Assembly: GCF_000974785.1 (NCBI RefSeq)
Contig: NZ_BBWV01000001.1
Coordinates: 1,736,001 to 1,800,000, forward strand
Reading direction: 5' to 3'
Length of the DNA: 64,000 nt
DNA from: Flavihumibacter petaseus NBRC 106054
GTDB taxonomy: Bacteria > Bacteroidota > Bacteroidia > Chitinophagales > Chitinophagaceae
Part shown: positions 1-64,000 of the stretch, piece by piece
How positions within the stretch are numbered: position 1 is the stretch's first letter
How the letters are laid out: every line of letters begins with the position of its first letter
Made by a program: the position numbers and the translations under genes
Notes under the pieces: model-generated
The model's database searches: none
Told to the model about the DNA's origin: nothing
The model's input: only the letters and a program-made list of their open reading frames with translations

Positions 1-435
1 GCCGGTAATTGAACCGCCGTACGTAACATCGAAAGTGACAGGTTTGGTAACATCACGGATGGTAAGATTGCCGTTCAGTTTGTATTTGTTGTTCCCCTGA
101 GGTTGCATGGACGTGCTTTCAAATTTGATGGTGGGGTATTTTTCTGCATTGAAGAAATCGTCGCTTTTCAGGTGTTTGTCGCGGTTTTCGTTATCGGTAT
201 TGATGGAATTTACATCTACGGAGAAAGCGATCTTGGCATCAGAAAAGTCAGGCTTTGTGTTTTCAACGGTTCCGTCCCATACTTTAAAAGATCCTTCAGC
301 CTCAGAAACGACCATATGTGTCACAGAGAAACGAACGGTGGAATGGGCTTTGTCCAGTTTCCATTTGGTTTGGGCAGAGAGGGTAAGCGAAGAGAAGAGG
401 CTGGCGGCAGCCAGAACAAGGGTAAATGGTTTCAT
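1..435 (-). CDS. YceI family protein (3' end beyond window)
   Basis: The reverse strand reads without a stop from an ATG at 435 to the window edge, giving 145 residues of a protein that continues outside. The start MKPFTLVLAAASLFSSLTLS is a signal peptide followed by AQ, the usual Bacteroidota export cleavage context. Downstream the pattern WKLDKAHSTVRFSVTHM, then an acidic-basic HLKSDDFF stretch and FNAEKYPTIKF, is the classic YceI signature. YceI proteins are periplasmic lipocalin-like barrels that bind isoprenoid or amide lipids and often respond to stress. The exact ligand here is unknown. Two open frames on the plus strand over the same region are shadows. Confidence 0.93.
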   Translation of the reverse strand, partial: MKPFTLVLAAASLFSSLTLSAQTKWKLDKAHSTVRFSVTHMVVSEAEGSFKVWDGTVENTKPDFSDAKIAFSVDVNSINTDNENRDKHLKSDDFFNAEKYPTIKFESTSMQPQGNNKYKLNGNLTIRDVTKPVTFDVTYGGSITG

Positions 436-505
436 GTGCAGGTTTTATTTATTGGTCAAACACTAAGATAGGGAAATAAAAACAACAGTCTATCCCAATA
501 GTATG

Positions 506-853
506 TTATAGGTTTAAAGCATTCAGTTGTTGCTGGGTAAATGGTTTTTCCAGCACGTGTAGCCGGCTTTTATCCGTGTGGTCGGGTACCACGGGATGAA
601 ATGCACTGATGAGGTGAATGTTTAGGTCCGGGTACTTTTCCAGTAATTCGGGTGCTTTTTCCCAACCTAATCCATCGGGGAGGTTATTGTCCAGGAACAG
701 GATATCCGGCTGCCAGCTGTTAAGCTGGATCAGGCCATCATTTAACGTATTGGCGACAGCTACCTGATATTTTTTACGGGTAAAGTAGATCTTTAAGAGC
801 AGGCACAGATCCTCTTCATCGTCCACAATCAATATTTTCTTGAGCGGGCTCAT
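506..853 (-). CDS. Single-domain response regulator
   Basis: This 115-residue protein is a stand-alone CheY-type receiver domain with no output domain. The acidic pocket is D11/D12 (KILIVDDEED), the phospho-acceptor is D55 in FLDNNLPDG, the switch serine is S83 and the invariant lysine is K103 in LEKPF. All key residues are present, so it should be phosphorylatable. It lies apart from any kinase, between YceI and the divergently read YtxH gene. Candidate partners are the two orphan-like histidine kinases at 6343-9793, but that is inference. Its start lies about 185 bases from the YtxH start, leaving room for two divergent promoters. Confidence 0.9.
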   Translation of the reverse strand: MSPLKKILIVDDEEDLCLLLKIYFTRKKYQVAVANTLNDGLIQLNSWQPDILFLDNNLPDGLGWEKAPELLEKYPDLNIHLISAFHPVVPDHTDKSRLHVLEKPFTQQQLNALNL

Positions 854-1038
854 ACCGGTTGCTTAATAAATGTGTGCCACGCAACATCCTTCTTGTCAGA
901 AACGCCTATTGCTTTTTTCGAGCAATATATTTCACACTGGGGATACTGGTTTAACGGCGAAAACTAAGATAAGGTTTCTTTGCCAGTGGCATGAAGTTTT
1001 AATAGTCCACCACAAATAAACTACTAAAACTTCTTACC

Positions 1039-1308
1039 ATGAACACTACCTCAAAAGTTGTATTGGGAATACTGGGTGCCGCTGCGGCGGGCGCTGTAAT
1101 CGGGATGCTTTGCGCTCCGGAAAAAGGAACTGATCTGCGGAACAAAATCGCCAGCGGGGCGAAAGACTGGGCCGGGGAATTTGCGGACTGGCTGCATGCG
1201 AAAGGCAAAGATCTTAAAGACATGAAAAGTTCGCTCGTGACTAAAGCCGAGGACCTCGCTTCTGAAGCAGGTAATGAATGGAAAGGCTCCAGAAAATCAA
1301 TGAGCTGA
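1039..1308 (+). CDS. YtxH domain-containing small stress protein
   Basis: An 89-residue protein with a short hydrophobic N-terminal segment (VVLGILGAAAAGAVIGMLCAP, roughly residues 7-27) followed by the PEKGTDLRNKI motif and a lysine-rich helical tail. That arrangement defines the YtxH-like family (Gram-positive general stress proteins, common in Bacteroidota). The protein is probably membrane anchored with the charged helix in the cytoplasm. It is first in a run with a holin-like membrane protein and a coiled-coil protein, separated from them by a strong terminator, so it may be transcribed mostly alone with read-through. Function in this phylum is not established. Confidence 0.85.
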   Translation: MNTTSKVVLGILGAAAAGAVIGMLCAPEKGTDLRNKIASGAKDWAGEFADWLHAKGKDLKDMKSSLVTKAEDLASEAGNEWKGSRKSMS

Positions 1309-1320
1309 TCTGCATAGCAC

Positions 1321-1357
1321 TCCGCACTGTTGGCACAACAGTGCGGAATTTAATTTT
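1321..1357 (+). terminator. Rho-independent terminator after YtxH gene
   Basis: A perfect 12-bp stem (1321-1332 with 1336-1347) closes a 3-base GCA loop and is followed by the T-rich run ATTTAATTTT. It starts 12 bases after the YtxH stop and ends 11 bases before the next gene, so it probably attenuates rather than fully separates the two. Confidence 0.8.
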
Positions 1358-1368
1358 AAGCCAACGCA

Positions 1369-1716
1369 ATGGAAAATACGATCAAACAGACCATTGAAGG
1401 CCTGGTCGACCATGCAGGAGACATTGCCGATACCTATTATCAGCTATCAGTTGTAAAGGCTACGGAAACGGCCGGGAAAACAGCTGCTGCCAGCATGATG
1501 GTGGTATTGGTGATGAGTTTTGCGATCGTGATACTGGCTTTTGTGGGTCTGGGATTCGCCTGGTGGATCGGTGAAACACTGCAGAACATGAAAGCAGGCT
1601 TTTTTATTGTAGCCGGTTGTTATGCCCTGGTGTTGGTGCTGGTTTTGCTTTTCCGCAGAAATGCCATTATCCCGATGGTAAAAAATGCCGTAGTCCGGTC
1701 AGTTTATGAAAAATGA
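1369..1716 (+). CDS. Holin-superfamily-III-like small membrane protein
   Basis: A 115-residue protein with two clear membrane segments, about residues 42-68 (TAAASMMVVLVMSFAIVILA onward) and 77-97 (GFFIVAGCYALVLVLVLLF), with a soluble amphipathic N-terminus. This architecture and the FAWWIGE turn match the phage-holin-like family PF07332 found widely in non-phage bacterial chromosomes. No phage genes are nearby, so it is best read as a chromosomal envelope or stress protein, not a lysis protein. Its 3' end overlaps the next gene by 11 bases, which suggests translational coupling. Confidence 0.75.
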   Translation: MENTIKQTIEGLVDHAGDIADTYYQLSVVKATETAGKTAAASMMVVLVMSFAIVILAFVGLGFAWWIGETLQNMKAGFFIVAGCYALVLVLVLLFRRNAIIPMVKNAVVRSVYEK

Positions 1717-2092
1717 GATTACGAATATCCAGGAACTCCAGGTGGAGAAGGAGCGGCTTACACGGTTGCTGGAAGTGCAGAAAGCTGCGATCAGGGAAGA
1801 CTTTGAATTGCTACGCCATCAGCTTGAACCGGCAGGAAAGCTCATCAATACGGTGGGTAATATTACCGGCAACGGCGTAGCCAGGCCTTTATTAAAAATG
1901 GGGCTGGGAGCAGGACTGGACTGGTTGCTGGGGAGAACCCTTTTCAAGAAAGCTGGCCTCGTAACCGGTGTTGCCATTCCTTTCCTCCTAAGGAATGCGA
2001 CAAATGGAACAATTACCAATAAGATCAGAAATGTGTTTTCTACCGTGGGAAGGTTCTTTTCGGGTAAAAAGAAAACAGGAGCCGCATTATAA
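1706..2092 (+). CDS. Conserved hypothetical protein, coiled-coil plus hydrophobic segments
   Basis: A 128-residue protein I do not recognise beyond its context. Residues 8-45 are heptad-like and charged (probable coiled coil). Two glycine-rich hydrophobic stretches follow, near 62-80 and 85-100, and the tail is basic (GKKKTGA). It begins inside the holin-like gene, so the two are almost certainly co-translated. The combination YtxH, holin-like and this protein suggests a membrane stress module. No enzymatic motif is visible. Confidence 0.7.
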   Translation: MKNEITNIQELQVEKERLTRLLEVQKAAIREDFELLRHQLEPAGKLINTVGNITGNGVARPLLKMGLGAGLDWLLGRTLFKKAGLVTGVAIPFLLRNATNGTITNKIRNVFSTVGRFFSGKKKTGAAL

Positions 2093-2100
2093 TTTCTGGC

Positions 2101-2532
2101 TTAACCGGGAATTCTGGCAATATTGAGCCAGTACGAGTGGATAGAATCAATTGTTTGCAGCAAGGCTTCAAATCCCACCGGCTTAACAATATAGGTATTT
2201 GCACCAAGCTCGTAGCACCGGCTGATCTCATGTTCATTTTTGGTAGTCGTAAAAATGATTACCGGTATCTTCCTGAACCGGTGATTTTCCTTCAATTCTT
2301 TCAATACTTCCCTGCCATCTTTTTTGGGCATGTTGAGGTCAAGCAGGATGAAGCCAGGCATCATGTTATGACCATTGGCATTGGCTTCCACATTGTGCAG
2401 AAACTCCATTAGTTCCACACCGTTCTCAACAAAAGCCAGCTGTTCGGTATAACCCTTTTCTGCAAAAGCAGTTTCCATAAGGAACCGGTCATCAGCATCG
2501 TCTTCCGCAACTAGGATATAAACCTGGTTCAT
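2101..2532 (-). CDS. Rcp1-type single-domain response regulator
   Basis: This 143-residue receiver-only protein starts VYILVAEDDADDRFL and carries the long loop EANANGHNMMPGFILLDLNMPKKDG typical of Rcp1/CheY-like regulators that partner with phytochrome-type or PAS histidine kinases. The acidic pair, the acceptor D in LLDLNMP, the switch T in IFTTTKN and the lysine in VKP are all intact. It converges on the preceding plus-strand gene with 8 bases between the stops. Likely a phosphorelay intermediate. The PAS kinases at 6343-9793 are plausible donors. Confidence 0.9.
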   Translation of the reverse strand: MNQVYILVAEDDADDRFLMETAFAEKGYTEQLAFVENGVELMEFLHNVEANANGHNMMPGFILLDLNMPKKDGREVLKELKENHRFRKIPVIIFTTTKNEHEISRCYELGANTYIVKPVGFEALLQTIDSIHSYWLNIARIPG

Positions 2533-2548
2533 GAAATAAAATTAAGGC

Positions 2549-2575
2549 AAAGGAGTGGGCATGTGCCACTCCTTT
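2549..2575 (-). terminator. Hairpin between DUF1328 gene and the Rcp1-type regulator
   Basis: A 10-bp perfect stem (2549-2558 with 2566-2575) with a 7-base loop overlaps the last base of the DUF1328 stop. Read on the minus strand the stem ends in TTT and is followed by a partly T-rich stretch, so it likely trims or partly terminates the small upstream gene. Confidence 0.55.
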
Positions 2576-2739
2576 TAGCCTCTTCTGAAATTCCCCGCAA
2601 TGAGGGAAACCAGAAACAAAACGATGAAAATATAGAACAGAATTTTTGCGATACCTGCCGCACCAGCAGCAATACCGCCGAATCCGAAGAGTGCCGCTAT
2701 AAGCGCCACTACAAGGAAGATTAATGTCCAGCGTAACAT
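2575..2739 (-). CDS. DUF1328 (YtjA-like) small membrane protein
   Basis: A 54-residue protein beginning [20 protein letters not shown], then [18 protein letters not shown] and ending NFRRG. This is the full length and sequence pattern of the DUF1328 / YtjA family of two-helix inner-membrane proteins. Family members are often induced by stress, but the function is unknown. It fits its neighbours (YtxH, holin-like, hibernation-factor-like). Start chosen at the only ATG upstream of the first helix. Confidence 0.88.
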
Positions 2740-2867
2740 ACTGATTGATTTAAAGATTGTTAATGAATCGATATTATGGGTTTAAAAAAGAACCATGCCA
2801 GCAATACTGGTGTTGTGGTGGTACGGTTTTTCCTGAACCATTATTAAACAAAATCAACTAGCCAGTC

Positions 2868-3176
2868 ATGGAAAACACAATTCATGTCAAATTGGAATGC
2901 AGCATCCAGGACCCGCGGGCAATCAGCTCGCTGATGGAACTAATGCTGGAGAAGTTAAAGGTGATTCAGTCTATCAGTGGATCTGTGCAGCGGATGGAAT
3001 TAAAGCTGTTCGATGAATCGGGATCGGAAAAAATTGCGCTTTTCAGGCTGATCAGCGACCAGATCAACATGGTGGAGTATGCGCGCTCGAAAAGATGGGA
3101 CGATGCAGTGCTGAATGCGATCGAGAAGATCCGGGAGCGTTGTATCCAGGTGAACCCGTGGGCAAGTATTGCCTGA
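2868..3176 (+). CDS. HPF/RaiA-like ribosome hibernation protein (divergent)
   Basis: A 102-residue protein with the layout of a short hibernation-promoting factor: a beta-alpha start (HVKLECSIQDPRAISSLMELMLEKLKV), a strand pair, and the final helix preceded by a Tyr/Ala-Arg-Ser segment (VEYARSKRWDDAVLNAIEKI) where the family usually has the A-x-S-x-x-x-A-I-D pattern. It is divergent enough that the assignment rests on pattern, not on conserved residues. The gene sits directly upstream of rpoN, the position where sigma-54 modulation proteins were first described. It ends in its own terminator. Confidence 0.5.
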   Translation: MENTIHVKLECSIQDPRAISSLMELMLEKLKVIQSISGSVQRMELKLFDESGSEKIALFRLISDQINMVEYARSKRWDDAVLNAIEKIRERCIQVNPWASIA

Positions 3177-3195
3177 CTTTCTAATATCGGAATAC

Positions 3196-3222
3196 AGCCG
3201 GCAAGCAATTGCCGGCTTTTTT
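3196..3222 (+). terminator. Rho-independent terminator
   Basis: A perfect 9-bp stem (3196-3204 with 3209-3217) with a GCAA tetraloop is followed by six T residues. It ends the hibernation-factor-like gene and separates it from rpoN. The remaining 210 bases before rpoN hold its promoter, but I could not assign boxes with confidence. Confidence 0.9.
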
Positions 3223-3435
3223 GTACCCAATCCCCGAACAGGGTATTTATTTCCACAACTTTTTCGTCAATTTTGTGCTTGCAGCAGGCGTTGGGGAAAT
3301 AGCCAATTCAAAACATATTGATAACAAATGAATTATATATTCATTTAACATTTCGGGTTTCGAAAAGGTACTTTGGCGTTTTACTTGTCCTCTATGGGTT
3401 GAATCGTCATTCTGTTGAACGCACAACATTAGTTT

Positions 3436-4842
3436 ATGATCAGCCAACACCAACAACAACAGCAGACACTAAAAATTCTTCCCCAGCAGATCCAGTTGCT
3501 GAACCTGTTCCAATTGAACAGTCTGGAGCTGCAGATGCACCTGCGCCAGGAAATGGATCAGAATCCCTATCTGGAAGAAACAACTGATATGAACGACCGG
3601 GTGACAGATCAGTATGATCACCAGGGAGAGCATGATTATAAGGATTGGGAAGAATACGGGTATAATGATTTGCCCGACTATAAACGGGAATATGCCAACT
3701 ATTTTGGCGAAAACAACCTTCCTGACCGGCCAATCGTTTCGGTTATTGATTTTCGTGACGAAGCAAAAAAACAACTTTGCCTGCGTGATCTGGATGACCG
3801 GACCATCGCGATTGCCAATTACCTGATCGATTCACTGGAGGACTCTGGTCTCCTTTCAAAGGATCTTGAAGCAATCGCCGATGACTTTTCCTTCGGAAGT
3901 TTTATGACTACCCCGGAAGAAGTGGGTTTTGCACTGGGTCATATTCAGTCGCTTGATCCGGCTGGTTTCGGTGCCAGGGATATCAGGGAATGCTGGTTGC
4001 TGCAGCTTGCGCGCATGAATCCGAAAAGACCTGATGTCAAGAAATCTATAGCCCTGTTGCGCGACCATTACGATGACTTCAAGGCCCGGCGCTTTGACCG
4101 CATTATGCAGGAGCTCGACCTGGAGGAAGAAGAATTCCGGATGATCGTTCAATTTCTGAGCAAGCTGCCCATGCGGCCGATCAGTGAACAACTATCCTCC
4201 ATTTCTCCGAAAGACAATATCGTTCCCGATATCCAGATCAGCCTGGATAACGATATTTTCAATATCACCGTATGCGGCATCAGTTCAGAAAACTTCAGGG
4301 TCAGCGACTCCCTGCAGGAAACGATGAAAGCCACAAAAGATAAAGGTGCACTGCAATTTCTGCGCAGTAAATTACAATCCGCCAACTGGTTGCTCTATGC
4401 GCTTCGGCAAAGGAATGAAAGCATGATGAAAATCACCAAGGCAATTGTCCAGTTTCAGAAGGAATTTTTCATCGATGGCGATATCAACAAGCTGAACCCG
4501 ATGATCCTGAAAAATATAGCCGACCAGGTGGGACTGGATATCTCAACTGTATCCCGTCTGACCAGTAACAAATATGCAGACACACATTTTGGCACGATAC
4601 ATTTAAAAGATCTTTTCACGGAAGGCATTATCAATAAGGCAGGAGAAGTGATCAGCAATAAGGTTATTCAACACGCACTGGAAGAAGTAATTGAGCAGGA
4701 AGACAAAAAGAATCCGTACACTGACCAGCAGCTGGTGACCATCCTGATGAATAAGGGATACAAGGTTGCCCGGCGGACAGTTGCCAAATACCGCGACCTG
4801 CTGCAGATACCGGTGGCCCAGGTTAGGGCAATGTGGGCTTAA
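3436..4842 (+). CDS. rpoN: RNA polymerase sigma-54 factor
   Basis: At 468 residues this is a full-length sigma-54. The glutamine- and leucine-rich region I is present at 1-50 (ISQHQQQQQTLKILPQQIQL, NPYLEE), then an acidic linker, the core-binding region, the HTH (near 360-385, DISTVSRLTSNKY) and the RpoN box at 445-453 (ARRTVAKYR), which reads the -24 promoter element. Sigma-54 needs an AAA+ activator for open-complex formation, and one is encoded 40 bases downstream. I searched the window for strong TGGCAC-N5-TTGC promoters and found none convincing, so the regulon is elsewhere. Confidence 0.97.
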   Translation: MISQHQQQQQTLKILPQQIQLLNLFQLNSLELQMHLRQEMDQNPYLEETTDMNDRVTDQYDHQGEHDYKDWEEYGYNDLPDYKREYANYFGENNLPDRPIVSVIDFRDEAKKQLCLRDLDDRTIAIANYLIDSLEDSGLLSKDLEAIADDFSFGSFMTTPEEVGFALGHIQSLDPAGFGARDIRECWLLQLARMNPKRPDVKKSIALLRDHYDDFKARRFDRIMQELDLEEEEFRMIVQFLSKLPMRPISEQLSSISPKDNIVPDIQISLDNDIFNITVCGISSENFRVSDSLQETMKATKDKGALQFLRSKLQSANWLLYALRQRNESMMKITKAIVQFQKEFFIDGDINKLNPMILKNIADQVGLDISTVSRLTSNKYADTHFGTIHLKDLFTEGIINKAGEVISNKVIQHALEEVIEQEDKKNPYTDQQLVTILMNKGYKVARRTVAKYRDLLQIPVAQVRAMWA

Positions 4843-4882
4843 CAACCAGCGCGAAACCATATGAAAAAATAAACAGGAATAC

Positions 4883-6343
4883 ATGCAGAAAATACTCGTT
4901 ATTGACGACGACCGGGACATGTGTATGTTACTCAACCGCTTTCTGACACGACAGCAGTTTGAAGTGATTGAAATGTACAACGGAAAGAAGGCGCTTGAGT
5001 GGTTATCAGTGAATAAACCGGACCTTGTATTATGTGATTTTCGCCTGGAAGATATTGACGGAAAACAGATCCTCACCCGTACAAGAGAATTGCATCCGCA
5101 GGTTCCTTTCATCATCATTACCGGCTACAGCGATGTTAAACTCGCTGTGGAGGTATTGAAGCTCGGCGCGTATGATTATGTGACCAAACCGGTTTTTCCA
5201 GACGAGATCCTGATCACGATCAGGAAGGCGCTGGTGGCGCCGGTGTCATCAATCGCCCCGGTGGCGGTTTCGTCTGAAAAGACAGTAAACGGCAACCGCA
5301 AGCCGGCTGTTTCGGGCCCGATCGAGAAATACATCTGGGGTAACACGCCCGAAATGAAAAATATTCTAAAGCAGATTGAACTGGTCAGTCCGACCAATTA
5401 TTCTGTGATCATTTACGGGGAAAGCGGAAGCGGAAAGGAGGCGATCGCCAGTAAGATCCATGAATTGAGCAAACGCAGGGAAAAGCCCTTTATCGCCATT
5501 GATTGCGGGGCTATGTCCAAGGATCTTGCTGGCAGTGAATTGTTCGGTCACGAAAAAGGTTCATTTACCGGAGCGCTTAACCAGAAAACCGGTAGCCTGG
5601 AACTTGCCGACGGCGGCACCGTTTTCCTGGATGAAATTGCCAATCTTCCCTATGATGTGCAGGTTTCCCTACTCCGGGTGGTACAGGAAAGGAAAATCAG
5701 GCGCGTCGGGGGCAATAAGGATATCGAACTTGACCTCCGGATCATTGTAGCAAGCAATGAGAAACTATGGGATGCAGCCAGAAACGGTAAGTTCAGGGAA
5801 GACCTTTACCACCGTTTTAATGAATTCTCCATCAACCTTCCCCCACTCCGGGAAAGGCATGAAGATATCCTGCTGTATGCGCGGCATTTCCTGGCCATCA
5901 CCAACCAGGAATTGGGAAAGGATATCCGCGACTTCAGCCGTGAAGTACAACAGGTTTTCCTGGCTTATCCCTGGTACGGAAACCTGCGGGAACTGCGTAA
6001 TGTCGTCAAACGGGCGGCTTTGCTTACCGATGCCGGACAAGTGGAGATTCAGGCGCTTCCTTTTGAAATCATCTACCACGATAAGCTCAATTACGAAAAA
6101 CCCTCTACCAGTGACCTGCCGAATTATGTTCCTGCTCCGGAACCGGCACCCCCTGTTACACCGAAGTCGGTGGTGAATGAACAATCACTCAAATCGGCCA
6201 GCATCGATGCAGAGTATGAGATGATTGTAAAAGCATTAAGGCAATCCAATTTCAATAAAACAAAAGCAGCCAAATTATTGAATATAGATCGAAAGACGTT
6301 GTACAATAAGATGAAGCAGTATCAGCAATTCAACAATCTCTGA
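4883..6343 (+). CDS. NtrC-family sigma-54-dependent response regulator
   Basis: A 486-residue activator with the receiver, AAA+, Fis-HTH order. The receiver has D8-D10 and acceptor D52 in LCDFRLED. The AAA+ domain has Walker A GESGSGKEA (K185) and the sigma-54 contact loop GSFTGA at 226-231, a normal variant of GAFTGA. The C-terminus (NFNKTKAAKLLNIDRKTLY) is a Fis-type DNA-binding helix. Every element needed to remodel sigma-54 holoenzyme is intact. The gene follows rpoN directly and its stop overlaps the next kinase start by one base, so rpoN, activator and kinase likely form one unit. Confidence 0.96.
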   Translation: MQKILVIDDDRDMCMLLNRFLTRQQFEVIEMYNGKKALEWLSVNKPDLVLCDFRLEDIDGKQILTRTRELHPQVPFIIITGYSDVKLAVEVLKLGAYDYVTKPVFPDEILITIRKALVAPVSSIAPVAVSSEKTVNGNRKPAVSGPIEKYIWGNTPEMKNILKQIELVSPTNYSVIIYGESGSGKEAIASKIHELSKRREKPFIAIDCGAMSKDLAGSELFGHEKGSFTGALNQKTGSLELADGGTVFLDEIANLPYDVQVSLLRVVQERKIRRVGGNKDIELDLRIIVASNEKLWDAARNGKFREDLYHRFNEFSINLPPLRERHEDILLYARHFLAITNQELGKDIRDFSREVQQVFLAYPWYGNLRELRNVVKRAALLTDAGQVEIQALPFEIIYHDKLNYEKPSTSDLPNYVPAPEPAPPVTPKSVVNEQSLKSASIDAEYEMIVKALRQSNFNKTKAAKLLNIDRKTLYNKMKQYQQFNNL

Positions 6344-8319
6344 TGGATAATGGCAAAGACGGTAACCCGCTCCAGCAGCTAAGGTCACTCCTGGCTTCAG
6401 GCGAAAGCAATGAAGACCTGCTGTTGCAGTTCACTGATCTTTTCCCCGCCCTCATTTATGTTTATGATGCGGAGAAAAAAAAACTCCGTTATATCAACAA
6501 AAGGATCACTGATCTTTTGGGGTATGAGTGGGAAGATGTTAGTAAATGGAACAACGACCTCAGCGAACTGGTCTTCTCGGAAGACAGGCCGCTTGTGGAA
6601 GCAGAGCTGAAAAAATACTATGGCCTGGAAGGACATTCCAGCCATTCCTACAACTGCCGCCTGCTGCATAAGGGTGGCGATTTCCGTTATTTCAAGACGG
6701 TGGGCACCGTATTGCGCAGAACAGAAGGGGGTAGTGCTGAATCCATGCTTTTCCTGGCCCAGGATATCACTGAGCAGGTAAAGGGCGAACAGGAAAAACT
6801 TGCCGCCTATGCGCTCATGGATGAAACGGAGAAAATGCTGCGCATGGGCATGTGGAATCTCGACCTGAATTCCGACAAGATGGAATGGTCAGACGGCATG
6901 TATGACCTGATGGGATATACAAGGGAAGAAATGCCTGTCGTAACACATTCCTTCTATCTTGGTCATCTCCTGGAAAACGAAAGGGAACTGGTGAAAGAAA
7001 AGCTGGAAGAATCCTTTGAAACAGGCAATGAGTTACGGGCAGACTATTCGATCTTACGCAAGGACGGATCCCGGCTGTTTGTGAATTCCCTGGGAAAACC
7101 GGTCAGGGATGAGTCCGGGAAGGTGATCAGTGTGAATGGCATCAACCGCGATATTTCCTCGCAATACCTTCAGAACCTTGAATACAAGGCCAACAAAGAC
7201 ATGCTGAAACAGACGGAGCAGATGCTGCGTTATGGTGTTTTTATCTGGGACCTTCAGGCCGATATTGCCCAGTGGACGGAAGGGCTCTTTAATATTTTTG
7301 AAATGGAAGGCGTTACGAGGCAGGCCATTATCAACACTTCCTGGTATCAATCGCACGTGCTGGAAGAAGACCTGCCCCGTTTCCGGGAAGCACTGGACAA
7401 AGCTATGACCGATCACGGTACCTGGGAATGTGACTACAGCATTATTACCGCTAAAGGCAATCTGAAATCCGTTCATTCCATTGGCAATATCATCAAGACC
7501 AGCCATGGGGAGCCGGTGAGAATGGTGGGTATCACCAGGGATATTACTTCTTTTAAAAAGACAGAAAACGAACTGAACAGGAACCTTCGTGAACTGAACC
7601 GGTCCAATATGGAACTGGAGGAATTCGCCTACGCTGCAAGCCACGATATGCAGGAACCGCTCAGGAAGATCACTACATTCGGTTCCCGGCTCAAAAACAA
7701 ATACAGCAGCCTGCTGAATGAGGAGGGCCGTATGTATATCGATCGTATGCAGATCGCGTCAGAGAACATGCGAACCCTGATAGACAATCTCCTGGAATTA
7801 TCCAGGGTGAGCCGTACTATCCAGATCTTCATGCCTGTGCAATTAGACAAGATTGTACAGGATTCTCTATCTGATATGGAGATCACCATCGATGAAACAA
7901 AAGCCGAAATCATTATCCATCCACTACCGGCAATAGAAGGCATTCCCAGCCAATTGCGCCAGATGTTCACCAACCTGATCAGCAATGCGCTTAAATTCAG
8001 GAAGCCTGAAATAAGGCCATTCATTGAAATTTCGTCAATGCGCCTTGGTAAAAAGGCAAAAGAGGAACATTATTTGCTGCCGGATAGGAATTATATCCAG
8101 ATCGATATCGCTGACAACGGCATTGGATTTGATCAGGAATATGAGAACAGGATCTTCCAGATCTTCCAGCGGTTGCACGGGAAATCAGAATACGCGGGTT
8201 CAGGCATTGGCCTGGCTATCTGCAAAAGGATCGCTGAAAGACACCAGGGACTGATCAGCGCAAAGGGCGAAGAAGGAAAAGGAGCAATATTCAGCATTAT
8301 TTTACCGGAAAATCAATAG
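6343..8319 (+). CDS. Multi-PAS sensor histidine kinase
   Basis: A 658-residue kinase with no membrane segment, so it senses in the cytoplasm. Three PAS/PAC repeats lie at about 25-150, 155-275 and 285-405 (each ending in a pattern like QDITEQ, NRDISSQ, TRDITSF). The dimerisation domain carries the phospho-histidine H434 in ASHDMQEPLRKI, followed by an ATPase domain with N-box MFTNLISNALKF and G-boxes DNGIGF and GSGIGLAICKRI. The DMQEPLR H-box is the type often seen in phytochrome-like kinases. It overlaps the NtrC-type regulator by one base, so they are a probable cognate pair. Confidence 0.95.
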   Translation: MDNGKDGNPLQQLRSLLASGESNEDLLLQFTDLFPALIYVYDAEKKKLRYINKRITDLLGYEWEDVSKWNNDLSELVFSEDRPLVEAELKKYYGLEGHSSHSYNCRLLHKGGDFRYFKTVGTVLRRTEGGSAESMLFLAQDITEQVKGEQEKLAAYALMDETEKMLRMGMWNLDLNSDKMEWSDGMYDLMGYTREEMPVVTHSFYLGHLLENERELVKEKLEESFETGNELRADYSILRKDGSRLFVNSLGKPVRDESGKVISVNGINRDISSQYLQNLEYKANKDMLKQTEQMLRYGVFIWDLQADIAQWTEGLFNIFEMEGVTRQAIINTSWYQSHVLEEDLPRFREALDKAMTDHGTWECDYSIITAKGNLKSVHSIGNIIKTSHGEPVRMVGITRDITSFKKTENELNRNLRELNRSNMELEEFAYAASHDMQEPLRKITTFGSRLKNKYSSLLNEEGRMYIDRMQIASENMRTLIDNLLELSRVSRTIQIFMPVQLDKIVQDSLSDMEITIDETKAEIIIHPLPAIEGIPSQLRQMFTNLISNALKFRKPEIRPFIEISSMRLGKKAKEEHYLLPDRNYIQIDIADNGIGFDQEYENRIFQIFQRLHGKSEYAGSGIGLAICKRIAERHQGLISAKGEEGKGAIFSIILPENQ

Positions 8320-8326
8320 GCAGGCA

Positions 8327-9793
8327 ATGTCGCCATTTATGCAAAAGACTACCCGAATCCTGATAGTCGATGACGATGAAGACGATTTTTTCATTACCAG
8401 CGATTACATCAAGGAGATAGAAGAAGGCAAATTCCTGATCCAGTGGGCGCAGCAGTACAATGCTGCCCTGCAACTGATGCGGGAACATGCTTTTGATATC
8501 TACTTTGTCGATTTCAGGTTGGGTGCTAAAACAGGGATTGACCTTCTTAAGGAAGCAATCGCTTCGAAATGTGAAGAGCCGATCATTCTGCTGACTGGAA
8601 AAGGCAACAGGGAAGTTGACCGCCTCGCTATGAAAATAGGGGCATTTGACTACCTCGTCAAGTCAGAGTTGAATACGGAAAAGCTCGAACGTACCATCCG
8701 TTATGCACTGGAACGGTCCTCCTATATCAATGCGATCCGGCGCAATGAAAGAAAATTCCGCAACATCTTTGAGCAATCCATGGATGCGGTATTTATTGCC
8801 GATATGCACCTGAACTTCCGGGAAATGAATCCCGCTGCGGGAGATTTACTAGAAGCAGGAGACCCGTCGGAATTGCTCGGTAAGAAACTGCCCGACCTGC
8901 TCGCTGACTCACAGGAAGCCTACCGGATCCTGACGTCACTGCAGTCTGGTCAGGATATCAATGACCGCGAGCTGGAAGTACTCACCAGCGGGGGTAACCG
9001 AAAATCCTGTATCCTTTCTGCATCAGTGGAATCTGACCTGGAAGGCCAACACTATATACAGGGAATTTTACATGATATTACTAACTTAAAGAAAACAGAG
9101 TGGCTCACCCTGCAGGCGGAAAAACTTGCTGCTACGGGACGGCTCGTCAGAACACTTGCACACGAAGTCCGCAATCCCCTCAATAATATCACGCTCTCTG
9201 CGGAACAGCTGCAACTGGAGTATACCGATGAAAGCAACCAGCTTTACCTGGATGTGATCCGGCGGAACAGTCTCCGGATCAGCAGGATCATTACCGAATT
9301 GCTCAACAGTTCGCGGCAGACTGAATTTGAACTGCACGTAGCCGCCATCCAGGAATTGCTCGATCTCGTGCTTACCGAAGCTGCCGACACCATGTCGCTG
9401 CAGCAGGTGAAACTGGACACGCAGATTCCGGAGGGCGAACTGATGGTTCTTATGGACAAAGAGAAGCTGCGCATAGCATTTATGAATATCATTGTGAATG
9501 CCATTGAGGCCATGCAGCCCGGCGGCGGTGAATTGATCATCCGCCTTTCTGAGAAGAACGGATTCGCTGTAACAGAGATCAATGATAACGGTACCGGAAT
9601 CCCGGCGGAAAACATGGGCAGGTTATTTGAACCCTATTATACTTCCAAAAGAAACGGCATGGGGCTGGGGCTGGCATCTACCCTGAATATCGTGCAGTCG
9701 CATAAGGGATTTATTGATGTGCACAGCACAGAGGGGCGGGGGACTTCTTTTATTGTGAACCTGCCGCTTTTCCAGAACAATACCGACCACTAA
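8327..9793 (+). CDS. Receiver-PAS-histidine kinase
   Basis: A 488-residue protein with an N-terminal receiver (acidic residues in ILIVDDDEDD, acceptor D62 in FVDFRLG), a PAS domain at about 140-255, and an NtrB-like transmitter (H279 in LAHEVRNPLNNI, N-box IVNAIEAMQPGGG, G-boxes NDNGTGIP and GMGLGLASTLNI). The transmitter resembles kinases that drive NtrC-type regulators, so this protein, not the preceding one, may be the direct donor to the activator at 4883. The receiver at its front could make it respond to the preceding kinase. It starts 7 bases after the previous stop and is the last gene of the unit. Confidence 0.93.
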   Translation: MSPFMQKTTRILIVDDDEDDFFITSDYIKEIEEGKFLIQWAQQYNAALQLMREHAFDIYFVDFRLGAKTGIDLLKEAIASKCEEPIILLTGKGNREVDRLAMKIGAFDYLVKSELNTEKLERTIRYALERSSYINAIRRNERKFRNIFEQSMDAVFIADMHLNFREMNPAAGDLLEAGDPSELLGKKLPDLLADSQEAYRILTSLQSGQDINDRELEVLTSGGNRKSCILSASVESDLEGQHYIQGILHDITNLKKTEWLTLQAEKLAATGRLVRTLAHEVRNPLNNITLSAEQLQLEYTDESNQLYLDVIRRNSLRISRIITELLNSSRQTEFELHVAAIQELLDLVLTEAADTMSLQQVKLDTQIPEGELMVLMDKEKLRIAFMNIIVNAIEAMQPGGGELIIRLSEKNGFAVTEINDNGTGIPAENMGRLFEPYYTSKRNGMGLGLASTLNIVQSHKGFIDVHSTEGRGTSFIVNLPLFQNNTDH

Positions 9794-9819
9794 GTTTTTT
9801 CTACCAGAGCCTTGAAAAA

Positions 9820-9851
9820 GAGAGAGGGCCCCGTATAGGGACCCTCTTTTC
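9820..9851. terminator. Bidirectional terminator between convergent genes
   Basis: A GC-rich stem (AGAGGG at 9823-9828 with CCCTCT at 9842-9847, extended inward by CCC/GGG across one mismatch) is flanked by A-rich sequence on the left and TTTT on the right. It can serve both the kinase operon and the barrel gene that converge here. Confidence 0.8.
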
Positions 9852-9862
9852 TCAAAACACCT

Positions 9863-10531
9863 CTAAAAACCAACGCCAACGAAAACACTTATGTTGCTGT
9901 TTTTCACGCCGTTGAATGATTCCCCGACTACGGAGCCTGATTTGCCCAATTCTGTCAGACCGACGTTGTAGCGTGCGCCAAGAGTTATATGCTGGATATC
10001 TACACCAATTCCAGCAGCCACACCAAAGTCAAAGCGGTTGAAGTTGTCTGAATTCAATTCAGCCACTTCGTTATTGCTACCATCTGACTTGGCGTCATTC
10101 ACCCTTGCTGCTGCCAAGTAGCCTACGTATGGGCCGGCCTGGATGTTCAGGTTGGGCAGGATATTGATCACACCCATCACCGGCAGTTCCAGGTAGTGCA
10201 GGTTCAGGCGGTATTCCCCTTCGCCCATCAGCAGGTTGTTGTAACTGCGGCGGCTTCCTTTGTTGCTGTACAGCAGCTCCGGTTGAATACTAAAACCTCT
10301 TCCTACCGGCAGTTTTGCAAAGAAGCCGGCATTCAGACCCATTTTCATGTTGTTGTCATTCAGGTCGTCATGGTAGAAATTGCTGCCGTTGAGGCCCACC
10401 TTAACGCCGAATTTAGGTTGAATACTGCTTTCTTCTACTGTCTTCTGTTCCTGTGCGGATACGCCTGTTGCGCCTGCAAGAATTGCTGTAATCAACAGCA
10501 TTCCTGCCATTTTCATGGTTCTTGTTTTCAT
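9863..10531 (-). CDS. Outer-membrane beta-barrel protein (porin-like family)
   Basis: A 222-residue exported protein: signal peptide at about 1-26 (MKMAGMLLITAILAGATGVSA then QEQ), then alternating strands such as FGVKVGLNGSNFY and GFFAKLPVGRGFSIQPELLY, ending in SVFVGVGF with a terminal phenylalanine. This is the small PF13568-type outer-membrane barrel, very common in Bacteroidota. Its role could be structural or small-molecule passage. No specific ligand can be inferred. It is the last gene of a minus-strand series with a flavin split-barrel protein upstream. Confidence 0.88.
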   Translation of the reverse strand: MKTRTMKMAGMLLITAILAGATGVSAQEQKTVEESSIQPKFGVKVGLNGSNFYHDDLNDNNMKMGLNAGFFAKLPVGRGFSIQPELLYSNKGSRRSYNNLLMGEGEYRLNLHYLELPVMGVINILPNLNIQAGPYVGYLAAARVNDAKSDGSNNEVAELNSDNFNRFDFGVAAGIGVDIQHITLGARYNVGLTELGKSGSVVGESFNGVKNSNISVFVGVGF

Positions 10532-10555
10532 GTAGTACTGATTAATGATTATAAG

Positions 10556-11041
10556 TTACAGTTTTACCTTTCCTGCCTCTCCTTCGGCATATTTTTCTCC
10601 TTTAACGATCGCTTTGAACATCCCGGCAAAAACCACCATCCTGTTTGCACTGCTGTTCCAGTAATAGGCATCCTGTGTGATTACCTGCAGCATGCACAGT
10701 TTCGGATCATCGAGTCCTGCAGGGAACCAGGCCTTCATCATCGGATTCCAGTGGGTTTTCATGACGGACTTGTCTACAATGATCTTGCAAGTGCCGTGTA
10801 TGTCGAGGTAGGTGTTTTTTCCCGGATGGGAATAGATCAGATTGACCACATTGTCACGTGATACATCGTGGATTTTTTCTGAAAATTCGTTGGTAAAAAA
10901 CCAGATATTGTTGTTCTCATCCACATGGATAGTGGCCATGGGGCGGCTGGTGACTTTACCGGCTTCATCAACTGTGGTGAACATGCAGATCCCCACATCT
11001 TTGATCATAGCTGCAATGCTGGTGTTCGTGTTGGTTTCCAT
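10556..11041 (-). CDS. Pyridoxamine-5'-phosphate-oxidase-like stress protein (general stress protein 26 type)
   Basis: A 161-residue split-barrel flavin protein. The run DVGICMFTTVDEAGKVTSRPM, then IWFFTNEFSEKIHDV and LIYSHPGKNTYLDIHGT, is the typical FMN-binding pattern of general stress protein 26 relatives. Such proteins bind FMN or F420 but usually lack oxidase activity. It sits 24 bases upstream of the barrel gene and 26 bases downstream of an alpha-amylase, so the minus-strand genes from 14696 down to 9863 may be one stress-responsive transcript. Confidence 0.85.
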   Translation of the reverse strand: METNTNTSIAAMIKDVGICMFTTVDEAGKVTSRPMATIHVDENNNIWFFTNEFSEKIHDVSRDNVVNLIYSHPGKNTYLDIHGTCKIIVDKSVMKTHWNPMMKAWFPAGLDDPKLCMLQVITQDAYYWNSSANRMVVFAGMFKAIVKGEKYAEGEAGKVKL

Positions 11042-11067
11042 AAAAAAGAGTTTTCGTCAGTCCGGCT

Positions 11068-12567
11068 CTAAAAATTCTGTGCCATCTGGCAGGAGATCCA
11101 CACGGATACCCCCCCGGCGGGACAGGAAAAATCCGCGCCACCCTTTTCGTTTAAGGTCAACGGTGGCTTGTCGCGGTGCAGGATGTCGCAGTATTCCTGG
11201 CCAGCGTGTGATGCTCCTAATTCCATGTATTTGAATCCATCCGACCCGTTGCTGATCAGTACGGCGACCCCGGTTTCCGGTTTGCCCCGCTGGCCTTTCC
11301 GCACCCAGCCCACACAGTTCGGATGATCAAAATAGTCGATCTGCTCGCCTGTTGCCAATTGTGCCCGGATGGGTAACATTACGTCCAGTTCGGGCACCCT
11401 CGAAAGCCATATTTCGTAGTCATTTCCATCACCACCCTTGTCTACATAATGGGCATCATACAGGGAGGGGTAAAATACGCAGGGTATACCATCCTGTCGC
11501 AACAGGATCAGGGCATGGGCGATGGGTTTGAACCATGCTTCAACAGGTGATTCCAGATCCTGTAACGGTTGTGTATCGTGATTATCAACAATAGTGATGG
11601 CGCGGTCAGGCATCTTTTGCAGCAGAGAGTTGTCGAAGATCGTGCGGAGATCATATTTGTTGCCCATTTTTGAAGCAACAAAAAAGTTGTGGTGCAGCGG
11701 AGCATCAAATAACTGCACGTGCCTGCCGGTAGCTTCGATATACCGGAGCAGCGCTTCTACATCGTGAATGTTCCAATACTCACCGATAAACAGCAAAGGT
11801 TTTTTCGATAGGGTCTGCATGTATTCCACCCACTCTTTAATAAAATCAGGTGACATGTGCTTTACGGCATCGAGGCGAAAGCCGCTCACCTTCGTCGTTT
11901 CCAGATACCATTTCCCCCAGTATTTCAATTCTTCCCTCACGCTTGGGTTGCGGAATTCGATATCAGCGTTCATAAGGTAGTCATAATTCCCCAGTTCTTC
12001 TTCCACCAGGTCTTCCCAGCCTTCACCATACTGGTTCTGAATAGTGTACACGCCGCCCTCGTTGAGATCATGGGCCCAATCAATGCCGGTAAAGCATTGA
12101 TGGTCCCAGACGAACTGGGAGTACTTACCGTTTCTTCCCGGGAAGGTGAATTTTGTCCAGGCTTCTATGTCAAAATTGTCGCTGATGAATTCTGTGCGGT
12201 TGACGGGGTTCACTTTTTTTACCGTAAACCTTTCCAATTCATCAGCGCCTGCTTTGTGATTGAAAACAACATCAGCCAATACCTGCAGCCCTGCTTTTTT
12301 GCATGCTTTAACCGCTTCCAGGTATTCATTCCGGTTGCCATATTTTGTGGGTATTGTTCCCTTCTGATCGAATTCGCCGAGGTCAAAAAGGTCATAGGAG
12401 TCATATCCCACCGAGTAACCGCCGGAGGCACCCTTATATGCAGGAGGAAGCCAGACTCCGGTGATACCTTTCGCTTTAAGGTTGGGGATTTCTTCCTGCA
12501 GGTGCCGCCACAGGGAGTGATCAGAAGGATAGTACCAGTGAAAAAATTGTATCAGTGTAATCGGCAT
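11068..12567 (-). CDS. Cytoplasmic alpha-amylase (GH13, liquefying type)
   Basis: A 499-residue GH13 enzyme with no signal peptide, so it acts inside the cell, presumably on glycogen or maltodextrin. Conserved regions are DVVFNHKAGAD, GFRLDAVKH (nucleophile D233), FIGEYW (acid/base E263) and IVDNHDTQ (D331). These positions match the Bacillus licheniformis-type alpha-amylase subfamily closely. Family knowledge: endo-cleavage of alpha-1,4 bonds. It is placed among stress genes and not beside a starch-uptake locus, which favours a role in mobilising stored glycogen. Ten bases separate it from the upstream oxidase gene. Confidence 0.95.
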   Translation of the reverse strand: MPITLIQFFHWYYPSDHSLWRHLQEEIPNLKAKGITGVWLPPAYKGASGGYSVGYDSYDLFDLGEFDQKGTIPTKYGNRNEYLEAVKACKKAGLQVLADVVFNHKAGADELERFTVKKVNPVNRTEFISDNFDIEAWTKFTFPGRNGKYSQFVWDHQCFTGIDWAHDLNEGGVYTIQNQYGEGWEDLVEEELGNYDYLMNADIEFRNPSVREELKYWGKWYLETTKVSGFRLDAVKHMSPDFIKEWVEYMQTLSKKPLLFIGEYWNIHDVEALLRYIEATGRHVQLFDAPLHHNFFVASKMGNKYDLRTIFDNSLLQKMPDRAITIVDNHDTQPLQDLESPVEAWFKPIAHALILLRQDGIPCVFYPSLYDAHYVDKGGDGNDYEIWLSRVPELDVMLPIRAQLATGEQIDYFDHPNCVGWVRKGQRGKPETGVAVLISNGSDGFKYMELGASHAGQEYCDILHRDKPPLTLNEKGGADFSCPAGGVSVWISCQMAQNF

Positions 12568-12577
12568 GTGTGAATTT

Positions 12578-13780
12578 TTATCTGTTGAATGAAAAAATGT
12601 TGTTATCGATCCTTGGTTTGCCCAGTATAGTATCGCGGATTATTTCTGCGGCCAGCACGCTGAAGGTGATGCCGTTGCCGCCAAAACCGAGGGCGAAATG
12701 GGTATGTGGGCGTTGCCGGATGGCACCGATATAGGGCAATCCGTCTTTGGTGCTGGCAAATGCGCCGGCCCATTGAAAATCAGGGCGGAAGGGGATCTCC
12801 GGAAACTTCCGGTGAAATGCTGCTACCAGGCGCCTCGTCTTGTCAGAAATGCGCGCATCCCGTTTATCCGGCTGGTAGAAATCATCATCCAGTCCGCCAA
12901 CCAGGATTCTTTTATCATCTGTGGAGCGCAGGTAAAGGTAAGGTGTGGCTGTCTCCCAGATCAGGCAACGACGGTACCAGCTTTGCCATCCGGGCATTGG
13001 TTCGCTGACCATTGCATAAGTGGAGTGGATCTGCTCAACCTTAAAGGGAATATACCGTTGCGATTCGTAACCGCAGGCGATTACCAGTTCTTTTGCCTTT
13101 ACCGTGAAGCCAAGGTCGGTATGCAGGGTTACTCCCTTTTTATCATGATGAATATGGGTAACAGTTGTATTGTCGTAAATGCGGGCGCCTTTGTGCTGGC
13201 TTTTCTTCAGCAGCTGATGAGTGAGCAGGTAGGCATCCAGCTCCGCTCCGATCGTCGAATACAATCCCGCTGGTGCAAGGAATCCCATTTTGCTGCTGAG
13301 TTTTTCAGCATCCCACCAGTAAACCGGAAACCCATGTGCTCTCCGCAAGCGGAATTCCTCCCGGAGATCTTTGACATGGGATTGGCGGGAAGCATATTGA
13401 AGGCTTGGGCGGTTGGTGAAGGTCGATTGTTTGCCCACCCTGGTGCTGATCCATTCGAGTTTGCTGATGGCCTCTGCCGTGAGCTTGTAGGCGCGCACGG
13501 CTGCGGCTTCTCCCATCCTGGCGGCAAGTTTTACTAGCGGCGTATCGATTTCATATTGCAGCAGTGCTGTGCTTGCCGCCGTTGATCCCGTGCCCGCATG
13601 CCGCTTGTCAAGTACTATAACTTTAAACCCGGCCTCCGCGAGATACCATGCTGTCAAGGCACCAGAGATTCCTGCGCCCATCACGGCAATATCCACCCTG
13701 CTATTGCCTGGCAACGACGGATAGGTTTGCGGAAGACCACTCTTCAGCAGCCAGTAGGGACTATGTGATCGGAGGTCCAT
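12578..13780 (-). CDS. FAD-dependent oxidoreductase, DadA/glycine-oxidase type (DAO family)
   Basis: A 400-residue flavoprotein with a dinucleotide-binding start at about residue 31 (VMGAGISGALTAWYLAEAG) followed by an acidic residue (LDKR), and the C-terminal second half of the FAD site (TKDGLPYIGAI, GFGGNGITFSVLAAE). This is the DAO superfamily that oxidises amines or D-amino acids. There is no Rieske domain at the C-terminus. The substrate is unknown. Its first 20 bases overlap the end of the YihY gene, which indicates coupled expression. Confidence 0.88.
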   Translation of the reverse strand: MDLRSHSPYWLLKSGLPQTYPSLPGNSRVDIAVMGAGISGALTAWYLAEAGFKVIVLDKRHAGTGSTAASTALLQYEIDTPLVKLAARMGEAAAVRAYKLTAEAISKLEWISTRVGKQSTFTNRPSLQYASRQSHVKDLREEFRLRRAHGFPVYWWDAEKLSSKMGFLAPAGLYSTIGAELDAYLLTHQLLKKSQHKGARIYDNTTVTHIHHDKKGVTLHTDLGFTVKAKELVIACGYESQRYIPFKVEQIHSTYAMVSEPMPGWQSWYRRCLIWETATPYLYLRSTDDKRILVGGLDDDFYQPDKRDARISDKTRRLVAAFHRKFPEIPFRPDFQWAGAFASTKDGLPYIGAIRQRPHTHFALGFGGNGITFSVLAAEIIRDTILGKPRIDNNIFSFNR

Positions 13781-14696
13781 ATGTGTCGTTAACTGCTATT
13801 TCTTTTGACTCGCGTTTGATAATAAACACCGCAGTGGTATCCGGCTGTATGCCATGGCCTGCATAAAGGGCAAAGGCGCGGGTAAAGGCGGCTCCGAAAT
13901 ACAGGATCAGCGACGAATAGTATACCCACACCAAAATGATGATAATGGAAGCCGCTGCACCGTAGGTAAATCCGAAATCGGCTTTACCGATATAAAAGGT
14001 GATCAGCAACTTACCGACCAGGAAAAGCGTGGCAGTAAATGCCGCGCCTGCAAAGGAGTCTCTCCAGCTGATCCGCGCATCCGGCAAAACGTGAAAGATG
14101 ACTGCGAAAAGCAGGGTAATGGCGGAAAAGATCAGCGCGAGGTTGAACGTATAAAAACTGATGATGGCCAATCCCGGGAAAAAATTGGCGATCTCTGCAT
14201 TAAGCAGATCCATCAGTGCATTGACAATCAGTGCAACCATGAGAACGAAGCTGAGCCCGATTACCAGGGAAAACGATAACAGACGGTTCAACAGCAGCTT
14301 GAGCCAGCCTTTTTCGGGTTTTGCCCTGATTGACCAGATATAATTGATCGAACTCTGGATCTCGGTAAATACGCCGGTTGCGCCGATCACGAGGATCACC
14401 AGTCCCACTATGGTTCCTGCGAATGTCTGGTCAGACTTGTGAATATTGCTGATAATGGATTGAATCTGGTAGGCTGCAGAATTGCCCAGCAATCCCCGCA
14501 ATTGCCCGAAGATCTTTCCCTGAACCGCTTCCTTTCCGAAAAAGATGCCGGCAAGAGACATCATCAGCAACAGAACGGGGCCGAGTGCAAAAATGGTGTA
14601 GTATGACAGGGAGGCGCTGAGTTTAAACGCGTTGTCGTTCGCAAAACTTTTGCCCGCCGTCAGCAGGCATTGGTAAAATGTGCGGATCGCCTTCAT
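13761..14696 (-). CDS. YihY/BrkB family inner-membrane protein
   Basis: A 311-residue protein with six predicted membrane spans and the family hallmarks LSASLSYYTIFALGPVLLL near the start, then FTEIQSSINYIWSI and the late AAASIIIILVWVYYSSLILYFGA region. YihY/BrkB proteins were once called RNase BN, wrongly, and their transport role is still unsettled. It heads a minus-strand run with the DAO-type oxidase (20-base overlap), alpha-amylase, split-barrel protein and barrel protein. The 160 bases upstream, shared with the divergent small gene at 14857, should hold the promoter. Confidence 0.9.
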   Translation of the reverse strand: MKAIRTFYQCLLTAGKSFANDNAFKLSASLSYYTIFALGPVLLLMMSLAGIFFGKEAVQGKIFGQLRGLLGNSAAYQIQSIISNIHKSDQTFAGTIVGLVILVIGATGVFTEIQSSINYIWSIRAKPEKGWLKLLLNRLLSFSLVIGLSFVLMVALIVNALMDLLNAEIANFFPGLAIISFYTFNLALIFSAITLLFAVIFHVLPDARISWRDSFAGAAFTATLFLVGKLLITFYIGKADFGFTYGAAASIIIILVWVYYSSLILYFGAAFTRAFALYAGHGIQPDTTAVFIIKRESKEIAVNDTYGPPIT

Positions 14697-14856
14697 GCAT
14701 TACAATGAAAAGAAACTGTGCCGCCGAATTTACCCGTCATCCGATGGTGCTTCATCCTGTTCTGTGGACAGATTTCCTCAAAGGACCAGTATAGTGGCAG
14801 CGGCACATTTTTTTGAGGAGAAGTGTAAAGAATCTTCTTCACTTAAATTATAAATT

Positions 14857-15009
14857 ATGAGAAGCTTATTGTATCTGATCGCAGTGATCCTGATCATAGG
14901 ATGGTTACTTGGCGTATTTGTTTACAGCGCCAGTGGATTGATCCATATTCTGCTCGTACTCGCAGTAGTATCCATTCTGTTATCACTGATCCGTCGGGGG
15001 GTAGAATAG
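14857..15009 (+). CDS. lmo0937-type small membrane protein
   Basis: A 50-residue protein, MRSLLYLIAVILIIGWLLG onward, with a second hydrophobic stretch (SGLIHILLVLAVVSILLSLI) and ending RRGVE. This length and two-helix layout match the lmo0937 family of small membrane proteins, typically stress or sigma-factor dependent. It is read divergently from YihY and is closed by a strong terminator 18 bases after its stop, so it is monocistronic. Confidence 0.85.
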   Translation: MRSLLYLIAVILIIGWLLGVFVYSASGLIHILLVLAVVSILLSLIRRGVE

Positions 15010-15027
15010 CCTTCCGTTCATATAAGC

Positions 15028-15055
15028 AAAAAACCCCCGGGAGGGGGTTTTTTTT
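15028..15055 (+). terminator. Rho-independent terminator
   Basis: An 11-bp stem made of A6C5 and G5T6 with a GGGA loop is followed by further T residues. It is a textbook intrinsic terminator for the 50-residue membrane protein gene and, read backwards, has an A-run that could also serve the opposite strand. Confidence 0.92.
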
Positions 15056-15091
15056 ATGACTGACCGAGTCATACACAACCTTTAACATTAT

Positions 15092-15436
15092 TCACGCTTC
15101 AAGGCTGGTTTTTTTCTTATGGATGTCTGTAACTGCCTGAAAGAAATCTGATACTTCAGCATCGGCATAGGCGCCGAAAGCATCTGCCAGGGTTCCTTTT
15201 CTTCCGTCATTGGTTTCAATGATGTAGAGGATGGCATTGTCTTCGGGATCACTTACCCCTTCGAAGCGGTAGAAATCCACCACGTGGACCTGTTCAGGCT
15301 GATAAGTTTTGCCACTGTCAGCGTGCTGCAGGAGTGCATGGTGCATATTGAAATGAGCAGAATAACCCCTGCTGATCGCCTTGTCCATACAGTAACTCAG
15401 GCTTCTCATCCGGCCAAGTGCATTGATAGATTTCAT
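15092..15436 (-). CDS. Conserved hypothetical protein (114 aa)
   Basis: I do not recognise a characterised family. The protein is soluble, with a helical N-terminus (LGRMRSLSYCMDKAISRGYSAHF), a central beta region (VHVVDFYRFEGVSDPEDNAILYIIE) and a short helical end (EVSDFFQAVTDIHKKKTS). The aspartate/glutamate-rich loop DPEDNAI is its most distinctive patch. It lies 38 bases downstream of a DUF2383 gene on the same strand, so the two are probably co-transcribed and it belongs to the same stress group. Confidence 0.7.
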   Translation of the reverse strand: MKSINALGRMRSLSYCMDKAISRGYSAHFNMHHALLQHADSGKTYQPEQVHVVDFYRFEGVSDPEDNAILYIIETNDGRKGTLADAFGAYADAEVSDFFQAVTDIHKKKTSLEA

Positions 15437-15474
15437 ACCGGTTGTTTTACTGTTTGTTTAACGAGCCAGCAATA

Positions 15475-15942
15475 CTAATGGTTGATGGCCTGGTGCATGT
15501 CGCGATATTTTTTTATCATGTCATGCGATGTCTTCAGGGATTCTTTCTGGGAAGTGATGAGCTGCCTGGCTTCGGTATCCATGCTGGCATCTGTTTCCAG
15601 GGCTTCCTTATAGGCTTTTTGTGCAGCGTCTTCACCTGCTTCACAAAGTTCAAGAACAGATTCCCTTTCTTTGGTACTGAAAGCTGACTTGATGTCCATC
15701 CAGGTGCGATAGATTTTACCGCTCATTGTGGTACCGGATGCCGGTTCTCCACCCAGCTTTGTAACCTGTGCAATCAATTGGGAAACGTTATCGCGGCTCT
15801 GACTGATCATTTTATTGAAAATGGCCTTCAGGTCAACATCAATCTTGTCAGATTCGGAAATCGCTTTTTCATAACCCTCAATCCTGTCGTTGTTAATACG
15901 AATCAGGTCATTCAGTACGTCTGATAATGCTGTATTTGCCAT
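15475..15942 (-). CDS. DUF2383 (PA2169-type) four-helix-bundle protein
   Basis: A 155-residue all-helical protein. It opens with SDVLNDLIRINNDRIEGYEKAI and has paired Glu/His-like positions in helix 3 (ESVLELCEAGEDAAQKAYKEAL) as in the ferritin-like PA2169/DUF2383 family. Members are linked to membrane or oxidative stress and biofilm states. The internal motif AAQKAYKEAL and length agree with the family. It heads the two-gene minus-strand unit with the 114-residue hypothetical. Confidence 0.85.
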   Translation of the reverse strand: MANTALSDVLNDLIRINNDRIEGYEKAISESDKIDVDLKAIFNKMISQSRDNVSQLIAQVTKLGGEPASGTTMSGKIYRTWMDIKSAFSTKERESVLELCEAGEDAAQKAYKEALETDASMDTEARQLITSQKESLKTSHDMIKKYRDMHQAINH

Positions 15943-16164
15943 AACTTAAGATTTTAATACAGCTCCTTAAAAACCATTCCATTGGATTTTTGTGGTGAAA
16001 TGCGGGAATGGCCGCTATTACGGGTGTTTTTTGCTCCAACCAGTTGAAGAATCGCCCCAGCTTTCATTACAGTATGCACGAGCAATTAATTCCCCGAAAA
16101 CTGCCTGAAATACGGTGTATGACTACTGGTATCCTTTTTTTGATATTGAAGTAAAGTCTATACC

Positions 16165-16656
16165 ATGGCTAACTATAGTACATTACAGGAAATGATGAAC
16201 AGTTTTCAGAATGGGCTGTTTTATAATTTAAGCGACAGGGCTTTTTCATTGCCGAATGGCATTGGTCATCTGCTTGAGGCTGATGACACCGGGTGCATCT
16301 GGTTTCTTTTCCACGTGCATTCAGAGCAGGCAGCATCTTACGAAGAGGAATGTGCTGCCAGGATCAGATTATACGATAAAGAACAAGATCACTATATCGA
16401 TGCTACCGGAAAGGCCGTGTTGCTGAGGGATCCGGAAGATTGGACCAAATGCAGCAAGATATCTTATGGAATGGCCAAGGCGCTGCGTTACCATGGACTA
16501 ATTGTACGTTTTAGAATTAACCACGCCACGGTGGTAGAGAAAGGCAGGAATGCCCGACGTAATTTTTTCCAACGCCTCATGGATGATGTAAACAGTTGGT
16601 TATCGGGGAGAAACATTGCTGAAACGGAGTACCCGGCTCCTATTCTTTCACATTAA
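16165..16656 (+). CDS. Probable flavin split-barrel (PNPOx-fold) stress protein
   Basis: A 163-residue soluble protein. The segment GCIWFLFHVHSEQAASYEEE followed by a strand pair (ARIRLYDKEQDHYIDATGKA) and VLLRDPEDW resembles the flavin-binding split barrel of general stress protein 26 relatives, where an aromatic Trp-Phe strand precedes an acidic helix and a G-x-A strand. The similarity is by pattern and weaker than for the gene at 10556. It is 9 bases upstream of the next gene and so likely co-transcribed with it. Confidence 0.6.
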   Translation: MANYSTLQEMMNSFQNGLFYNLSDRAFSLPNGIGHLLEADDTGCIWFLFHVHSEQAASYEEECAARIRLYDKEQDHYIDATGKAVLLRDPEDWTKCSKISYGMAKALRYHGLIVRFRINHATVVEKGRNARRNFFQRLMDDVNSWLSGRNIAETEYPAPILSH

Positions 16657-16665
16657 ACACTTTTT

Positions 16666-17241
16666 ATGTCACAAAGTATCATCAAACACCTCCAGGATTA
16701 TCTTGGTGCCCATATTGAGAAAATCAACCCGAATACGCAGGCTATTGATCCGGCAACCCGGCATCACCGGTATGACCTGCTGGCACAGGCAGCAATTCCT
16801 GCAGTGCTGACAGCTTTTTACAAGCACAGCCGGTCGCCATCAGGCGCAAAGGATCTCGCCGGTGATATTGGAAAAAGTGAACCGCTGGATTTTCTGCTGA
16901 AAGGCCGGAAGGCTGCAGTTGTAACAAAGATAGCTGCCTATTCAGGAGTTTCAGAAGAACAATCAGAAGCTGCGATGGATGCTGTTGCAGATGAAAGTAT
17001 CAGGTTTGTAAGGAACAAACTGGGTTCAAATATGAATGCAGAAAACATCCAGACTTATTTTGCTTCACAGCGGCAGGATATCCTGTCCCATCTGCCGGAA
17101 GACATCCGGATGGGTGAATTGCTGGATGATAACACACTTGACGACAGAACCAACAAAATGGCAGGGCCTATATCTTCGGTCGCCCAGGCAATTTCCAACC
17201 TGCTCAGTTCCCCGGGCACGGAAGATAACGACAGGAGATAA
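16666..17241 (+). CDS. Helical hypothetical protein (DUF937-like C-terminus)
   Basis: A 191-residue mostly helical protein. The C-terminal part ILSHLPEDIRMGELLDDNTLDDRTNKMAG followed by a hydrophobic helix resembles the ending of DUF937-type proteins, in which glycine-rich and Asp/Thr-rich turns recur between helices. I infer a cytoplasmic structural or regulatory protein. No catalytic residues can be named. Its stop abuts the stop of the convergent gene at 17242 with no gap at all. Confidence 0.65.
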   Translation: MSQSIIKHLQDYLGAHIEKINPNTQAIDPATRHHRYDLLAQAAIPAVLTAFYKHSRSPSGAKDLAGDIGKSEPLDFLLKGRKAAVVTKIAAYSGVSEEQSEAAMDAVADESIRFVRNKLGSNMNAENIQTYFASQRQDILSHLPEDIRMGELLDDNTLDDRTNKMAGPISSVAQAISNLLSSPGTEDNDRR

Positions 17242-17955
17242 TTATTTGATCGGTACCCAAATTTCGTGTATGGGATCACCCTTGGAACTTTTTCCCTGGT
17301 GGTCCCACTTTTCATGCGTTACGGTGTCGGCAAAATTCAGCGTGAGGCCAACACGGGATGCATCCCTTGAAAAGAAACGTATGGTTTCGGTATAACGGCC
17401 CTGTGCATACGAATAATTGCCACCCCCTGTACCGAAGAACTCGCCGGTATCTGTATTGATGGCCGCCCACTGGAACCAATCGCCGCAAAGTATTTTGATA
17501 GTTTTTCGTGCGCCGTAGGGGATGCCTGTCATTTGTCCATCTCTTTCCCTTTCACTGATTCGCCATACACCAGCCAGGGGGTTGTCGCCGAATGGCTGAT
17601 GCTTCCAGGAATCTGTGGGGAAGGGCTTTGCTTTTTTATAATGGAATTTGTTGATCAGAATGGAGTCATTGGTCTTTTCTTTCACCTGGGTAATATCTGA
17701 TGCGTTGAATTCGGTGATGCATTCTACCACCGGTGTTCCTGCAAAGCTACGCCAGCGGCCGCCTTCCGTATGCACAAAAGTTTTGCCGGTGGTTGAGAAT
17801 ACAGCATAGCTGTAATAGTTTGCAGCGATCAACAGGAGATGGGTAAGACTGTCATCCTGCAGTTGCCATACGCCCTTCCATTTTTCAGTTTCCTGCGCAT
17901 GCAGCAATAATGGTATAAACCCAAACAGGAGCACGAGATATTTGCGAACAGGCAT
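17242..17955 (-). CDS. Secreted hypothetical protein (lipocalin-like repeats)
   Basis: A 237-residue exported protein with a signal peptide (KYLVLLFGFIPLLLHA, then QE). Two halves each contain a G-x-W-x-L/I-strand motif (KWKGVWQLQDD and LAGVWRISERE), suggesting two lipocalin-like units. Similar proteins are common and uncharacterised in Bacteroidota. It converges exactly with the plus-strand gene ending at 17241. The upstream hairpin at 17987 separates it from the next minus-strand genes, so it needs its own promoter in the short gap. Confidence 0.7.
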   Translation of the reverse strand: MPVRKYLVLLFGFIPLLLHAQETEKWKGVWQLQDDSLTHLLLIAANYYSYAVFSTTGKTFVHTEGGRWRSFAGTPVVECITEFNASDITQVKEKTNDSILINKFHYKKAKPFPTDSWKHQPFGDNPLAGVWRISERERDGQMTGIPYGARKTIKILCGDWFQWAAINTDTGEFFGTGGGNYSYAQGRYTETIRFFSRDASRVGLTLNFADTVTHEKWDHQGKSSKGDPIHEIWVPIK

Positions 17956-17986
17956 TTTTTGCTTTTCCTGAATCTACGAAAAATAA

Positions 17987-18019
17987 AAAGCCGGTTGAAA
18001 TCAAGTTTCAACCGGCTTT
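17987..18019 (-). terminator. Rho-independent terminator (minus-strand reading)
   Basis: A perfect 14-bp stem (17987-18000 with 18006-18019) with a 5-base loop. Read on the minus strand, the stem ends in CTTT and is followed by TTATTTTT, so it terminates the operon of DUF4142 and the 69-residue membrane protein. Confidence 0.88.
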
Positions 18020-18035
18020 CTGAATAACTGCAGAA

Positions 18036-18245
18036 TTATTTCCTGCTCGCGCCAATAGTGATTGCCACACCGGCGATGGTTACAATTGCGCCTGCATACA
18101 ATGGCCAGTTGACTGATTTTTTTTCTTTCTTGTTGATTTCAACCGGACCGAGATCCACTACTTTCTTTTCAGTGGTAAAGTTAATGCCACGGAACAACAG
18201 CATGGCAATGCCGGCGACAATGAGGATGATGCCTAGGGTTTTCAT
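18036..18245 (-). CDS. Small two-helix membrane protein
   Basis: A 69-residue protein with two membrane helices (LGIILIVAGIAMLLFRGI and WPLYAGAIVTIAGVAITIG) joined by a lysine-rich loop containing VVDLGPVEINKKEKK. Conserved uncharacterised proteins of this layout are widespread in Bacteroidota next to stress genes. It begins 1 base after the DUF4142 stop on the same strand, so both are read from one message ended by the 14-bp hairpin. Confidence 0.72.
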   Translation of the reverse strand: MKTLGIILIVAGIAMLLFRGINFTTEKKVVDLGPVEINKKEKKSVNWPLYAGAIVTIAGVAITIGASRK

Positions 18246-18246
18246 G

Positions 18247-18828
18247 TTACTTTTTTAAAGTGGCGTCACATTTTTTGAGCTCATCCAGATGCATCCGTAC
18301 TTCCGGGAGTGCATTGTCGATCCATGATTTTAATTCGGAATCCGTGGTTTCAGTGCTGGCGGATTCCAGTTTTGAGATCGTTTTTTCATGTTTGTCAACA
18401 AGTGTTTTGCACCATTCCTTGTTGAAGTTCTTGTCATCCGCCAGTTTGTCGATGTCTTTCCTGGCATCATCCGTTACGTCAGTGGGATAGGAGATCGCTT
18501 TTGTTTTGGCAATTGCTTCGAGACTGGCAAGCAGTTTTTCATGAGCGCTTTCCAGGTGTGCGGCAACCTTTTTTATTTCCGCATTGGTTGATTTCTGTTG
18601 TGCGAGCTGAGCGTATTTGATTTCCGCGCGATTGGCGGCAACAACATCGACCACGAACTGGGCGTCCTTTTCAGAAGTCTTTGTCGTGAACTTGTCATCG
18701 TTTTTTTCTTCTGCTACCTTTTCGGCAGACTTGTCTTCCGTATTCGCTGCATTGTTGCAGGCAGTAAAACCGGTACCCAGTGTGGCTGCAACCGTTGCGA
18801 CTAATAGGAAATGCTTAGTGTTCATCAT
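18247..18828 (-). CDS. DUF4142 lipoprotein
   Basis: A 193-residue helical protein with a lipoprotein signal (ATVAATLGTGFTAC, lipidated Cys near residue 24) followed by an acidic linker. The DUF4142 body has the usual pattern SEKDAQFVVDVVAANRAEIKYAQLAQQK and KKVAAHLESAHEKL, a ferritin-like four-helix layout. It is probably anchored in the inner or outer membrane and faces the periplasm. Family members are stress induced with unknown activity. First gene of the two-gene minus-strand unit. Confidence 0.9.
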   Translation of the reverse strand: MMNTKHFLLVATVAATLGTGFTACNNAANTEDKSAEKVAEEKNDDKFTTKTSEKDAQFVVDVVAANRAEIKYAQLAQQKSTNAEIKKVAAHLESAHEKLLASLEAIAKTKAISYPTDVTDDARKDIDKLADDKNFNKEWCKTLVDKHEKTISKLESASTETTDSELKSWIDNALPEVRMHLDELKKCDATLKK

Positions 18829-18899
18829 ACTAACATTTTTTTATACTACGGGTGCATAAAAAAAGTATGCCATCCAACGTGAGGGAAATAAGAACGCCG

Positions 18900-18907
18900 T
18901 AACTTTA
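18900..18907 (+). promoter_or_regulatory. Bacteroidota -7 promoter box of the HPF gene
   Basis: TAACTTTA matches the TAnnTTTG consensus at seven of eight positions counting free ones, and lies only 5 bases before the ATG at 18913. With a start site a few bases downstream, the transcript would be leaderless or nearly so. Confidence 0.55.
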
Positions 18908-18912
18908 TAGAG

Positions 18913-19245
18913 ATGACGATCGAGCTGCATACCCCCAGGGTTGGTTTGCATGAAGCGATTGTGCACAAAGCCAAGCAAGCTATCATGCGACTACGACACC
19001 TCCACAAGGCGATTGCCCGCCTGGAGTGTGTGATGCGGGAGGATCATGCCATGGCGACCCCCTATAACAAGATTTGTGAACTCCGGGTTAATGTAGACGG
19101 CGAAACATTGTTTACCCATGCCCGAAGCGACGACTATGCCAGCGCATCCGAGGAAGCAATGGGCCATATGTATGACCAGGTCGCCCTGCTTGCTGCCCGG
19201 CAACATGATCTTCCCGATCAGGTCACTACTACCGTAAAAGTTTGA
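18913..19245 (+). CDS. hpf: Ribosome hibernation promoting factor family protein
   Basis: A 110-residue HPF/RaiA-type protein: MTIELHTPRVGLHEAIVHKA opening strand-helix, then IARLECVMRED, the strand KICELRVNVDGETLFTHARSDDYASASEEAM and a final helix. HPF binds the 30S A/P-site region and inactivates ribosomes in stationary phase. The short length argues for the short-form type that promotes 100S dimers only with partners. This is a much better match to the family than the protein at 2868. It has its own -7 box just upstream and converges on the DUF3127 gene. Confidence 0.8.
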   Translation: MTIELHTPRVGLHEAIVHKAKQAIMRLRHLHKAIARLECVMREDHAMATPYNKICELRVNVDGETLFTHARSDDYASASEEAMGHMYDQVALLAARQHDLPDQVTTTVKV

Positions 19246-19257
19246 TAAACGAGATGA

Positions 19258-19593
19258 TCAGAAGGGCAGATCATCATCCGGCATCGGATCGATGGGACCC
19301 TGATAGGCAGGTGCAGTATTTCCACCAGCGCCCTGCCCCACTACTTTCCATGCTTTAACGTCCGTATACCAGCGGCCATTGAACTCGCGGCTTTCCACAT
19401 CAAATGAAACCTGGATGCTGTCGCCAACATGGAACTGATTCATATCGATCTTATCGCCCCAGACGGCAATACACACTTTTTTCGGATAGTTATCTCCTGT
19501 CTCCAGAATGAACTCCTGTTTTTTCCAGGTGCCGTTTTTGCCCTGACCCGTCTGCACGGGAAGAAATTGAATCAGCTTGCCGTTAATGTCCAT
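19258..19593 (-). CDS. DUF3127 OB-fold protein with SSB-like acidic tip
   Basis: A 111-residue protein with an OB-fold pattern (NGKLIQFLPVQTGQGKNGTWKKQEFILE, then KVCIAVWGDKI and GDSIQVSFDVESREFNGRWYTDVKAWKV) typical of DUF3127, a Bacteroidota family. After a Gly/Ala/Pro-rich linker it ends in DDDLPF, the same hydrophobic-acidic tip used by single-stranded-DNA-binding protein to recruit partners. That resemblance suggests a nucleic-acid-binding role, but this is inferred. The gene stands alone between convergent and same-strand neighbours. Confidence 0.85.
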   Translation of the reverse strand: MDINGKLIQFLPVQTGQGKNGTWKKQEFILETGDNYPKKVCIAVWGDKIDMNQFHVGDSIQVSFDVESREFNGRWYTDVKAWKVVGQGAGGNTAPAYQGPIDPMPDDDLPF

Positions 19594-19629
19594 GGATGAT
19601 TTTTCGCAAAGAAAACAAATATTTTCTGG

Positions 19630-20133
19630 TCAGTGTTTAAAAGTCAGCGTCATCGTCACCTGCGTTGTTCCACTGAAATTTTCTGTTACTGTTCCTTTCA
19701 TGGTGGTGCTGGTAAGCTCGATGATGGTGATCTGCTGACCGTTCGCATAGAGGACCGTTTCGTCGTTGTTCCAGTTCCAGCTCATGTCATAGGTTTGCGG
19801 ATCACCAGCATCGCATTTCAGGGGGCCTTCATCGATGGTTCCGGACTCGTCCGTGTGGAAGGTTATGAAGTCGTCTTTTTCACAGGGCTCATAATACTGG
19901 TAATAATCGGTGTCATCCGCCTGGCCGTCGCCGTCGAGGTCAACTGCCGGATCAAAAGTGTGGGCAACCAGTTTCCAGCTCCCTGTTGTGAGCAGCTGGG
20001 TCCGTGTAGCAGTATTCAATTCCTCGTCTCCGCTTGCCTTCTGGCAACCGCCACCCAAAAAGGCCATTCCGGCGACCAACAGGCCCAGTCTCGCGGCAGC
20101 AGATTTTATAGTAATGGGGAAAAAGCGCTTCAT
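19630..20133 (-). CDS. Lipocalin-like lipoprotein
   Basis: A 167-residue lipoprotein: signal sequence ending LVAGMAFLGGGC (lipidated Cys about residue 30) and a body starting LLTTGSWKLVAHTFDPAVDLDGDGQADD, as in Bacteroidota lipocalin-like proteins, with strand repeats TVLYANGQQITIIEL and TMKGTVTENFSGTTQVTMTLTF. The DLDGDGQADD stretch is an EF-hand-like, possible Ca2+-binding loop. Function unknown. Located in the gap before purF, on the opposite strand. Confidence 0.75.
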   Translation of the reverse strand: MKRFFPITIKSAAARLGLLVAGMAFLGGGCQKASGDEELNTATRTQLLTTGSWKLVAHTFDPAVDLDGDGQADDTDYYQYYEPCEKDDFITFHTDESGTIDEGPLKCDAGDPQTYDMSWNWNNDETVLYANGQQITIIELTSTTMKGTVTENFSGTTQVTMTLTFKH

Positions 20134-20226
20134 AGAGATAGCTTTCCTTCTAAGTTACACGATTTAAACTTGCGGTCTGAGCCAGTCAGGGTGTTTTGCA
20201 ATCGCTTTTGCGCGTTTAATTTTTAC

Positions 20227-20234
20227 TAACTTTG
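20227..20234 (+). promoter_or_regulatory. Bacteroidota -7 promoter box of purF
   Basis: TAACTTTG is an exact match to TAnnTTTG, ending 16 bases before the ATG at 20251. A TTTG at 20207-20210 is a possible -33 box, though the 16-base spacer is a little short. Confidence 0.6.
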
Positions 20235-20250
20235 CGCCTCAATTCCTCCC

Positions 20251-22098
20251 ATGAGCGACGCTATAAAGCATGAGTGCGGACTGGCATTCATTCGTTTACG
20301 TAAGCCTTTTTCTTATTATTTGCAGCAACACGGAACAGCCTTGTACGGCCTTAACAAACTCTACCTGTTGATGGAAAAGCAGCACAACAGGGGTCAGGAC
20401 GGCGCCGGAATTGCTTCAGTTAAGTTAAATGTTGAGCCCGGATATCCCTTTCTCCACCGGATCCGGAGCATCGCTACCCAGGCTATCGCCGACATCTTCC
20501 GTCAGGTAAGCGAGGAATTGATCGACCTGGAAAAATATCAGCCGGATATCCGCAAGCACCCCGGACTGTTGAAAGGGCACGTTCGCTTCCTGGGTGAACT
20601 GATGCTCGGGCACCTGCGATATGGCACCCAGGGCAAAAACAATGTCGAATTCTGTCACCCATTCATCAAACGAAATACGATCCAGAGCCGCAACCTGGCC
20701 CTGGCCGGTAACTTCAACCTGGTCAATACGGAAGAGTTGTTCGGACTGGTTAATATTGATCCGGGTGTTTTTCAGCGCCAAAGTGATCTTGCAGCGATGA
20801 TGGAAGTGGTTCACCATTTCCTGGTTCAGGAAGATGAAGTGAAACCCGGCAATCCCGATATTGCTGCGGTACTGCGCAAATCGACCAAACTGTTTGATGG
20901 CGGTTACCATTTCGGCGGACTTGTTGGCAATGGCGACAGCTTCGTAATGCGTGACGCACACGGTATCCGCCCCTCATATTATTATATTTCAGACGACGTA
21001 ATCGTTGCAGCCTCTGAGCGTGCTGCTATCAGGACCTCGTTTAATGTGGGTGAAAATGAAGTAAAAGAGCTGATGCCGGGGCAGGCATTGATCGTGAAAG
21101 CTGATGGCAGCTTTGCTATTGAACAGATCCTGGAACCGAAAGAGCGGAAAGCCTGCAGTTTCGAAAGAATTTACTTCTCCCGGGGCAACGACGAAAAGAT
21201 TTACCGCGAAAGAAGCCAGCTGGGTTACAATCTCAGTGATGCCGTTTTGAAATCCATCGGAAACGATCTCAAGAATACCATCTTTTCTTTTATTCCAAAT
21301 ACGGCTGAAGTTGCGTTCTACGGAATGCTGAAGGGTATGGAAGACTATCTCAACAAGATCAAGGTGCAGCGTATCATGGCCTGGGAAAAGGATTTTGATG
21401 AAGAAAAGCTCACGGAGATGATCAATCGCAAGATCCGTGTGGAAAAGATTGCCATCAAAGATGTGAAGATGCGCACCTTCATCACGGAAGACTCGAACCG
21501 CAATGAGATGGTGCAGCACGTTTACGATATCACTTATGGCACGGTGGTTCCCAACCAGGACACCCTGATTGTGATCGATGACTCTATCGTAAGGGGAACC
21601 ACGCTGAAGGAAAGCATCGTACGCATGCTCGGCAGGCTGAAGCCCAAAAAGATCATTATTGTTTCCAGCGCCCCGCAGATCCGGTATCCCGACTGTTACG
21701 GCATAGACATGAGTAAACTGGGGGATTTCATCGCCTTCCGCGCTGCGATTGCCCTGATCAATGAAAGAGGCTTGCAGGGCACCCTGAGCAAACTTCATGA
21801 AGAATGCAAGGAGATGGCCAGAACCGGCCAATTGCATACCCGGAATATTGTGAAGGAGGTTTATGCGCCTTTCGCCGCTGAAGAGGTTTCCCGCAAGGTG
21901 GCTGAACTTATTACCCCCGCCGATATAGACTTTGAGGTGGAAGTGATTTTCCAGACCATTGAATCTCTTCATCATGCCTGTCCGACGAATACTGGTGACT
22001 GGTATTTCACCGGCAACTATCCGACACCGGGAGGTAATAAAGTGGTGAATACGGCTTTTTTGAATTATATGGAAGGCAAGAACGTGAGAGGTTATTGA
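20251..22098 (+). CDS. purF: Amidophosphoribosyltransferase (PurF-like)
   Basis: A 615-residue enzyme of purine synthesis (PRPP + glutamine to phosphoribosylamine). The N-terminal Ntn glutaminase domain has HECGLAF, with Cys9 preceded by an 8-residue leader. PurF enzymes expose the nucleophilic Cys by cleaving such a propeptide. GLNKLYLLMEKQHNRGQDGAGIAS and LGHLRYGTQG are further glutaminase motifs. The phosphoribosyltransferase site is LIVIDDSIVRGTTLKES. The protein is about 100 residues longer than typical bacterial PurF, as is common in Bacteroidota, with insertions around 80-110 and after 370. It stands alone with its own promoter. An alternative is a paralogue of unknown specificity. Confidence 0.93.
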   Translation: MSDAIKHECGLAFIRLRKPFSYYLQQHGTALYGLNKLYLLMEKQHNRGQDGAGIASVKLNVEPGYPFLHRIRSIATQAIADIFRQVSEELIDLEKYQPDIRKHPGLLKGHVRFLGELMLGHLRYGTQGKNNVEFCHPFIKRNTIQSRNLALAGNFNLVNTEELFGLVNIDPGVFQRQSDLAAMMEVVHHFLVQEDEVKPGNPDIAAVLRKSTKLFDGGYHFGGLVGNGDSFVMRDAHGIRPSYYYISDDVIVAASERAAIRTSFNVGENEVKELMPGQALIVKADGSFAIEQILEPKERKACSFERIYFSRGNDEKIYRERSQLGYNLSDAVLKSIGNDLKNTIFSFIPNTAEVAFYGMLKGMEDYLNKIKVQRIMAWEKDFDEEKLTEMINRKIRVEKIAIKDVKMRTFITEDSNRNEMVQHVYDITYGTVVPNQDTLIVIDDSIVRGTTLKESIVRMLGRLKPKKIIIVSSAPQIRYPDCYGIDMSKLGDFIAFRAAIALINERGLQGTLSKLHEECKEMARTGQLHTRNIVKEVYAPFAAEEVSRKVAELITPADIDFEVEVIFQTIESLHHACPTNTGDWYFTGNYPTPGGNKVVNTAFLNYMEGKNVRGY

Positions 22099-22266
22099 TT
22101 TTCGTCAATACTTAACCGAAGAAGTCCGTTCTGGCAACATATTTGATGCAAAAAGCGCGACCGACCGTTTTTAATACACAACCTATGAGGGACCGATTAA
22201 GCAGGCCTGTTTAATTAGCCATTTCTGTACCTATGTAAAGCGGTTAAGAGATCACAAAAAGCCAGT

Positions 22267-22274
22267 TAACTTTA
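22267..22274 (+). promoter_or_regulatory. Bacteroidota -7 promoter box of sixA
   Basis: TAACTTTA lies just 4 bases before the ATG at 22279, predicting a leaderless message. Confidence 0.55.
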
Positions 22275-22278
22275 TGGT

Positions 22279-22761
22279 ATGAAATCCATCTATGTGGTTA
22301 GACATGCCAAGAGCAGCTGGGGTGACTTAACGCTTCCGGATTTTGATCGTCCACTAAATGATCGCGGGCAACGCAATGCGCCAGAAATGGCGCAGCGTTT
22401 GCTCCAAAAGGGTGTCGCAATCGACCTCTTTGTATCCAGTACCGCCAAGAGGGCATTGCAAACTGCGATGCACTTTGCGCGGGCTTACCAGCAACCTGCT
22501 GAAGTCATTCAACTTCACGAAGAATTGTATCATGCGCCAGCTTCCGTTTATTCGGATGTTATCAGCACGCTTGATGACAAGGCGTCCAGTGTGGCCATCT
22601 TCGGCCATAATCCGGGTATAAGTTTTTTTGTAAATGAGCTCTGTTCAACCCGCATTGATGAAATGCCCACCTGCGGTGTGTTTGCCGTAAGTGCTCCCAT
22701 CAGCCACTGGGCCGATTTTCCGGCTGCCACCAAATCATTCCTGTTTTTCGAAAGACCGTAG
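22279..22761 (+). CDS. sixA: SixA-type phosphohistidine phosphatase
   Basis: A 160-residue histidine-phosphatase-superfamily protein starting MKSIYVVRHAKSSWGD. The RHAKS motif (R8-H9) with the phospho-accepting histidine is the SixA type, which removes phosphate from phosphohistidine in relay proteins. The second histidine (FGHNPG) and arginine pocket are in place. Its last 27 bases overlap the end of the convergent glycosyltransferase gene. With so many histidine kinases in this window, a link to phosphorelay control is plausible but unproven. Confidence 0.9.
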   Translation: MKSIYVVRHAKSSWGDLTLPDFDRPLNDRGQRNAPEMAQRLLQKGVAIDLFVSSTAKRALQTAMHFARAYQQPAEVIQLHEELYHAPASVYSDVISTLDDKASSVAIFGHNPGISFFVNELCSTRIDEMPTCGVFAVSAPISHWADFPAATKSFLFFERP

Positions 22762-23787
22762 CAGGGCGTTAAGGTCAAAGTCTTCCTGCCGCACCACCCG
22801 GATACGGGGCGTATCGGCATGCAGTTTACCGAGGTACTCCTGTTCCGGTTGTCCCGGTGTTGGCACCAGGATCAACTGTTTTTTCAGGGGAAGGAGGTCC
22901 ATCAGGCTGCTGTAGCCTGACCGGCAAAGAATAACGGCGGCATTTGCTGCCAATTGGGAAAGTTCCATCGGGGACGCATGGTTTTTCAGGCTGACGCCCC
23001 GGGTTTCAGCCATTTTATCGTTTGGTTCCCCCGGCAGCCCGCGTACAAGCACCATTTTTTTACTGGCCTGAGGCTGCCATTGCGCCATAACAGCCTGTTC
23101 CAGCAGGGTGCGTTGCGGCTCGGGTCCCGACAGGATGACCAGTAAATCCAGTCTGCCGGTGGGGGTAACCTGTTCCAGCCGCGTCATCGGCCCGATATAA
23201 ACGGTCGCTACCGGCGGAAAAACCTCCGGATGCGATAACCGGCCAGCCAGCCCCGGGTATTGCGGCAGGTCAGGGATCCAGCATTCATTAAAACGGCTGA
23301 TCATCCGGTAAATCCTGCATTGCAGAAGCTTATCGGCCCATTTACCGAAGCCGGTATAAATAGACAGTTGGTGGGTGATAATGATAGATGGAACGGTATT
23401 ATGATAAAATCCATAACGGTTATCACTGATGATGTAATCGAAGCGTTCCTGGATAACAAGCGCATTTACCCAACGTCTTTCTCTATATACCGCGCTCAGT
23501 ATGCGTGGTGCGGAAGCTATCAAGCCGAATTTTGTAGCGGTCCGGTTTTTGTGGTAGTTAATATCGTAATCCGGTGGGGAAAGAAAACGGATTTTCGGGT
23601 AGATTTCACTGATGAGGGCTTTTTGTTTCCCATTGGCGGCGACAACTATTTCACATCCTAACGCGTCTATACAGTAGCGTATCAGCGGGATCACCCGGGA
23701 AGCGTGTCCCAGGCCCCAATCAAGCGGAGAAATAAGTATTTTACTTTCTGGTAAAATTATTTGTAGGATTTTTGAAAAATCACTCAA
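22735..23787 (-). CDS. GT-B glycosyltransferase-like protein
   Basis: A 350-residue protein with an N-terminal ILISPLDWGLGHASRVIPLI motif, as in glycosyltransferase family 28/MurG-like enzymes, and a C-terminal donor site (ANAAVILCRSGYSSLMDLL, LILVPTPGQPEQEYLGKL) typical of UDP-sugar binding. The start codon is TTG (complement of CAA at 23785-23787). No in-frame ATG precedes the conserved motif, so the non-ATG start is likely real. It overlaps sixA by 27 bases tail to tail. The sugar and acceptor are unknown. Confidence 0.85.
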   Translation of the reverse strand: MSDFSKILQIILPESKILISPLDWGLGHASRVIPLIRYCIDALGCEIVVAANGKQKALISEIYPKIRFLSPPDYDINYHKNRTATKFGLIASAPRILSAVYRERRWVNALVIQERFDYIISDNRYGFYHNTVPSIIITHQLSIYTGFGKWADKLLQCRIYRMISRFNECWIPDLPQYPGLAGRLSHPEVFPPVATVYIGPMTRLEQVTPTGRLDLLVILSGPEPQRTLLEQAVMAQWQPQASKKMVLVRGLPGEPNDKMAETRGVSLKNHASPMELSQLAANAAVILCRSGYSSLMDLLPLKKQLILVPTPGQPEQEYLGKLHADTPRIRVVRQEDFDLNALLRSFEKQE

Positions 23788-23837
23788 TCAGAAATACTTT
23801 TTTCTCTGCAAATAAGTTTAAATTAGAAATCTAAAGT

Positions 23838-23972
23838 ATGAAGAAGACGCTGATATACGTCGTTCTGATCGTATTGATTAGTAGTATTGCAACCGGTTGT
23901 GGAAGTAGCGGTAAGATGGGGGGAAAGAAAAATTGCGGTTGCAACCTTAATAAAGGCTTTGTTGGTTATTAA
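23838..23972 (+). CDS. Small cysteine-containing lipoprotein (44 aa)
   Basis: A 44-residue protein with a clear lipoprotein signal (MKKTLIYVVLIVLISSIATGC, Cys21) and a tiny mature part rich in Gly, Ser and Lys with a CGC pair (GGKKNCGCNLNKGFVGY). Too short for function transfer. It may be a surface or periplasmic peptide, or a metal-binding stub. It sits 11 bases upstream of an 81-residue gene and the two share a terminator at 24253. Confidence 0.6.
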   Translation: MKKTLIYVVLIVLISSIATGCGSSGKMGGKKNCGCNLNKGFVGY

Positions 23973-23983
23973 AATCTGATGAA

Positions 23984-24229
23984 ATGAAAGCGCCGAATCG
24001 TGATTTGCTCGTCCTTGTAAAAAATGCACGCGACAATGAAGCTGCGATGGAGTTGGAGTTGACACGCCTGCACAGTTTGTTGCTGGACGTTGAAAATCCG
24101 CAGACATTCAGCAACGTGTATGAAGTGATCGATTGCAACAAATTTAAAGTGTTCGATGACAGCAGAAGGATTATGCAGGTAATTGCAGCTGGTGAGTCTG
24201 CCTTTGTCTTTTTGAACAACAAGAATTAA
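23984..24229 (+). CDS. Hypothetical protein (81 aa)
   Basis: An 81-residue soluble protein of unrecognised family, with a helical charged N-terminus (LVLVKNARDNEAAMELELTRLHSLLLD) and a short beta end (KFKVFDDSRRIMQVIAAGESAFVFL). It follows the small lipoprotein by 11 bases and is followed by a clean terminator, which supports that it is a real translated unit despite its size. No function can be proposed. Confidence 0.5.
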   Translation: MKAPNRDLLVLVKNARDNEAAMELELTRLHSLLLDVENPQTFSNVYEVIDCNKFKVFDDSRRIMQVIAAGESAFVFLNNKN

Positions 24230-24252
24230 ACTGTAAGGCAAGCGTACCATAC

Positions 24253-24278
24253 AGCCATCCATCCGGGTGGCTTTTTTT
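24253..24278 (+). terminator. Rho-independent terminator
   Basis: An 8-bp stem with one G-T pair (24253-24260 with 24265-24272), loop ATCC, followed by seven T. It closes the small lipoprotein and 81-residue gene pair. Confidence 0.85.
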
Positions 24279-24310
24279 ATGCGGTTTAGGGAACTCTGGT
24301 GTTGTAACTA

Positions 24311-25567
24311 TCAGTGCAACTGTTCCAGCGCTTGTTGTAAAAGTTCAAACATAGCCGGTATCTCTTCTTTTTTGCAGGTGCCTACACTCAGCCGGTACCA
24401 GGGAGAGTCGGGACGTGCACCAAAGGCATAAAACGGAACAACAGCCAGTTTTGCGGTATTCAAAAGATAATCGGAGACGGCTCCCTGGCTCGACAAAACC
24501 TGTCCGGCTGCTGTAGTTCTTCCCTTCAGATCGAATTTGACGGTAAGATAGATCGCGGCCTGCGGCGTGATAGCATCTACCTCATGACCCTTTTCTTTCA
24601 ACCGGATAAAACCATCATGAATCCTTACCAGCCTTTCCGCTACTTCCTGTTTGAAATGGGCGAGGTATACCCTGATCGCGTCTTCCTGGCCAAGGAATTT
24701 CGCTACTGCTTTTTGTTCTGCCATCGGAGCCCATGCGCCGACATGAGTTAATATCGCTTTCATTTTTGAGATCAGCGTCGCAGGGCCAAAGCTCCAGCCC
24801 ACCCTTACCCCCGTAGCTGCAAAAACCTTGCTGATCGCATCGATGAAGACGGTGAATTCCCGCATGGCGGGACGTAGCGATACCGGGTTGTAATGGCGGA
24901 TATCGCCATATGTTAGATGCCAGTACATCTGGTCATACATCACGTAAAGTTTCTTTTCACCGGGAGCACGACTGGCATTTTCAGCCAGTACCAGGTCGCA
25001 GATCTCCTCAAGCGTTTCCCTGCTGAACACGGTTCCGGTAGGGTTTTGCGGGGAACAGAGGGCCAGCAGGGTAGCACCTTTCAGATGAGGTGCAAGATCA
25101 GCTGCACTGGGCATGAAATTATTCTCTGGCCCGGCTTCCACCACTACATGTTCTGCCTCAACAAAATGCGTATAATGATTATTGTTCCAGGAAGGCACGG
25201 CATAAATAACCCTGTCACCTTTGTCTACGATTGCCCTGAAACAGGCATAAATCAGGGGCCTGCCGCCGGCAGCCACCAGGATATCCCCCGGAGCATAGTG
25301 CAGATCCTCCCAGGTAGCGGTAAATGCAGCGATGGCATTCCGGAGATCTGTGTTCCCTTCGGCGGCCGGGTAATTTGTAAAATGCTGACGGTAAGCTTCA
25401 ACAATGGCATCTTCGAGGGCTTTCGGTATCGGGAATACCTGCGGATCAAAATCGCCCACAGTAAAATTGTAAATCTTTTCCCCTTTGCTGATCTTTTCCC
25501 GGATTTCTCCACCCAGTTTCACAATTTCTGATCCGATCAATGTTTCGGCTAGATGACTCAGTTTCAT
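24311..25567 (-). CDS. Class I/II pyridoxal-phosphate aminotransferase
   Basis: A 418-residue fold-type I aminotransferase related to aspartate aminotransferases: FTVGDFDPQVFPIPKAL, LVAAGGRPLIYACF, SPQNPTGTVFS, and the PLP lysine in DAISKVFAATGVRVGW. It has no signal peptide. I start at the ATG at 25567, because upstream sequence would run into the divergent SNF2 gene promoter and the added residues look non-family. Substrate not determinable from sequence. Aspartate or aromatic amino acids are the usual range. Confidence 0.93.
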   Translation of the reverse strand: MKLSHLAETLIGSEIVKLGGEIREKISKGEKIYNFTVGDFDPQVFPIPKALEDAIVEAYRQHFTNYPAAEGNTDLRNAIAAFTATWEDLHYAPGDILVAAGGRPLIYACFRAIVDKGDRVIYAVPSWNNNHYTHFVEAEHVVVEAGPENNFMPSAADLAPHLKGATLLALCSPQNPTGTVFSRETLEEICDLVLAENASRAPGEKKLYVMYDQMYWHLTYGDIRHYNPVSLRPAMREFTVFIDAISKVFAATGVRVGWSFGPATLISKMKAILTHVGAWAPMAEQKAVAKFLGQEDAIRVYLAHFKQEVAERLVRIHDGFIRLKEKGHEVDAITPQAAIYLTVKFDLKGRTTAAGQVLSSQGAVSDYLLNTAKLAVVPFYAFGARPDSPWYRLSVGTCKKEEIPAMFELLQQALEQLH

Positions 25568-25618
25568 GCCTGACGATTTTGACGTTTTGCGGCAGCGAAG
25601 ATACAAAACTGCTCTCCC

Positions 25619-25626
25619 TATATTTG
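25619..25626 (+). promoter_or_regulatory. Bacteroidota -7 promoter box of SNF2 gene
   Basis: TATATTTG is an exact TAnnTTTG match, ending 7 bases before the ATG at 25634. The transcript would have almost no leader. Confidence 0.6.
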
Positions 25627-25633
25627 CAGGCCC

Positions 25634-28492
25634 ATGATAAAACCGGAAATGAAAACGGCATTGTTCCTGAAGCCGTCGAGATTGAAGCAGCGGTGGTCAC
25701 CTCTGGAACTGATCCATATCAGCAAGGGCGCAAAAGGTATTGAAACGGCGAAGGATCTCCTGGACCAGGATACGCTTACCCGATATTTTCCGGGCTGGAC
25801 AAGCACTTTCCGGGAGACCGTATTGTCACTGGGTGATGAGGCCCTGACCGCAAAAGTAGCCGAACTGACCCGCACGCATGCCAAACAAAAAGCCGGCACC
25901 TCACTTACACAATATGTCAACCGGTCGTTTATGCGTCATACGCATCAGGTGCTGGAACAGCTCTGGATGACGCTTTGCACGGAAAAAATCTATCACCAGG
26001 TGGTCAACCCGGCAACGGGCAATCACCTCACGACAACCTGCCAGTTGTTCCCCGGACAACCGGTTCTCAACTTCCTCGTTCACCGGGACAACACGACGGG
26101 CCTTTCACTGGAAGCGCGATTGCTGCTTAACGATCAGCAGTACACACTTACAGAGTTTGAGCAACAGCTTTTCTTTCTGCAGCGTGACGGCACCTTTTAC
26201 CTGCTGCGTTTCGCAGACTACCAGACCCTGCAATGGCTGGCAGCCAACGATCCGGCAGTATATGCCATGGATCCTGTTGGTTTTTCCGAACAGGTTCTCG
26301 CTCGTCTGACCAGTGATGGCTATGCGATTGAAACCAGTGCAATGGATGATATTGAAACAATCTCCGTTGAACCGGTGCATGCCATTTATCTCTCGGAGAT
26401 CAGCAACGCATTTCTCCTGCTGACACCACGCTGGAATTATGACGGGTTTTGGGTCGAAGGGCCATGGGTGCATTCAGAGCGGGTCAACAGGAATGGAAAA
26501 CTGTATGATATCCAACGCAGCCGGGAAAAAGAAACGGGTTTTGTCGACCGGTTGCAGGCATTGCATCCGCTGTTTGCCAAACAGCTGAATGGCGTTTTCC
26601 ACCTGAATTTTGCAGAGGCCAAAAAGAAACACTGGTTTCTGAAAGTATATCACCAGTTGCTGACGGACAATGTCGAGCTGCTGGGTATGGCATTTCTGCG
26701 GCATTTCCGTTATGCGCCATATCCGGTTGAAACTGCAGTGAACGTATTGGAGAAAAATGATGCTGCCATCATACTGGAAATGAAAGTGACCTGCGGCGCA
26801 GAAGAGATCCGTTTGCTGGAATTGCAGAAGCTGCTGCTGGCCGGACAAAAATCACTGCTGCTGAAAGACCATTCCATCGTGGTGCTCACAGAAGAATGGC
26901 TTCATGCCTACAGCACGCTGGTGAAACATGGCAGAGTGGCTGAACGAAAACTCACGGTGCCGCCATGGATCTTCCTTGCTGCGGAAGACAGGCTGAACAC
27001 AGCTGTCAGACCACTTCCACAAATTTGGTTGGAGAAGTGGCAACGCTGGCAATCGACAGAAGAAAAACTGTATTCGCTTCCTGAAACGGTGCAGGCACAG
27101 CTACGGCCCTACCAGCAGAAGGGTTTTGAATGGCTTTGCCTGTTACATGAGATTGGTGCAGGCGGTTGCCTCGCCGACGATATGGGTCTTGGTAAGACGT
27201 TGCAGACAATCAGCTTCCTGGCCCGGTTGAAACAAAACGCACCAGACCGTCCGGCGATGATTGTTTGTCCCGCGAGCCTGGTGCACAACTGGAGGATTGA
27301 GATGGAAAAGTTTGCGCCTTCGTTGCGTCCTTTTGTATATCATGAATCCACCCGATCGCTCGAAGACTACTGGGCCCCGGGGAAACAGCCGGGTGTACTG
27401 ATCACCAGCTACGGAACCCTTCGGGCAGATGATGCAAAATTACAGGCTATCGAATGGGAGGCTGTTGTACTCGATGAAAGTCATTCTATTAAAAATCCCG
27501 CTGCACAGATCACGCGTGCCGTTTATCAGCTTCGTGCGAAAGCAAAGGTGGCACTCAGCGGGACGCCGGTAATGAACAACAGTATTGATCTCTTTGCCCA
27601 GCTGCAGTTCCTGCTGCCGGGTATGATGGGAACACTGGAGTTTTTCAGGAAAGAATATGCCGTACCGATTGATCGCGATCAGGATGAAGAAAAAATATCC
27701 GCCCTGCAAAAACTTACGGCGCCATTCCTGCTGCGGCGTACCAAGCAGCAGGTAGCGTCTGATCTTCCCCCGAAAACAGAAATGCTGCGCTGGTGCGAAA
27801 TGGGAACTGAACAGAAGGCATTCTACGATGAAACTCTTTCACAGGTGAGGGACAGTATTTTCCTGAACATCAAAAACGAAGGACTTGGCAAATCCAAATT
27901 GTCGATTCTGCAGGGGATGCAGCGGCTTCGCCAGATCTGCGCGGCACCGCAATTATTGCCCGAAGCATCAGGAATTCCTTCCGTAAAGATCAGCGCGCTC
28001 ATGGAAGAGCTGCGTGAGCCGTTGCGCCAGAAAAAGGTTCTGGTGTTTTCGCAGTTCAAAGGAGTACTGCACCAGCTGGCCCACCAATGCAAGCAGCAGG
28101 GTATCGCCTATTACCATTTCGACGGTGAAACACCTGCTGCCAAAAGGATGGAAATGGTGGAGGCTTTTCAGGCAACAGACAACCAGGTGAATGTCTTCCT
28201 GATCAGTCTGAAAGCAGGCAATACGGGTCTGACGCTTACGGCGGCGGAGTACGTTTTCCTGGTGGATCCCTGGTGGAATACTGCGGTGCAGCAGCAGGCC
28301 GTGGATCGTGCGTACCGTATAGGCCAGACGAAAAATGTTTTTGCCTATCAGATGATCTGCAAAGACAGTATAGAGGAGAAAATTGTTGAATTACAGCAAC
28401 GCAAGCGGTCGTTGTCTGATGCCCTTGTGGGAGATGATGACGGATTGATGCGGGCGCTTACAGAAGAAGACCTGCGATACCTGTTTTCCTGA
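25634..28492 (+). CDS. SNF2-family ATP-dependent helicase/translocase
   Basis: A 952-residue Swi2/Snf2-type ATPase. The C-terminal half holds both RecA lobes: Walker A DDMGLGKTLQ (K521), DESH box at 614-617, motif III SGTPVMNN, and the lobe-2 motifs VFSQFKGVL, SLKAGNTGLTLT and VDRAYRIGQTK. The first 480 residues form a large N-terminal region of weakly conserved sequence seen in bacterial RapA/HepA-like relatives. Bacterial SNF2 proteins remodel protein-DNA complexes, for example by recycling RNA polymerase. Its 3' end overlaps the convergent nuclease gene by about 100 bases. The specific target is unknown. Confidence 0.93.
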   Translation: MIKPEMKTALFLKPSRLKQRWSPLELIHISKGAKGIETAKDLLDQDTLTRYFPGWTSTFRETVLSLGDEALTAKVAELTRTHAKQKAGTSLTQYVNRSFMRHTHQVLEQLWMTLCTEKIYHQVVNPATGNHLTTTCQLFPGQPVLNFLVHRDNTTGLSLEARLLLNDQQYTLTEFEQQLFFLQRDGTFYLLRFADYQTLQWLAANDPAVYAMDPVGFSEQVLARLTSDGYAIETSAMDDIETISVEPVHAIYLSEISNAFLLLTPRWNYDGFWVEGPWVHSERVNRNGKLYDIQRSREKETGFVDRLQALHPLFAKQLNGVFHLNFAEAKKKHWFLKVYHQLLTDNVELLGMAFLRHFRYAPYPVETAVNVLEKNDAAIILEMKVTCGAEEIRLLELQKLLLAGQKSLLLKDHSIVVLTEEWLHAYSTLVKHGRVAERKLTVPPWIFLAAEDRLNTAVRPLPQIWLEKWQRWQSTEEKLYSLPETVQAQLRPYQQKGFEWLCLLHEIGAGGCLADDMGLGKTLQTISFLARLKQNAPDRPAMIVCPASLVHNWRIEMEKFAPSLRPFVYHESTRSLEDYWAPGKQPGVLITSYGTLRADDAKLQAIEWEAVVLDESHSIKNPAAQITRAVYQLRAKAKVALSGTPVMNNSIDLFAQLQFLLPGMMGTLEFFRKEYAVPIDRDQDEEKISALQKLTAPFLLRRTKQQVASDLPPKTEMLRWCEMGTEQKAFYDETLSQVRDSIFLNIKNEGLGKSKLSILQGMQRLRQICAAPQLLPEASGIPSVKISALMEELREPLRQKKVLVFSQFKGVLHQLAHQCKQQGIAYYHFDGETPAAKRMEMVEAFQATDNQVNVFLISLKAGNTGLTLTAAEYVFLVDPWWNTAVQQQAVDRAYRIGQTKNVFAYQMICKDSIEEKIVELQQRKRSLSDALVGDDDGLMRALTEEDLRYLFS

Positions 28493-28990
28493 TGCTTGTT
28501 TAGCGGGTGTTGGTTTCTTCTGTTGCCTGAATTCCCAGGGTGGAATGGGGTACTGCATCTTCCATAAGCCGGTTTTATGGGTTTTTGCAAAAATTTCTGC
28601 ATCGGCAAGCAATACTTCGGAGGAGTATTTTTTGAAATGCCATGCCATGCCGCACCTGATCATCGCGAAGTTAATATCACCGTGATCCCCGGCGTTCACG
28701 CGGGCGATCAACCTTCCATAGCGGTCTTTACTGATTACTTTAACTGTAAGGGGGTTTTGCTGCAGTAGCCTGCAAAGCATGTTTTTGGAAGCCTTGTAAA
28801 AATCCTGCCCTTTCTCCGGCGCATCAATACCCTCCAGCCGGATGGTGAAGGTTTCCTGTTTGCCGGTGAGCAACACAAAAGTGTCACCGTCCTTGATTTT
28901 GACAGCCATCCCTGTGAGCGTATAAGGATACCCGTTAAGCAGTAGAAGAAGCAGCAATGCAGTAAACATGTTACAATATAAAGAAGCCAT
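28391..28990 (-). CDS. Staphylococcal-nuclease-like protein (SNase/TNase domain)
   Basis: A 199-residue protein with an N-terminal hydrophobic signal (MFTALLLLLLLNGYP) and a thermonuclease domain: KIKDGDTFVLL, IRLEGIDAPEKGQDF and DRYGRLIARV supply the Ca2+-binding Asp/Asp/Glu and the two catalytic arginines. The domain ends near PPWEFR (about residue 153). The remaining 45-residue basic tail is mostly antisense to the SNF2 gene's last codons. Likely exported or membrane-tethered. A start at M8 is an alternative. Confidence 0.88.
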   Translation of the reverse strand: MASLYCNMFTALLLLLLLNGYPYTLTGMAVKIKDGDTFVLLTGKQETFTIRLEGIDAPEKGQDFYKASKNMLCRLLQQNPLTVKVISKDRYGRLIARVNAGDHGDINFAMIRCGMAWHFKKYSSEVLLADAEIFAKTHKTGLWKMQYPIPPWEFRQQKKPTPAKQASGKQVSQVFFCKRPHQSVIISHKGIRQRPLALL

Positions 28991-29044
28991 TCATTAGAAT
29001 GGCTTCCGAGCACAGATAATATATCAGGTGATCGTAGAAATGGA

Positions 29045-29305
29045 CTAGGCTGCAACCTTTTGTGCAAGTGCACCACCGATTGCATGCTCTATTTTGGGAT
29101 GGATCTCTGCGGATGCACTATCCAGTGCGATGATTTTTCCGACTTGCGGATCCAGGCCAAATATATGAACGGGTCCTCCGTTATAGCTTACACGGAATCT
29201 TGGCAGATCGTGGACTGCGTTGTATGGTTTTGCTACAACTTCCACAGGCTTACCATCTACTACAACTTCAAAGTTTATTGCCTTCTGACTGTTACGCTTT
29301 TTCAT
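29045..29305 (-). CDS. Conserved hypothetical protein (86 aa)
   Basis: An 86-residue soluble protein starting MKKRNSQKAINFEVVVDGKPVEVVAKP, with a mixed beta pattern (RFRVSYNGGPVHIFGLDPQVGKIIAL) and a helical end. Family unknown. The start at 29305 is chosen over the ATG 24 bases upstream because AAAGGAAA sits at normal spacing before it. It is the only gene between the SNase gene and the fucosidase promoter. Confidence 0.65.
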   Translation of the reverse strand: MKKRNSQKAINFEVVVDGKPVEVVAKPYNAVHDLPRFRVSYNGGPVHIFGLDPQVGKIIALDSASAEIHPKIEHAIGGALAQKVAA

Positions 29306-29500
29306 ACTATTTCCTTTTTTGATGAACAATTACAATCCTACATTTTCAAGAACTGTGCCTGTGCATGCCATCCTGATTTTTCTTAACGTTTCTTTTGTCC
29401 AGGCCGGATCGCTAAACCGGTAACTGCCTCATTTAGAGCACAGGTTAATTTTTGCTTGTATTATGGCCAGTTAGAAATAAAGCCAAAACAGGCAGACACT

Positions 29501-29508
29501 TAACTTTA
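29501..29508 (+). promoter_or_regulatory. Bacteroidota -7 promoter box of the fucosidase operon
   Basis: TAACTTTA, 5 bases before the ATG at 29514, so a leaderless message is predicted. About 190 bases upstream are free of genes. No sugar-regulator operator could be recognised in it. Confidence 0.55.
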
Positions 29509-29513
29509 GCAGC

Positions 29514-30875
29514 ATGAAAAAAATGCTAACGATTTTGCTGGGAGCCGGCAGCCTGTTTGCCATAACTCCTGTATTTGCGCAACCTAAGAATTCCTATCAG
29601 CCGACAGATGCGAATCAGGCTGCCCGGGAAACTTTCCGGAAGGACCGGTTCGGTATGTTTATCCATTGGGGGGCTTCCAGTGTTCTGGGTGCCGGTGAAT
29701 GGGTGATGAACGACAGGAATATCAAAGTAAAAGATTACCAGAAACTCCGGCAACTCTTCAATCCGGAACAGTTCGATGCTGCAAAATGGGTAAGCACGGC
29801 AAAAAACGCCGGCATGAAATATATCACTTTCATTACCCGCCATCATGATGGGTTCAGCAACTGGGATACGAAGTATTCAGACTGGAAGATCACGAATACA
29901 CCTTACGGAAGAGATGTTCTGAAGGAGCTGTCGGCGGAATGCCAGAAACAGGGTATCCAGCTTTTCCTTTATTACTCCTTACTTGACTGGTATCGTACGG
30001 ACTACCAGTACTGGACAGGACGCACCGGGCAGGGAACCGGAAGAACTGAAAAAGGGAAGTGGGATGACTATGTACAGTTCATGAAAAACCAGCTTACGGA
30101 GCTGCTTACCAATTATGGACCGATTGCAGGCATCTGGTTCGATGGCCACTGGGACCAGGTTGGGTTTAATGAAGAGACAAAACAGTGGGACGGGAAAAGT
30201 AAGGTCGACTGGCATTATGACGAGATATATCAATTAATCCATCAGTTGCAGCCGAAGGCGCTTGTTGGCAATAATCACCACCTGAGTACGATCAGCGGAG
30301 AAGATTTCCAGATGTTTGAAAAAGATCTGCCCGGTCATAATACGACAGGATGGGGAACTGATGTAAACAGCATCTCTGACCTGCCGCTTGAAACCTGTGA
30401 AACCATCAACAATTCATGGGGATTTAATATAACTGACGGCTCCTACAAATCAACCAAAACCATTGTGCAGTTGCTCGCAAAAGATGCGGGACTTGATGCC
30501 AACCTGCTGCTCAATATAGGACCGATGCCTAACGGTGTCATACAACCGGAGTTCGTAAACGTGCTGGATAGTGTAGGCCAGTGGCTAACAAAGAACGGGG
30601 AAAGTATTTACGGTACGAGGGGAGCGGGAACTGGTTTGCAGTCCTGGGGCACTGCCACCAAAAAAGACAATGTACTTTATATTCATTTGTTGGATCCGGC
30701 GGCGGACACGGTGTCTATTGCCAATCTTCCCTTCAAGAAAGTAAAATCAGCTATCTTGCTGGCAACCGGCGCGGTCGTGCAGAATGTGATCCTGAAAAAA
30801 GGGCAGCTTCACCTTTCGGGATTGAAATCGCTGGAGCATGATCCGAATGATACTGTAATCAAAATCAATTTTTAA
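29514..30875 (+). CDS. Alpha-L-fucosidase (GH29), exported
   Basis: A 453-residue GH29 enzyme with a signal peptide (LTILLGAGSLFAITPVFA then Q). Family marks are DRFGMFIHWGA, ITRHHDGFSNWDTKYSDW, and GIWFDGHWD with the nucleophile D210. The acid/base residue of GH29 is less conserved and I cannot place it. It hydrolyses terminal alpha-L-fucosyl bonds. The export signal with no SusD-type neighbours implies a periplasmic enzyme acting on imported fragments. One-base overlap with the mutarotase gene indicates one operon. Confidence 0.94.
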   Translation: MKKMLTILLGAGSLFAITPVFAQPKNSYQPTDANQAARETFRKDRFGMFIHWGASSVLGAGEWVMNDRNIKVKDYQKLRQLFNPEQFDAAKWVSTAKNAGMKYITFITRHHDGFSNWDTKYSDWKITNTPYGRDVLKELSAECQKQGIQLFLYYSLLDWYRTDYQYWTGRTGQGTGRTEKGKWDDYVQFMKNQLTELLTNYGPIAGIWFDGHWDQVGFNEETKQWDGKSKVDWHYDEIYQLIHQLQPKALVGNNHHLSTISGEDFQMFEKDLPGHNTTGWGTDVNSISDLPLETCETINNSWGFNITDGSYKSTKTIVQLLAKDAGLDANLLLNIGPMPNGVIQPEFVNVLDSVGQWLTKNGESIYGTRGAGTGLQSWGTATKKDNVLYIHLLDPAADTVSIANLPFKKVKSAILLATGAVVQNVILKKGQLHLSGLKSLEHDPNDTVIKINF

Positions 30876-31213
30876 TGGCACAACGTTATTGTTTGGCGCT
30901 GGATCTTCGCGACGATCCCACCGCCTGGGATGAATACGATCGTTATCACCTGGAAGTCTGGCCGGAGATCCTGGCTTCCATCCGGGAAGCGGGAATCGAA
31001 AGCATGCAGATCTATCGGACCGGGAATCGTTTATTCATGATCATGGAAACAGCGGCATCTTTCAGTTTTGCGGATAAGGGTGCTGCTGACGCAGCGAATC
31101 CGGTGGTTCAGAAATGGGAAACACTGATGAGCACATTCCAGCAGGCGCTGCCCTGGGCGAAGCCTGGAGAGAAGTGGTTGCTCATGAACAAAGTGTTCGA
31201 CCTGGGGAAATAG
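30875..31213 (+). CDS. L-rhamnose/L-fucose mutarotase family protein
   Basis: A 112-residue RhaM/YiiL-type protein (AQRYCLALDLRDDPTAWDEYDRYH, WPEILASIREAGIESMQIYR, GEKWLLMNKVFDL). This family equilibrates alpha and beta anomers of 6-deoxyhexoses. Placed directly after a fucosidase with a one-base overlap, it most likely handles freed L-fucose, though it could act on rhamnose. No fucose permease, isomerase or kinase is encoded in the window, so catabolism must lie elsewhere. Confidence 0.9.
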   Translation: MAQRYCLALDLRDDPTAWDEYDRYHLEVWPEILASIREAGIESMQIYRTGNRLFMIMETAASFSFADKGAADAANPVVQKWETLMSTFQQALPWAKPGEKWLLMNKVFDLGK

Positions 31214-31358
31214 CGCAACGAAGGATATGCAGTCGTGTAGCCTGTTCTACATGGTCAAAATTATAAGTAACTGATAATCTGTTCACTGTTTTTTGGCCCG
31301 CTTTTTCCTTTATTCAGAGTGAATAAGAGAAGAGAAAAACAAGCATTTAGGGACGGTT

Positions 31359-31565
31359 TCAAGAATAAGCCGACGGAACCTGACCAGTTATTTTGTTCAC
31401 TTCCGATTCGGTAAACCTGAGGCGCGCCTGACAGATCTCCAGTAGAACTGCGGCGCGCTTCAATTTTTGTGTCAGTTCATCCACGCTGATCGTATCGTGT
31501 TCGATTGCAGCAGCAATTCCCTTCAGCTCTTCAAAAGCTGCTTCGTAAGTCATTTCATTTTCCAT
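31359..31565 (-). CDS. xseB: Exodeoxyribonuclease VII small subunit
   Basis: A 68-residue XseB: MTYEAAFEELKGIAAAIE and VDELTQKLKRAAVLLEICQARL match the small helical subunit. Exonuclease VII degrades single-stranded DNA from both ends. It overlaps xseA by 11 bases as is typical, so stoichiometric expression is likely. Confidence 0.93.
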   Translation of the reverse strand: MENEMTYEAAFEELKGIAAAIEHDTISVDELTQKLKRAAVLLEICQARLRFTESEVNKITGQVPSAYS

Positions 31566-32847
31566 GGTAAGCTGTTTTCTGGATTAAGGTGGTTTTTAGC
31601 AGGGCGTCTTTCAGCCGTACATCAAAGTTATCGCCGTTGGTAAGGCCATCAGCACTGGTAATAATTTTCCCATCTTGCTCCAGCCAGGCAAAGCCGCGTT
31701 CCAGCGTGCGCTCGGGGGAGGCAATATGGCAAAGGCGGCGGATTTCATTAATAGCCTGCTGCCGGCGTTGTAAAAATGAAACAGGCGCTGCAAGGATTTC
31801 CCTGGCGATATGTTGCAGGTTGTGTTTTTTATTTAGCAACAGTAAACCGGGACGGGCTGCAATGGAAGCACCCAGGCGCTCCAGTGTGTGTTTCCGGCTC
31901 AGCAGGTTTTGGCGGACAGATGTTGCTATGGCGGACTGCAACGCTACAAGACTGGTTTCAAATTCACGGTTGCGCTGGACCAGGAATTCCGCCACCTGGG
32001 TGGGTGTTTTGAGTGCTGTATGAGCAACGAGGTCGGCGATTGATTCGTTTTTCAGGTGGCCAATGCCTGTAATTACCGGAAAAGGACAAGAGGCGATAGC
32101 CAATGCAGCAGGAAGTTGATCAAAGAGCAACAGGTCGGTATCGGCACCACCACCCCTGACAATCACCACCGCATCATAATCCACTTTCGATCTGAGCGCT
32201 TGTTCAGCCACAGTAGCCATAACGCCGGCAAAAGCTGCAGCATTTTCTTCTCCCTGCACCAATACTGGAAAAGGATCTACTTTGAACCGGAAACCAAAAG
32301 GGTTTTCGGTGAGACTGTGAAGAAAGTCAGCATAACCGGCACTTTGAAGGGAGCCGACAAGGGCGATGCGCTGCACTACAATCGGCAGGTCCAATTGCTG
32401 GTTAAAACTCGCCAGCAAGTCTCCATCCTTCCAGACCATATCAGGCGAATCGTTCAGCAGGGCCGCGAAAACCGCCTGACGGGCAAGTTCCAACCGGCCC
32501 AGCGTGTGGGCAGCATCGATGTCTGTCAGCGTTAATTTAAGGCCATAAACCGGGTGGAAATCGACGGTAACTTCCACACATACGCCAATTCCATTGCGGA
32601 AAGACTGCCGGGTGAGTTGTTCAAATACCCTGATCCTTCCCGCCCCAGCAGTCCATGCAACTGCTGCGATCTTTGCGATCAGCTGGGTGCCTGATTTTTC
32701 TACCAGCTCAAAATAATGAAAGCCTTTCTGGGGATAGTAGCTGTGATTGCTGATCTCAGCGATTACCCAGTACCGGGTTGCGGAAAACCTTCTCCTGATG
32801 GTTTCCTGGAGCAGCAGGCTTAGCTCGGAAAGGGCGATCGGTGACAT
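31555..32847 (-). CDS. xseA: Exodeoxyribonuclease VII large subunit
   Basis: A 430-residue XseA with the N-terminal OB-fold (RYWVIAEISNHSYYPQKGFHYFELVE) that binds ssDNA, the catalytic domain (IALVGSLQSAGYADFLHSL, DAVVIVRGGGADTDLLLFD, VITGIGHLKNESIADLVAHTALKTPTQVAEFLV) and a long coiled-coil C-terminus that docks XseB. In many bacteria the motif after VITGIGH has an aspartate followed by ET. Here it is GHLKNESIADLVAH, a mild variation. The -7 box 7 bases upstream gives a leaderless message. Divergent from the GH51 gene. Confidence 0.94.
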   Translation of the reverse strand: MSPIALSELSLLLQETIRRRFSATRYWVIAEISNHSYYPQKGFHYFELVEKSGTQLIAKIAAVAWTAGAGRIRVFEQLTRQSFRNGIGVCVEVTVDFHPVYGLKLTLTDIDAAHTLGRLELARQAVFAALLNDSPDMVWKDGDLLASFNQQLDLPIVVQRIALVGSLQSAGYADFLHSLTENPFGFRFKVDPFPVLVQGEENAAAFAGVMATVAEQALRSKVDYDAVVIVRGGGADTDLLLFDQLPAALAIASCPFPVITGIGHLKNESIADLVAHTALKTPTQVAEFLVQRNREFETSLVALQSAIATSVRQNLLSRKHTLERLGASIAARPGLLLLNKKHNLQHIAREILAAPVSFLQRRQQAINEIRRLCHIASPERTLERGFAWLEQDGKIITSADGLTNGDNFDVRLKDALLKTTLIQKTAYHGK

Positions 32848-32854
32848 GATCGTA

Positions 32855-32862
32855 TAAAGATA
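32855..32862 (-). promoter_or_regulatory. -7 promoter box of xseA
   Basis: On the minus strand, TATCTTTA (TAnnTTTG-like) ends 7 bases before the xseA ATG at 32847. Confidence 0.5.
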
Positions 32863-32900
32863 AGCATCAAAACTTCTTGGCTGTTTTGGTTAAAAGTGTA

Positions 32901-32912
32901 AATTGTACAATT
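32901..32912. promoter_or_regulatory. Palindrome AATTGTACAATT upstream of first GH51 gene
   Basis: A 12-bp perfect inverted repeat in the short xseA / GH51 divergent gap, 20 bases before the GH51 start at 32932. It is a plausible operator for the downstream Nudix-type regulator or another sugar regulator. I cannot confirm the regulator-binding consensus from sequence alone, and such palindromes also arise by chance in AT-rich DNA. Confidence 0.35.
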
Positions 32913-32931
32913 AATAAAACTTAACGAGTCT

Positions 32932-34491
32932 ATGTTGCCATTTAAAAAACCAATCCGTACTGCTGTCGCCTTTCTGGCAGCGGTGATGGCCGGAAAAGGC
33001 GTTGCAGCACAGGATGCCACTGGTACCCTGCATTTCAAAGATGCCCAGATAACCATCAACAAAAACATTTACGGACATTTTGCGGAGCACCTGGGTACCT
33101 GTATCTACGGTGGTTTTTTTGTGGGTGATACCAGCAGGATTCCCAATACGGAAGGCCTGCGTAACGATGTGGTCGAGGCGCTGAAGAAATTGAAAGTTCC
33201 GCAGTTGCGCTGGCCCGGAGGCTGCTTTGCAGATACTTATCACTGGAAAGACGGCGTTGGGGATCGCAAAAAACGGCCAACTATTGTCAACACCTGGTGG
33301 GGCGGCGTTACGGAAGACAACAGCTTTGGTACCCATGATTTCCTGAATCTGTGTGAGCGTATCGGGGCTTCGCCCTATCTCGCAGGAAATGTGGGCAGCG
33401 GCTCTGTTCAGGAACTGTCTGACTGGGTTCAGTACGTGAATTTTGATGGCACCAGCCCGATGAGTAAATGGCGCGAAGAAAACGGGCGCAAGCAGGCCTG
33501 GGATGTACAATATTGGGGTGTTGGCAATGAAGCCTGGGGATGCGGCGGTAATATGACGGCGGAATATTATGCCAACGAATACCGCAAGTATGCCACGTTC
33601 ATGAACAACTACTCCAAAAAAAGCAGGCTCTTCAGGATCGCTTCGGGCGCAAACTCAGGTGATCTTCACTGGACGGAAGTGCTGATGCGTGATATTCCGA
33701 ACCATATGCTGGAAGGCGTAGCGCTTCACCACTACTCGGTGATCGACTGGGACAAGAAGGGGTCTGCCACCGGGTTTACAGAAGTACAATATGCCGCTAC
33801 CATGCGCCAGGCGTGGAAAATGGAAGAACTGGTAACGAAGCATTCGGCAATTATGGACAAGTACGATCCGAAAAAAAGAGTTGCCCTCGTGGTGGATGAA
33901 TGGGGTGGATGGTATGACGTGGAGCCCGGTACCAATCCAGGCTTCCTGTTTCAGCAGAATACTATCCGCGATGCGGTGCTGGCCGGACTTACACTGAATA
34001 TTTTCAATAATCACGCTGACCGTGTAAGAATGGCAAACCTAGCGCAGGCCATCAATGTATTGCAGGCTGTGATCCTGACAAATGGTGCAAAGATGGTACT
34101 GACACCCACCTACCATGTGATGGAAATGTACAATGTTCACCAGGATGCTACCCTTATCCCTATTACGCTGAAATCTCCCGACTATATTCTTGGCAAAGAC
34201 ACCGTACCAGCAGTATCCGTATCAGCATCTAAAAATGCAGCGGGAAAAGTTGCTGTGTCACTGACCAATGTTGATCCGAAGAAAACACAACTGATCAGTA
34301 TTAAACTGGAAGGCATGTCGCTGAAGCAGGTAAGTGGCCGTATACTGACTTCTGCGAATCTGCAGGATTATAACGGATTTGACACACCGGATAAAATCAG
34401 GCCTGTCGTCTTTAACGGAGCTCAGCTGAAAGGTGACCAGCTTGAAGTGAAACTTCCACCTGCCTCAGTGGTTGTCCTTTCACTGCAATAA
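32932..34491 (+). CDS. Exported alpha-L-arabinofuranosidase (GH51)
   Basis: A 519-residue GH51 enzyme. The signal peptide is FLAAVMAGKGVAA then Q. Core motifs: VPQLRWPGGCFADTYHW, VGNEAWGCGG (acid/base E200) and VVDEWGGWYD (nucleophile E323), followed by a C-terminal beta-sandwich (VSVSASKNAAGKVAVSLTN). It removes terminal arabinofuranosyl groups from arabinan or arabinoxylan fragments, likely in the periplasm. It heads the arabinose cluster, 57 bases before a second, different GH51. Confidence 0.96.
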   Translation: MLPFKKPIRTAVAFLAAVMAGKGVAAQDATGTLHFKDAQITINKNIYGHFAEHLGTCIYGGFFVGDTSRIPNTEGLRNDVVEALKKLKVPQLRWPGGCFADTYHWKDGVGDRKKRPTIVNTWWGGVTEDNSFGTHDFLNLCERIGASPYLAGNVGSGSVQELSDWVQYVNFDGTSPMSKWREENGRKQAWDVQYWGVGNEAWGCGGNMTAEYYANEYRKYATFMNNYSKKSRLFRIASGANSGDLHWTEVLMRDIPNHMLEGVALHHYSVIDWDKKGSATGFTEVQYAATMRQAWKMEELVTKHSAIMDKYDPKKRVALVVDEWGGWYDVEPGTNPGFLFQQNTIRDAVLAGLTLNIFNNHADRVRMANLAQAINVLQAVILTNGAKMVLTPTYHVMEMYNVHQDATLIPITLKSPDYILGKDTVPAVSVSASKNAAGKVAVSLTNVDPKKTQLISIKLEGMSLKQVSGRILTSANLQDYNGFDTPDKIRPVVFNGAQLKGDQLEVKLPPASVVVLSLQ

Positions 34492-34547
34492 ATTCAGGGG
34501 CGGAAGTTTGTGGTTAATTCTATTCTTCGTACACAACAATCATTCTG

Positions 34548-36548
34548 GTGAAATATAAATCTGGGTCTTTCTGGCGTACCCTTGGATGGGTTGGCGCCAG
34601 CCTGCTGCCTGTGACCGGATTACAGGCGCAGGAAACTTCATGGGTAATTGAAGGCGCCAAAACTGTAGCCTCTGTTCAGCCGACCATGTGGGGCATTTTC
34701 TTTGAAGACATCAATCTGGGTGCAGACGGAGGCCTGTATGCAGAGTTGGTCAAGAATCGCTCTTTTGAGTTTTCCGACCCATTTATGGGTTGGGAGTTGT
34801 CTGGCAAACAAATCAGCGACGGTATGGTCAGAGTGCTCAATGAGCGCACCCAGCGTCCAACCAATCCCCGTTATATCAGGATCGAAGCGAATGACCTGGC
34901 GACCGGAGGCCTTGAACTGACCAATGAAGGGTTTCGGGGGATGGGTATCCGGGAAGGACGGCAATACGATTTTTCCCTGCTTTACCGGCAAGTGACAGCC
35001 GGGCTTGCACTCACACTCGAGTTACTGGATGACAGCAGCAAAGTGATCGGGAAGGCAAACTGGCGACCGCAAAGCAATGCAGGCGGGTGGCAGAAGGGAA
35101 GCGTCAGTTTTGGTACAAGTGGTGGGGCGAAGAAGGGCAAACTTCGGTTGACCATTACCGGCAGCGGAACAATTGATCTCGATCAGATCTCCCTTTTTCC
35201 ACAGGATACCTGGAAGGGCCGGAAGGGGGGCTTAAGAGCAGATATGGTACAGGCACTGGCTGATCTCAAACCTGGGTTTGTCAGGTTTCCGGGTGGTTGT
35301 ATCGTGGAAGGGCATGAATTGGAAACACGATACCAGTGGAAAAAAACGGTTGGTTCTGTTGACGACCGGGAAGTGAGCATCAACCGGTGGAATAATGAAT
35401 TTGCACATCGTCCGGCTCCTGATTATTACCAGACATTCGGTCTCGGGTTTTATGAATATTTTCTGATGGCGGAAGACATCGGAGCCTCGCCACTGCCCAT
35501 TCTCAGCTGCGGAATGGCCTGTCAGTTCAATACAGCTGAGCTTGTTCCCCTTGATGACCTTGACCCCTACCTCAGTGACGCCCTCGACCTGATCGAATTT
35601 GCCAACGGAGACAGTACCACGCACTGGGGTCAGCTTCGTGCGAAAATGGGGCATCCCGCTCCTTTTCAACTCAGGAAGATCGGCATCGGAAATGAAAACT
35701 GGGGGCCGCAGTATGTTGAGCGGTTTACCATTTTCCAGCAACGGATCAAGGCAAAATATCCTGAAATAGAGCTGGTCAGCAGCACGGGTCCTTTTTCCGG
35801 TGGCCCCGGTTTCCGGTACCTGGACAGTGCCTTCCGGTCGATGAAGGCTGACCTGATCGATGAACATTATTACGCCAAACCGGAATGGTTCCTAAAAAAT
35901 GCAGACCGGTATGACAAATACGAACGTACAGGGAGTAAGGTTTTTGCCGGAGAATTTGCAGCACATGTAGAAGGCCTGACCGGCAGTGACCGGAACAACT
36001 GGCGTAGCGCCCTGGCGGAAGCGGCATTCATGACCGGCCTGGAAAGGAATGCTGCTGTTGTACAGATGGCATCCTATGCACCCTTATTTTCGCATATTGA
36101 TGGTTGGCAATGGGCGCCTGACCTGATCTGGGTAGACAACCTGAATGTATGGCTGACACCAAATTATTATGTGCAGCAACTGTACAGCCTGAATAAGGGG
36201 ACTGAAGTTGTATCGCTGACTGCGATGAATGTTCCGCTGACCGGGCAGGACAGTCTTTACGCTTCGGCCGTACTTGACCGGCCTGCCGGGATGCTCATTG
36301 TGAAGATTGCCAATGTGAAAGGCGTTGCGGCAGAAAAGAACATTCAGCTGAACGGGATTCGCCGCAAAGGTAAAACCATCAGTGAAACAAGGTTGCAGCA
36401 TAATGACCTGACGGTGTTCAACGCGCCGGGCGAAAAGCCATCAATATTACCGGTTACTACCAGCAGATCGGTTTCAGGCAAACAGTTGAAAGTATCACTG
36501 CCGCCTTATTCCTTTACTGTCATCCGCATACCCTGCCACTTACCGTGA
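34548..36548 (+). CDS. Exported alpha-L-arabinofuranosidase (GH51 with N-terminal carbohydrate-binding-like domain)
   Basis: A 666-residue GH51 enzyme starting at GTG. Signal peptide WVGASLLPVTGLQA then Q. Residues up to about 225 form a beta-sandwich resembling CBM4-like domains (GLYAELVKNRSFEF, then LLYRQVTAGLALTLELLDDSSK). The (beta/alpha)8 core has VRFPGGCIVEG, IGNENWGP (acid/base E383) and FAGEFAAH (nucleophile E469). This larger layout is the type common in plant and Bacteroidota arabinofuranosidases and differs from the preceding gene, suggesting split substrate preference (e.g. polymer versus oligomer). Confidence 0.95.
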   Translation: MKYKSGSFWRTLGWVGASLLPVTGLQAQETSWVIEGAKTVASVQPTMWGIFFEDINLGADGGLYAELVKNRSFEFSDPFMGWELSGKQISDGMVRVLNERTQRPTNPRYIRIEANDLATGGLELTNEGFRGMGIREGRQYDFSLLYRQVTAGLALTLELLDDSSKVIGKANWRPQSNAGGWQKGSVSFGTSGGAKKGKLRLTITGSGTIDLDQISLFPQDTWKGRKGGLRADMVQALADLKPGFVRFPGGCIVEGHELETRYQWKKTVGSVDDREVSINRWNNEFAHRPAPDYYQTFGLGFYEYFLMAEDIGASPLPILSCGMACQFNTAELVPLDDLDPYLSDALDLIEFANGDSTTHWGQLRAKMGHPAPFQLRKIGIGNENWGPQYVERFTIFQQRIKAKYPEIELVSSTGPFSGGPGFRYLDSAFRSMKADLIDEHYYAKPEWFLKNADRYDKYERTGSKVFAGEFAAHVEGLTGSDRNNWRSALAEAAFMTGLERNAAVVQMASYAPLFSHIDGWQWAPDLIWVDNLNVWLTPNYYVQQLYSLNKGTEVVSLTAMNVPLTGQDSLYASAVLDRPAGMLIVKIANVKGVAAEKNIQLNGIRRKGKTISETRLQHNDLTVFNAPGEKPSILPVTTSRSVSGKQLKVSLPPYSFTVIRIPCHLP

Positions 36549-36583
36549 TACGCTTGTAAACCATTAATAAAAAACACCAAAAC

Positions 36584-37711
36584 GTGAAAACATTATTCAT
36601 GACCGCAACTTCCCTGGCGCTGGGGCTTGCTGCCTGCCAATCGCCCGGCACTGAGACACAAAAGCCGCATACCGGCATCATCAAGACGCCGTTTGGCGCA
36701 GTTGAAGGCCAACCTGTTGAATTGTACACGCTGACCAATAGCAACGGAACAGCTGTCAGTATTACCACTTATGGCGGCATTATTACTGCTTTCCGTACAA
36801 AAGACAAAAATGATTCTGTGAGCAGCATCGTGGTGGGTTTTGATACCATCACCCAATACCTGCAGCAACCACCTTATTTCGGCGCCATCATTGGTCGTTA
36901 TGGTAACAGGATCGGGAATGCGGCATTTTCGCTTGATGGAAAAGAATACAAACTGGCTGCCAATAACGGAAAGAACCATCTCCATGGCGGCCTGAAAGGA
37001 TTTGACAAACAAATCTGGAAAGCAGCGGATGTGCAGGATTCTGTACCGACGCTCATTCTGGAATATACGAGCAAGGATGGTGAAGAGGGTTACCCCGGAA
37101 ACCTACAGGTAAAGGTCACCTATGCATTGGGCGATAATGACGATCTCAGGATTACCTACGATGCCACAACCGACAAGGCAACCCCCGTCAACCTGACCAA
37201 TCACAGTTACTTCAACCTGACCGGTGATACCAGGAGCACCATTCTGGACCATCGCCTGCAGCTTAAATCCAGCTCCTATACCCCTGTAGACAGTGGATTG
37301 ATCCCCACTGGCGAGATCCGGAAGGTGGCGGGAACACCTTTTGATTTCTCACAGGCTGCTACTGTAGGCAGCCGGATGGATCAGGTGCCGGGCGGATATG
37401 ACCACAACTGGGTGATTGACCGGAAAGGGAAGAACCTGGAAACTGTGGCAATCCTTACAGACAGTGTAAGCGGCCGTTTGCTGGAAGTACAGACCACCGA
37501 GCCGGGCATCCAGTTTTATGCCGGCAATTTCTTAGATGGCAAGTTTACCAATCATACCGGAACACCGGTTAATTTGCATACGGCGCTTTGCCTGGAAACA
37601 CAGCATTTCCCGGACTCGCCCAATAAAAAGGATTTTCCCACTACCATCCTGCAGCCGGGTGAAAAATATCATACCGTTACGGTGTACAGGGTAGGCAGGA
37701 TGGCTAAATGA
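36584..37711 (+). CDS. Aldose 1-epimerase lipoprotein
   Basis: A 375-residue GalM/mutarotase-type protein, GTG start, lipoprotein signal LALGLAACQSP (Cys19). Conserved segments: GAIIGRYGNRIG, KNHLHGGLKGFDKQ, LTNHSYFNLTGD (catalytic His), GGYDHNWVID and QFYAGNFLDG. It interconverts anomers of aldoses, here presumably arabinose set free by the two GH51 enzymes. Lipid anchoring places it at the periplasmic face next to those enzymes. Its 3' end overlaps the next gene by four bases (ATGA). Confidence 0.93.
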   Translation: MKTLFMTATSLALGLAACQSPGTETQKPHTGIIKTPFGAVEGQPVELYTLTNSNGTAVSITTYGGIITAFRTKDKNDSVSSIVVGFDTITQYLQQPPYFGAIIGRYGNRIGNAAFSLDGKEYKLAANNGKNHLHGGLKGFDKQIWKAADVQDSVPTLILEYTSKDGEEGYPGNLQVKVTYALGDNDDLRITYDATTDKATPVNLTNHSYFNLTGDTRSTILDHRLQLKSSSYTPVDSGLIPTGEIRKVAGTPFDFSQAATVGSRMDQVPGGYDHNWVIDRKGKNLETVAILTDSVSGRLLEVQTTEPGIQFYAGNFLDGKFTNHTGTPVNLHTALCLETQHFPDSPNKKDFPTTILQPGEKYHTVTVYRVGRMAK

Positions 37712-38376
37712 CAAATATGACAGCTGTTTTATCGCGTTTCAAAGGACTCCTGTTTGACCTGAATGGAACGATGATCGATGACATGGGATTTCATGTGAAA
37801 GCCTGGACTGGAATACTGAATGATGACCTGAAAGCGGGGCTGGACTATGAAGGCGTGAAACGCCAGATGTATGGCAAGAATGCTGAATTACTGGAAAGGG
37901 TGTTCGGCAAAGGCAGGTTCTCGGCAGAAGAAATGGATCGCATTTCCATGGAAAAAGAGCGACGTTACCAGGAAGCATACCTGCCTGAACTGAAATTGAT
38001 AGACGGGTTGCCCCAACTGCTGGAAGAAGCAAGACAGCAGGGCATTAAGATGGCCATTGGTTCCGCCGCCATTCCCTTCAATATCGATTTCGTGCTGAAC
38101 AATCTGCACCTGCGGCATTATTTTGATACCGTTGTAAGTGCTGATGATGTGAAGATCAGCAAGCCGGATCCCGAAACTTACCTGGAGTGTGCAACAAGGC
38201 TGGGATTGCAGCCGGAGGATTGTGTGGTATTTGAAGATGCACCGAAAGGGGTGGAGGCAGCAGCGAATGCAGGGATGAAAGCCATTGTGCTGACCACCCT
38301 GCACGAGCCGGACGAGTTCTCGGCATATAAAAATATTTTACTGTTTACCAGCGACTATACCAGCCTCTTGGGTTGA
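37708..38376 (+). CDS. HAD-family hydrolase, beta-phosphoglucomutase-like
   Basis: A 222-residue HAD protein with FDLNGTMIDDMGFHVKAW (nucleophile Asp in DLNGT), cap domain, KMAIGSAAIPFN, KPDPETYLECATRLG, FEDAPKGVEAAANAG. This is the beta-PGM/YniC-type subfamily. Translationally coupled to the epimerase gene (ATGA overlap). In this cluster it may dephosphorylate or isomerise a sugar phosphate that would otherwise build up, but that is inference from position. Confidence 0.88.
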   Translation: MTNMTAVLSRFKGLLFDLNGTMIDDMGFHVKAWTGILNDDLKAGLDYEGVKRQMYGKNAELLERVFGKGRFSAEEMDRISMEKERRYQEAYLPELKLIDGLPQLLEEARQQGIKMAIGSAAIPFNIDFVLNNLHLRHYFDTVVSADDVKISKPDPETYLECATRLGLQPEDCVVFEDAPKGVEAAANAGMKAIVLTTLHEPDEFSAYKNILLFTSDYTSLLG

Positions 38377-38493
38377 GGCGGTAATCGGGGTCAAACGCAG
38401 TCAGGGTCTGTCTTAAATTTAAATGTCGAAATTACACTTATTGTTCCGAATAGTGATTATATTGGGTTCGAATTTGCCTGTCATACTCTTTTT

Positions 38494-40173
38494 ATGCCAA
38501 ATACATTTGTAATCGGCGTGGATTACGGAACTGATTCTGTGCGTTCTGTGATTGTGGACACTGCCGATGGAACCGAGATTGCTGCTGCCGTATTTGAATA
38601 TCCCCGCTGGAGGGACGGCTTGTATTGTGACCCTGCTGCCAGTCGTTTCCGGCAGCACCCCCTGGATTATATAGAAGGACTCGAAACAACAGTAAAATCC
38701 TGTTTACGGCAGGCGGGTGCATCCGTTGCTGCCGGGGTAAAAGCTATTTCAGTGGACACCACTGGAAGTTCGCCTGTGGCGGTAGACCGTCATGGTGTGC
38801 CGTTGGCCCTTTTGCCTGAGTTTGAGCAGAATCCGAACGCCATGTTTGTGCTCTGGAAGGATCATACTTCCCTGAAAGAAGCGGCTGAAATCAATGCCCA
38901 TGCAACCCGTTACGATATTAATTACCTGCAATATGTAGGTGGTATCTATTCTTCAGAGTGGTATTGGGCCAAGTTGCTGCATGTGTTGCGGGAGGATTCT
39001 GCCATACGTGCAGCCTGTTATTCCTGGGTGGAACACTGTGACTGGGTTCCATTCCTGCTGACTGGTGGCCAGTCGGCAGATACCATGCGCCGGGGAGTTT
39101 GCAGTGCGGGTCATAAAGCACTTTGGTCGGCTGCGTATGGCGGGATGCCGCCCAATTCCTTCTTTACCGATCTCGACCCCCTGCTGGATGGCTACCGGGA
39201 TCGCGCATTTGAGCAGACTTACGCTGCAGACCAGGCTGCAGGAAGACTTTCTGCCGAATGGGCAGCGCGGCTCGGGCTGGATGAATCTGTTGTGGTAGGA
39301 ATCGGCGCATTTGATGCGCATATGGGTGCGGTGGGTGGACAAATTGAACCCTATCACCTCAGTAAAGTGATGGGGACTTCCACCTGCGACATGCTCGTAG
39401 CGCCGGTAACAGAAGTACAGGATCTGCTGGTGCGCGGTATTTGCGGCCAGGTACCCGGTTCCGTTATTCCAGGGATGATGGGGATGGAAGCCGGACAATC
39501 CGCTTTCGGAGATGCGTACGCGTGGTTCCGCAAGACCATCACGGGTTATACCGGACAATTGTTACGACAATCCGCCCAGATTGACAGTGTACTGGCAGCA
39601 GCGTTGGAAAAAGAAATGAACGATCGGTTTATCGTGGATATTTCTGAAAAAGCAGCGGCGTTGTCGTTGACTGCGCAGGATGAGCTCGCGCTGGACTGGC
39701 TGAACGGCCGGCGGACGCCAGATGCCGACCAGGAGCTGAAAGCCGCAATCACCGGTTTGAGCCTGGGAACGGATGCGCCCAGAATTTTCCGTGCGATTGC
39801 TGAGGCAACCTGTTTCGGTGCCCGGGCAATTGTGGATCGTTTCCGGGATGAAGGAGTTCCTGTAAAGGGATTGATTGGTCTTGGCGGCGTTGCCAGGAAA
39901 TCTCCCTACATCATGCAAATGATGGCTGACGTCATGCAGATGCCATTGCGGATTCACCGGTCGGAACAGACCTGTGCAGCAGGAGCCGCCATGTTTGCCG
40001 CCACGGCAGCCGGCATTTATCCAAATGTTGAAGCGGCAATGGATAAAATGGGGCAAGGCTTTGACATGATCTATGAACCCCGCCCTGCTGAAAGTGCCTA
40101 TTATGCGAAGCGTTATCAGCGCTATCATCACCTGGGCAAATATATTTCCAGCCATCAGACCAAAACAAACTGA
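38494..40173 (+). CDS. araB: Ribulokinase
   Basis: A 559-residue FGGY kinase: VIGVDYGTDSVRSVIVDT at the start, SVDTTGSSPV, VGIGAFDAHMGAVGGQ, LIGLGGVARKSPYIMQMMADV. Length and the DYGTDSVRS motif match bacterial AraB rather than xylulokinase or glycerol kinase. It phosphorylates L-ribulose to L-ribulose 5-phosphate. It opens the catabolic block after 117 bases that probably carry a promoter and operator. Followed by araD 2 bases later. Confidence 0.96.
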   Translation: MPNTFVIGVDYGTDSVRSVIVDTADGTEIAAAVFEYPRWRDGLYCDPAASRFRQHPLDYIEGLETTVKSCLRQAGASVAAGVKAISVDTTGSSPVAVDRHGVPLALLPEFEQNPNAMFVLWKDHTSLKEAAEINAHATRYDINYLQYVGGIYSSEWYWAKLLHVLREDSAIRAACYSWVEHCDWVPFLLTGGQSADTMRRGVCSAGHKALWSAAYGGMPPNSFFTDLDPLLDGYRDRAFEQTYAADQAAGRLSAEWAARLGLDESVVVGIGAFDAHMGAVGGQIEPYHLSKVMGTSTCDMLVAPVTEVQDLLVRGICGQVPGSVIPGMMGMEAGQSAFGDAYAWFRKTITGYTGQLLRQSAQIDSVLAAALEKEMNDRFIVDISEKAAALSLTAQDELALDWLNGRRTPDADQELKAAITGLSLGTDAPRIFRAIAEATCFGARAIVDRFRDEGVPVKGLIGLGGVARKSPYIMQMMADVMQMPLRIHRSEQTCAAGAAMFAATAAGIYPNVEAAMDKMGQGFDMIYEPRPAESAYYAKRYQRYHHLGKYISSHQTKTN

Positions 40174-40175
40174 CC

Positions 40176-40874
40176 ATGACTTATGCTTTGATCCGCGAGG
40201 AAGCTTATGCCGCGAACATGCAGCTGCCTGAACTCGGGCTGGTGCTTTTTACTTTTGGAAATGTCAGCGCTGCAGACCGGCAGGCCGGTGTATTCGCTAT
40301 TAAGCCCAGCGGCGTTCCCTATGCCAATCTTCGTCCGGAAGATATGGTAGTGGTCGACTTTGATGGCAAATTGGTGGATGGAAATCTGCGTCCTTCATCA
40401 GATACCCTGACCCATGCAGTTTTGTACAAGCATTGGGAACATGTGGGTGGTATCTCCCACACGCATTCCGTTTATGCAACTGCCTGGGCACAATCCGGCA
40501 GGGATATTCCCCTGTTTGGAACTACACATGCGGATCACCTTACCGTGGATGTTCCCTGTGCGCCACCGATGGAAGACGAGAAGATTCGCGGTGATTATGA
40601 ATATGAAACCGGTTTCCAGATCTTGCGGTGTTTTAAAACCCGCCAGCTGGATCCCCGCGAAGTGGAAATGATCCTTGTGGGCAATCATGCACCTTTTACC
40701 TGGGGGAAAACAGCAGCAAAGGCCGTTTATCATAGTGCCGTTCTTGAGACAGTTGCCAAAATGGCACTGCTGACGGAGCAGATCAACCCCGAGGCACTTC
40801 GCATGAAAGAATCCCTTATCCGCAAACATTTCGAACGCAAACACGGCCCGGACTCCTATTACGGACAGGCTTAA
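40176..40874 (+). CDS. araD: L-ribulose-5-phosphate 4-epimerase
   Basis: A 232-residue class II aldolase-fold enzyme. Family hallmarks are FGNVSAADRQ, AIKPSGVPYANL, SSDTLTHAVLYK, and the zinc histidines in ISHTHSVYATAWAQS and FGTTHADH. It converts L-ribulose 5-phosphate to D-xylulose 5-phosphate, the exit to the pentose phosphate pathway. Full length for AraD and placed between araB and araA with 2 and 17-base gaps, so clearly one operon. Confidence 0.96.
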   Translation: MTYALIREEAYAANMQLPELGLVLFTFGNVSAADRQAGVFAIKPSGVPYANLRPEDMVVVDFDGKLVDGNLRPSSDTLTHAVLYKHWEHVGGISHTHSVYATAWAQSGRDIPLFGTTHADHLTVDVPCAPPMEDEKIRGDYEYETGFQILRCFKTRQLDPREVEMILVGNHAPFTWGKTAAKAVYHSAVLETVAKMALLTEQINPEALRMKESLIRKHFERKHGPDSYYGQA

Positions 40875-40891
40875 AATTATAAAACAAGCAT

Positions 40892-42391
40892 ATGAAAGCA
40901 TTTCAGCAGGCTGAGGTCTGGTTTGTAACCGGCAGTCAGCATTTGTACGGAGAAGAGACGTTGAAACAGGTAGCGGCGCACTCACGGGAGATCGCAAATG
41001 CCCTTCAGGCAGCACCCGGTGTTTCTGTTAATGTGGTATACAAGCCGGTGGTTAAAACTCCGGATGAGATCTTCAGCCTCTGCCAGGAAGTGAATCAGAG
41101 CAGGAATTGTATCGGCATCATTGCCTGGATGCATACTTTCTCCCCGGCGAAGATGTGGATCAGTGGCCTGAAGATCCTGCAGAAGCCGCTGCTTCACCTG
41201 CACACTCAATTTAACCGTGATATTCCCTGGGCACAGATTGATATGGACTTTATGAACCTGAACCAGAGTGCACATGGAGATCGTGAATTTGGATTTATCA
41301 TGAGCAGGATGCGGTTACGCCGTAAAGTGGTAGTGGGTCACTGGCAGGACCCTGAAGTGCTGACCCGCATTGATGTTTGGGCGAGGGCGGCAGCAGCCTA
41401 TAACGACTGGAAGACGGCAAAATTTGTTCGCTTTGGTGACAACATGCGCCAGGTTGCGGTTACTGAGGGTGATAAGGTAGAGGCGGCAATCAAGTTCGGT
41501 TACAGCGTTGACACCCATGGTATCGGTGACCTGGTGAAGGTGATCAGCCAGGTGTCCGACACTGAAGTGGAGCAGCAGATGGAAGTTTACGGCGACGCGT
41601 ATACGCTGACTGAAGGCCTCCTGAAAGGGGGTGTGCAGCGGCAGTCTCTTGCCGACGCTGCCCGTATCGAACTGGGTATGAAGACTTTCCTGGAAGCCGG
41701 CGGATACAGCGGATTCACAGATACATTTGAAGACCTGCACGGCATGAAGCAATTACCGGGAATTGCCACCCAGCGCCTGATGGCGGCGGGCTATGGTTTC
41801 GGCGGAGAGGGTGACTGGAAGACTTCTGCCTTGGTACGGGCGATGAAAGTGATGGCAACCGGCCTTCCCGGTGGTAACTCTTTTATGGAGGACTACACCT
41901 ATCATTTTGACCCTTCCAATAAAATGGTGTTGGGTTCGCACATGTTGGAAATCTGCCCGTCTATTGCAAACGGAAAACCAAGGTGTGAGATTCACCCCCT
42001 GGGAATTGGTGGCAAGGAAGACCCAGTACGTCTGGTGTTTAATGTGGCTGCGGGTGCCGCGTTGAATGCCTCTGTGATCGACATGGGTAACCGATTTCGG
42101 TTGCTGGTAAATACAGTAGATGCAGTTGAACCGCAGCATGATCTTCCCAAATTGCCCGTGGCAAGGGTACTCTGGAAGCCTCATCCCGATATGCAAACCG
42201 GCTGCGGCGCGTGGATACTGGCCGGTGGAGCACATCATACCTGTTATAGTCAGAACCTGACCCAGGAGCATCTGGAGGACTTTGCAGACATGCTACAGAT
42301 TGAATATGTTTTGATAGGAAAAGAGACAAATCTCTATCAATTCAAGAACGAATTGCGGTGGAGTGACGTATATTACCATCTTAATTCTTAA
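40892..42391 (+). CDS. araA: L-arabinose isomerase
   Basis: A 499-residue AraA, the normal length. [17 protein letters not shown] at the start, [47 protein letters not shown], then [36 protein letters not shown], and [10 protein letters not shown] are the enzyme signature, including Mn-binding glutamates and histidines. It isomerises L-arabinose to L-ribulose. Third catabolic gene in the araBDA order. Confidence 0.97.
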
Positions 42392-42414
42392 GCTAAAACT
42401 CTTTACTGGCCAAC

Positions 42415-44103
42415 ATGAACAAGTATCTTTCGATTGCAGACGTTGCCGTTTTCCTCATCTATCTGATAGTAGTAGGCTCATACGGATACTGGATTTACAC
42501 CCGCAAGAAAAAAGCGGTTACCGATACCAAAGACTTCTTCCTCGCGGAAGGTTCACTCACCTGGTGGGCCATTGGCGCCTCCCTGATCGCTTCCAATATT
42601 TCTGCCGAGCAGTTTATTGGCATGAGTGGTAATGGATTTTTTGTGGGTATTGCTGTTGCCGCTTATGAGTGGCTGGCAGCCATTGCCCTGATCATCATTG
42701 CGGTCTGGTTCATTCCGATCTACCTGAAGAACAAGATTTATACGATGCCACAGTTCCTGAAGATGCGGTATAATGAAACCGTGGCGCTGATCATGGCGAT
42801 CTTCTGGTTGTTCCTCTATGTATTTGTGAACCTTACCTCAATTCTTTACCTGGGTGCCATTGCCATCAATGGATTGCTGGGTGGTGAATATCTCCACACA
42901 GTCATGATTGCCCTGGCAATTGCGGCCATCCTGATCACATTGGGTGGTATGAAGGTTATTGGTTATACGGATGTAATCCAGGTTGCGGTGCTGATCATCG
43001 GCGGATTGGCCACTACTTATATGGCGCTATCCATCGTTGGCGAAAAATTTGGTGTGGGAGCTGATGCGATCGCTGGTTTCAAAGTGCTGCTCAAAGATGC
43101 GCCGGAGCATTTTCATATGATCCTGGACAAGCCGACTGCGGCCTCGTCGCAGGAGGATGTCAATAAATACCTGATTCTCCCCGGAATATTAATGTATATC
43201 GCGGGACAATGGATAGTGAACCTGAACTACTGGGGTTGTAACCAGTACATTACCCAGCGGGCGCTGGGGGCTGATCTGCAGACCGCCCGTACCGGTATTT
43301 TGTTTGCGGGTATGCTGAAGCTCATGATGCCCGTAATCGTAATGCTTCCCGGTATTGCGGCTTATGTGCTGTACAAGAATGGTCACCTGCCCCAGCTGGT
43401 GGGCGGCATGGACGGCGCCTATTCAGCAGTACTTGGCTTCCTGCCTTCAGGTTTGAAAGGCCTTTCCGTAGCAGCACTGACAGCAGCCATTGTGGCTTCA
43501 CTGGCAGGCAAGGCCAATAGTATCTCCACGATCTTCACGCTGGATATCTATAAAAAATACATGAATAAGGAGGCCGATGAAGCCAAAATGGTTTGGACCG
43601 GCCGGATGGTCGTGTTGTTTGCGATGATTATTGCCATCCTTTTTACCTGGAATGATCTTCTGGGGATAGGCAGTGCAGGCGGATTTACCTTTATCCAGAA
43701 ATATACCGGCTACATCAGTCCGGGTGTATTTGCCGTATTTATCCTTGGTATGTTCTGGAAACGCACTACTGGAGCCGCTGCTGTCGTGGGAATCCTGCTC
43801 GGATTTGCATTGTCCGTATTTTTCAACGAATTTGCGCCCTTGCTTTTCGGAAACGAAACCTGGCTGTATACCGCTTACTACAACAGTGATGCGAAAGCTT
43901 ACCAGATTCCATTCCTGATCTGTATGGGCTTTGCGTTCTTCTTCACCGTGCCGGTGATGGTAGCGATGAGCCTGACTGGTCCGAAAATTAATCCGAAAGC
44001 ATTTGATCATGAGCCGGGCATGTTTAAAGTGAAGCCAACGACCCTTGTGCAAATAGTGGTTACATTGCTCATTCTCATGGCACTTTATGTGAAATTCTGG
44101 TAA
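42415..44103 (+). CDS. Sodium/sugar cotransporter (SSS/SGLT family)
   Basis: A 562-residue inner-membrane transporter with 13-14 spans: ADVAVFLIYLIVVGSYGYW onward, the SSS consensus TDTKDFFLAEGSLTWWAIGASLIASNISAEQFIGMSG, and WIVNLNYWGCNQYITQRALGA plus LAGKANSISTIFTLDIYKKY. Its position 24 bases after araA indicates arabinose uptake coupled to sodium. No ABC arabinose importer is encoded here, so this is the expected entry route for the monosaccharide. Confidence 0.95.
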   Translation: MNKYLSIADVAVFLIYLIVVGSYGYWIYTRKKKAVTDTKDFFLAEGSLTWWAIGASLIASNISAEQFIGMSGNGFFVGIAVAAYEWLAAIALIIIAVWFIPIYLKNKIYTMPQFLKMRYNETVALIMAIFWLFLYVFVNLTSILYLGAIAINGLLGGEYLHTVMIALAIAAILITLGGMKVIGYTDVIQVAVLIIGGLATTYMALSIVGEKFGVGADAIAGFKVLLKDAPEHFHMILDKPTAASSQEDVNKYLILPGILMYIAGQWIVNLNYWGCNQYITQRALGADLQTARTGILFAGMLKLMMPVIVMLPGIAAYVLYKNGHLPQLVGGMDGAYSAVLGFLPSGLKGLSVAALTAAIVASLAGKANSISTIFTLDIYKKYMNKEADEAKMVWTGRMVVLFAMIIAILFTWNDLLGIGSAGGFTFIQKYTGYISPGVFAVFILGMFWKRTTGAAAVVGILLGFALSVFFNEFAPLLFGNETWLYTAYYNSDAKAYQIPFLICMGFAFFFTVPVMVAMSLTGPKINPKAFDHEPGMFKVKPTTLVQIVVTLLILMALYVKFW

Positions 44104-44124
44104 TTTAGAAGTTATACGACTGCG

Positions 44125-44814
44125 ATGTCTAGAATCGAATACAAAAACTATGATCGCTTTTTGCTGGCAGTAGATTGCATCATTTTCGGTTTCGATGGAA
44201 ATAGTTTAAAAGCCCTGCTGATCAAGCGGGGCTTTGAACCTGAAAAGGGGAAGTGGTCACTGATGGGCGGTTTTGCCGCCCAGGACGAAAGCATTGATCA
44301 GGCAGCTGGCAGGATCCTGCTGAACCTGACCGGACTGGACCAGATCTACATGGAGCAATTGCATTGCTTCGGTGAGGTCGATCGCGATCCGGGTGGAAGG
44401 GTTATTTCCCTGGCATATTTCGCATTGATCAAAATTGATGATTCCGATGGCGAAAAGCTGGAACAGCATAATGCCAAATGGGTAGACCTGCGGAAGCTGC
44501 CCGCGCTGATCTTTGATCATCGCCAGATGATCCGGCTGGCTAAGGAGCGGTTGCAGCAAAAGGTATCCAATCACCCGATTGGGTTTGAGTTGCTGCCACA
44601 TAAGTTTACCTTGCAGCAGTTGCAGGCCCTGTATGAAGCCGTTTATGAAACGAATTTCGACAAGCGCAACTTTACCCGGAAGATATTGTCCCTCGGCGTT
44701 TTACAGCGGCTTGACGAAAAGGAAAAAGCTTCGTCGAAGAAAGGCGCTTTTTACTATGTGTTTGATAAAAAGAAATATAAACGCCTGGAAAGCGAGGGCA
44801 TCAAATTTATCTGA
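44125..44814 (+). CDS. araR: Nudix-fold transcriptional regulator of arabinose genes (AraR-like)
   Basis: A 229-residue protein with an N-terminal Nudix fold and a C-terminal winged helix (LTLQQLQALYEAVYETNFDKRNF onward), the layout of NrtR and Bacteroidota AraR. In the Nudix box, GGFAAQDESIDQAAGRILLNLTGL lacks the catalytic REUXEE residues, so it is very likely a ligand sensor, not a hydrolase. By family analogy it senses L-arabinose and derepresses or activates this cluster. It ends the sugar operon 22 bases after the transporter. Confidence 0.88.
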   Translation: MSRIEYKNYDRFLLAVDCIIFGFDGNSLKALLIKRGFEPEKGKWSLMGGFAAQDESIDQAAGRILLNLTGLDQIYMEQLHCFGEVDRDPGGRVISLAYFALIKIDDSDGEKLEQHNAKWVDLRKLPALIFDHRQMIRLAKERLQQKVSNHPIGFELLPHKFTLQQLQALYEAVYETNFDKRNFTRKILSLGVLQRLDEKEKASSKKGAFYYVFDKKKYKRLESEGIKFI

Positions 44815-44822
44815 ACAGCAGG

Positions 44823-45440
44823 TTAATTACGGCTGATATTAAAAATCGGAACAGGAGGATCAAGATATTGATCCTCTTCCGGTTTCTGGTAGATCTTGTA
44901 CACCACCTCCATTCCCTCCACTACTTTTCCAAACGCAGCGTAACCCTGCCCGTCAGAATTGTTCACGCCGCCAAAGTCCAGTCCCGGTTGGGTGGTAAGA
45001 CAGATAAAAAATTCAGAAGTTCCGGTTCCAGGTTCATTTCGGGCCAGGGAAATTGTACCCGTTTCATGATGAATGCCGGTAGTCGCTGTGGATTCATGGG
45101 GGATAGCGGGCAGCGTTGGTCTTTTTTTTCTGCGGTTCCATAGTCCGCCCTGAAGTAGCTCAGCCTTTGGGGCATTCGAAGGCTGGTTGGTTACAGTAAG
45201 GGCGCGGTAAAAGGAAGTGTTTTCGTACCTGCCGGCGTCTACCAATGCAAGAAAGGCAGCTACAGTTTTAGGGGCTTTATCTGCGAACAGTTCAATAATG
45301 ATTTTTCCATCGGGAGTTTCGATAGATATGCGCGGATTGCCCTGGGGTGATTGGGGATGACAACCGGCCAGGAACAGCAGGAGCATGCAGGAGATCACCG
45401 CAGGTGCGGCCAGCCGGGAAATGGGAAACAAAAATTTCAT
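44823..45440 (-). CDS. Cyclophilin-type peptidyl-prolyl isomerase, lipoprotein
   Basis: A 205-residue cyclophilin with a lipoprotein signal (CMLLLFLAGCHPQ). Characteristic segments: GKIIIELFADKAPKTVAAFLALVD, SFYRALTV, ETGTISLARNEPGTGTSEFFICLT and AAFGKVVEGMEVVYKI. It assists folding of proline-containing proteins in the periplasm. Reads opposite to the ara cluster, whose last gene ends 8 bases away. Confidence 0.92.
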   Translation of the reverse strand: MKFLFPISRLAAPAVISCMLLLFLAGCHPQSPQGNPRISIETPDGKIIIELFADKAPKTVAAFLALVDAGRYENTSFYRALTVTNQPSNAPKAELLQGGLWNRRKKRPTLPAIPHESTATTGIHHETGTISLARNEPGTGTSEFFICLTTQPGLDFGGVNNSDGQGYAAFGKVVEGMEVVYKIYQKPEEDQYLDPPVPIFNISRN

Positions 45441-45613
45441 ATTGCCATATCTGCGAGGTAAAATTCGGAAAAATCTACCAACGATATACTATTTAAAGAG
45501 ATGCACCTCAGCAGGCAGAAGTGATTTGCCGGTAACGGTTAACTACAGCCGAATGTAGAATTCCGTTCACATTTTGTTAAAGTGTGTTTAACACTCGCGT
45601 CATTTAGCCCGGA

Positions 45614-45621
45614 TACTTTTG
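45614..45621 (+). promoter_or_regulatory. Bacteroidota -7 promoter box of the SusC operon
   Basis: TACTTTTG is an exact TAnnTTTG match, 28 bases before the susC ATG. This is the promoter for the SusC/SusD/HD-oxygenase operon. A -33 TTTG at normal spacing is not obvious. Confidence 0.6.
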
Positions 45622-45649
45622 CCGCAAATCAACATCAAAGCAACTCTTT

Positions 45650-48600
45650 ATGAGAAAGATTACAAACAGGTGCCTCAGGCACTTGTGGTTACTCTTATTG
45701 CTCTGCTTTCCGCTTCTTATGCAGGCACAGCAAACGTTATCCGGTAAAATAGTATCACAGAAAGATCAGGCACCGGTTTCCGGTATTACCGTTACCATAA
45801 AGGGCGGTAAGAAAGGCACAGCGTCCGGTGTTGACGGCAGCTTCCAGCTGGCCGCAAAAGCCGGTGATGTGCTGGTGATATCGGGCGTTGGCATTACCAC
45901 GCAGGAAGTAACTGTGGGAGATGATGGACGCATAACCATTGCCGTCAATCAGGCAGCCAACGCACTGAATGAAGTGGTGGTGACAGCACTGGGAGTAAAG
46001 AAAGACAAGAAAAAAGTTGGATATGCAACCCAGGAAGTAAAAGGGGAAGACCTGGTGAAAGCCCGGGAGCCTAATGCCATCAATGGTTTGGTGGGGAAGG
46101 TTTCTGGACTTACCGTTGGCGCATCACCCGAACTGCTGGGCAACCCGAATGTACTGTTGCGCGGTACGGGAATCACCCTGTATGTTGTTGATGGTGTTCC
46201 GATCAACTCGGATACCTGGAATATTTCACCTGATGATATTGAATCCTATACCGTACTCAAGGGGGCGACAGCTTCTGCGCTGTACGGTTATCGCGGGCAG
46301 AATGGCGCGATCATGATCACCACGAAAAGAGGTTCAAAAGACAGGCGCGGGTTTTCCATTGAGTTTAACAGCAGTACAATGTTCGAAAAAGGATTCAATG
46401 CAATTCCCAGGACCCAGGATATGTATGGCCCCGGTGATCACGGTAAATATGCTTTTGTTGATGGAAAGGGTGGTGGCACCAATGACGCAGACTATGATGT
46501 TTGGGGACCTAAGTTTGAAGGTCAGCTGATACCCCAATACGATTCTCCGATTGATCCTCAGACCGGCGAACGTATCCCCACACCATGGGTCGCCCGTGGC
46601 AAAGATAACCTCGAGCGCTTCCTGCAGACAGGGTTGTTGTCTACAAACAGTATTGCCATTTCTTCCAAGTCTGACAAGTCTGATCTGCGTTTCGGTATTG
46701 CTCACAGTTACCAGAAGGGTATCGTCCCCAATACTCAACTGAATATTACAAACTTCAATTTTTCAGCCGGGTATAATTTTAGTGACAAGCTCCGACTGGA
46801 ATCTTATATCAACTACAATCGGCAGTATACGCCTAATATTCCGGATGTTACCTATGGTCCGAATAGTATGATTTATAATATCACGATCTGGGCAGGGGCG
46901 GACTGGAACGTTGACGACATGCGGAATTACTGGCAGCCAGGTAAGGAAGGCGTTCAATCAATCTATGCGGAGTATCAGCGTTACCACAATCCTTATTTCA
47001 TGAGTTATGAATGGTTACGCGGACATTATAAGAATGATGTGAACGGAAACCTGAAGCTGACCTACAAGCTTAACAACAATATCGATTTCCATTTGCGTAC
47101 ACAGGTTACCACATATGACCTGCTGCGCACGGAGAAAATGCCCTTTAGTGCTCACCCTTATGGACGGGAAGAAGGTCTGGGTGACTACAGGGAAGACAGA
47201 AGAGCGCTTTTCGAAAATAATACCGACTTCCTCGCAACCTATAACAAGAACAAGCTGGTTGGGGACATAAGCCTGCGTGCATCGGTGGGTGGAAACGCCC
47301 GTTCGTTCAAATACAGCAGCAGCTACGTTAGTACCGATTACCTCAATGTGCCGGAGTTGTATACGTTCACTAATAGCAGAAATCCTATCAAAGCCAGTAA
47401 TTTCCGTTCAGACATGCTTGTGTTGAGTGGCTATGGCTATGTAGACATTGGGTTCAGCAAGTATGCCAACCTTTCTCTGACGGGCCGCGTAGATAAACTC
47501 TCAACACTGCCACAGGGAAACAACACCTACTTCTACCCCTCGGCCGCACTCAGCACCGTAGTGAGTGACTATCTCGAACTTCCTGATTTTATTTCTTTCC
47601 TGAAATTCCGTGGATCATATGCCAACGTAAAAGGAGGACTGACCAGCGCAACCATCGGAGCTACTCCGGGCGCGTCGTATCCTGTTGGTTATGGCATGCA
47701 GTATTATTCCTCTTACGAGGGTCCATCATATCAAAACTCTTCGATTTACAGTACGCCGATTGTATATGATAATAAAGCTGGTGCATATTATACCCCCACA
47801 ATTAACAACCCAAACATTCAGCCTTTTACGAGCAAAGCACTGGAAATAGGTGTTGATGTGAGGTTTCTGCAAAACCGTCTTGGTTTTGATGTAACTCACT
47901 TTGTTAACAACGATGGCCCTGGCATTTACCTGTTGCCGCGTTCGGAAGCAACCGGATTCACTAGTGAGCTGGCAAATGGAGTTAAGACAAAAAAAACCGG
48001 TTGGGAAGTAACAGCTACTGGTGTGCCACTTCGTAGTGCAAAAGGATTAAACTGGAACATCATGGCAAACTGGTCAACCTTCACAGAAAAGTTCACCAGT
48101 TTCTTTCCAGATGTTGATGTTTACAAGACCTATTTCAGAGCAGGTGACCGGGTTGACAAACTGTATGGATCTGCGTTTGTAAGAACACCCGATGGACAGA
48201 TAATAAATGATGCCGGTGGTCGCCCTTTGCGCTCTCCAGTTGCACAGTATTTAGGTAATGGTAACCCTGATTGGGTTTGGTCTATGATCAACAACTTTTC
48301 ATATAGAGGAATCAGCCTGGGCTTTCAGTTCGATGGTCGGGTAGGAGGTCATATGGTCAATTACATCCAGCAGCAGACTTACCGTGGTGGCCGCCATATC
48401 AATACCGTAGAAGGAAAGATGGGAGAAGCGCGTTACCAGGACTATCTTGGTGTGAAATCGTGGATGGGCGAGGGTGTTGTTGTGAGCAACGGAGCAGCAA
48501 TTGAATATGATGTGGATGGTAAAGTGACCAACTACAAAGACCTGCAATATGCGCCGAACACCATAAAAACCTATCTGCAGGACTATATCAGTTTCTTCTA

Positions 48601-48859
48601 CAATACCAATGAAGCAAATATTATTGAAAAGACATTTAGCAAACTTCGTGAAGTAACGATAGGTTACAGCATTCCTCAGCAGGTATTAGTTAAAAGCTTT
48701 ATCAAGCAGGCGTCTATCACACTGGTGGGCCGCAATCTCCTCTACTTTTCCAAATATAAGGACGTTGACATCGATCAGTATGCCAACTCCACTATGAGTT
48801 CTTCGCTTCAAACACCAACTACCAAAAGGTATGGCGTAAATATTAACCTTACTTTTTAA
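45650..48859 (+). CDS. SusC/RagA-type TonB-dependent transporter
   Basis: A 1069-residue outer-membrane receptor. Signal peptide LWLLLLLCFPLLMQAQ, a carboxypeptidase-regulatory-like N-terminal domain (LSGKIVSQKDQAPVSGITVTI), the TonB-box region (NEVVVTALGVKKDKKKVGYATQEV), plug (VLLRGTGITLYVVDGVPINSD) and a 22-strand barrel ending GVNINLTF. SusC proteins import large ligands with the SusD lid. It is first in an operon with SusD and a PhnZ-like oxygenase (8-base spacing to the latter), so its ligand is more likely a phosphonate-containing molecule than a glycan. Confidence 0.95.
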   Translation: MRKITNRCLRHLWLLLLLCFPLLMQAQQTLSGKIVSQKDQAPVSGITVTIKGGKKGTASGVDGSFQLAAKAGDVLVISGVGITTQEVTVGDDGRITIAVNQAANALNEVVVTALGVKKDKKKVGYATQEVKGEDLVKAREPNAINGLVGKVSGLTVGASPELLGNPNVLLRGTGITLYVVDGVPINSDTWNISPDDIESYTVLKGATASALYGYRGQNGAIMITTKRGSKDRRGFSIEFNSSTMFEKGFNAIPRTQDMYGPGDHGKYAFVDGKGGGTNDADYDVWGPKFEGQLIPQYDSPIDPQTGERIPTPWVARGKDNLERFLQTGLLSTNSIAISSKSDKSDLRFGIAHSYQKGIVPNTQLNITNFNFSAGYNFSDKLRLESYINYNRQYTPNIPDVTYGPNSMIYNITIWAGADWNVDDMRNYWQPGKEGVQSIYAEYQRYHNPYFMSYEWLRGHYKNDVNGNLKLTYKLNNNIDFHLRTQVTTYDLLRTEKMPFSAHPYGREEGLGDYREDRRALFENNTDFLATYNKNKLVGDISLRASVGGNARSFKYSSSYVSTDYLNVPELYTFTNSRNPIKASNFRSDMLVLSGYGYVDIGFSKYANLSLTGRVDKLSTLPQGNNTYFYPSAALSTVVSDYLELPDFISFLKFRGSYANVKGGLTSATIGATPGASYPVGYGMQYYSSYEGPSYQNSSIYSTPIVYDNKAGAYYTPTINNPNIQPFTSKALEIGVDVRFLQNRLGFDVTHFVNNDGPGIYLLPRSEATGFTSELANGVKTKKTGWEVTATGVPLRSAKGLNWNIMANWSTFTEKFTSFFPDVDVYKTYFRAGDRVDKLYGSAFVRTPDGQIINDAGGRPLRSPVAQYLGNGNPDWVWSMINNFSYRGISLGFQFDGRVGGHMVNYIQQQTYRGGRHINTVEGKMGEARYQDYLGVKSWMGEGVVVSNGAAIEYDVDGKVTNYKDLQYAPNTIKTYLQDYISFFYNTNEANIIEKTFSKLREVTIGYSIPQQVLVKSFIKQASITLVGRNLLYFSKYKDVDIDQYANSTMSSSLQTPTTKRYGVNINLTF

Positions 48860-48877
48860 CCGTTCAAGTATAACAAC

Positions 48878-50440
48878 ATGAAAAGGATAACCACCATACT
48901 TCCGATCACCATTGCAGTGCTGGCAGTTTTCAGTGGGTGCAACAAGAAAATGGAAGAATATGAACAGAATCCGAATGGCGCGGAAAGTGTGAATTCCGCG
49001 CTGATATTCAGAGGCATTGCCAGCGACATGAATAATGACGAGCCCTGGAGTCTGATCAGCCGCTGGAATCAGTTTGACTGTTGTAATTATAACTATTACG
49101 GTGATCAGCGATATGACTGGACAGGTGCATCACTAAATTACCTGACTTTGGAGAATGTACAGAAAATGGAAGAGGAAGCTGCTAAAAGGGGATTACCTGC
49201 GATAAATCCTTATGCTGCAATTGGTAAATTCCAACGCGCTTTCTTTTTCTATCGCATGACAAGTCTGGTAGGCGATCTTCCGCTCACGGAAGCGCTAAAA
49301 GGAAAAGACAACGTGCATCCGGCATATGATACACAAAAGTCCATTTTTCAACAGATATTGACTTGGCTGGACGATGCCAATAATGAACTGACACAATTGC
49401 TCACCACTGGAGATAAATCGCTGGATGGAGACATTTATTATGATAATGATTTGCGTCAGTGGCAGAAGGCAGTGAACTCCTTCCGGCTTCGGGTAATCAT
49501 CGCCCTTAGCAAGAAAATTGACGATGGCGACCTGAACCTGAAATCCCAACTGGCGAATATCGTTTCGGACAAATCAGGCTACCCGATTTTCGAAAGCAGC
49601 GACGATGATCTGCAGTATATCTATAGCTCCTTCAACAAGTATCCGTCCAATCCGGACAATCTGGGATTCGATGCAACCCGGTATAATATGTCTGCCACCT
49701 ACCTAGACAACCTGGTAATGTTAAAGGACCCCCGGACGTATATAACGGCAGAACCAGCCACTTACCAGTTGAGAACCAATCACAAAACACCTTCAGATAT
49801 TACAGCATATGTAGGTGCACCCAGTGGTGAAGACCTGGCCAATATGTCAAGCAAGATGTCTGATGTTGACAACGCAGCCTATTCCGTTCGCAGCCGCGGG
49901 CGTTACTACAGTTCTTATTCAGCTGAGCCGGGCATTCTTATTGGTTTTGCGGAACAATGCTTTAACATTGCAGAAGCGATCAATCGGGGATGGATAAACG
50001 GAGACGCAGAAGAGTACTATAAGAAAGGAATCAAAGCTTCACTCCGGTTTTATGGCGTGCCGGTTGATGCTCCTGGTACAGTCTCGAAGAACTATGATGG
50101 CATGAACTATTCCATTCCCTTTGATTTTGAAGGGGTTTACTATCAGCAGCCTACTGTTAAATACAAAGGAAATTCACCTGTCGGATTGAAACAGATCCTG
50201 ATGCAGAAATACCTGGCATTTTTCCAGGGGTCCGGATGGGAGGCCTATTTCAACTGGCGCCGGACAGGAATTCCTGAATTTTCTACCGGTGTCGGAACTG
50301 GCAATAGTGGTGTGATTCCCAAGCGTTTTCAGTATCCGGTAAGTGAGCGGGACAATAACACCGAAAATAACGCCAAAGCGGTGTCTGACCAGTATGGCGG
50401 AAGCGATGATATAAATGCAAGCATGTGGCTGATCAAATAA
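48878..50440 (+). CDS. SusD/RagB-type substrate-binding lipoprotein
   Basis: A 520-residue surface lipoprotein (signal ending AVLAVFSGC, Cys21) with TPR-like helices of SusD: FQRAFFFYRMTSLVGDLPLTEAL, DDANNELTQLL and WQKAVNSFRLRVIIALS, and the C-terminal YQQPTVKYKGNSPVGLKQILMQKYLAFFQG region. It belongs to the SusD-like group of the nutrient-binding outer-membrane lipoproteins and forms the lid of the SusC barrel 18 bases upstream. Ends 8 bases before the HD gene. Confidence 0.93.
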   Translation: MKRITTILPITIAVLAVFSGCNKKMEEYEQNPNGAESVNSALIFRGIASDMNNDEPWSLISRWNQFDCCNYNYYGDQRYDWTGASLNYLTLENVQKMEEEAAKRGLPAINPYAAIGKFQRAFFFYRMTSLVGDLPLTEALKGKDNVHPAYDTQKSIFQQILTWLDDANNELTQLLTTGDKSLDGDIYYDNDLRQWQKAVNSFRLRVIIALSKKIDDGDLNLKSQLANIVSDKSGYPIFESSDDDLQYIYSSFNKYPSNPDNLGFDATRYNMSATYLDNLVMLKDPRTYITAEPATYQLRTNHKTPSDITAYVGAPSGEDLANMSSKMSDVDNAAYSVRSRGRYYSSYSAEPGILIGFAEQCFNIAEAINRGWINGDAEEYYKKGIKASLRFYGVPVDAPGTVSKNYDGMNYSIPFDFEGVYYQQPTVKYKGNSPVGLKQILMQKYLAFFQGSGWEAYFNWRRTGIPEFSTGVGTGNSGVIPKRFQYPVSERDNNTENNAKAVSDQYGGSDDINASMWLIK

Positions 50441-50448
50441 TACATCCT

Positions 50449-51033
50449 ATGCAAACACCAGAAGCTGTAACCCGGGAAATATTTACCCTGTTTGAATTGC
50501 AGGGTGCAAAGGAATATGCCGGTGAAAAGGTATCGCAGCTGGAACACATGTACCAGGCGGCAATACTGGCTATGGAAGAAGGCTGTGAGGACGAAATCGT
50601 CCTTGCGGCCTTCCTGCATGATATCGGACACTTGCTGCCGTCAGAGGAAACAGTGATGACAGGTACTGACGGGAAGCACTATGGCGTAACCGACCATGAG
50701 CAACTGGGCGCGGACTGGCTTCAGCGGCGCGGGGCAGGAGAACGCATGTGCAAACTGATCGCGTCACATGTTACAGCCAAACGCTACCTGACTTTTGCTG
50801 ATCCGCTTTATTACAATCAGTTATCCGAAGCCAGCAAACAAACACTCACCCTGCAGGGTGGTGTAATGACAGCTGCCGAAGCTGCGACGTTTGAGGCGGA
50901 TGACCTGTTCGAGTGGTATATCAGGATGCGCCGATGGGACGAAGCGGCCAAGGAGCAGCATCAGCCTGTTGATCAACTTAAGCTGCTGGAACAGAAATTG
51001 TATCAGTACCTGAAAAACAGGGCGGAAGCTTAG
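50449..51033 (+). CDS. PhnZ-like HD-domain phosphonate oxygenase
   Basis: A 194-residue HD protein. I choose ATG 50449, 8 bases after susD. The longer frame from 50425 would overlap SusD. The sequence EYAGEKVSQLEHMYQAA keeps Y23 and E26, matching the substrate-gating Tyr24/Glu27 of PhnZ (recalled numbering). The HD metal ligands are H33, H57-D58, H83 and H107, with YGVTDHEQLGAD, HVTAKRYL and WDEAAK following as in PhnZ. PhnZ is a mixed-valence di-iron oxygenase that cleaves the C-P bond of (R)-1-hydroxy-2-aminoethylphosphonate to glycine and phosphate. No PhnY-type hydroxylase is present, so the substrate may arrive hydroxylated or differ. Confidence 0.85.
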   Translation: MQTPEAVTREIFTLFELQGAKEYAGEKVSQLEHMYQAAILAMEEGCEDEIVLAAFLHDIGHLLPSEETVMTGTDGKHYGVTDHEQLGADWLQRRGAGERMCKLIASHVTAKRYLTFADPLYYNQLSEASKQTLTLQGGVMTAAEAATFEADDLFEWYIRMRRWDEAAKEQHQPVDQLKLLEQKLYQYLKNRAEA

Positions 51034-51066
51034 TCAGGCAGGATAAGATTCAACCGACAATACAAA

Positions 51067-51100
51067 AACGGGCTTTCATTTGAAAGCCCGTTCTGTTTTT
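51067..51100. terminator. Bidirectional terminator at the phosphonate locus
   Basis: A perfect 12-bp stem (51067-51078 with 51081-51092) with a 2-base loop, then CTGTTTTT on the plus strand and a run of A before it, so it can end both the SusC-SusD-HD operon and the converging three-gene operon. Confidence 0.88.
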
Positions 51101-51118
51101 GTGGACGGTTGCTGTTGA

Positions 51119-51844
51119 CTATAATACAATTGGTGTGGATTCCCTGAGGTGTTTTTCGAGATATTGGCGGAATGCTGCCATGGAGCCGAAGGTCAGATCT
51201 GCTGAAAACGGGTCAAGTTGTTCCGCTGAATGGGTACCATTGGTTACACAGCAGGAATATAAGACACCGGCATTTTTACCTGACTGTATATCCGACGGGG
51301 TGTCACCAATATTGATCACTGCCTTACGGTCTTTGATACCGGCAATGTCCATTGCTTTACGGATCATGTCCGGTTCAGGTCTTCCTTTGGCCACTTCATC
51401 GCTTGCGATGGAAATATCAACAATGCCATCCCGCATCCAGCCGAGTTTCCCCAGGATGATATCAACGACTTTCCTGTAAAATCCGGTTGTCAGCGCGATG
51501 GTAACACCTTTTTCATGGAGGAAGCTGAACAGATCAAGGCAGCCTTCGGTTGGCGTGATGGGGTGGTGCAGGTAATGCTCTTCGAGGATGTTACGAAACA
51601 AAGCATAGGATGCATCAACCTGGTGATTCCATTCATCTGTTCGTCCACCGATTTGCCGTTCCCAGAAGGTTTCAAATACATGTCGCTTTGACCAACCCTG
51701 TACCGAAAGGATCTCATCGTCGGTTATGTCAAGTCCGCTTTTTCGGGCGCTGATCGAAAAGCACATTTCCACCTCATGGTTGTCGGTTACAGTGGTTCCT
51801 GCCATGTCGCAGACCACCAGTTTCAGTTCCTGCATTGGTTTCAT
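51119..51844 (-). CDS. PhnX-like phosphonatase (HAD, TIGR03351 type)
   Basis: A 241-residue HAD hydrolase with CDMAGTTVTD at the start (nucleophile D13; the second Asp is Ala, the signature of phosphonatases such as PhnX). K53 in GWSKRHV occupies the same number as the Schiff-base lysine of Bacillus cereus PhnX (K53), an agreement that favours true C-P hydrolysis of an aldehyde such as phosphonoacetaldehyde. Other motifs: ALTTGFYRKV, KGRPEPDMIRKAM and NIGDTPSDIQSGKNAG. Last gene of a minus-strand operon, coupled to the FAD enzyme by a 1-base overlap. Confidence 0.86.
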   Translation of the reverse strand: MKPMQELKLVVCDMAGTTVTDNHEVEMCFSISARKSGLDITDDEILSVQGWSKRHVFETFWERQIGGRTDEWNHQVDASYALFRNILEEHYLHHPITPTEGCLDLFSFLHEKGVTIALTTGFYRKVVDIILGKLGWMRDGIVDISIASDEVAKGRPEPDMIRKAMDIAGIKDRKAVINIGDTPSDIQSGKNAGVLYSCCVTNGTHSAEQLDPFSADLTFGSMAAFRQYLEKHLRESTPIVL

Positions 51845-53001
51845 CAGTCAAATATTTTATGGATGTTTGCTTCTGCCAATCCTGCGCTGGCGGTCATGCC
51901 TTTTCCGCCAATGGCGGTCACCACCCAGATCTCCTTTTCTATTTCCTCCATAAACAAGTCATGACTTTTTCTCTGGGCATAATAGCCATTCCATTGCCGG
52001 GTAATGTTCCAATGCGGCAGGCGGAAGATCCGTTGTGCTTCTTCCAGGATAATATCATTGATCACCTGTTTATTGTCGTACCCAAGCTGACCGGCATGCG
52101 CGGCATCGGCGTATTCATGGGAATCGCCAATGATAATGCTTCCGTCCAGCGTCTGTTTGAACAGGATGTGAATACCCCATTTGCCACAGGGTTCAGTGAT
52201 CGCGGCAGCGTCGAGTTTTTTGAAAGAGGGGCATTCCCGGAAACTTTCGTAGCGGCGGATGCTCAGACCGCTGAGAATGGATCCTTTCAGGCTGATTTCC
52301 GGCATCGGCGCGGTACACATCATTTGCAGCTTGGAGACTTCTATATCACTGTTATAAAAACGCTCGGGAAATAGCGCACTGAAATCACGGCCATTGCAGA
52401 TGATTACGTTACCGGCAGTATAAACATTGCCGGTGCCGGTTTCTACACTACAGTGATCTCCTTTGTTCTGTACGGACCTGACCAGCGTCAACGGTTTGTA
52501 TTTCAAAGCCATTTGTTCCTGCATACAGGCGATCAGCCGGTGGATCATCTTATGTGGTTCCACCGTTATCTCATCCGGAAAGAAAAGCCCGCCCACACAA
52601 TAGGACGCCCGAAGTCCCGGATATTTTTCAAGGCAGGTTTCCTTGTCAAGCAACTGGGAAGAATATCGCTGTATTCTGTTGATCGCCGACAATTCTTCCA
52701 GCAGGGTCATTTCTGTACTGTCGGATGCAAGGTATATTGTTCCGTTATGGCGCACAGAAATATCAAATTTCGACTGGATGTCCTTATATATTTCCAGGCT
52801 ACGGCGGCCGTAGTCCTGCCATTTTCCCACGCCCATGCCTGAAGGCACTACTTGTCCAAAATTGCGGACAGTTGCTTCCATAGGCTTTTCGTCCTTTTCC
52901 AGCAACAGCACATTCAACCCTTTCCTGCAGGCGTGATAAGCATGGAAGGCGCCCAATGCACCCGCACCTACGATAATGCAATCGAAATGTTCAGAGCGCA
53001 T
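51844..53001 (-). CDS. FAD-dependent oxidoreductase of phosphonate loci (TIGR03364 type)
   Basis: A 385-residue DAO-fold flavoprotein: IIVGAGALGAFHAYHACRKG at the N-terminus and VRNFGQVVPSGM, a motif I associate with the TIGR03364 group linked in genomes to phosphonatases. TIGR03364-like enzymes have been proposed to deaminate aminophosphonates, and related PbfC/PbfD enzymes act on N-methylated 2-aminoethylphosphonate. Which of these applies here is unknown. One-base overlap with the PhnX-like gene and 11-base overlap with DUF5690 imply coupled translation. Confidence 0.85.
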   Translation of the reverse strand: MRSEHFDCIIVGAGALGAFHAYHACRKGLNVLLLEKDEKPMEATVRNFGQVVPSGMGVGKWQDYGRRSLEIYKDIQSKFDISVRHNGTIYLASDSTEMTLLEELSAINRIQRYSSQLLDKETCLEKYPGLRASYCVGGLFFPDEITVEPHKMIHRLIACMQEQMALKYKPLTLVRSVQNKGDHCSVETGTGNVYTAGNVIICNGRDFSALFPERFYNSDIEVSKLQMMCTAPMPEISLKGSILSGLSIRRYESFRECPSFKKLDAAAITEPCGKWGIHILFKQTLDGSIIIGDSHEYADAAHAGQLGYDNKQVINDIILEEAQRIFRLPHWNITRQWNGYYAQRKSHDLFMEEIEKEIWVVTAIGGKGMTASAGLAEANIHKIFD

Positions 53002-54274
53002 GATGCAGTTTTTTGTGTGAAAAATAACGCCAGCTTCCCAATACCGAAATTAACCCTACCCCGCCAAATATCAGGCTGAGGCCGACGAAATATGGGAACC
53101 AGTTTAGTTGTGGATTGAACAATTCTTTATAAAGAATAAGTATACAGCTGCCGAGATAGCCGATTGAGTCCATCAGGTAAAAGAAGAAACCGATGTTGCC
53201 CTTGACCTTGTATGCGGCAATAAATCGTTCAAGGAAAAGGCACTGAATGCAATTGTAGCTGATGTATAATCCGACCGTGTAAGTAATCATCAAGGCGATC
53301 GGATCGCCGATACGCTCATGCAGGAAGAATGCAACGAGAAGGATAGTAAGGAATCCCAGGGCAATGGCGAGGTGTTGCCTTTGCAGGCTTTTGAAGTGAT
53401 TGCCGATCCCCGCGAGCGTGAGTAGCGCAAAGAAGACCGCGATGGCAGCAACGGTTTCCATCCTGGTGAAGAGCAGCGCAGAAGCATCCGGGCGGACCTG
53501 CCGGACGATCTCCACCGCAAAATTGTCTTTTACATCCCGCAGAATGGTTAAAAGCAAATTCATTACGATCACAGCAAACAGACCGGGAAGAAAGGTTTGC
53601 AAAATTGCCATTCGATTCCTGCCGTCCAGGGCCGGTCGTTCGCCACGCTGCTGTATCTCTTCAGGAGTGGCAGCCGGGATACGGGACAGCAAGTACACAG
53701 AAATAAATAGTAACGGCAGAAAAAAACAGCCCGTCACAAAAGGCATCATCATTTCGGAGATGCCGAGATTTTTCATGGCAAGTAATCCAACTGATTTAAC
53801 AGCGCCGGAGCTGAAGATGAAATTGATGCTGAGCACCAATGCCACCATATCAGTGTACCGCCGTCCTTCAATATAACTGAACACGAGCCCCCAGATGAGT
53901 CCCAGGCATAAGCCATTGCCAAAGAGGAACAGGGTATTCCAGGGTAGTGGTACTAGCGCCATGAGCAAGAGGCAAAGGTGTGCAGACAGGATCAACAAAA
54001 GAATATTCATTGCCCGCCTGTTGGGATTCAAATTTGCAATGAAGCGTATTCCTAAGAACTTGGATGTCATATAGCCAAGCACCTGGGCAATTACCAACGC
54101 TGATTTAAACGAGATTCCGAAAGCCTGGAGGTGATCCCATGTGCCGGCACTGATTGCTTTGCGGAAACCATACATACAGAAGTAGGTGCTGAAGCACGCA
54201 ACTGCCGCAAGCCAGACGACAGACCTGCTGGTGCCGCCTGCTGATATATCGGAAGTGTTGGGCATGTACGCCAT
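52991..54274 (-). CDS. DUF5690 MFS-like membrane permease
   Basis: A 427-residue protein with about 12 spans. The first helix segment FSTYFCMYGFRKAISAGTW has the aromatic-Arg-Lys turn seen in organophosphate:phosphate antiporters (GlpT/UhpT-like). It shows no binding-protein or ATPase partner. It is first in the phosphonate operon, so a role as inner-membrane aminophosphonate or phosphate antiporter is an attractive inference. Starts Met-Ala-Tyr-Met; a start at the second Met is possible. Confidence 0.75.
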   Translation of the reverse strand: MAYMPNTSDISAGGTSRSVVWLAAVACFSTYFCMYGFRKAISAGTWDHLQAFGISFKSALVIAQVLGYMTSKFLGIRFIANLNPNRRAMNILLLILSAHLCLLLMALVPLPWNTLFLFGNGLCLGLIWGLVFSYIEGRRYTDMVALVLSINFIFSSGAVKSVGLLAMKNLGISEMMMPFVTGCFFLPLLFISVYLLSRIPAATPEEIQQRGERPALDGRNRMAILQTFLPGLFAVIVMNLLLTILRDVKDNFAVEIVRQVRPDASALLFTRMETVAAIAVFFALLTLAGIGNHFKSLQRQHLAIALGFLTILLVAFFLHERIGDPIALMITYTVGLYISYNCIQCLFLERFIAAYKVKGNIGFFFYLMDSIGYLGSCILILYKELFNPQLNWFPYFVGLSLIFGGVGLISVLGSWRYFSHKKLHHAL

Positions 54275-54504
54275 AACGGGGTAGCAAATCTGCCTTTGGC
54301 CTGTAACTTCAGCGTGAACCCTGTGTTATCAAATCAATAAGCCGCATTTTCCATATTTCGAAAGTCGATTTACGCTTCTCGTAAACTACGGGGACCCATC
54401 CACGAATAAGTTTGTAATAACATAAACCTTTAGGATCAGGTAATTAACCTGCATCAGCATCCTGAGGGGATAACAACGGTATAAATCTGTAAATACTGCC
54501 GCAA

Positions 54505-54831
54505 ATGTGTGCGTTTGAACCATTGTTTCATGATGCCGACCTGGGTTACGTATTGCGTTGTAGAGACTGCAGCCATCTGCAGATAGCGTTTGGCAACGTC
54601 GTATTGACCCTGCAGGAGATCGATTTTCCCTCTTTTGCCGGGTGGTTGAGGGAAATTGAAGCCGGACAGCCGGTAAATGAGGATATCTTATTAAAAAATA
54701 TTCTACTACCATCGCCCTGTGAGGGGTTAAGATTGATGTTCAGCCTGGCGGAATTGAGGAAATTGAACCGGATGATCGACCTGGCAGACACTGAAATGCA
54801 GAGCCGGTCAATACTTCGATTGTTCCAATAA
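54505..54831 (+). CDS. DUF6686-like small protein
   Basis: A 108-residue protein with a CxxC pair (LRCRDCSHLQIAFGNVVL) near residue 19, a probable zinc or disulfide site, and a mostly alpha-beta layout afterwards (FPSFAGWLREIEAG, LRLMFSLAELRKLNRMID). The pattern matches uncharacterised Bacteroidota proteins I associate with DUF6686. It is divergent from DUF5690 and 95 bases upstream of the riboswitch. No role can be assigned. Confidence 0.65.
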   Translation: MCAFEPLFHDADLGYVLRCRDCSHLQIAFGNVVLTLQEIDFPSFAGWLREIEAGQPVNEDILLKNILLPSPCEGLRLMFSLAELRKLNRMIDLADTEMQSRSILRLFQ

Positions 54832-54926
54832 CCAGGGGGGATTATCTATCCACACCTGTGGAAATGTAAAAAGGGATACTTTTTCAATTCCCAATACTTT
54901 CGTTCCAGGTCTTAAATAATATGTGA

Positions 54927-55058
54927 AGGTGCAATACTTCCGGTATTGCTTAAAAGGGAACCACGTGTAATTCGTGGGCTGACGGGCAACTGTGATCCGC
55001 CTAGCGGAAGCCAGATACCTGCCGAAACATATTTGTTTGGAACCTTCCCGAATAAGGT
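54927..55058 (+). promoter_or_regulatory. Cobalamin (B12) riboswitch upstream of nrdBA
   Basis: The 317-base gap before nrdB contains the conserved core of a cobalamin riboswitch: AGGT (54927-54930) pairs with ACCT (55017-55020); a 7-bp hairpin at 54931-54949; GGGAA (54956-54960); a CCACG/CGTGG stem (54961-54977); GGGCAACTGTGA (54984-54995); a TCCGC/GCGGA hairpin; and the B12 box AGCCAGATACCTGCC (55009-55023). A downstream hairpin (55042-55058) exposes CGAAT (55049-55053), which can pair with ATTCG (54970-54974) as the kissing loop. In this family, bound B12 shuts down the downstream genes, so nrdBA would be off when B12 is plentiful. Confidence 0.85.
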
Positions 55059-55148
55059 ACATGCAAAAGATGACGCTGTATTAGCTCCTGATACGGCAAG
55101 GAATCGTCTTCTGTTGTACCGTTCGCTGACCAGTCAATTTTACCAGTT

Positions 55149-56120
55149 ATGCAGACAGAAAACGAGTTGTTGCTCCGTGAGAACAAGGATCGCTTTGTAA
55201 TCCTTCCAATTAACTATCCCCGTGTTTGGGAGATGTATAAAAAGCATGAAGCCAGCTTCTGGACGGCAGAGGAAATCGACCTTTCTGCTGATCTTGGCGA
55301 CTGGGCGAACCTGAACGACGGAGAGCGGCACTTCATTTCGCATGTACTGGCATTTTTTGCCGCCAGCGACGGTATCGTCAATGAGAACCTGGCGGTTAAC
55401 TTCATGAGCGAAGTACAGCTTCCGGAAGCCCGTTGCTTTTATGGCTTTCAGATCATGATGGAGAATATCCACTCTGAGACCTATGCATTGCTGATCGATA
55501 CATATGTAAAGGATCCGGTGCAGAAAGACAAGCTTTTCCATGCCATTGATACTGTTCCTGCTGTGAAGAGAAAGGCAGAGTGGGCATTGCGGTGGATCGA
55601 GAATGGCAATTTTGCGGAAAGACTGGTCGCGTTTGCGGCGGTGGAAGGCATTTTCTTCAGTGGCAGCTTCTGTTCCATATTCTGGTTGAAAAAGCGGGGA
55701 CTTATGCCCGGACTTACTTTCAGTAATGAACTGATCAGCCGTGATGAAGGCCTGCACTGTGAATTCGCCTGCCTGTTGTATTCCATGCTTTCTCAGAAGC
55801 TTACCCAGGAAGCTGTTTATGCGATCATCGGCGATGCAGTGACCATTGAGAAGGAGTTCATTTCAGAAGCCTTACCGGTAGACCTGATCGGCATGAACGC
55901 CAAGCTCATGCAACAATACATTGAGTTCGTTGCAGATCGTTGGCTGAGTGAACTCGGGTATGAGAAGATGTTCAATGCAACCAACCCGTTTGATTTCATG
56001 GAGATGATCTCCCTGCAGGGCAAAACGAATTTCTTCGAAAAGCGTGTGGGAGATTACCAGAAGGCGGGTGTAATGGCTGGCAGCGCGCAGCAGAATTTCT
56101 CCCTGGACGAAGATTTCTGA
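55149..56120 (+). CDS. nrdB: Class Ia ribonucleotide reductase beta subunit
   Basis: A 323-residue R2 protein, eukaryote-like: [37 protein letters not shown] at the N-terminus. It keeps the diiron ligands and radical tyrosine in MENIHSETY (E105, H108, Y112), the stretch [16 protein letters not shown], and a C-terminal tail NFSLDEDF that docks into NrdA. It supplies the tyrosyl radical for dNDP synthesis. The start is at the conserved N-terminal LRENKDRF context. Precedes nrdA by 259 bases. Confidence 0.96.
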
Positions 56121-56272
56121 TTACAGGATTATCCTGTGTTTCGCCGCAATTCAGCGGTGAACAGATGTATCATGAGTGGCCTTATGGGCAATTGATTAAA
56201 CCGGAAACAGTGTGAGCTGCGGTCCGGTCAGACGATCCACCTCCTATTTCAGCTATCCGGTATCCTTTTCCA

Positions 56273-56292
56273 GTGCCTATGTTAACAGGCAC
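56273..56292. other. Hairpin in the nrdB-nrdA gap
   Basis: GTGCCT (56273-56278) and AGGCAC (56287-56292) form a 6-bp stem around TGTTAACA-like sequence, without a T-run. It may be a regulator site or a message processing hairpin in the 259-base spacer. The only other pattern I see there is the repeat CTATCCGG at 56253 and 56299. Confidence 0.3.
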
Positions 56293-56379
56293 CATCCACT
56301 ATCCGGCAAAACACCGTGCTGCGGCACTGACGATTTAAAATTAAACTACTAACTACATAAACAATAAAATCCATCCAGC

Positions 56380-58785
56380 ATGTTTGTAATCAAAAGAAAC
56401 GGCCGGAAAGAGTCCGTTAAATTCGACAAGATCACTGCAAGGATTCAGAAACTATCTTACGGCCTCAGCCCACTGGTTGATGTTCTGGAAATAGCAAAGA
56501 AAACTATCGAGGGAATCTATGACGGTGTAACAACCACCGAACTGGATAACCTGGCGGCGGAAACAGCTGCTGCGCTGACAACAACGCATCCTGATTATGC
56601 TTTGCTGGCATCACGTATCGCAGTGAGCAACCTGCATAAAAATACGGAGAAGTCATTTTCGCATACCATGCGGAAACTGCACCAATATACCGACTCCATC
56701 ACCGGTAAGCTGATGCCCCTTTTGGCAGATGAGGTTATGGAAGTGATTGAGGCCAATGCTGAATTGCTGGACAGCACCATTATTTATGACCGTGACTTCG
56801 GTTTCGACTATTTTGGTTTTAAAACGCTTGAGCGTTCCTACCTGCTGAAAATTGATGGTGTTGTGGTAGAGCGTCCGCAACATATGTATATGCGGGTTGC
56901 GATCGGCATACACAAAGATGATCTGGAGCAGGCGATCAAGACGTATAACCTGATGAGTGAACGCTGGTTCACGCATGCAACGCCAACATTGTTCAATGCC
57001 GGCACTCCCAAACCACAGCTTAGCTCCTGCTTTTTGCTGACAATGAAGGAAGACAGCATTGATGGGATCTATGATACACTGAAACAAACTGCCAAGATAT
57101 CCCAGAGCGCCGGTGGAATCGGTCTTTCTATTCATAATATCCGCGCAACAGGAAGCTATATCGGCGGCACCAATGGTACCAGCAATGGTATTATTCCCAT
57201 GCTGCGGGTATTCAACGACACAGCGCGTTATGTTGATCAGGGGGGCGGAAAACGTAAGGGCGCATTTGCTGTATACCTGGAACCATGGCATGCTGATGTA
57301 TTCGCCTTCCTGGACCTCCGTAAGAACCATGGTAAGGAAGAGCTAAGGGCAAGAGATCTTTTCTACGCCATGTGGATCCCTGACCTGTTCATGAAGCGTG
57401 TTGAAGCCAATGAAGAATGGACTTTATTCTGCCCTAATGAAGCACCGGGCCTTGCAGATTGTTTCGGCGCAGCCTTTGAAAACCTGTATGAGCAGTATGA
57501 GCAGGAAGGCAGGGGACGCAAAACGATCAAGGCACAGGATCTGTGGTTTGCTATCCTTGATGCACAGATCGAAACAGGCACTCCTTACCTCCTGTATAAA
57601 GATGCGGCCAACAGCAAAAGCAATCAGCAGAACCTGGGCACCATCAAGAGTTCCAATCTTTGCACGGAGATCATCGAATATACTTCACCGGATGAGGTGG
57701 CAGTCTGCAACCTTGCTTCGCTTGCACTTCCCCGTTTTGTAAGGGATGGTCAGTTTGATTTCCAGCAGTTGTATGACGTTACCTACCAGGTAACTTTGAA
57801 CCTGAACAAGGTGATCGATATCAACTATTATCCTGTTGAAGAGGCGAAGCGTTCCAACATGCGTCACCGTCCTATCGGCCTTGGCGTTCAGGGACTCGCT
57901 GATACCTTTATCCTGATGCGCCTGCCTTTTGAAAGTGAACTTGCATCATTGCTGAACCAGAATATTTTTGAAACGATCTATTTTGCAGCCATGACGGCAA
58001 GCTGTGATCTGGCAAAGAAAGACGGTCATTATGAGACATTCGCCGGTTCACCACTTTCAATGGGGCTCTTCCAGTTCGATCTTTGGAATGTGCAGCCTTC
58101 CGGTCGTCACGACTGGGACAGCCTGCGGAAAGAAGTAATGGAGCATGGCACCCGCAACTCCCTGCTGGTAGCGCCTATGCCAACTGCCTCAACTTCACAA
58201 ATCCTTGGCAACAACGAATGTTTTGAGCCATACACTTCGAACATCTATACCCGCCGCGTACTGAGCGGTGAATATGTGATTGTGAATAAGCATCTGCTCA
58301 AAGACCTGGTTGCACTTGGCCTCTGGAACAACGACATGAAGAACAGGATCATTGCAGCTAATGGCAGCATCCAGCATATAACGTCAATTCCTGAGGACGT
58401 CCGCGAATTGTATAAGACTGTTTGGGAAATCAAACAAAGGACCATCATAGATATGGCAGCTGACCGTGGCGCATATATTTGCCAGTCTCAGTCTCTGAAC
58501 CTTTTCGTAAGCAGCCCTACAGCGGCAAAACTTACTTCCATGCATTTCTATGGCTGGAAGAAAGGGCTTAAGACCGGAATGTACTATCTGCGTACGCAGG
58601 CTGCCACCCAGGCTGTACAGTTCACGGTGGAAAAGCAGGCTGCGGAAACTATCACAGCCACCACCGGAACCATTACCAGTGCGAATACTTCAGCTGCGGG
58701 TACTGCTGCAGAAGCCGGTACCGATGCGGATTACCAGGGACCTGTATGCACCATGCAGGATGGTTGCATCAGCTGTGGTTCCTAA
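56380..58785 (+). CDS. nrdA: Class Ia ribonucleotide reductase alpha subunit
   Basis: An 801-residue R1 with an N-terminal ATP cone ([24 protein letters not shown]), so activity is allosterically controlled. Active-site cysteines are C217 (LSSCFLL), C428 (NLCTEI) and C443 (VCNLAS). These positions equal the eukaryotic R1 numbering (218, 428/429, 443/444), not E. coli NrdA. The C-terminus has a low-complexity Thr/Ala/Gly linker and a swinging CxxC (C796, C799) in DGCISCGS that passes electrons. Read with nrdB under the B12 riboswitch. Confidence 0.96.
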
Positions 58786-58807
58786 ACGATATAGCTATTG
58801 AAAATTC

Positions 58808-58837
58808 AAAGCCACTCCCGAAAAGAGTGGCTTTTTT
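58808..58837 (+). terminator. Rho-independent terminator after nrdA
   Basis: A 10-bp stem (58808-58817 with 58825-58834) with a 7-base loop and T-run, 22 bases after the nrdA stop. Ends the ribonucleotide reductase operon. Confidence 0.9.
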
Positions 58838-58857
58838 GTGTCATTGGTGAGACGTCG

Positions 58858-59577
58858 TTATGTGTCATGTTTATAGGGAAATTCCAAAGTAAAACAGATC
58901 GCATTGTTGCTTAACGCTTCTATGTCGGCGGAAGGCAGATCCCAGAGCATCAGGGCATCTGAAGGGTGCAGCAGGCGGCCTTCAATATCAAAGGCCCCCT
59001 GCAGGGAATAGATCATTACAGCATGCTCCCGGTTGGTCATAAAGTAATCCTCCGACTGTTTGCCGGCCAGTTTTCCAATCCCAAAACGGCAGCCTGTATC
59101 AGCCAGCTGGATTAGTGTCATCGGTTTACCTGCTTCCAACACGAAGGGAATAATGGATGATTCCAGTGAAGGCATTTCCGGTTTTAGGTTGATTTGAAAG
59201 CTGATATGAATAAAATTGATCAGCGTTTCCACCTCGCTGTATGGATTTTTGATTTCCAAAACAGAATCTTCGGAATGCTGCAGAAACAGAAGGTTGCCGC
59301 TGATCAGTAGTTGTGAAATTCCTTCACTCCCTACCCGCCAAATCAATGGACCGGCTACCGGCAACAGCAAGGTGGCAGTTCCCGCAGTGACGTCGAAATG
59401 CCGGATCGTTTGTCCGGCAAGTGTTTCCTCATCCAGCCGCGTGAGCGGACCAAATGGTTTGCGGAACGACACCTGAAAGGAACCGCCATTAAATACCTTA
59501 AGTTGCCGGTGAGTTGCCGATTGCGTTAGTCCATGCTGATCGTGTAAAAATATTTTGCCGGAGACCTCTAGTGCCAT
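58858..59577 (-). CDS. Pirin-like/HutD-like cupin protein
   Basis: A 239-residue bicupin-like protein. The start VSGKIFLHDQHGLTQSATHRQLKVFNGGSF resembles pirin-family relatives, and a C-terminal cupin-like half (MTLIQLADTGCRFGIGKLAGKQ, EHAVMIYSLQGAFDIEG) follows. The metal-binding histidines of true pirin are not convincing here. It begins within one base of the end of the intradiol dioxygenase gene, so they form a pair. A link to aromatic or quercetin-type degradation is an inference from pirin relatives. Confidence 0.65.
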   Translation of the reverse strand: MALEVSGKIFLHDQHGLTQSATHRQLKVFNGGSFQVSFRKPFGPLTRLDEETLAGQTIRHFDVTAGTATLLLPVAGPLIWRVGSEGISQLLISGNLLFLQHSEDSVLEIKNPYSEVETLINFIHISFQINLKPEMPSLESSIIPFVLEAGKPMTLIQLADTGCRFGIGKLAGKQSEDYFMTNREHAVMIYSLQGAFDIEGRLLHPSDALMLWDLPSADIEALSNNAICFTLEFPYKHDT

Positions 59578-60278
59578 CAGGGTATATTCAGTTGAAAAGA
59601 TAAATTGAAACCGCTGGAGGTTTCTCCGGTTACAGTTGCAATTTCTATACCGCTGCTGTCGTCACCGAAAATATTGTCATTGGCATTATAAGTGTAGCCA
59701 TTCATACCTTTCGCATATCCATTTACTTTAGACAGGGCTGTACCACTGCCTTCGGGGAAAGCGATCTGGGTTACCTTAAGAGAATTTCCAGACGCGTCAA
59801 AAATATGTACATGAATATGTGTCGCACGACCATTGTACCATCCCGGAAAAATGGTGGTAAAAGTCACCTTTCCATCGGCATCAGTTACCTGCCTGCCACG
59901 CAGGAAATGTAAACTGGTATAGTCGCTTGACTGCATTCCGGATCCCCCGTATTCAGAGTAGTTCCCTTTGGCATCACAGTGCCAGATATCTACAAAGGCA
60001 CCAGCCAGTGCTGCGCAGCCGTTGCTGACTTTGCCAACCGTAATGGTAACATCCAGCTGGTACCCTTCACGGTCTTCCCGTATGTCGCTCCTGGAATAAG
60101 TTGCAGGGGAATGCGTGGGGAAAGGGCCTTCTGTTTCTGTTGGGGCTACCGCGCAATCGCCCTGCTCTCCCTCAGCCGCAGTTTCCATATCTTCTTTGGA
60201 ACAAGAGTGGGCAAGGGGGGCTACCAGTAATATTCCGAGTGCTGCAAGGCCGTTCTTCAGGAAAAGCTTTCTTTCCAT
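59577..60278 (-). CDS. Exported intradiol ring-cleavage dioxygenase-like lipoprotein
   Basis: A 233-residue protein in the intradiol dioxygenase family (DVTITVGKVSNGCAALAGAFVDIWHCDAKGNYS, then FPGWYNGRATHIHVHIFD with the iron-binding Tyr and His residues). The start at 60278 gives the signal MERKLFLKNGLAALGILLVA with a Cys in the LAHSC context, so it is probably a lipoprotein in the periplasm. Typical enzymes cleave catechol-type rings between the hydroxyls with Fe(III). The natural substrate here is unknown. Overlaps the pirin-like gene by one base. Confidence 0.88.
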   Translation of the reverse strand: MERKLFLKNGLAALGILLVAPLAHSCSKEDMETAAEGEQGDCAVAPTETEGPFPTHSPATYSRSDIREDREGYQLDVTITVGKVSNGCAALAGAFVDIWHCDAKGNYSEYGGSGMQSSDYTSLHFLRGRQVTDADGKVTFTTIFPGWYNGRATHIHVHIFDASGNSLKVTQIAFPEGSGTALSKVNGYAKGMNGYTYNANDNIFGDDSSGIEIATVTGETSSGFNLSFQLNIP

Positions 60279-60499
60279 GGGTTGATTTTTGTTTAGACAA
60301 TCAGGTTTCTCAACAAAACTGGTAAATAATAAAAAGGAACGGGTGATGATGCAATAAGCGGGGTGATCAATGCGACATACCATCACCGTTTGGCATTTTT
60401 AACAAGGATCAATAAGCGGGAATCCGGGAAAGATGGAAAATTATTTGGGCGGGAAAGGAAATGTAACTACTTTAGTCTAGTGAAACGATAGACTTTAAA

Positions 60500-60814
60500 A
60501 TGCTCCACATGAGAAAGCTCACCTCCCTGACAATATTTTCTGCGCTTTTGCTGTCGCTGACCGGATTTGCGCCTGACACCCGTAAAGTAAACGGAAAGGT
60601 TGTTTCATTCAGTGAGTCCTTTCCGCTGGAAGGTGTCAGCGTCGTCGTTAAAGGCACATCAAATCAGACCGGAACCATGATTGACGGCACTTTTACCCTC
60701 GAGCTCAAACCGGAAGACAAGGTTTTGACATTTACCCTGCAAGGTTATAAATCACAGGACCTGGCCCTCGATCCGTCAAAGGCGGACTATGTGATCGCCC
60801 TGCAATCCCAATAG
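60500..60814 (+). CDS. Stand-alone carboxypeptidase-regulatory-like (SusC N-terminal-type) protein
   Basis: A 104-residue exported protein with a signal (FSALLLSLTGFA) and only one beta-sandwich domain (KVNGKVVSFSESFPLEGVSVVVKGTSNQTGTMIDGTFTLEL) that is normally the N-terminal extension of SusC or other TonB-dependent receptors. No plug or barrel follows: the frame ends with a stop and an intrinsic hairpin. Its function is unknown; it might act as a decoy or assembly factor for surface receptors. A second Met at 60509 is an alternative start. Confidence 0.8.
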   Translation: MLHMRKLTSLTIFSALLLSLTGFAPDTRKVNGKVVSFSESFPLEGVSVVVKGTSNQTGTMIDGTFTLELKPEDKVLTFTLQGYKSQDLALDPSKADYVIALQSQ

Positions 60815-60864
60815 TGTTTCTTTTCAAGCAGCATATCTTAAGCAAGTTTGGTTTATTCAAAAAC

Positions 60865-60895
60865 GGTCGGTGGTGTCTACTGCCGGCCCTTTTTA
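60865..60895 (+). terminator. Intrinsic terminator with wobble pairs
   Basis: A 10-bp stem with three G-T pairs (60865-60874 with 60879-60888) and loop GTCT, followed by CTTTTTATT. Ends the stand-alone domain gene, 50 bases after its stop. Confidence 0.7.
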
Positions 60896-60971
60896 TTACA
60901 ACTCATGCGGACAATCCGGCATTTCAACCTCCTGACCTTGTGCTGGTCGGATAAACCCGGAATTTTGTGGT

Positions 60972-61472
60972 ATGGTATACAAAGGGAAAAAACTCACGAA
61001 TAGCTATAGTGGTCAGCAATTGGTGTTTTTGCGTACGGCTGCCGAAACCAACGGATCCATGCTGGAAATGGAGATGACCCTAATGGGAAACAGTCCTGAG
61101 CCTCCGTTACATTATCATCCGCTTCAATCCGAAGAATTCCGGATTCTAACAGGCAAATTGACGGTGAGAATGGGAGACAATGTCCGCGAATATGGAAAAG
61201 GACAGTATTTCGCGATACCTTCCAGGACGCCGCATTCCATGTGGAATGCAGGCGCGGAGGCAGTTGTAGTGAACTGGAAAGTGCAACCTGCGCTGGAGAC
61301 GGCAGAGTTTTTCGAACAGGCTTATAATTTAGGAAAGCCGGGATTGATAGACAAAATTGCACTTGCCAGGAAATATGCCCATGTATTCCGTCTTTCTAAA
61401 CCTCATCCCGTAATGCTCTGGCTCCTATATATACTGGTCTATCCAATGATCTGGTTGAAAAAGAAATGCTGA
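60972..61472 (+). CDS. Cupin-domain protein with C-terminal membrane helix
   Basis: A 166-residue protein with an RmlC-like cupin: PPLHYHPLQSEEFRILTGKLTVRMGD supplies the His-x-His and Glu of a metal site, and FAIPSRTPHSMWNAG the second motif. A C-terminal hydrophobic run (PHPVMLWLLYILVYPMIWLKKK) is probably a membrane helix. GAATTTTG, a weak -7-like box, lies 4 bases before the ATG. Function unknown. Possibly a small-molecule sensor or dioxygenase-type enzyme. Confidence 0.8.
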   Translation: MVYKGKKLTNSYSGQQLVFLRTAAETNGSMLEMEMTLMGNSPEPPLHYHPLQSEEFRILTGKLTVRMGDNVREYGKGQYFAIPSRTPHSMWNAGAEAVVVNWKVQPALETAEFFEQAYNLGKPGLIDKIALARKYAHVFRLSKPHPVMLWLLYILVYPMIWLKKKC

Positions 61473-61503
61473 TATCTCCATAAAGTGCTACAGATTTGCC
61501 AAC

Positions 61504-61983
61504 ATGAAAGCGGCAACTGTTCAGGAAATCAAGACAGGATTGGAAGAACTCTCATCGGCACAAGTCAGCGCTCTTTGCCTTCGTCTTGTTAAATTCAAAA
61601 AGGAGAACAAGGAACTGGTCACCTATATGCTTTTCGAGTCGGGAGATCAGCAATCCTATGTCAACACGCTGATCACAGAAATGGAACAGGCGTTCGGAGA
61701 AATCAATCAGTCCACTTTGTATCTCGCAAAAAAGAGCTTGCGTCGATTACTGCGGGAAGCCAACAAACATATCCGTTATATCGGGGAGAAGACCGCCGAG
61801 GTTGATTTGCTAATGGCCTGGTGCAGGTGTCTGAAACAATCAGGTATCCCATTCCAGAAAAGCACGGCACTCGATAATCTGTATAAAGCGCAGCTCAAAA
61901 AGGTCAGGAAGATCATTGAGGGGATGCATGAAGACCTGCAATACGACTATTCACGTGCGCTTAAAAAGCTGTCCGATCAATGA
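61504..61983 (+). CDS. Helical hypothetical protein (159 aa)
   Basis: A 159-residue mostly helical, charged protein (EIKTGLEELSSAQVSALCLRLVKFKKENKEL, then LYLAKKSLRRLLREANKHIRYIGEK). It has no recognised family or active-site pattern; an adaptor-like role is possible. CAGATTTG, a TAnnTTTG-like box, lies 5 bases before the ATG. Its stop overlaps the stop of the convergent flavoprotein gene by 7 bases. Confidence 0.65.
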   Translation: MKAATVQEIKTGLEELSSAQVSALCLRLVKFKKENKELVTYMLFESGDQQSYVNTLITEMEQAFGEINQSTLYLAKKSLRRLLREANKHIRYIGEKTAEVDLLMAWCRCLKQSGIPFQKSTALDNLYKAQLKKVRKIIEGMHEDLQYDYSRALKKLSDQ

Positions 61984-63023
61984 AGAATGCTGTGTAAGGC
62001 AGCGGTATTGACGTTTCGCCATACACGATTGATTTCGCTGAAGCGGTTTGCCGCTTCCATTCCGCAAAAAGGGAACAGGTCATTGACCAGTCCACGCGAG
62101 CCATTTGCCAGTTTTCGCGCGGCGTAACTGGTTGCCCGGAGAAGGTCTGGGGGAATTTCATGGCCGGTTTCGAGGATATGCCAGGTTTTTTCAACCAGGG
62201 CGTACAACGCCGTTCGCCATTCCTGAATTTGCTGAAGCGCTTCCATTTTACGATCTGCACCGTCTTTTCTGGGGTCGGCGAGATCAAGGAACCGAAGGCA
62301 CATTCCCGAAAGATTGACTGCGATGGTAGTTTCAGCCAGCTGGAGAAATGGATATCTGTATACGGCCGCAGGTTCTATGGCGTAAGCCGGATCGATCGTA
62401 AAGCATTGCTCTGCAGGTACAAATACGTTTTCAAGGGCAAAGGAATGGCTGGCAGTAGCCACCATACCTATGGCATTCCAGGTGGGAAGAAGATTAACCT
62501 GGTTCCTGGGCACCCAGGCGGTTAGCAATTGCTCTTCCCCTTTTTCATTTTTTACCGCGATCCCATTGTTTTCCACCCTGGCGTTGAACGTAAAGACGGT
62601 GGCCTGCAAGGCGCCGCTGGCATAGGGCCAGTATCCTGTGAGCTGCCATCCGTTTTTAACCGGCGTGGCAACCCCGGAAGGCATGCCGCTGCCGCCGATA
62701 CAAGCCCTGGGATCAGCCCACCATTGCCGGCACACAGCATCTTCGAGAAATCCACTGAACCACCCGGCACCGCTGCATAACGTAACCGTCCACCCGATAC
62801 TGCCATCCACCCAGGCAAGTACTTCCTGAAGCCGCAGACCCTCGGGCAGATTGGCGTCCAGACCGCCGTAAATCTTTGGCACAAAAAGCCGGAACCAGTT
62901 CTTGCGGTAAATAATTTCCAATTGTTCGGGGTGCAGCTGGCCCAGCCGTTCCGCTTCGGCGGCGTGGCTGCGCAGGGAATCCACAGTATCAGGAGAAAGA
63001 TAGGCGGAAGGATGCACGGGCAT
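61977..63023 (-). CDS. Acyl-CoA-dehydrogenase-fold flavoprotein
   Basis: A 348-residue protein with the ACAD layout: N-terminal helices, the middle beta domain GGSGMPSGVATPVKNGWQLTGYWPYASGALQATVF, and helical C-terminus. WPYASGA is a pattern of the flavin-dependent monooxygenase subgroup (HpaB/DszC-like) of this superfamily, so it may be an FMN/FADH2 monooxygenase rather than a dehydrogenase. It is shorter than a typical 380-400-residue member. Starts 6 bases after an exact TACCTTTG box on the minus strand. Confidence 0.82.
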   Translation of the reverse strand: MPVHPSAYLSPDTVDSLRSHAAEAERLGQLHPEQLEIIYRKNWFRLFVPKIYGGLDANLPEGLRLQEVLAWVDGSIGWTVTLCSGAGWFSGFLEDAVCRQWWADPRACIGGSGMPSGVATPVKNGWQLTGYWPYASGALQATVFTFNARVENNGIAVKNEKGEEQLLTAWVPRNQVNLLPTWNAIGMVATASHSFALENVFVPAEQCFTIDPAYAIEPAAVYRYPFLQLAETTIAVNLSGMCLRFLDLADPRKDGADRKMEALQQIQEWRTALYALVEKTWHILETGHEIPPDLLRATSYAARKLANGSRGLVNDLFPFCGMEAANRFSEINRVWRNVNTAALHSILH

Positions 63024-63028
63024 ACATG

Positions 63029-63036
63029 CAAAGGTA
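63029..63036 (-). promoter_or_regulatory. -7 promoter box of the flavoprotein gene
   Basis: Minus-strand TACCTTTG, an exact TAnnTTTG match, 5 bases before the ATG at 63023. Only 4 bases separate it from the plus-strand box at 63041. Confidence 0.6.
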
Positions 63037-63040
63037 TTTT

Positions 63041-63048
63041 TATTTTTG
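63041..63048 (+). promoter_or_regulatory. -7 promoter box of the SRPBCC gene
   Basis: TATTTTTG, an exact TAnnTTTG match, 4 bases before the ATG at 63053. Together with the minus-strand box it forms a back-to-back promoter pair. Confidence 0.6.
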
Positions 63049-63052
63049 TGTC

Positions 63053-63436
63053 ATGAAAGACTACAAAGAATACTTTATCATACCCGCTACGCCGGAAGAA
63101 TTGTACGCAGCATTGACCAATCCGGCCACTATTCAGTTATGGACAGGCGAAAAAGCTGTTATGTCAGAAGAACCGGATTCTGAATTCAGTCTCTGGGAGG
63201 ATTCGATTGTAGGTCGCAACATTGCATTTGAAAAAGGGAAAAAAATAGAGCAGGAATGGTATTTCGGCGACGATCAGCCGGAGTCGTCTATCGTTGTCCT
63301 GAAATTACATCCTCATAAACAGGGTACTTCCCTTGAAATCCGGCAATCCAATATACCGGATGAAGAATATGAAGAAATAATAGAAGGCTGGCGGGAAGTT
63401 TATGTCGCTAGCCTCCTGGATTTCTATACTGAATGA
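63053..63436 (+). CDS. SRPBCC (START-like, AHSA1-type) protein
   Basis: A 127-residue protein of the AHSA1/START-like fold (KEYFIIPATPEELYAALTNPATIQLWTGEKAVMS, then GRNIAFEKGKKIEQEWYF and the final helix YEEIIEGWREVYVASLLDFY). Such proteins bind hydrophobic ligands or aid Hsp90. The start at 63053 follows the -7 box and gives a clean MKDYKEYF N-terminus; an upstream in-frame ATG at 63026 would lie in front of the promoter box, so it is unlikely. Confidence 0.85.
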   Translation: MKDYKEYFIIPATPEELYAALTNPATIQLWTGEKAVMSEEPDSEFSLWEDSIVGRNIAFEKGKKIEQEWYFGDDQPESSIVVLKLHPHKQGTSLEIRQSNIPDEEYEEIIEGWREVYVASLLDFYTE

Positions 63437-63448
63437 ATAATAAGCCTG

Positions 63449-63652
63449 TTACAGGCAGGTGTTGTCCTTATGCTTGATATAGCCCGATTCATGTTTGGGC
63501 ATGTTCCAGCTCGCGAAAGGATTAATAGGAACAATTTTCGTAAGGGATGGCGCTGTCGGTTTTGCCGGTATCCCCTTGCTCACGGCACCACTTCTCTTTT
63601 TTCGGGAAATGTGGTGCACCATTGTTTTTTTTTCTGTGGATAAATTTGCCAT
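63449..63652 (-). CDS. Hypothetical basic protein (67 aa)
   Basis: A 67-residue basic protein (STEKKTMVHHISRKKRSGAVSKGIPAKPTAP, then SLTKIVPINPFASWNMPKHESGYIKHKDNTCL). No family is recognised and composition is only weakly gene-like, but it is the only frame that explains the stretch between two genes. It may be a spurious frame. Confidence 0.35.
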   Translation of the reverse strand: MANLSTEKKTMVHHISRKKRSGAVSKGIPAKPTAPSLTKIVPINPFASWNMPKHESGYIKHKDNTCL

Positions 63653-63762
63653 TTGACTTACAGCTTGTTCAATTATAAGTCCAAATTCCAGGCCACATAC
63701 TAATATTCATTTGTTAAACACGATCCGCGTTGCAACCGCGATTCGCAAGACCAAAAAAATCC

Positions 63763-64000
63763 TCAATCGCGATGCAATGCGTAGAAATTGGGGTTCAATG
63801 ATTTTCGCAGTTGACCGTAGATTTCCTTAGACAAAATAATTTCATCAGCATTTAATGCTTCCCGAAGTTGCGTGGTCGTTCTCACGCCGACAATGGCACT
63901 TGTGATGGCAGAATTTTCGAGAACAAAACGGATTGCCATTGATCCCAGTGAAATTTTGTCAGTTGCCCGATGCATTGCATCCACAACAGTGGCAACAGTT
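63763..64000 (-). CDS. Aldo/keto reductase, C-terminal part (5' end beyond window)
   Basis: An open frame runs in from the window edge (no start inside) and ends at 63763. The 79 residues visible (VVDAMHRATDKISLGSMAIRFVLEN, then SAITSAIVGVRTTTQLREALNADEI and NPNFYALHRD) are the C-terminal end of an aldo/keto reductase: the family's last helix region with the I-V-G-x-R/A-T-x-x-Q-L-x-E motif that binds NADPH. An internal GTG at 63984 is not the true start. Substrate unknown. Confidence 0.75.
   Translation of the reverse strand, partial: TVATVVDAMHRATDKISLGSMAIRFVLENSAITSAIVGVRTTTQLREALNADEIILSKEIYGQLRKSLNPNFYALHRD

Follow-up and report, generated by a model that had tools for sequence, protein, structure and literature searches.

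The locus at positions 45650-54274 of the window, i.e. of the whole 64,000-nucleotide stretch of Flavihumibacter petaseus DNA that was analysed, quite likely serves phosphonate utilisation, with import by a SusC/SusD pair, release in the periplasm, inner-membrane transport by DUF5690 and cleavage of the C-P bond in the cytoplasm. Taken as a whole, the gene set probably brings C-P compounds in through outer-membrane SusC/SusD and degrades them for phosphate. There is good support for assigning the SusC/SusD pair to phosphonate utilisation, because its adjacency to the gene of a PhnZ/TmpB-type HD protein (hereafter HD) is seen in 36 of the 41 genera of Chitinophagaceae in which an HD locus was called, because other Bacteroidota families hold the gene set in different orders, and because the same genome has a second locus with a related SusC. 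The analysis establishes gene identities by family models, candidate catalytic residues, conserved linkage across families and predicted folds; phosphonate import by the pair, the ester form of the imported compound, the cargo of DUF5690 and the substrates of the three enzymes are inferred.

Organisation of the locus

All six genes named in the preliminary description were recovered in place (Table 1), and their layout agrees with what it had claimed: SusC, SusD and HD form one unit, and a bidirectional terminator lies between it and the convergent genes for DUF5690, the FAD enzyme and the PhnX-like HAD. The spacing is indeed close, with 18 bases between SusC and SusD and 8 between SusD and HD, given an HD start at the ATG at 50449; a GTG at 50425 is a possible alternative start, which would overlap SusD. 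The tight overlaps reported for the convergent operon were also found (1 base for HAD/FAD and 11 bases for FAD/DUF5690), as was the terminator common to both operons, a hairpin with T-rich tails both ways that has 11 pairs on the + strand (51067-51092) and 13 on the - strand (51094-51065). It had the top score among the 21 terminator-like sites of the scan (shuffles gave a mean of 11.0). The window operon contains neither an ester hydrolase nor a regulator. The claimed absence of a phnCDE-type ABC importer holds as far as the PhnE permease, for which a genome search with the single model TIGR01097 found nothing at E up to 0.001. Flavihumibacter petaseus is a soil-type Bacteroidota bacterium.

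Table 1. Features of the locus, in positions of the window
Feature	Position	Strand	Length	Evidence
SusC-type TonB-dependent transporter	45650..48859	+	1069 aa	TIGR04056, 427 bits (cut-off 368)
SusD-like lipoprotein	48878..50440	+	520 aa	PF12771, 229 bits, E 1.5e-67
PhnZ/TmpB-type HD protein, predicted di-iron oxygenase	50449..51033	+	194 aa from ATG	TIGR03276; PDB PhnZ
Bidirectional intrinsic-terminator-like hairpin between convergent operons	51065..51094	both		T-rich tails each way
PhnX-like HAD hydrolase	51119..51844	-	241 aa	TIGR03351; D13, K53
TIGR03364 FAD oxidoreductase, PbfD type	51844..53001	-	385 aa	TIGR03364, 393 bits (cut-off 285)
DUF5690, predicted MFS inner-membrane transporter	52991..54274	-	427 aa	PF18943, 425 bits

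The three enzymes and DUF5690

The best NCBIfam model for the HD protein is TIGR03276, at 197.5 bits and below the curated cut-off of 214.6, and its best PDB match is PhnZ (4mlm, E 9e-33), with TmpB (6npa) at E 2e-26. An HD protein exceeds that cut-off in 16 of 294 Chitinophagaceae genomes, and many relatives, like the HD of the window, score below it. Across 166 aligned HDs, eleven candidate active-site residues, which we take to be the HD metal ligands together with the Tyr/Glu and Lys/Arg of PhnZ, are each conserved in 165 or more, and the candidate PhnZ residues are invariant in the 16 HDs of set A1. The six genes of the locus include no 2OG hydroxylase, and a PhnY* partner elsewhere was rejected: the genome has two PhyH genes, both unlinked to the locus and neither of them a PhnY, one scoring 45 bits against the PhnY model (cut-off 500) and the other giving no match.

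For the HAD protein the best model is TIGR03351, again below the curated cut-off (175.5 bits against 218.9), while three of its relatives scored 167-198 against the same model; in the PDB it matched PhnX (2iof, E 5e-14). Both residues named in the preliminary description, D13 and K53, are present, each being found in 82 of 83 linked HADs; presumably they are the nucleophile Asp and the Schiff-base Lys. The TIGR03364-type flavoenzyme was confirmed by a score over the curated cut-off (Table 1). PbfD1, a protein annotated as TIGR03364, is described in the consulted part of PMC10590968 as producing phosphonoacetaldehyde from N-methyl-AEP.

A sequence search of the PDB with DUF5690 gave no match at E up to 1. 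Its AlphaFold model (mean pLDDT 88) shows a clear MFS fold. Compared with the PDB by Foldseek, the model matched G6PT (SLC37A4) best; SLC37A2 was another of the top matches, GlpT came at rank 15, and NorA and URAT1 had E-values close to that of G6PT. DUF5690 is predicted from this model to be an MFS transporter, with organophosphate antiporters among the best fold matches. It is found in 80 of 81 Chitinophagaceae genomes with HD versus 133 of 294 overall, and in a phylum sample in 17/17 HD genomes versus 42/395 overall. Eight stretches with DUF5690 and without an HD label were sampled, and C-P gene labels stood alongside in seven. No paper naming DUF5690 was found in a literature search.

Conservation of the linkage

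The neighbourhood survey proposed with the preliminary description was run on the Chitinophagaceae, where HD was detected in 81 of 294 genomes at E up to 1e-25; 79 neighbourhoods besides the window were taken, and HD was called in 77. Proximity of SusC was scored by its presence in the same-strand run as HD rather than by plain distance, which is too loose because in this genome, with 63 SusC signature matches over 5.7 Mb, many genes have a SusC close by. SusC or SusD lay in the run at 67 of the 77 loci, and three more runs end at a contig edge; as a control, the same was true of 7 out of 374 unlabelled genes outside the HD run in the same stretches. The adjacency is thus conserved, and its occurrence by chance is rejected on this count together with the rearranged orders in other families. 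Seven loci lack SusC/SusD in a run that meets no contig end (L056, L079, L094, L098, L105, L107 and L109), and for L107 and L109 none of the other locus genes lies within 8 kb.

Outside the Chitinophagaceae, the phylum sample had SusC within 8 kb in 10/10 HD loci and in the same run in 8/10. Among named Bacteroidota loci SusC was within 8 kb in 15 of 27. One Hymenobacter plasmid carries HD-SusC-SusD-phosphodiesterase flanked by HAD, a regulator and FAD. In Pseudomonas, SusC, SusD and DUF5690 were within 8 kb in none of 51 HD loci. Sister loci also hold curated PhnA and phosphonoacetaldehyde dehydrogenase (one representative of each was scored).

The second SusC/SusD locus of the genome contains DUF5690 and curated PhnW (494 bits, cut-off 401), PhnA (511 bits, cut-off 408) and phosphonoacetaldehyde dehydrogenase (684 bits, cut-off 636). 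Its genes run in one direction in the order HTH-cupin regulator, SusC, SusD, PhnA, phosphonoacetaldehyde dehydrogenase, phosphodiesterase, a further FAD enzyme, DUF5690 and PhnW. Its SusC has the window SusC as best match among those compared, at 45% identity.

The SusC/SusD pair and its possible cargo

The window has a SusC-type TonB receptor over its model's cut-off, followed by a SusD-like lipoprotein (Table 1) that matches the SusD homologue 3ejn in the PDB at E 1e-64. The SusC shares 71% identity with the HD-linked SusC of L059 and 31% with the closest of 21 further SusC from the same genome. In a SusC tree it falls in a clade of 58 rows with support 100, composed of 57 HD-linked SusC and that of the second locus, a purity that partly reflects sampling, since relatives of 43-58% identity located away from HD were omitted.

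Many sister operons carry ester hydrolases with exported-type N-termini, and a phosphodiesterase lies within 8 kb of HD at 56 of the 77 loci. Such N-termini were seen in 72/74 phosphodiesterases, 26/30 propeller phosphoesterases and 10/10 GDPDs, by a rule that is weak because it also flagged the FAD enzyme (132/142). The phosphodiesterase sequence has no PDB match; its predicted fold (pLDDT 77.6 for the top one of five models and 47-56 for the rest) is that of the broad alkaline-phosphatase superfamily, a fold that does not name the substrate. Given the ester hydrolases of the sister operons, the cargo may therefore be a phosphonate ester, although the window operon has none of these enzymes. 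The pair had been proposed to import a large phosphonate-containing molecule: the link to phosphonate utilisation stands, and in place of "large" the sister hydrolases argue for an esterified cargo.

Alternative explanations

One may also consider that the importer takes a wider range of phosphate and phosphonate esters, such as nucleotide, lipid or glycan phosphodiesters, and that the C-P enzymes salvage the phosphonate part of a mixed pool, an explanation that we regard as possible without leaning towards it. It gains from a reverse test of the window SusC type as a phosphonate-only marker, which that type failed. Of the 33 stretches surrounding SusC relatives of 43-58% identity located away from HD, 10 had C-P, FAD or DUF5690 labels, 5 had ester hydrolases only, 4 met contig ends and 14 lacked both C-P and ester-hydrolase labels, and the SusC family is therefore not restricted to phosphonates. 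A Pfam search of those 14 found phosphatase genes in three (a tyrosine-phosphatase-family gene in two, an alkaline phosphatase in one); moreover, among seven control SusC at 39-41% identity six had a phosphodiesterase label and none a C-P label, and phosphodiesterases occur in the Flavobacterium PusCD loci as presented in part of PMC8115612. Against this, the steady partners of linked SusC are HD, FAD, HAD or DUF5690, and DUF5690 itself goes with C-P genes in nearly all of the other stretches sampled; the phosphonate clade of the SusC tree is no argument here, because the unlinked relatives were left out of it.

Two further explanations would remove phosphonates from the function of the pair or of the locus. 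The pair might import a glycan or another carbon source, with the adjoining phosphonate genes being there by coincidence or as a remnant, as one could suspect from the many SusC of this genome and from one control SusC (L279, 41% identity) that precedes glucoamylase-, oxidoreductase- and ROK-family genes. The control count, the persistence of the linkage in other families and on a plasmid despite changes of gene order, and the presence in this genome of another C-P locus that has SusC/SusD make this extremely unlikely. Alternatively, HD and HAD might be general phosphohydrolases in a locus that recycles phosphate esters rather than C-P compounds. Both proteins score below their curated cut-offs, and HAD proteins are often promiscuous; yet the candidate PhnZ residues and the Lys53 position are kept almost throughout, the FAD enzyme does exceed the cut-off of its model, and curated PhnA and phosphonoacetaldehyde dehydrogenase occur in sister loci and again in the second locus, there together with PhnW, so that we consider this explanation very unlikely.

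Proposed pathway

In phosphonate utilisation as we propose it, SusC/SusD would bind a phosphonate and import it across the outer membrane, energised by TonB, most likely in ester-linked form, either as the head group of a phosphonolipid or as a fragment of a phosphonoglycan. In the periplasm an exported phosphodiesterase of the alkaline-phosphatase superfamily, a propeller phosphoesterase or a GDPD would release the aminophosphonate; in Flavihumibacter petaseus the candidate phosphodiesterase sits in the second phosphonate locus and not in the window operon. Passage of the released phosphonate through the inner membrane would then fall to the predicted MFS protein DUF5690, which would take the role of an ABC importer. 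Within the cytoplasm, AEP or N-methyl-AEP may be converted by the PbfD-type FAD enzyme to phosphonoacetaldehyde, which the PhnX-like HAD would split into acetaldehyde and phosphate. The PhnZ-type HD oxygenase may cleave a 1-hydroxy-phosphonate, for example (R)-HAEP, with phosphate and glycine as products.

More broadly, we lean slightly towards a mobile phosphonate-ester cassette shared by several Bacteroidota families, in which a group of SusC/SusD pairs would import phosphonate diesters intact, as pieces of phosphonolipids or phosphonoglycans, exported phosphodiesterases would cut them and DUF5690 would be the inner-membrane carrier, with an interchangeable back end (PbfD-PhnX-PhnZ or PhnW-PhnY-PhnA) and an outer-membrane pair swapped within one genus. 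Phosphonates make up a genuine share of organic phosphorus. If esterified phosphonates do come in through SusC/SusD, this could let Bacteroidota of soil and freshwater exploit phosphonolipids and phosphonoglycans, which would escape importers of free 2-aminoethylphosphonate, the kind of importer that uptake work has dealt with (PMC8316502, in part). DUF5690 would also acquire a testable role, and its presence beside the window SusC type could serve as a sequence marker of the trait in genomes and metagenomes.

Comparison with known systems

Our literature search found no paper joining SusC, SusD, phosphonate and PhnZ and none joining SusD and phosphonoacetaldehyde, and a SusC-phosphonate link was not found in the parts consulted of PMC8316502, PMC9671461 and PMC7029141. 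Among the titles listed there was one close precedent, Lidbury 2021, which in the part consulted (PMC8115612) reports that the phosphate-starvation-induced PusCD of Flavobacterium co-localise with phosphomonoesterases, phosphodiesterases and phosphonate-degrading enzymes. The earlier claim that SusC/SusD use extends beyond glycans thus holds but is not new.

Compared with known systems, the window locus has an HD oxygenase in common with the PhnY*/PhnZ and TmpA/TmpB pathways, down to the candidate residues, from which it differs in having six genes without a 2OG hydroxylase (PMC10574752, in part). With the PbfC/PbfD clusters for AEP (Zangelmi 2023) it shares a TIGR03364 FAD enzyme, which in those clusters feeds phosphonoacetaldehyde to a PhnX, whereas no SusC/SusD, DUF5690 or exported ester hydrolase is described for these in the part consulted (PMC10590968), and the terms "bacteroid" and "outer membrane" are absent from the main text of that paper. 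A Pseudomonas operon (L156) likewise has a TIGR03364 FAD gene adjoining HD, but with an ABC ATPase, a permease and a LysR regulator (one locus was annotated). The Flavobacterium PusCD resemble the window in being SusC/SusD pairs tied to organic phosphorus and placed beside phosphoesterases. They belong, however, to another Bacteroidota family, no HD/FAD/HAD/DUF5690 set is described for them in the part of PMC8115612 consulted, and PusD1 and PusD2 have pf07980 and pf14322 whereas the window SusD has PF12771. Since SusCD had already been tied there to phosphonate enzymes, the window locus is a variant rather than a new kind of system.

Conservation of the SusC/SusD-HD neighbourhood

The six genes were placed, and their families named, as in the preliminary description, according to family models and PDB comparison, and the shared terminator, on which the two operons converge, is a hairpin followed on either strand by a T-rich tail. 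SusC (TIGR04056) and SusD (PF12771) are plain assignments, and the FAD enzyme scores above the TIGR03364 cut-off. For the HD protein the top-scoring model is TIGR03276, at 197.5 bits (under the curated cut-off of 214.6), and in the PDB only PhnZ and TmpB match it with E of 0.001 or below; the HAD protein, in which D13 and K53 are both present, scores under the cut-off of its top model, TIGR03351. The same window contains a run of ORFs (of 559, 232, 499 and 562 residues, then a 229-residue Nudix-like protein) that, at a guess from size and sequence, resembles an arabinose operon.

A TIGR03276 search found hits in 88 of 294 Chitinophagaceae genomes at an E threshold of 0.001 and in 81 at one of 1e-25; 79 neighbourhoods of the 81 were taken besides the window (G252 was left out). 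The commonest order, judged by eye, runs in one direction as SusC, SusD, PDE or another gene, HD, HAD, DUF5690 and FAD, where PDE is an exported-type phosphodiesterase of the alkaline-phosphatase superfamily. The adjacency on which the idea of phosphonate import rested is conserved: the same-strand run of HD includes SusC or SusD in 67 of the 77 HD-called loci, as against 7 of 374 control genes (unlabelled, at least 150 residues long, from the same stretches but outside the HD run), and 36 of 41 genera are positive. A contig end stops three further runs, and the pair is absent from seven, in one of which (L098) SusC and SusD lie upstream but the run is broken by a 129-residue reverse ORF.

Features and their coordinates (L, fetched gene neighbourhood; G000, genome of the window; C, contig)
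Locus	Coordinates	Feature
Window	38494-44814 (window: G000:C22:1736001-1800000)	Arabinose operon-like run
L237	3985-16950 (G000:C20:787985-800950)	Second phosphonate locus, one direction, surrounding the PDE match
L238	11712-14228	Propeller and PF04185 phosphoesterase, window's genome
L239	9907-12498	Propeller and PF04185 phosphoesterase, window's genome
L054	8066-9376	~440-residue family
L043	7247-8572	~440-residue family
L258	10887-11765	PF13350 tyrosine-phosphatase-family gene
L260	10806-11630	PF13350 tyrosine-phosphatase-family gene
L202	7051-7881	PHP-domain gene
L141	12873-13730	PHP-domain gene
L288	NZ_CP043649.1, 8678-22771	Hymenobacter sp. NBH84 cassette, 125 kb plasmid

Outside Chitinophagaceae, all ten HD loci of the phylum sample have SusC within 8 kb, eight with SusC/SusD in the same run. 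Of 27 named Bacteroidota loci, 15 have SusC and 23 have DUF5690 at a distance of 8 kb or less. Gene order varies: in Mucilaginibacter (L159, L199) HD, SusC, SusD, PDE and GDPD point away from a regulator, HAD, DUF5690 and FAD, and in several Cytophagales-type loci (L191, L202, L211) SusC/SusD are located past FAD and DUF5690. The Hymenobacter plasmid carries HD, SusC, SusD, a sulfatase-like phosphodiesterase, a second phosphatase, HAD, an HTH-cupin regulator, a TIGR03364 FAD enzyme and a plain MFS_1 protein replacing DUF5690, with IS3-family, PhoX and Na/Pi symporter genes nearby; its SusC shares 71% identity with the SusC of L145, a locus that groups with Mucilaginibacter. From these varied orders and the plasmid copy, the genes appear to move about, and to be put together anew, as one unit. 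In versions outside Chitinophagaceae a PHP-domain gene adjoins DUF5690.

DUF5690 and a second locus

DUF5690 was found in 80 of 81 HD genomes versus 133 of 294 Chitinophagaceae overall, and in the phylum sample in 17 of 17 versus 42 of 395 (hypergeometric 1e-34 and 9e-19, values that ignore kinship and come from two samples sharing genomes). The lone HD genome without it, G196, has a divergent HD. Eight DUF5690 stretches lacking an HD label were sampled; seven carry C-P (phosphonate-breakdown) labels from profiles built for this analysis, and L284 carries none. The predicted structure (mean pLDDT 88) has an MFS transporter fold; its leading PDB fold matches include G6PT, SLC37A2 and GlpT, with NorA and URAT1 close. 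Since a TIGR01097 search (E up to 0.001) found no PhnE in the 5.69 Mb genome containing the window, DUF5690 is likely the inner-membrane carrier. Among the control genomes, Caulobacter vibrioides, outside Bacteroidota, also has a DUF5690 match.

In the window's genome, the PDE of the sister operons finds a single strong match (contig C20, 46% identity, E 1e-96). Around it lie, all in one direction, an HTH-cupin regulator, SusC, SusD, PhnA, phosphonoacetaldehyde dehydrogenase, PDE, an FAD enzyme, DUF5690 and PhnW. Curated cut-offs are exceeded by PhnA, PhnW and the dehydrogenase. The FAD enzyme had no NCBIfam match at 1e-40, i.e. it is not TIGR03364, and is 24% identical to that of the window. 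The SusC of this locus is closest, among those compared, to the window SusC (45% over 1057 residues). The locus therefore links SusC/SusD and DUF5690 to C-P metabolism without relying on the HD protein.

Possible phosphonate or organophosphorus cargo

We built a FastTree phylogeny of 103 SusC (81 HD-linked, 21 others of the window's genome and that of L237; relatives away from HD were left out), in which the window SusC sits in a 58-row set of 57 HD-linked SusC and the L237 SusC (support 100). A second set holds 20 further HD-linked SusC (support 100), and the remaining four linked rows (L038, L068, L093, L105) are long or misplaced. Flavihumibacter is split, with the first type in the window and G272 (75% identity) and the second in L048, L052 and L152-L154, beside which the HAD label is absent. 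Compared with the window, L048 shows 66% identity in HD, 62% in FAD and 64% in DUF5690; with two SusC types at the same HD-FAD-DUF5690 locus in one genus, SusC/SusD appear to have been swapped within it.

For the reverse test we took 33 stretches around relatives of this SusC that are not linked to HD (43-66% identical where a value was recorded). C-P, FAD or DUF5690 labels were present in 10, ester hydrolases only in 5, four were cut by a contig end and 14 had neither; by Pfam, these 14 include a tyrosine-phosphatase-family gene in two and alkaline phosphatase in one, and a third gene, of 270 residues, had no match. Around seven more distant SusC controls (39-41%) a C-P label was seen in none and a PDE label in six. 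Given the label counts of the reverse test, the SusC family is better termed organophosphorus-linked, phosphonate loci being one large part of it. The PF13350 genes lie 3' of SusC relatives in stretches with no C-P label, possibly another type of organophosphorus locus.

Of the accessory genes no more than 8 kb from HD in the 77 family loci, the one for the 360-residue PDE is the most frequent (56), followed by beta-propeller and PF04185 phosphoesterases (17) and GDPD (5). The PDE has conserved Asp and His residues, and its predicted fold resembles LtaS, YejM, sulfatases and NPP. By a simple rule, hydrophobic N-termini of the exported kind occur in 72 of 74 PDE, 26 of 30 propeller phosphoesterases and 10 of 10 GDPD, but also in 132 of 142 copies of the cytoplasmic-type FAD enzyme; from sequence, the PDE N-termini inspected look like signal peptides. 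As one phosphorus substituent of a phosphonate is already carbon, a periplasmic phosphodiesterase would be useful only with an esterified phosphonate, from which we infer that the cargo arrives esterified. PhnA and phosphonoacetaldehyde dehydrogenase, recognised by gene size and clustering, occur near HD in four family loci (L077, L082, L086, L101); one representative of each was tested and both were above cut-off. Propeller and PF04185 phosphoesterases also occur elsewhere in the window's genome, in L239 near SusC and an alkaline-phosphatase-family gene. Ten loci have a ~440-residue family between SusD and PDE, whose L054 member has no Pfam or NCBIfam match.

Proposed pathway and comparison with known systems

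PbfD1 and PbfD2 oxidise N-methyl-AEP and, less well, AEP (2-aminoethylphosphonate) to phosphonoacetaldehyde (PMC10590968); by analogy, the FAD enzyme may form phosphonoacetaldehyde from either compound. Likewise, the HD step would follow PhnZ, whose substrate is (R)-HAEP (PMC10574752). No hydroxylase partner for HD was found, so its substrate is probably already hydroxylated at import.

The use of SusC/SusD beyond glycans, put forward in the preliminary description as an extension, is in general terms already present in Lidbury et al. 2021 (PMC8115612), according to which phosphate depletion in Flavobacterium induces SusCD-like complexes that adjoin phosphoesterases and phosphonate-degrading enzymes. 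Neither the conserved cassette nor any role of DUF5690 was found in the open-access literature searched. None of 51 Pseudomonas HD loci has SusC, SusD or DUF5690 within 8 kb; 42 have the FAD gene. Pfam annotation of a single one, L156, gave ABC ATPase and ABC permease genes plus a LysR regulator.
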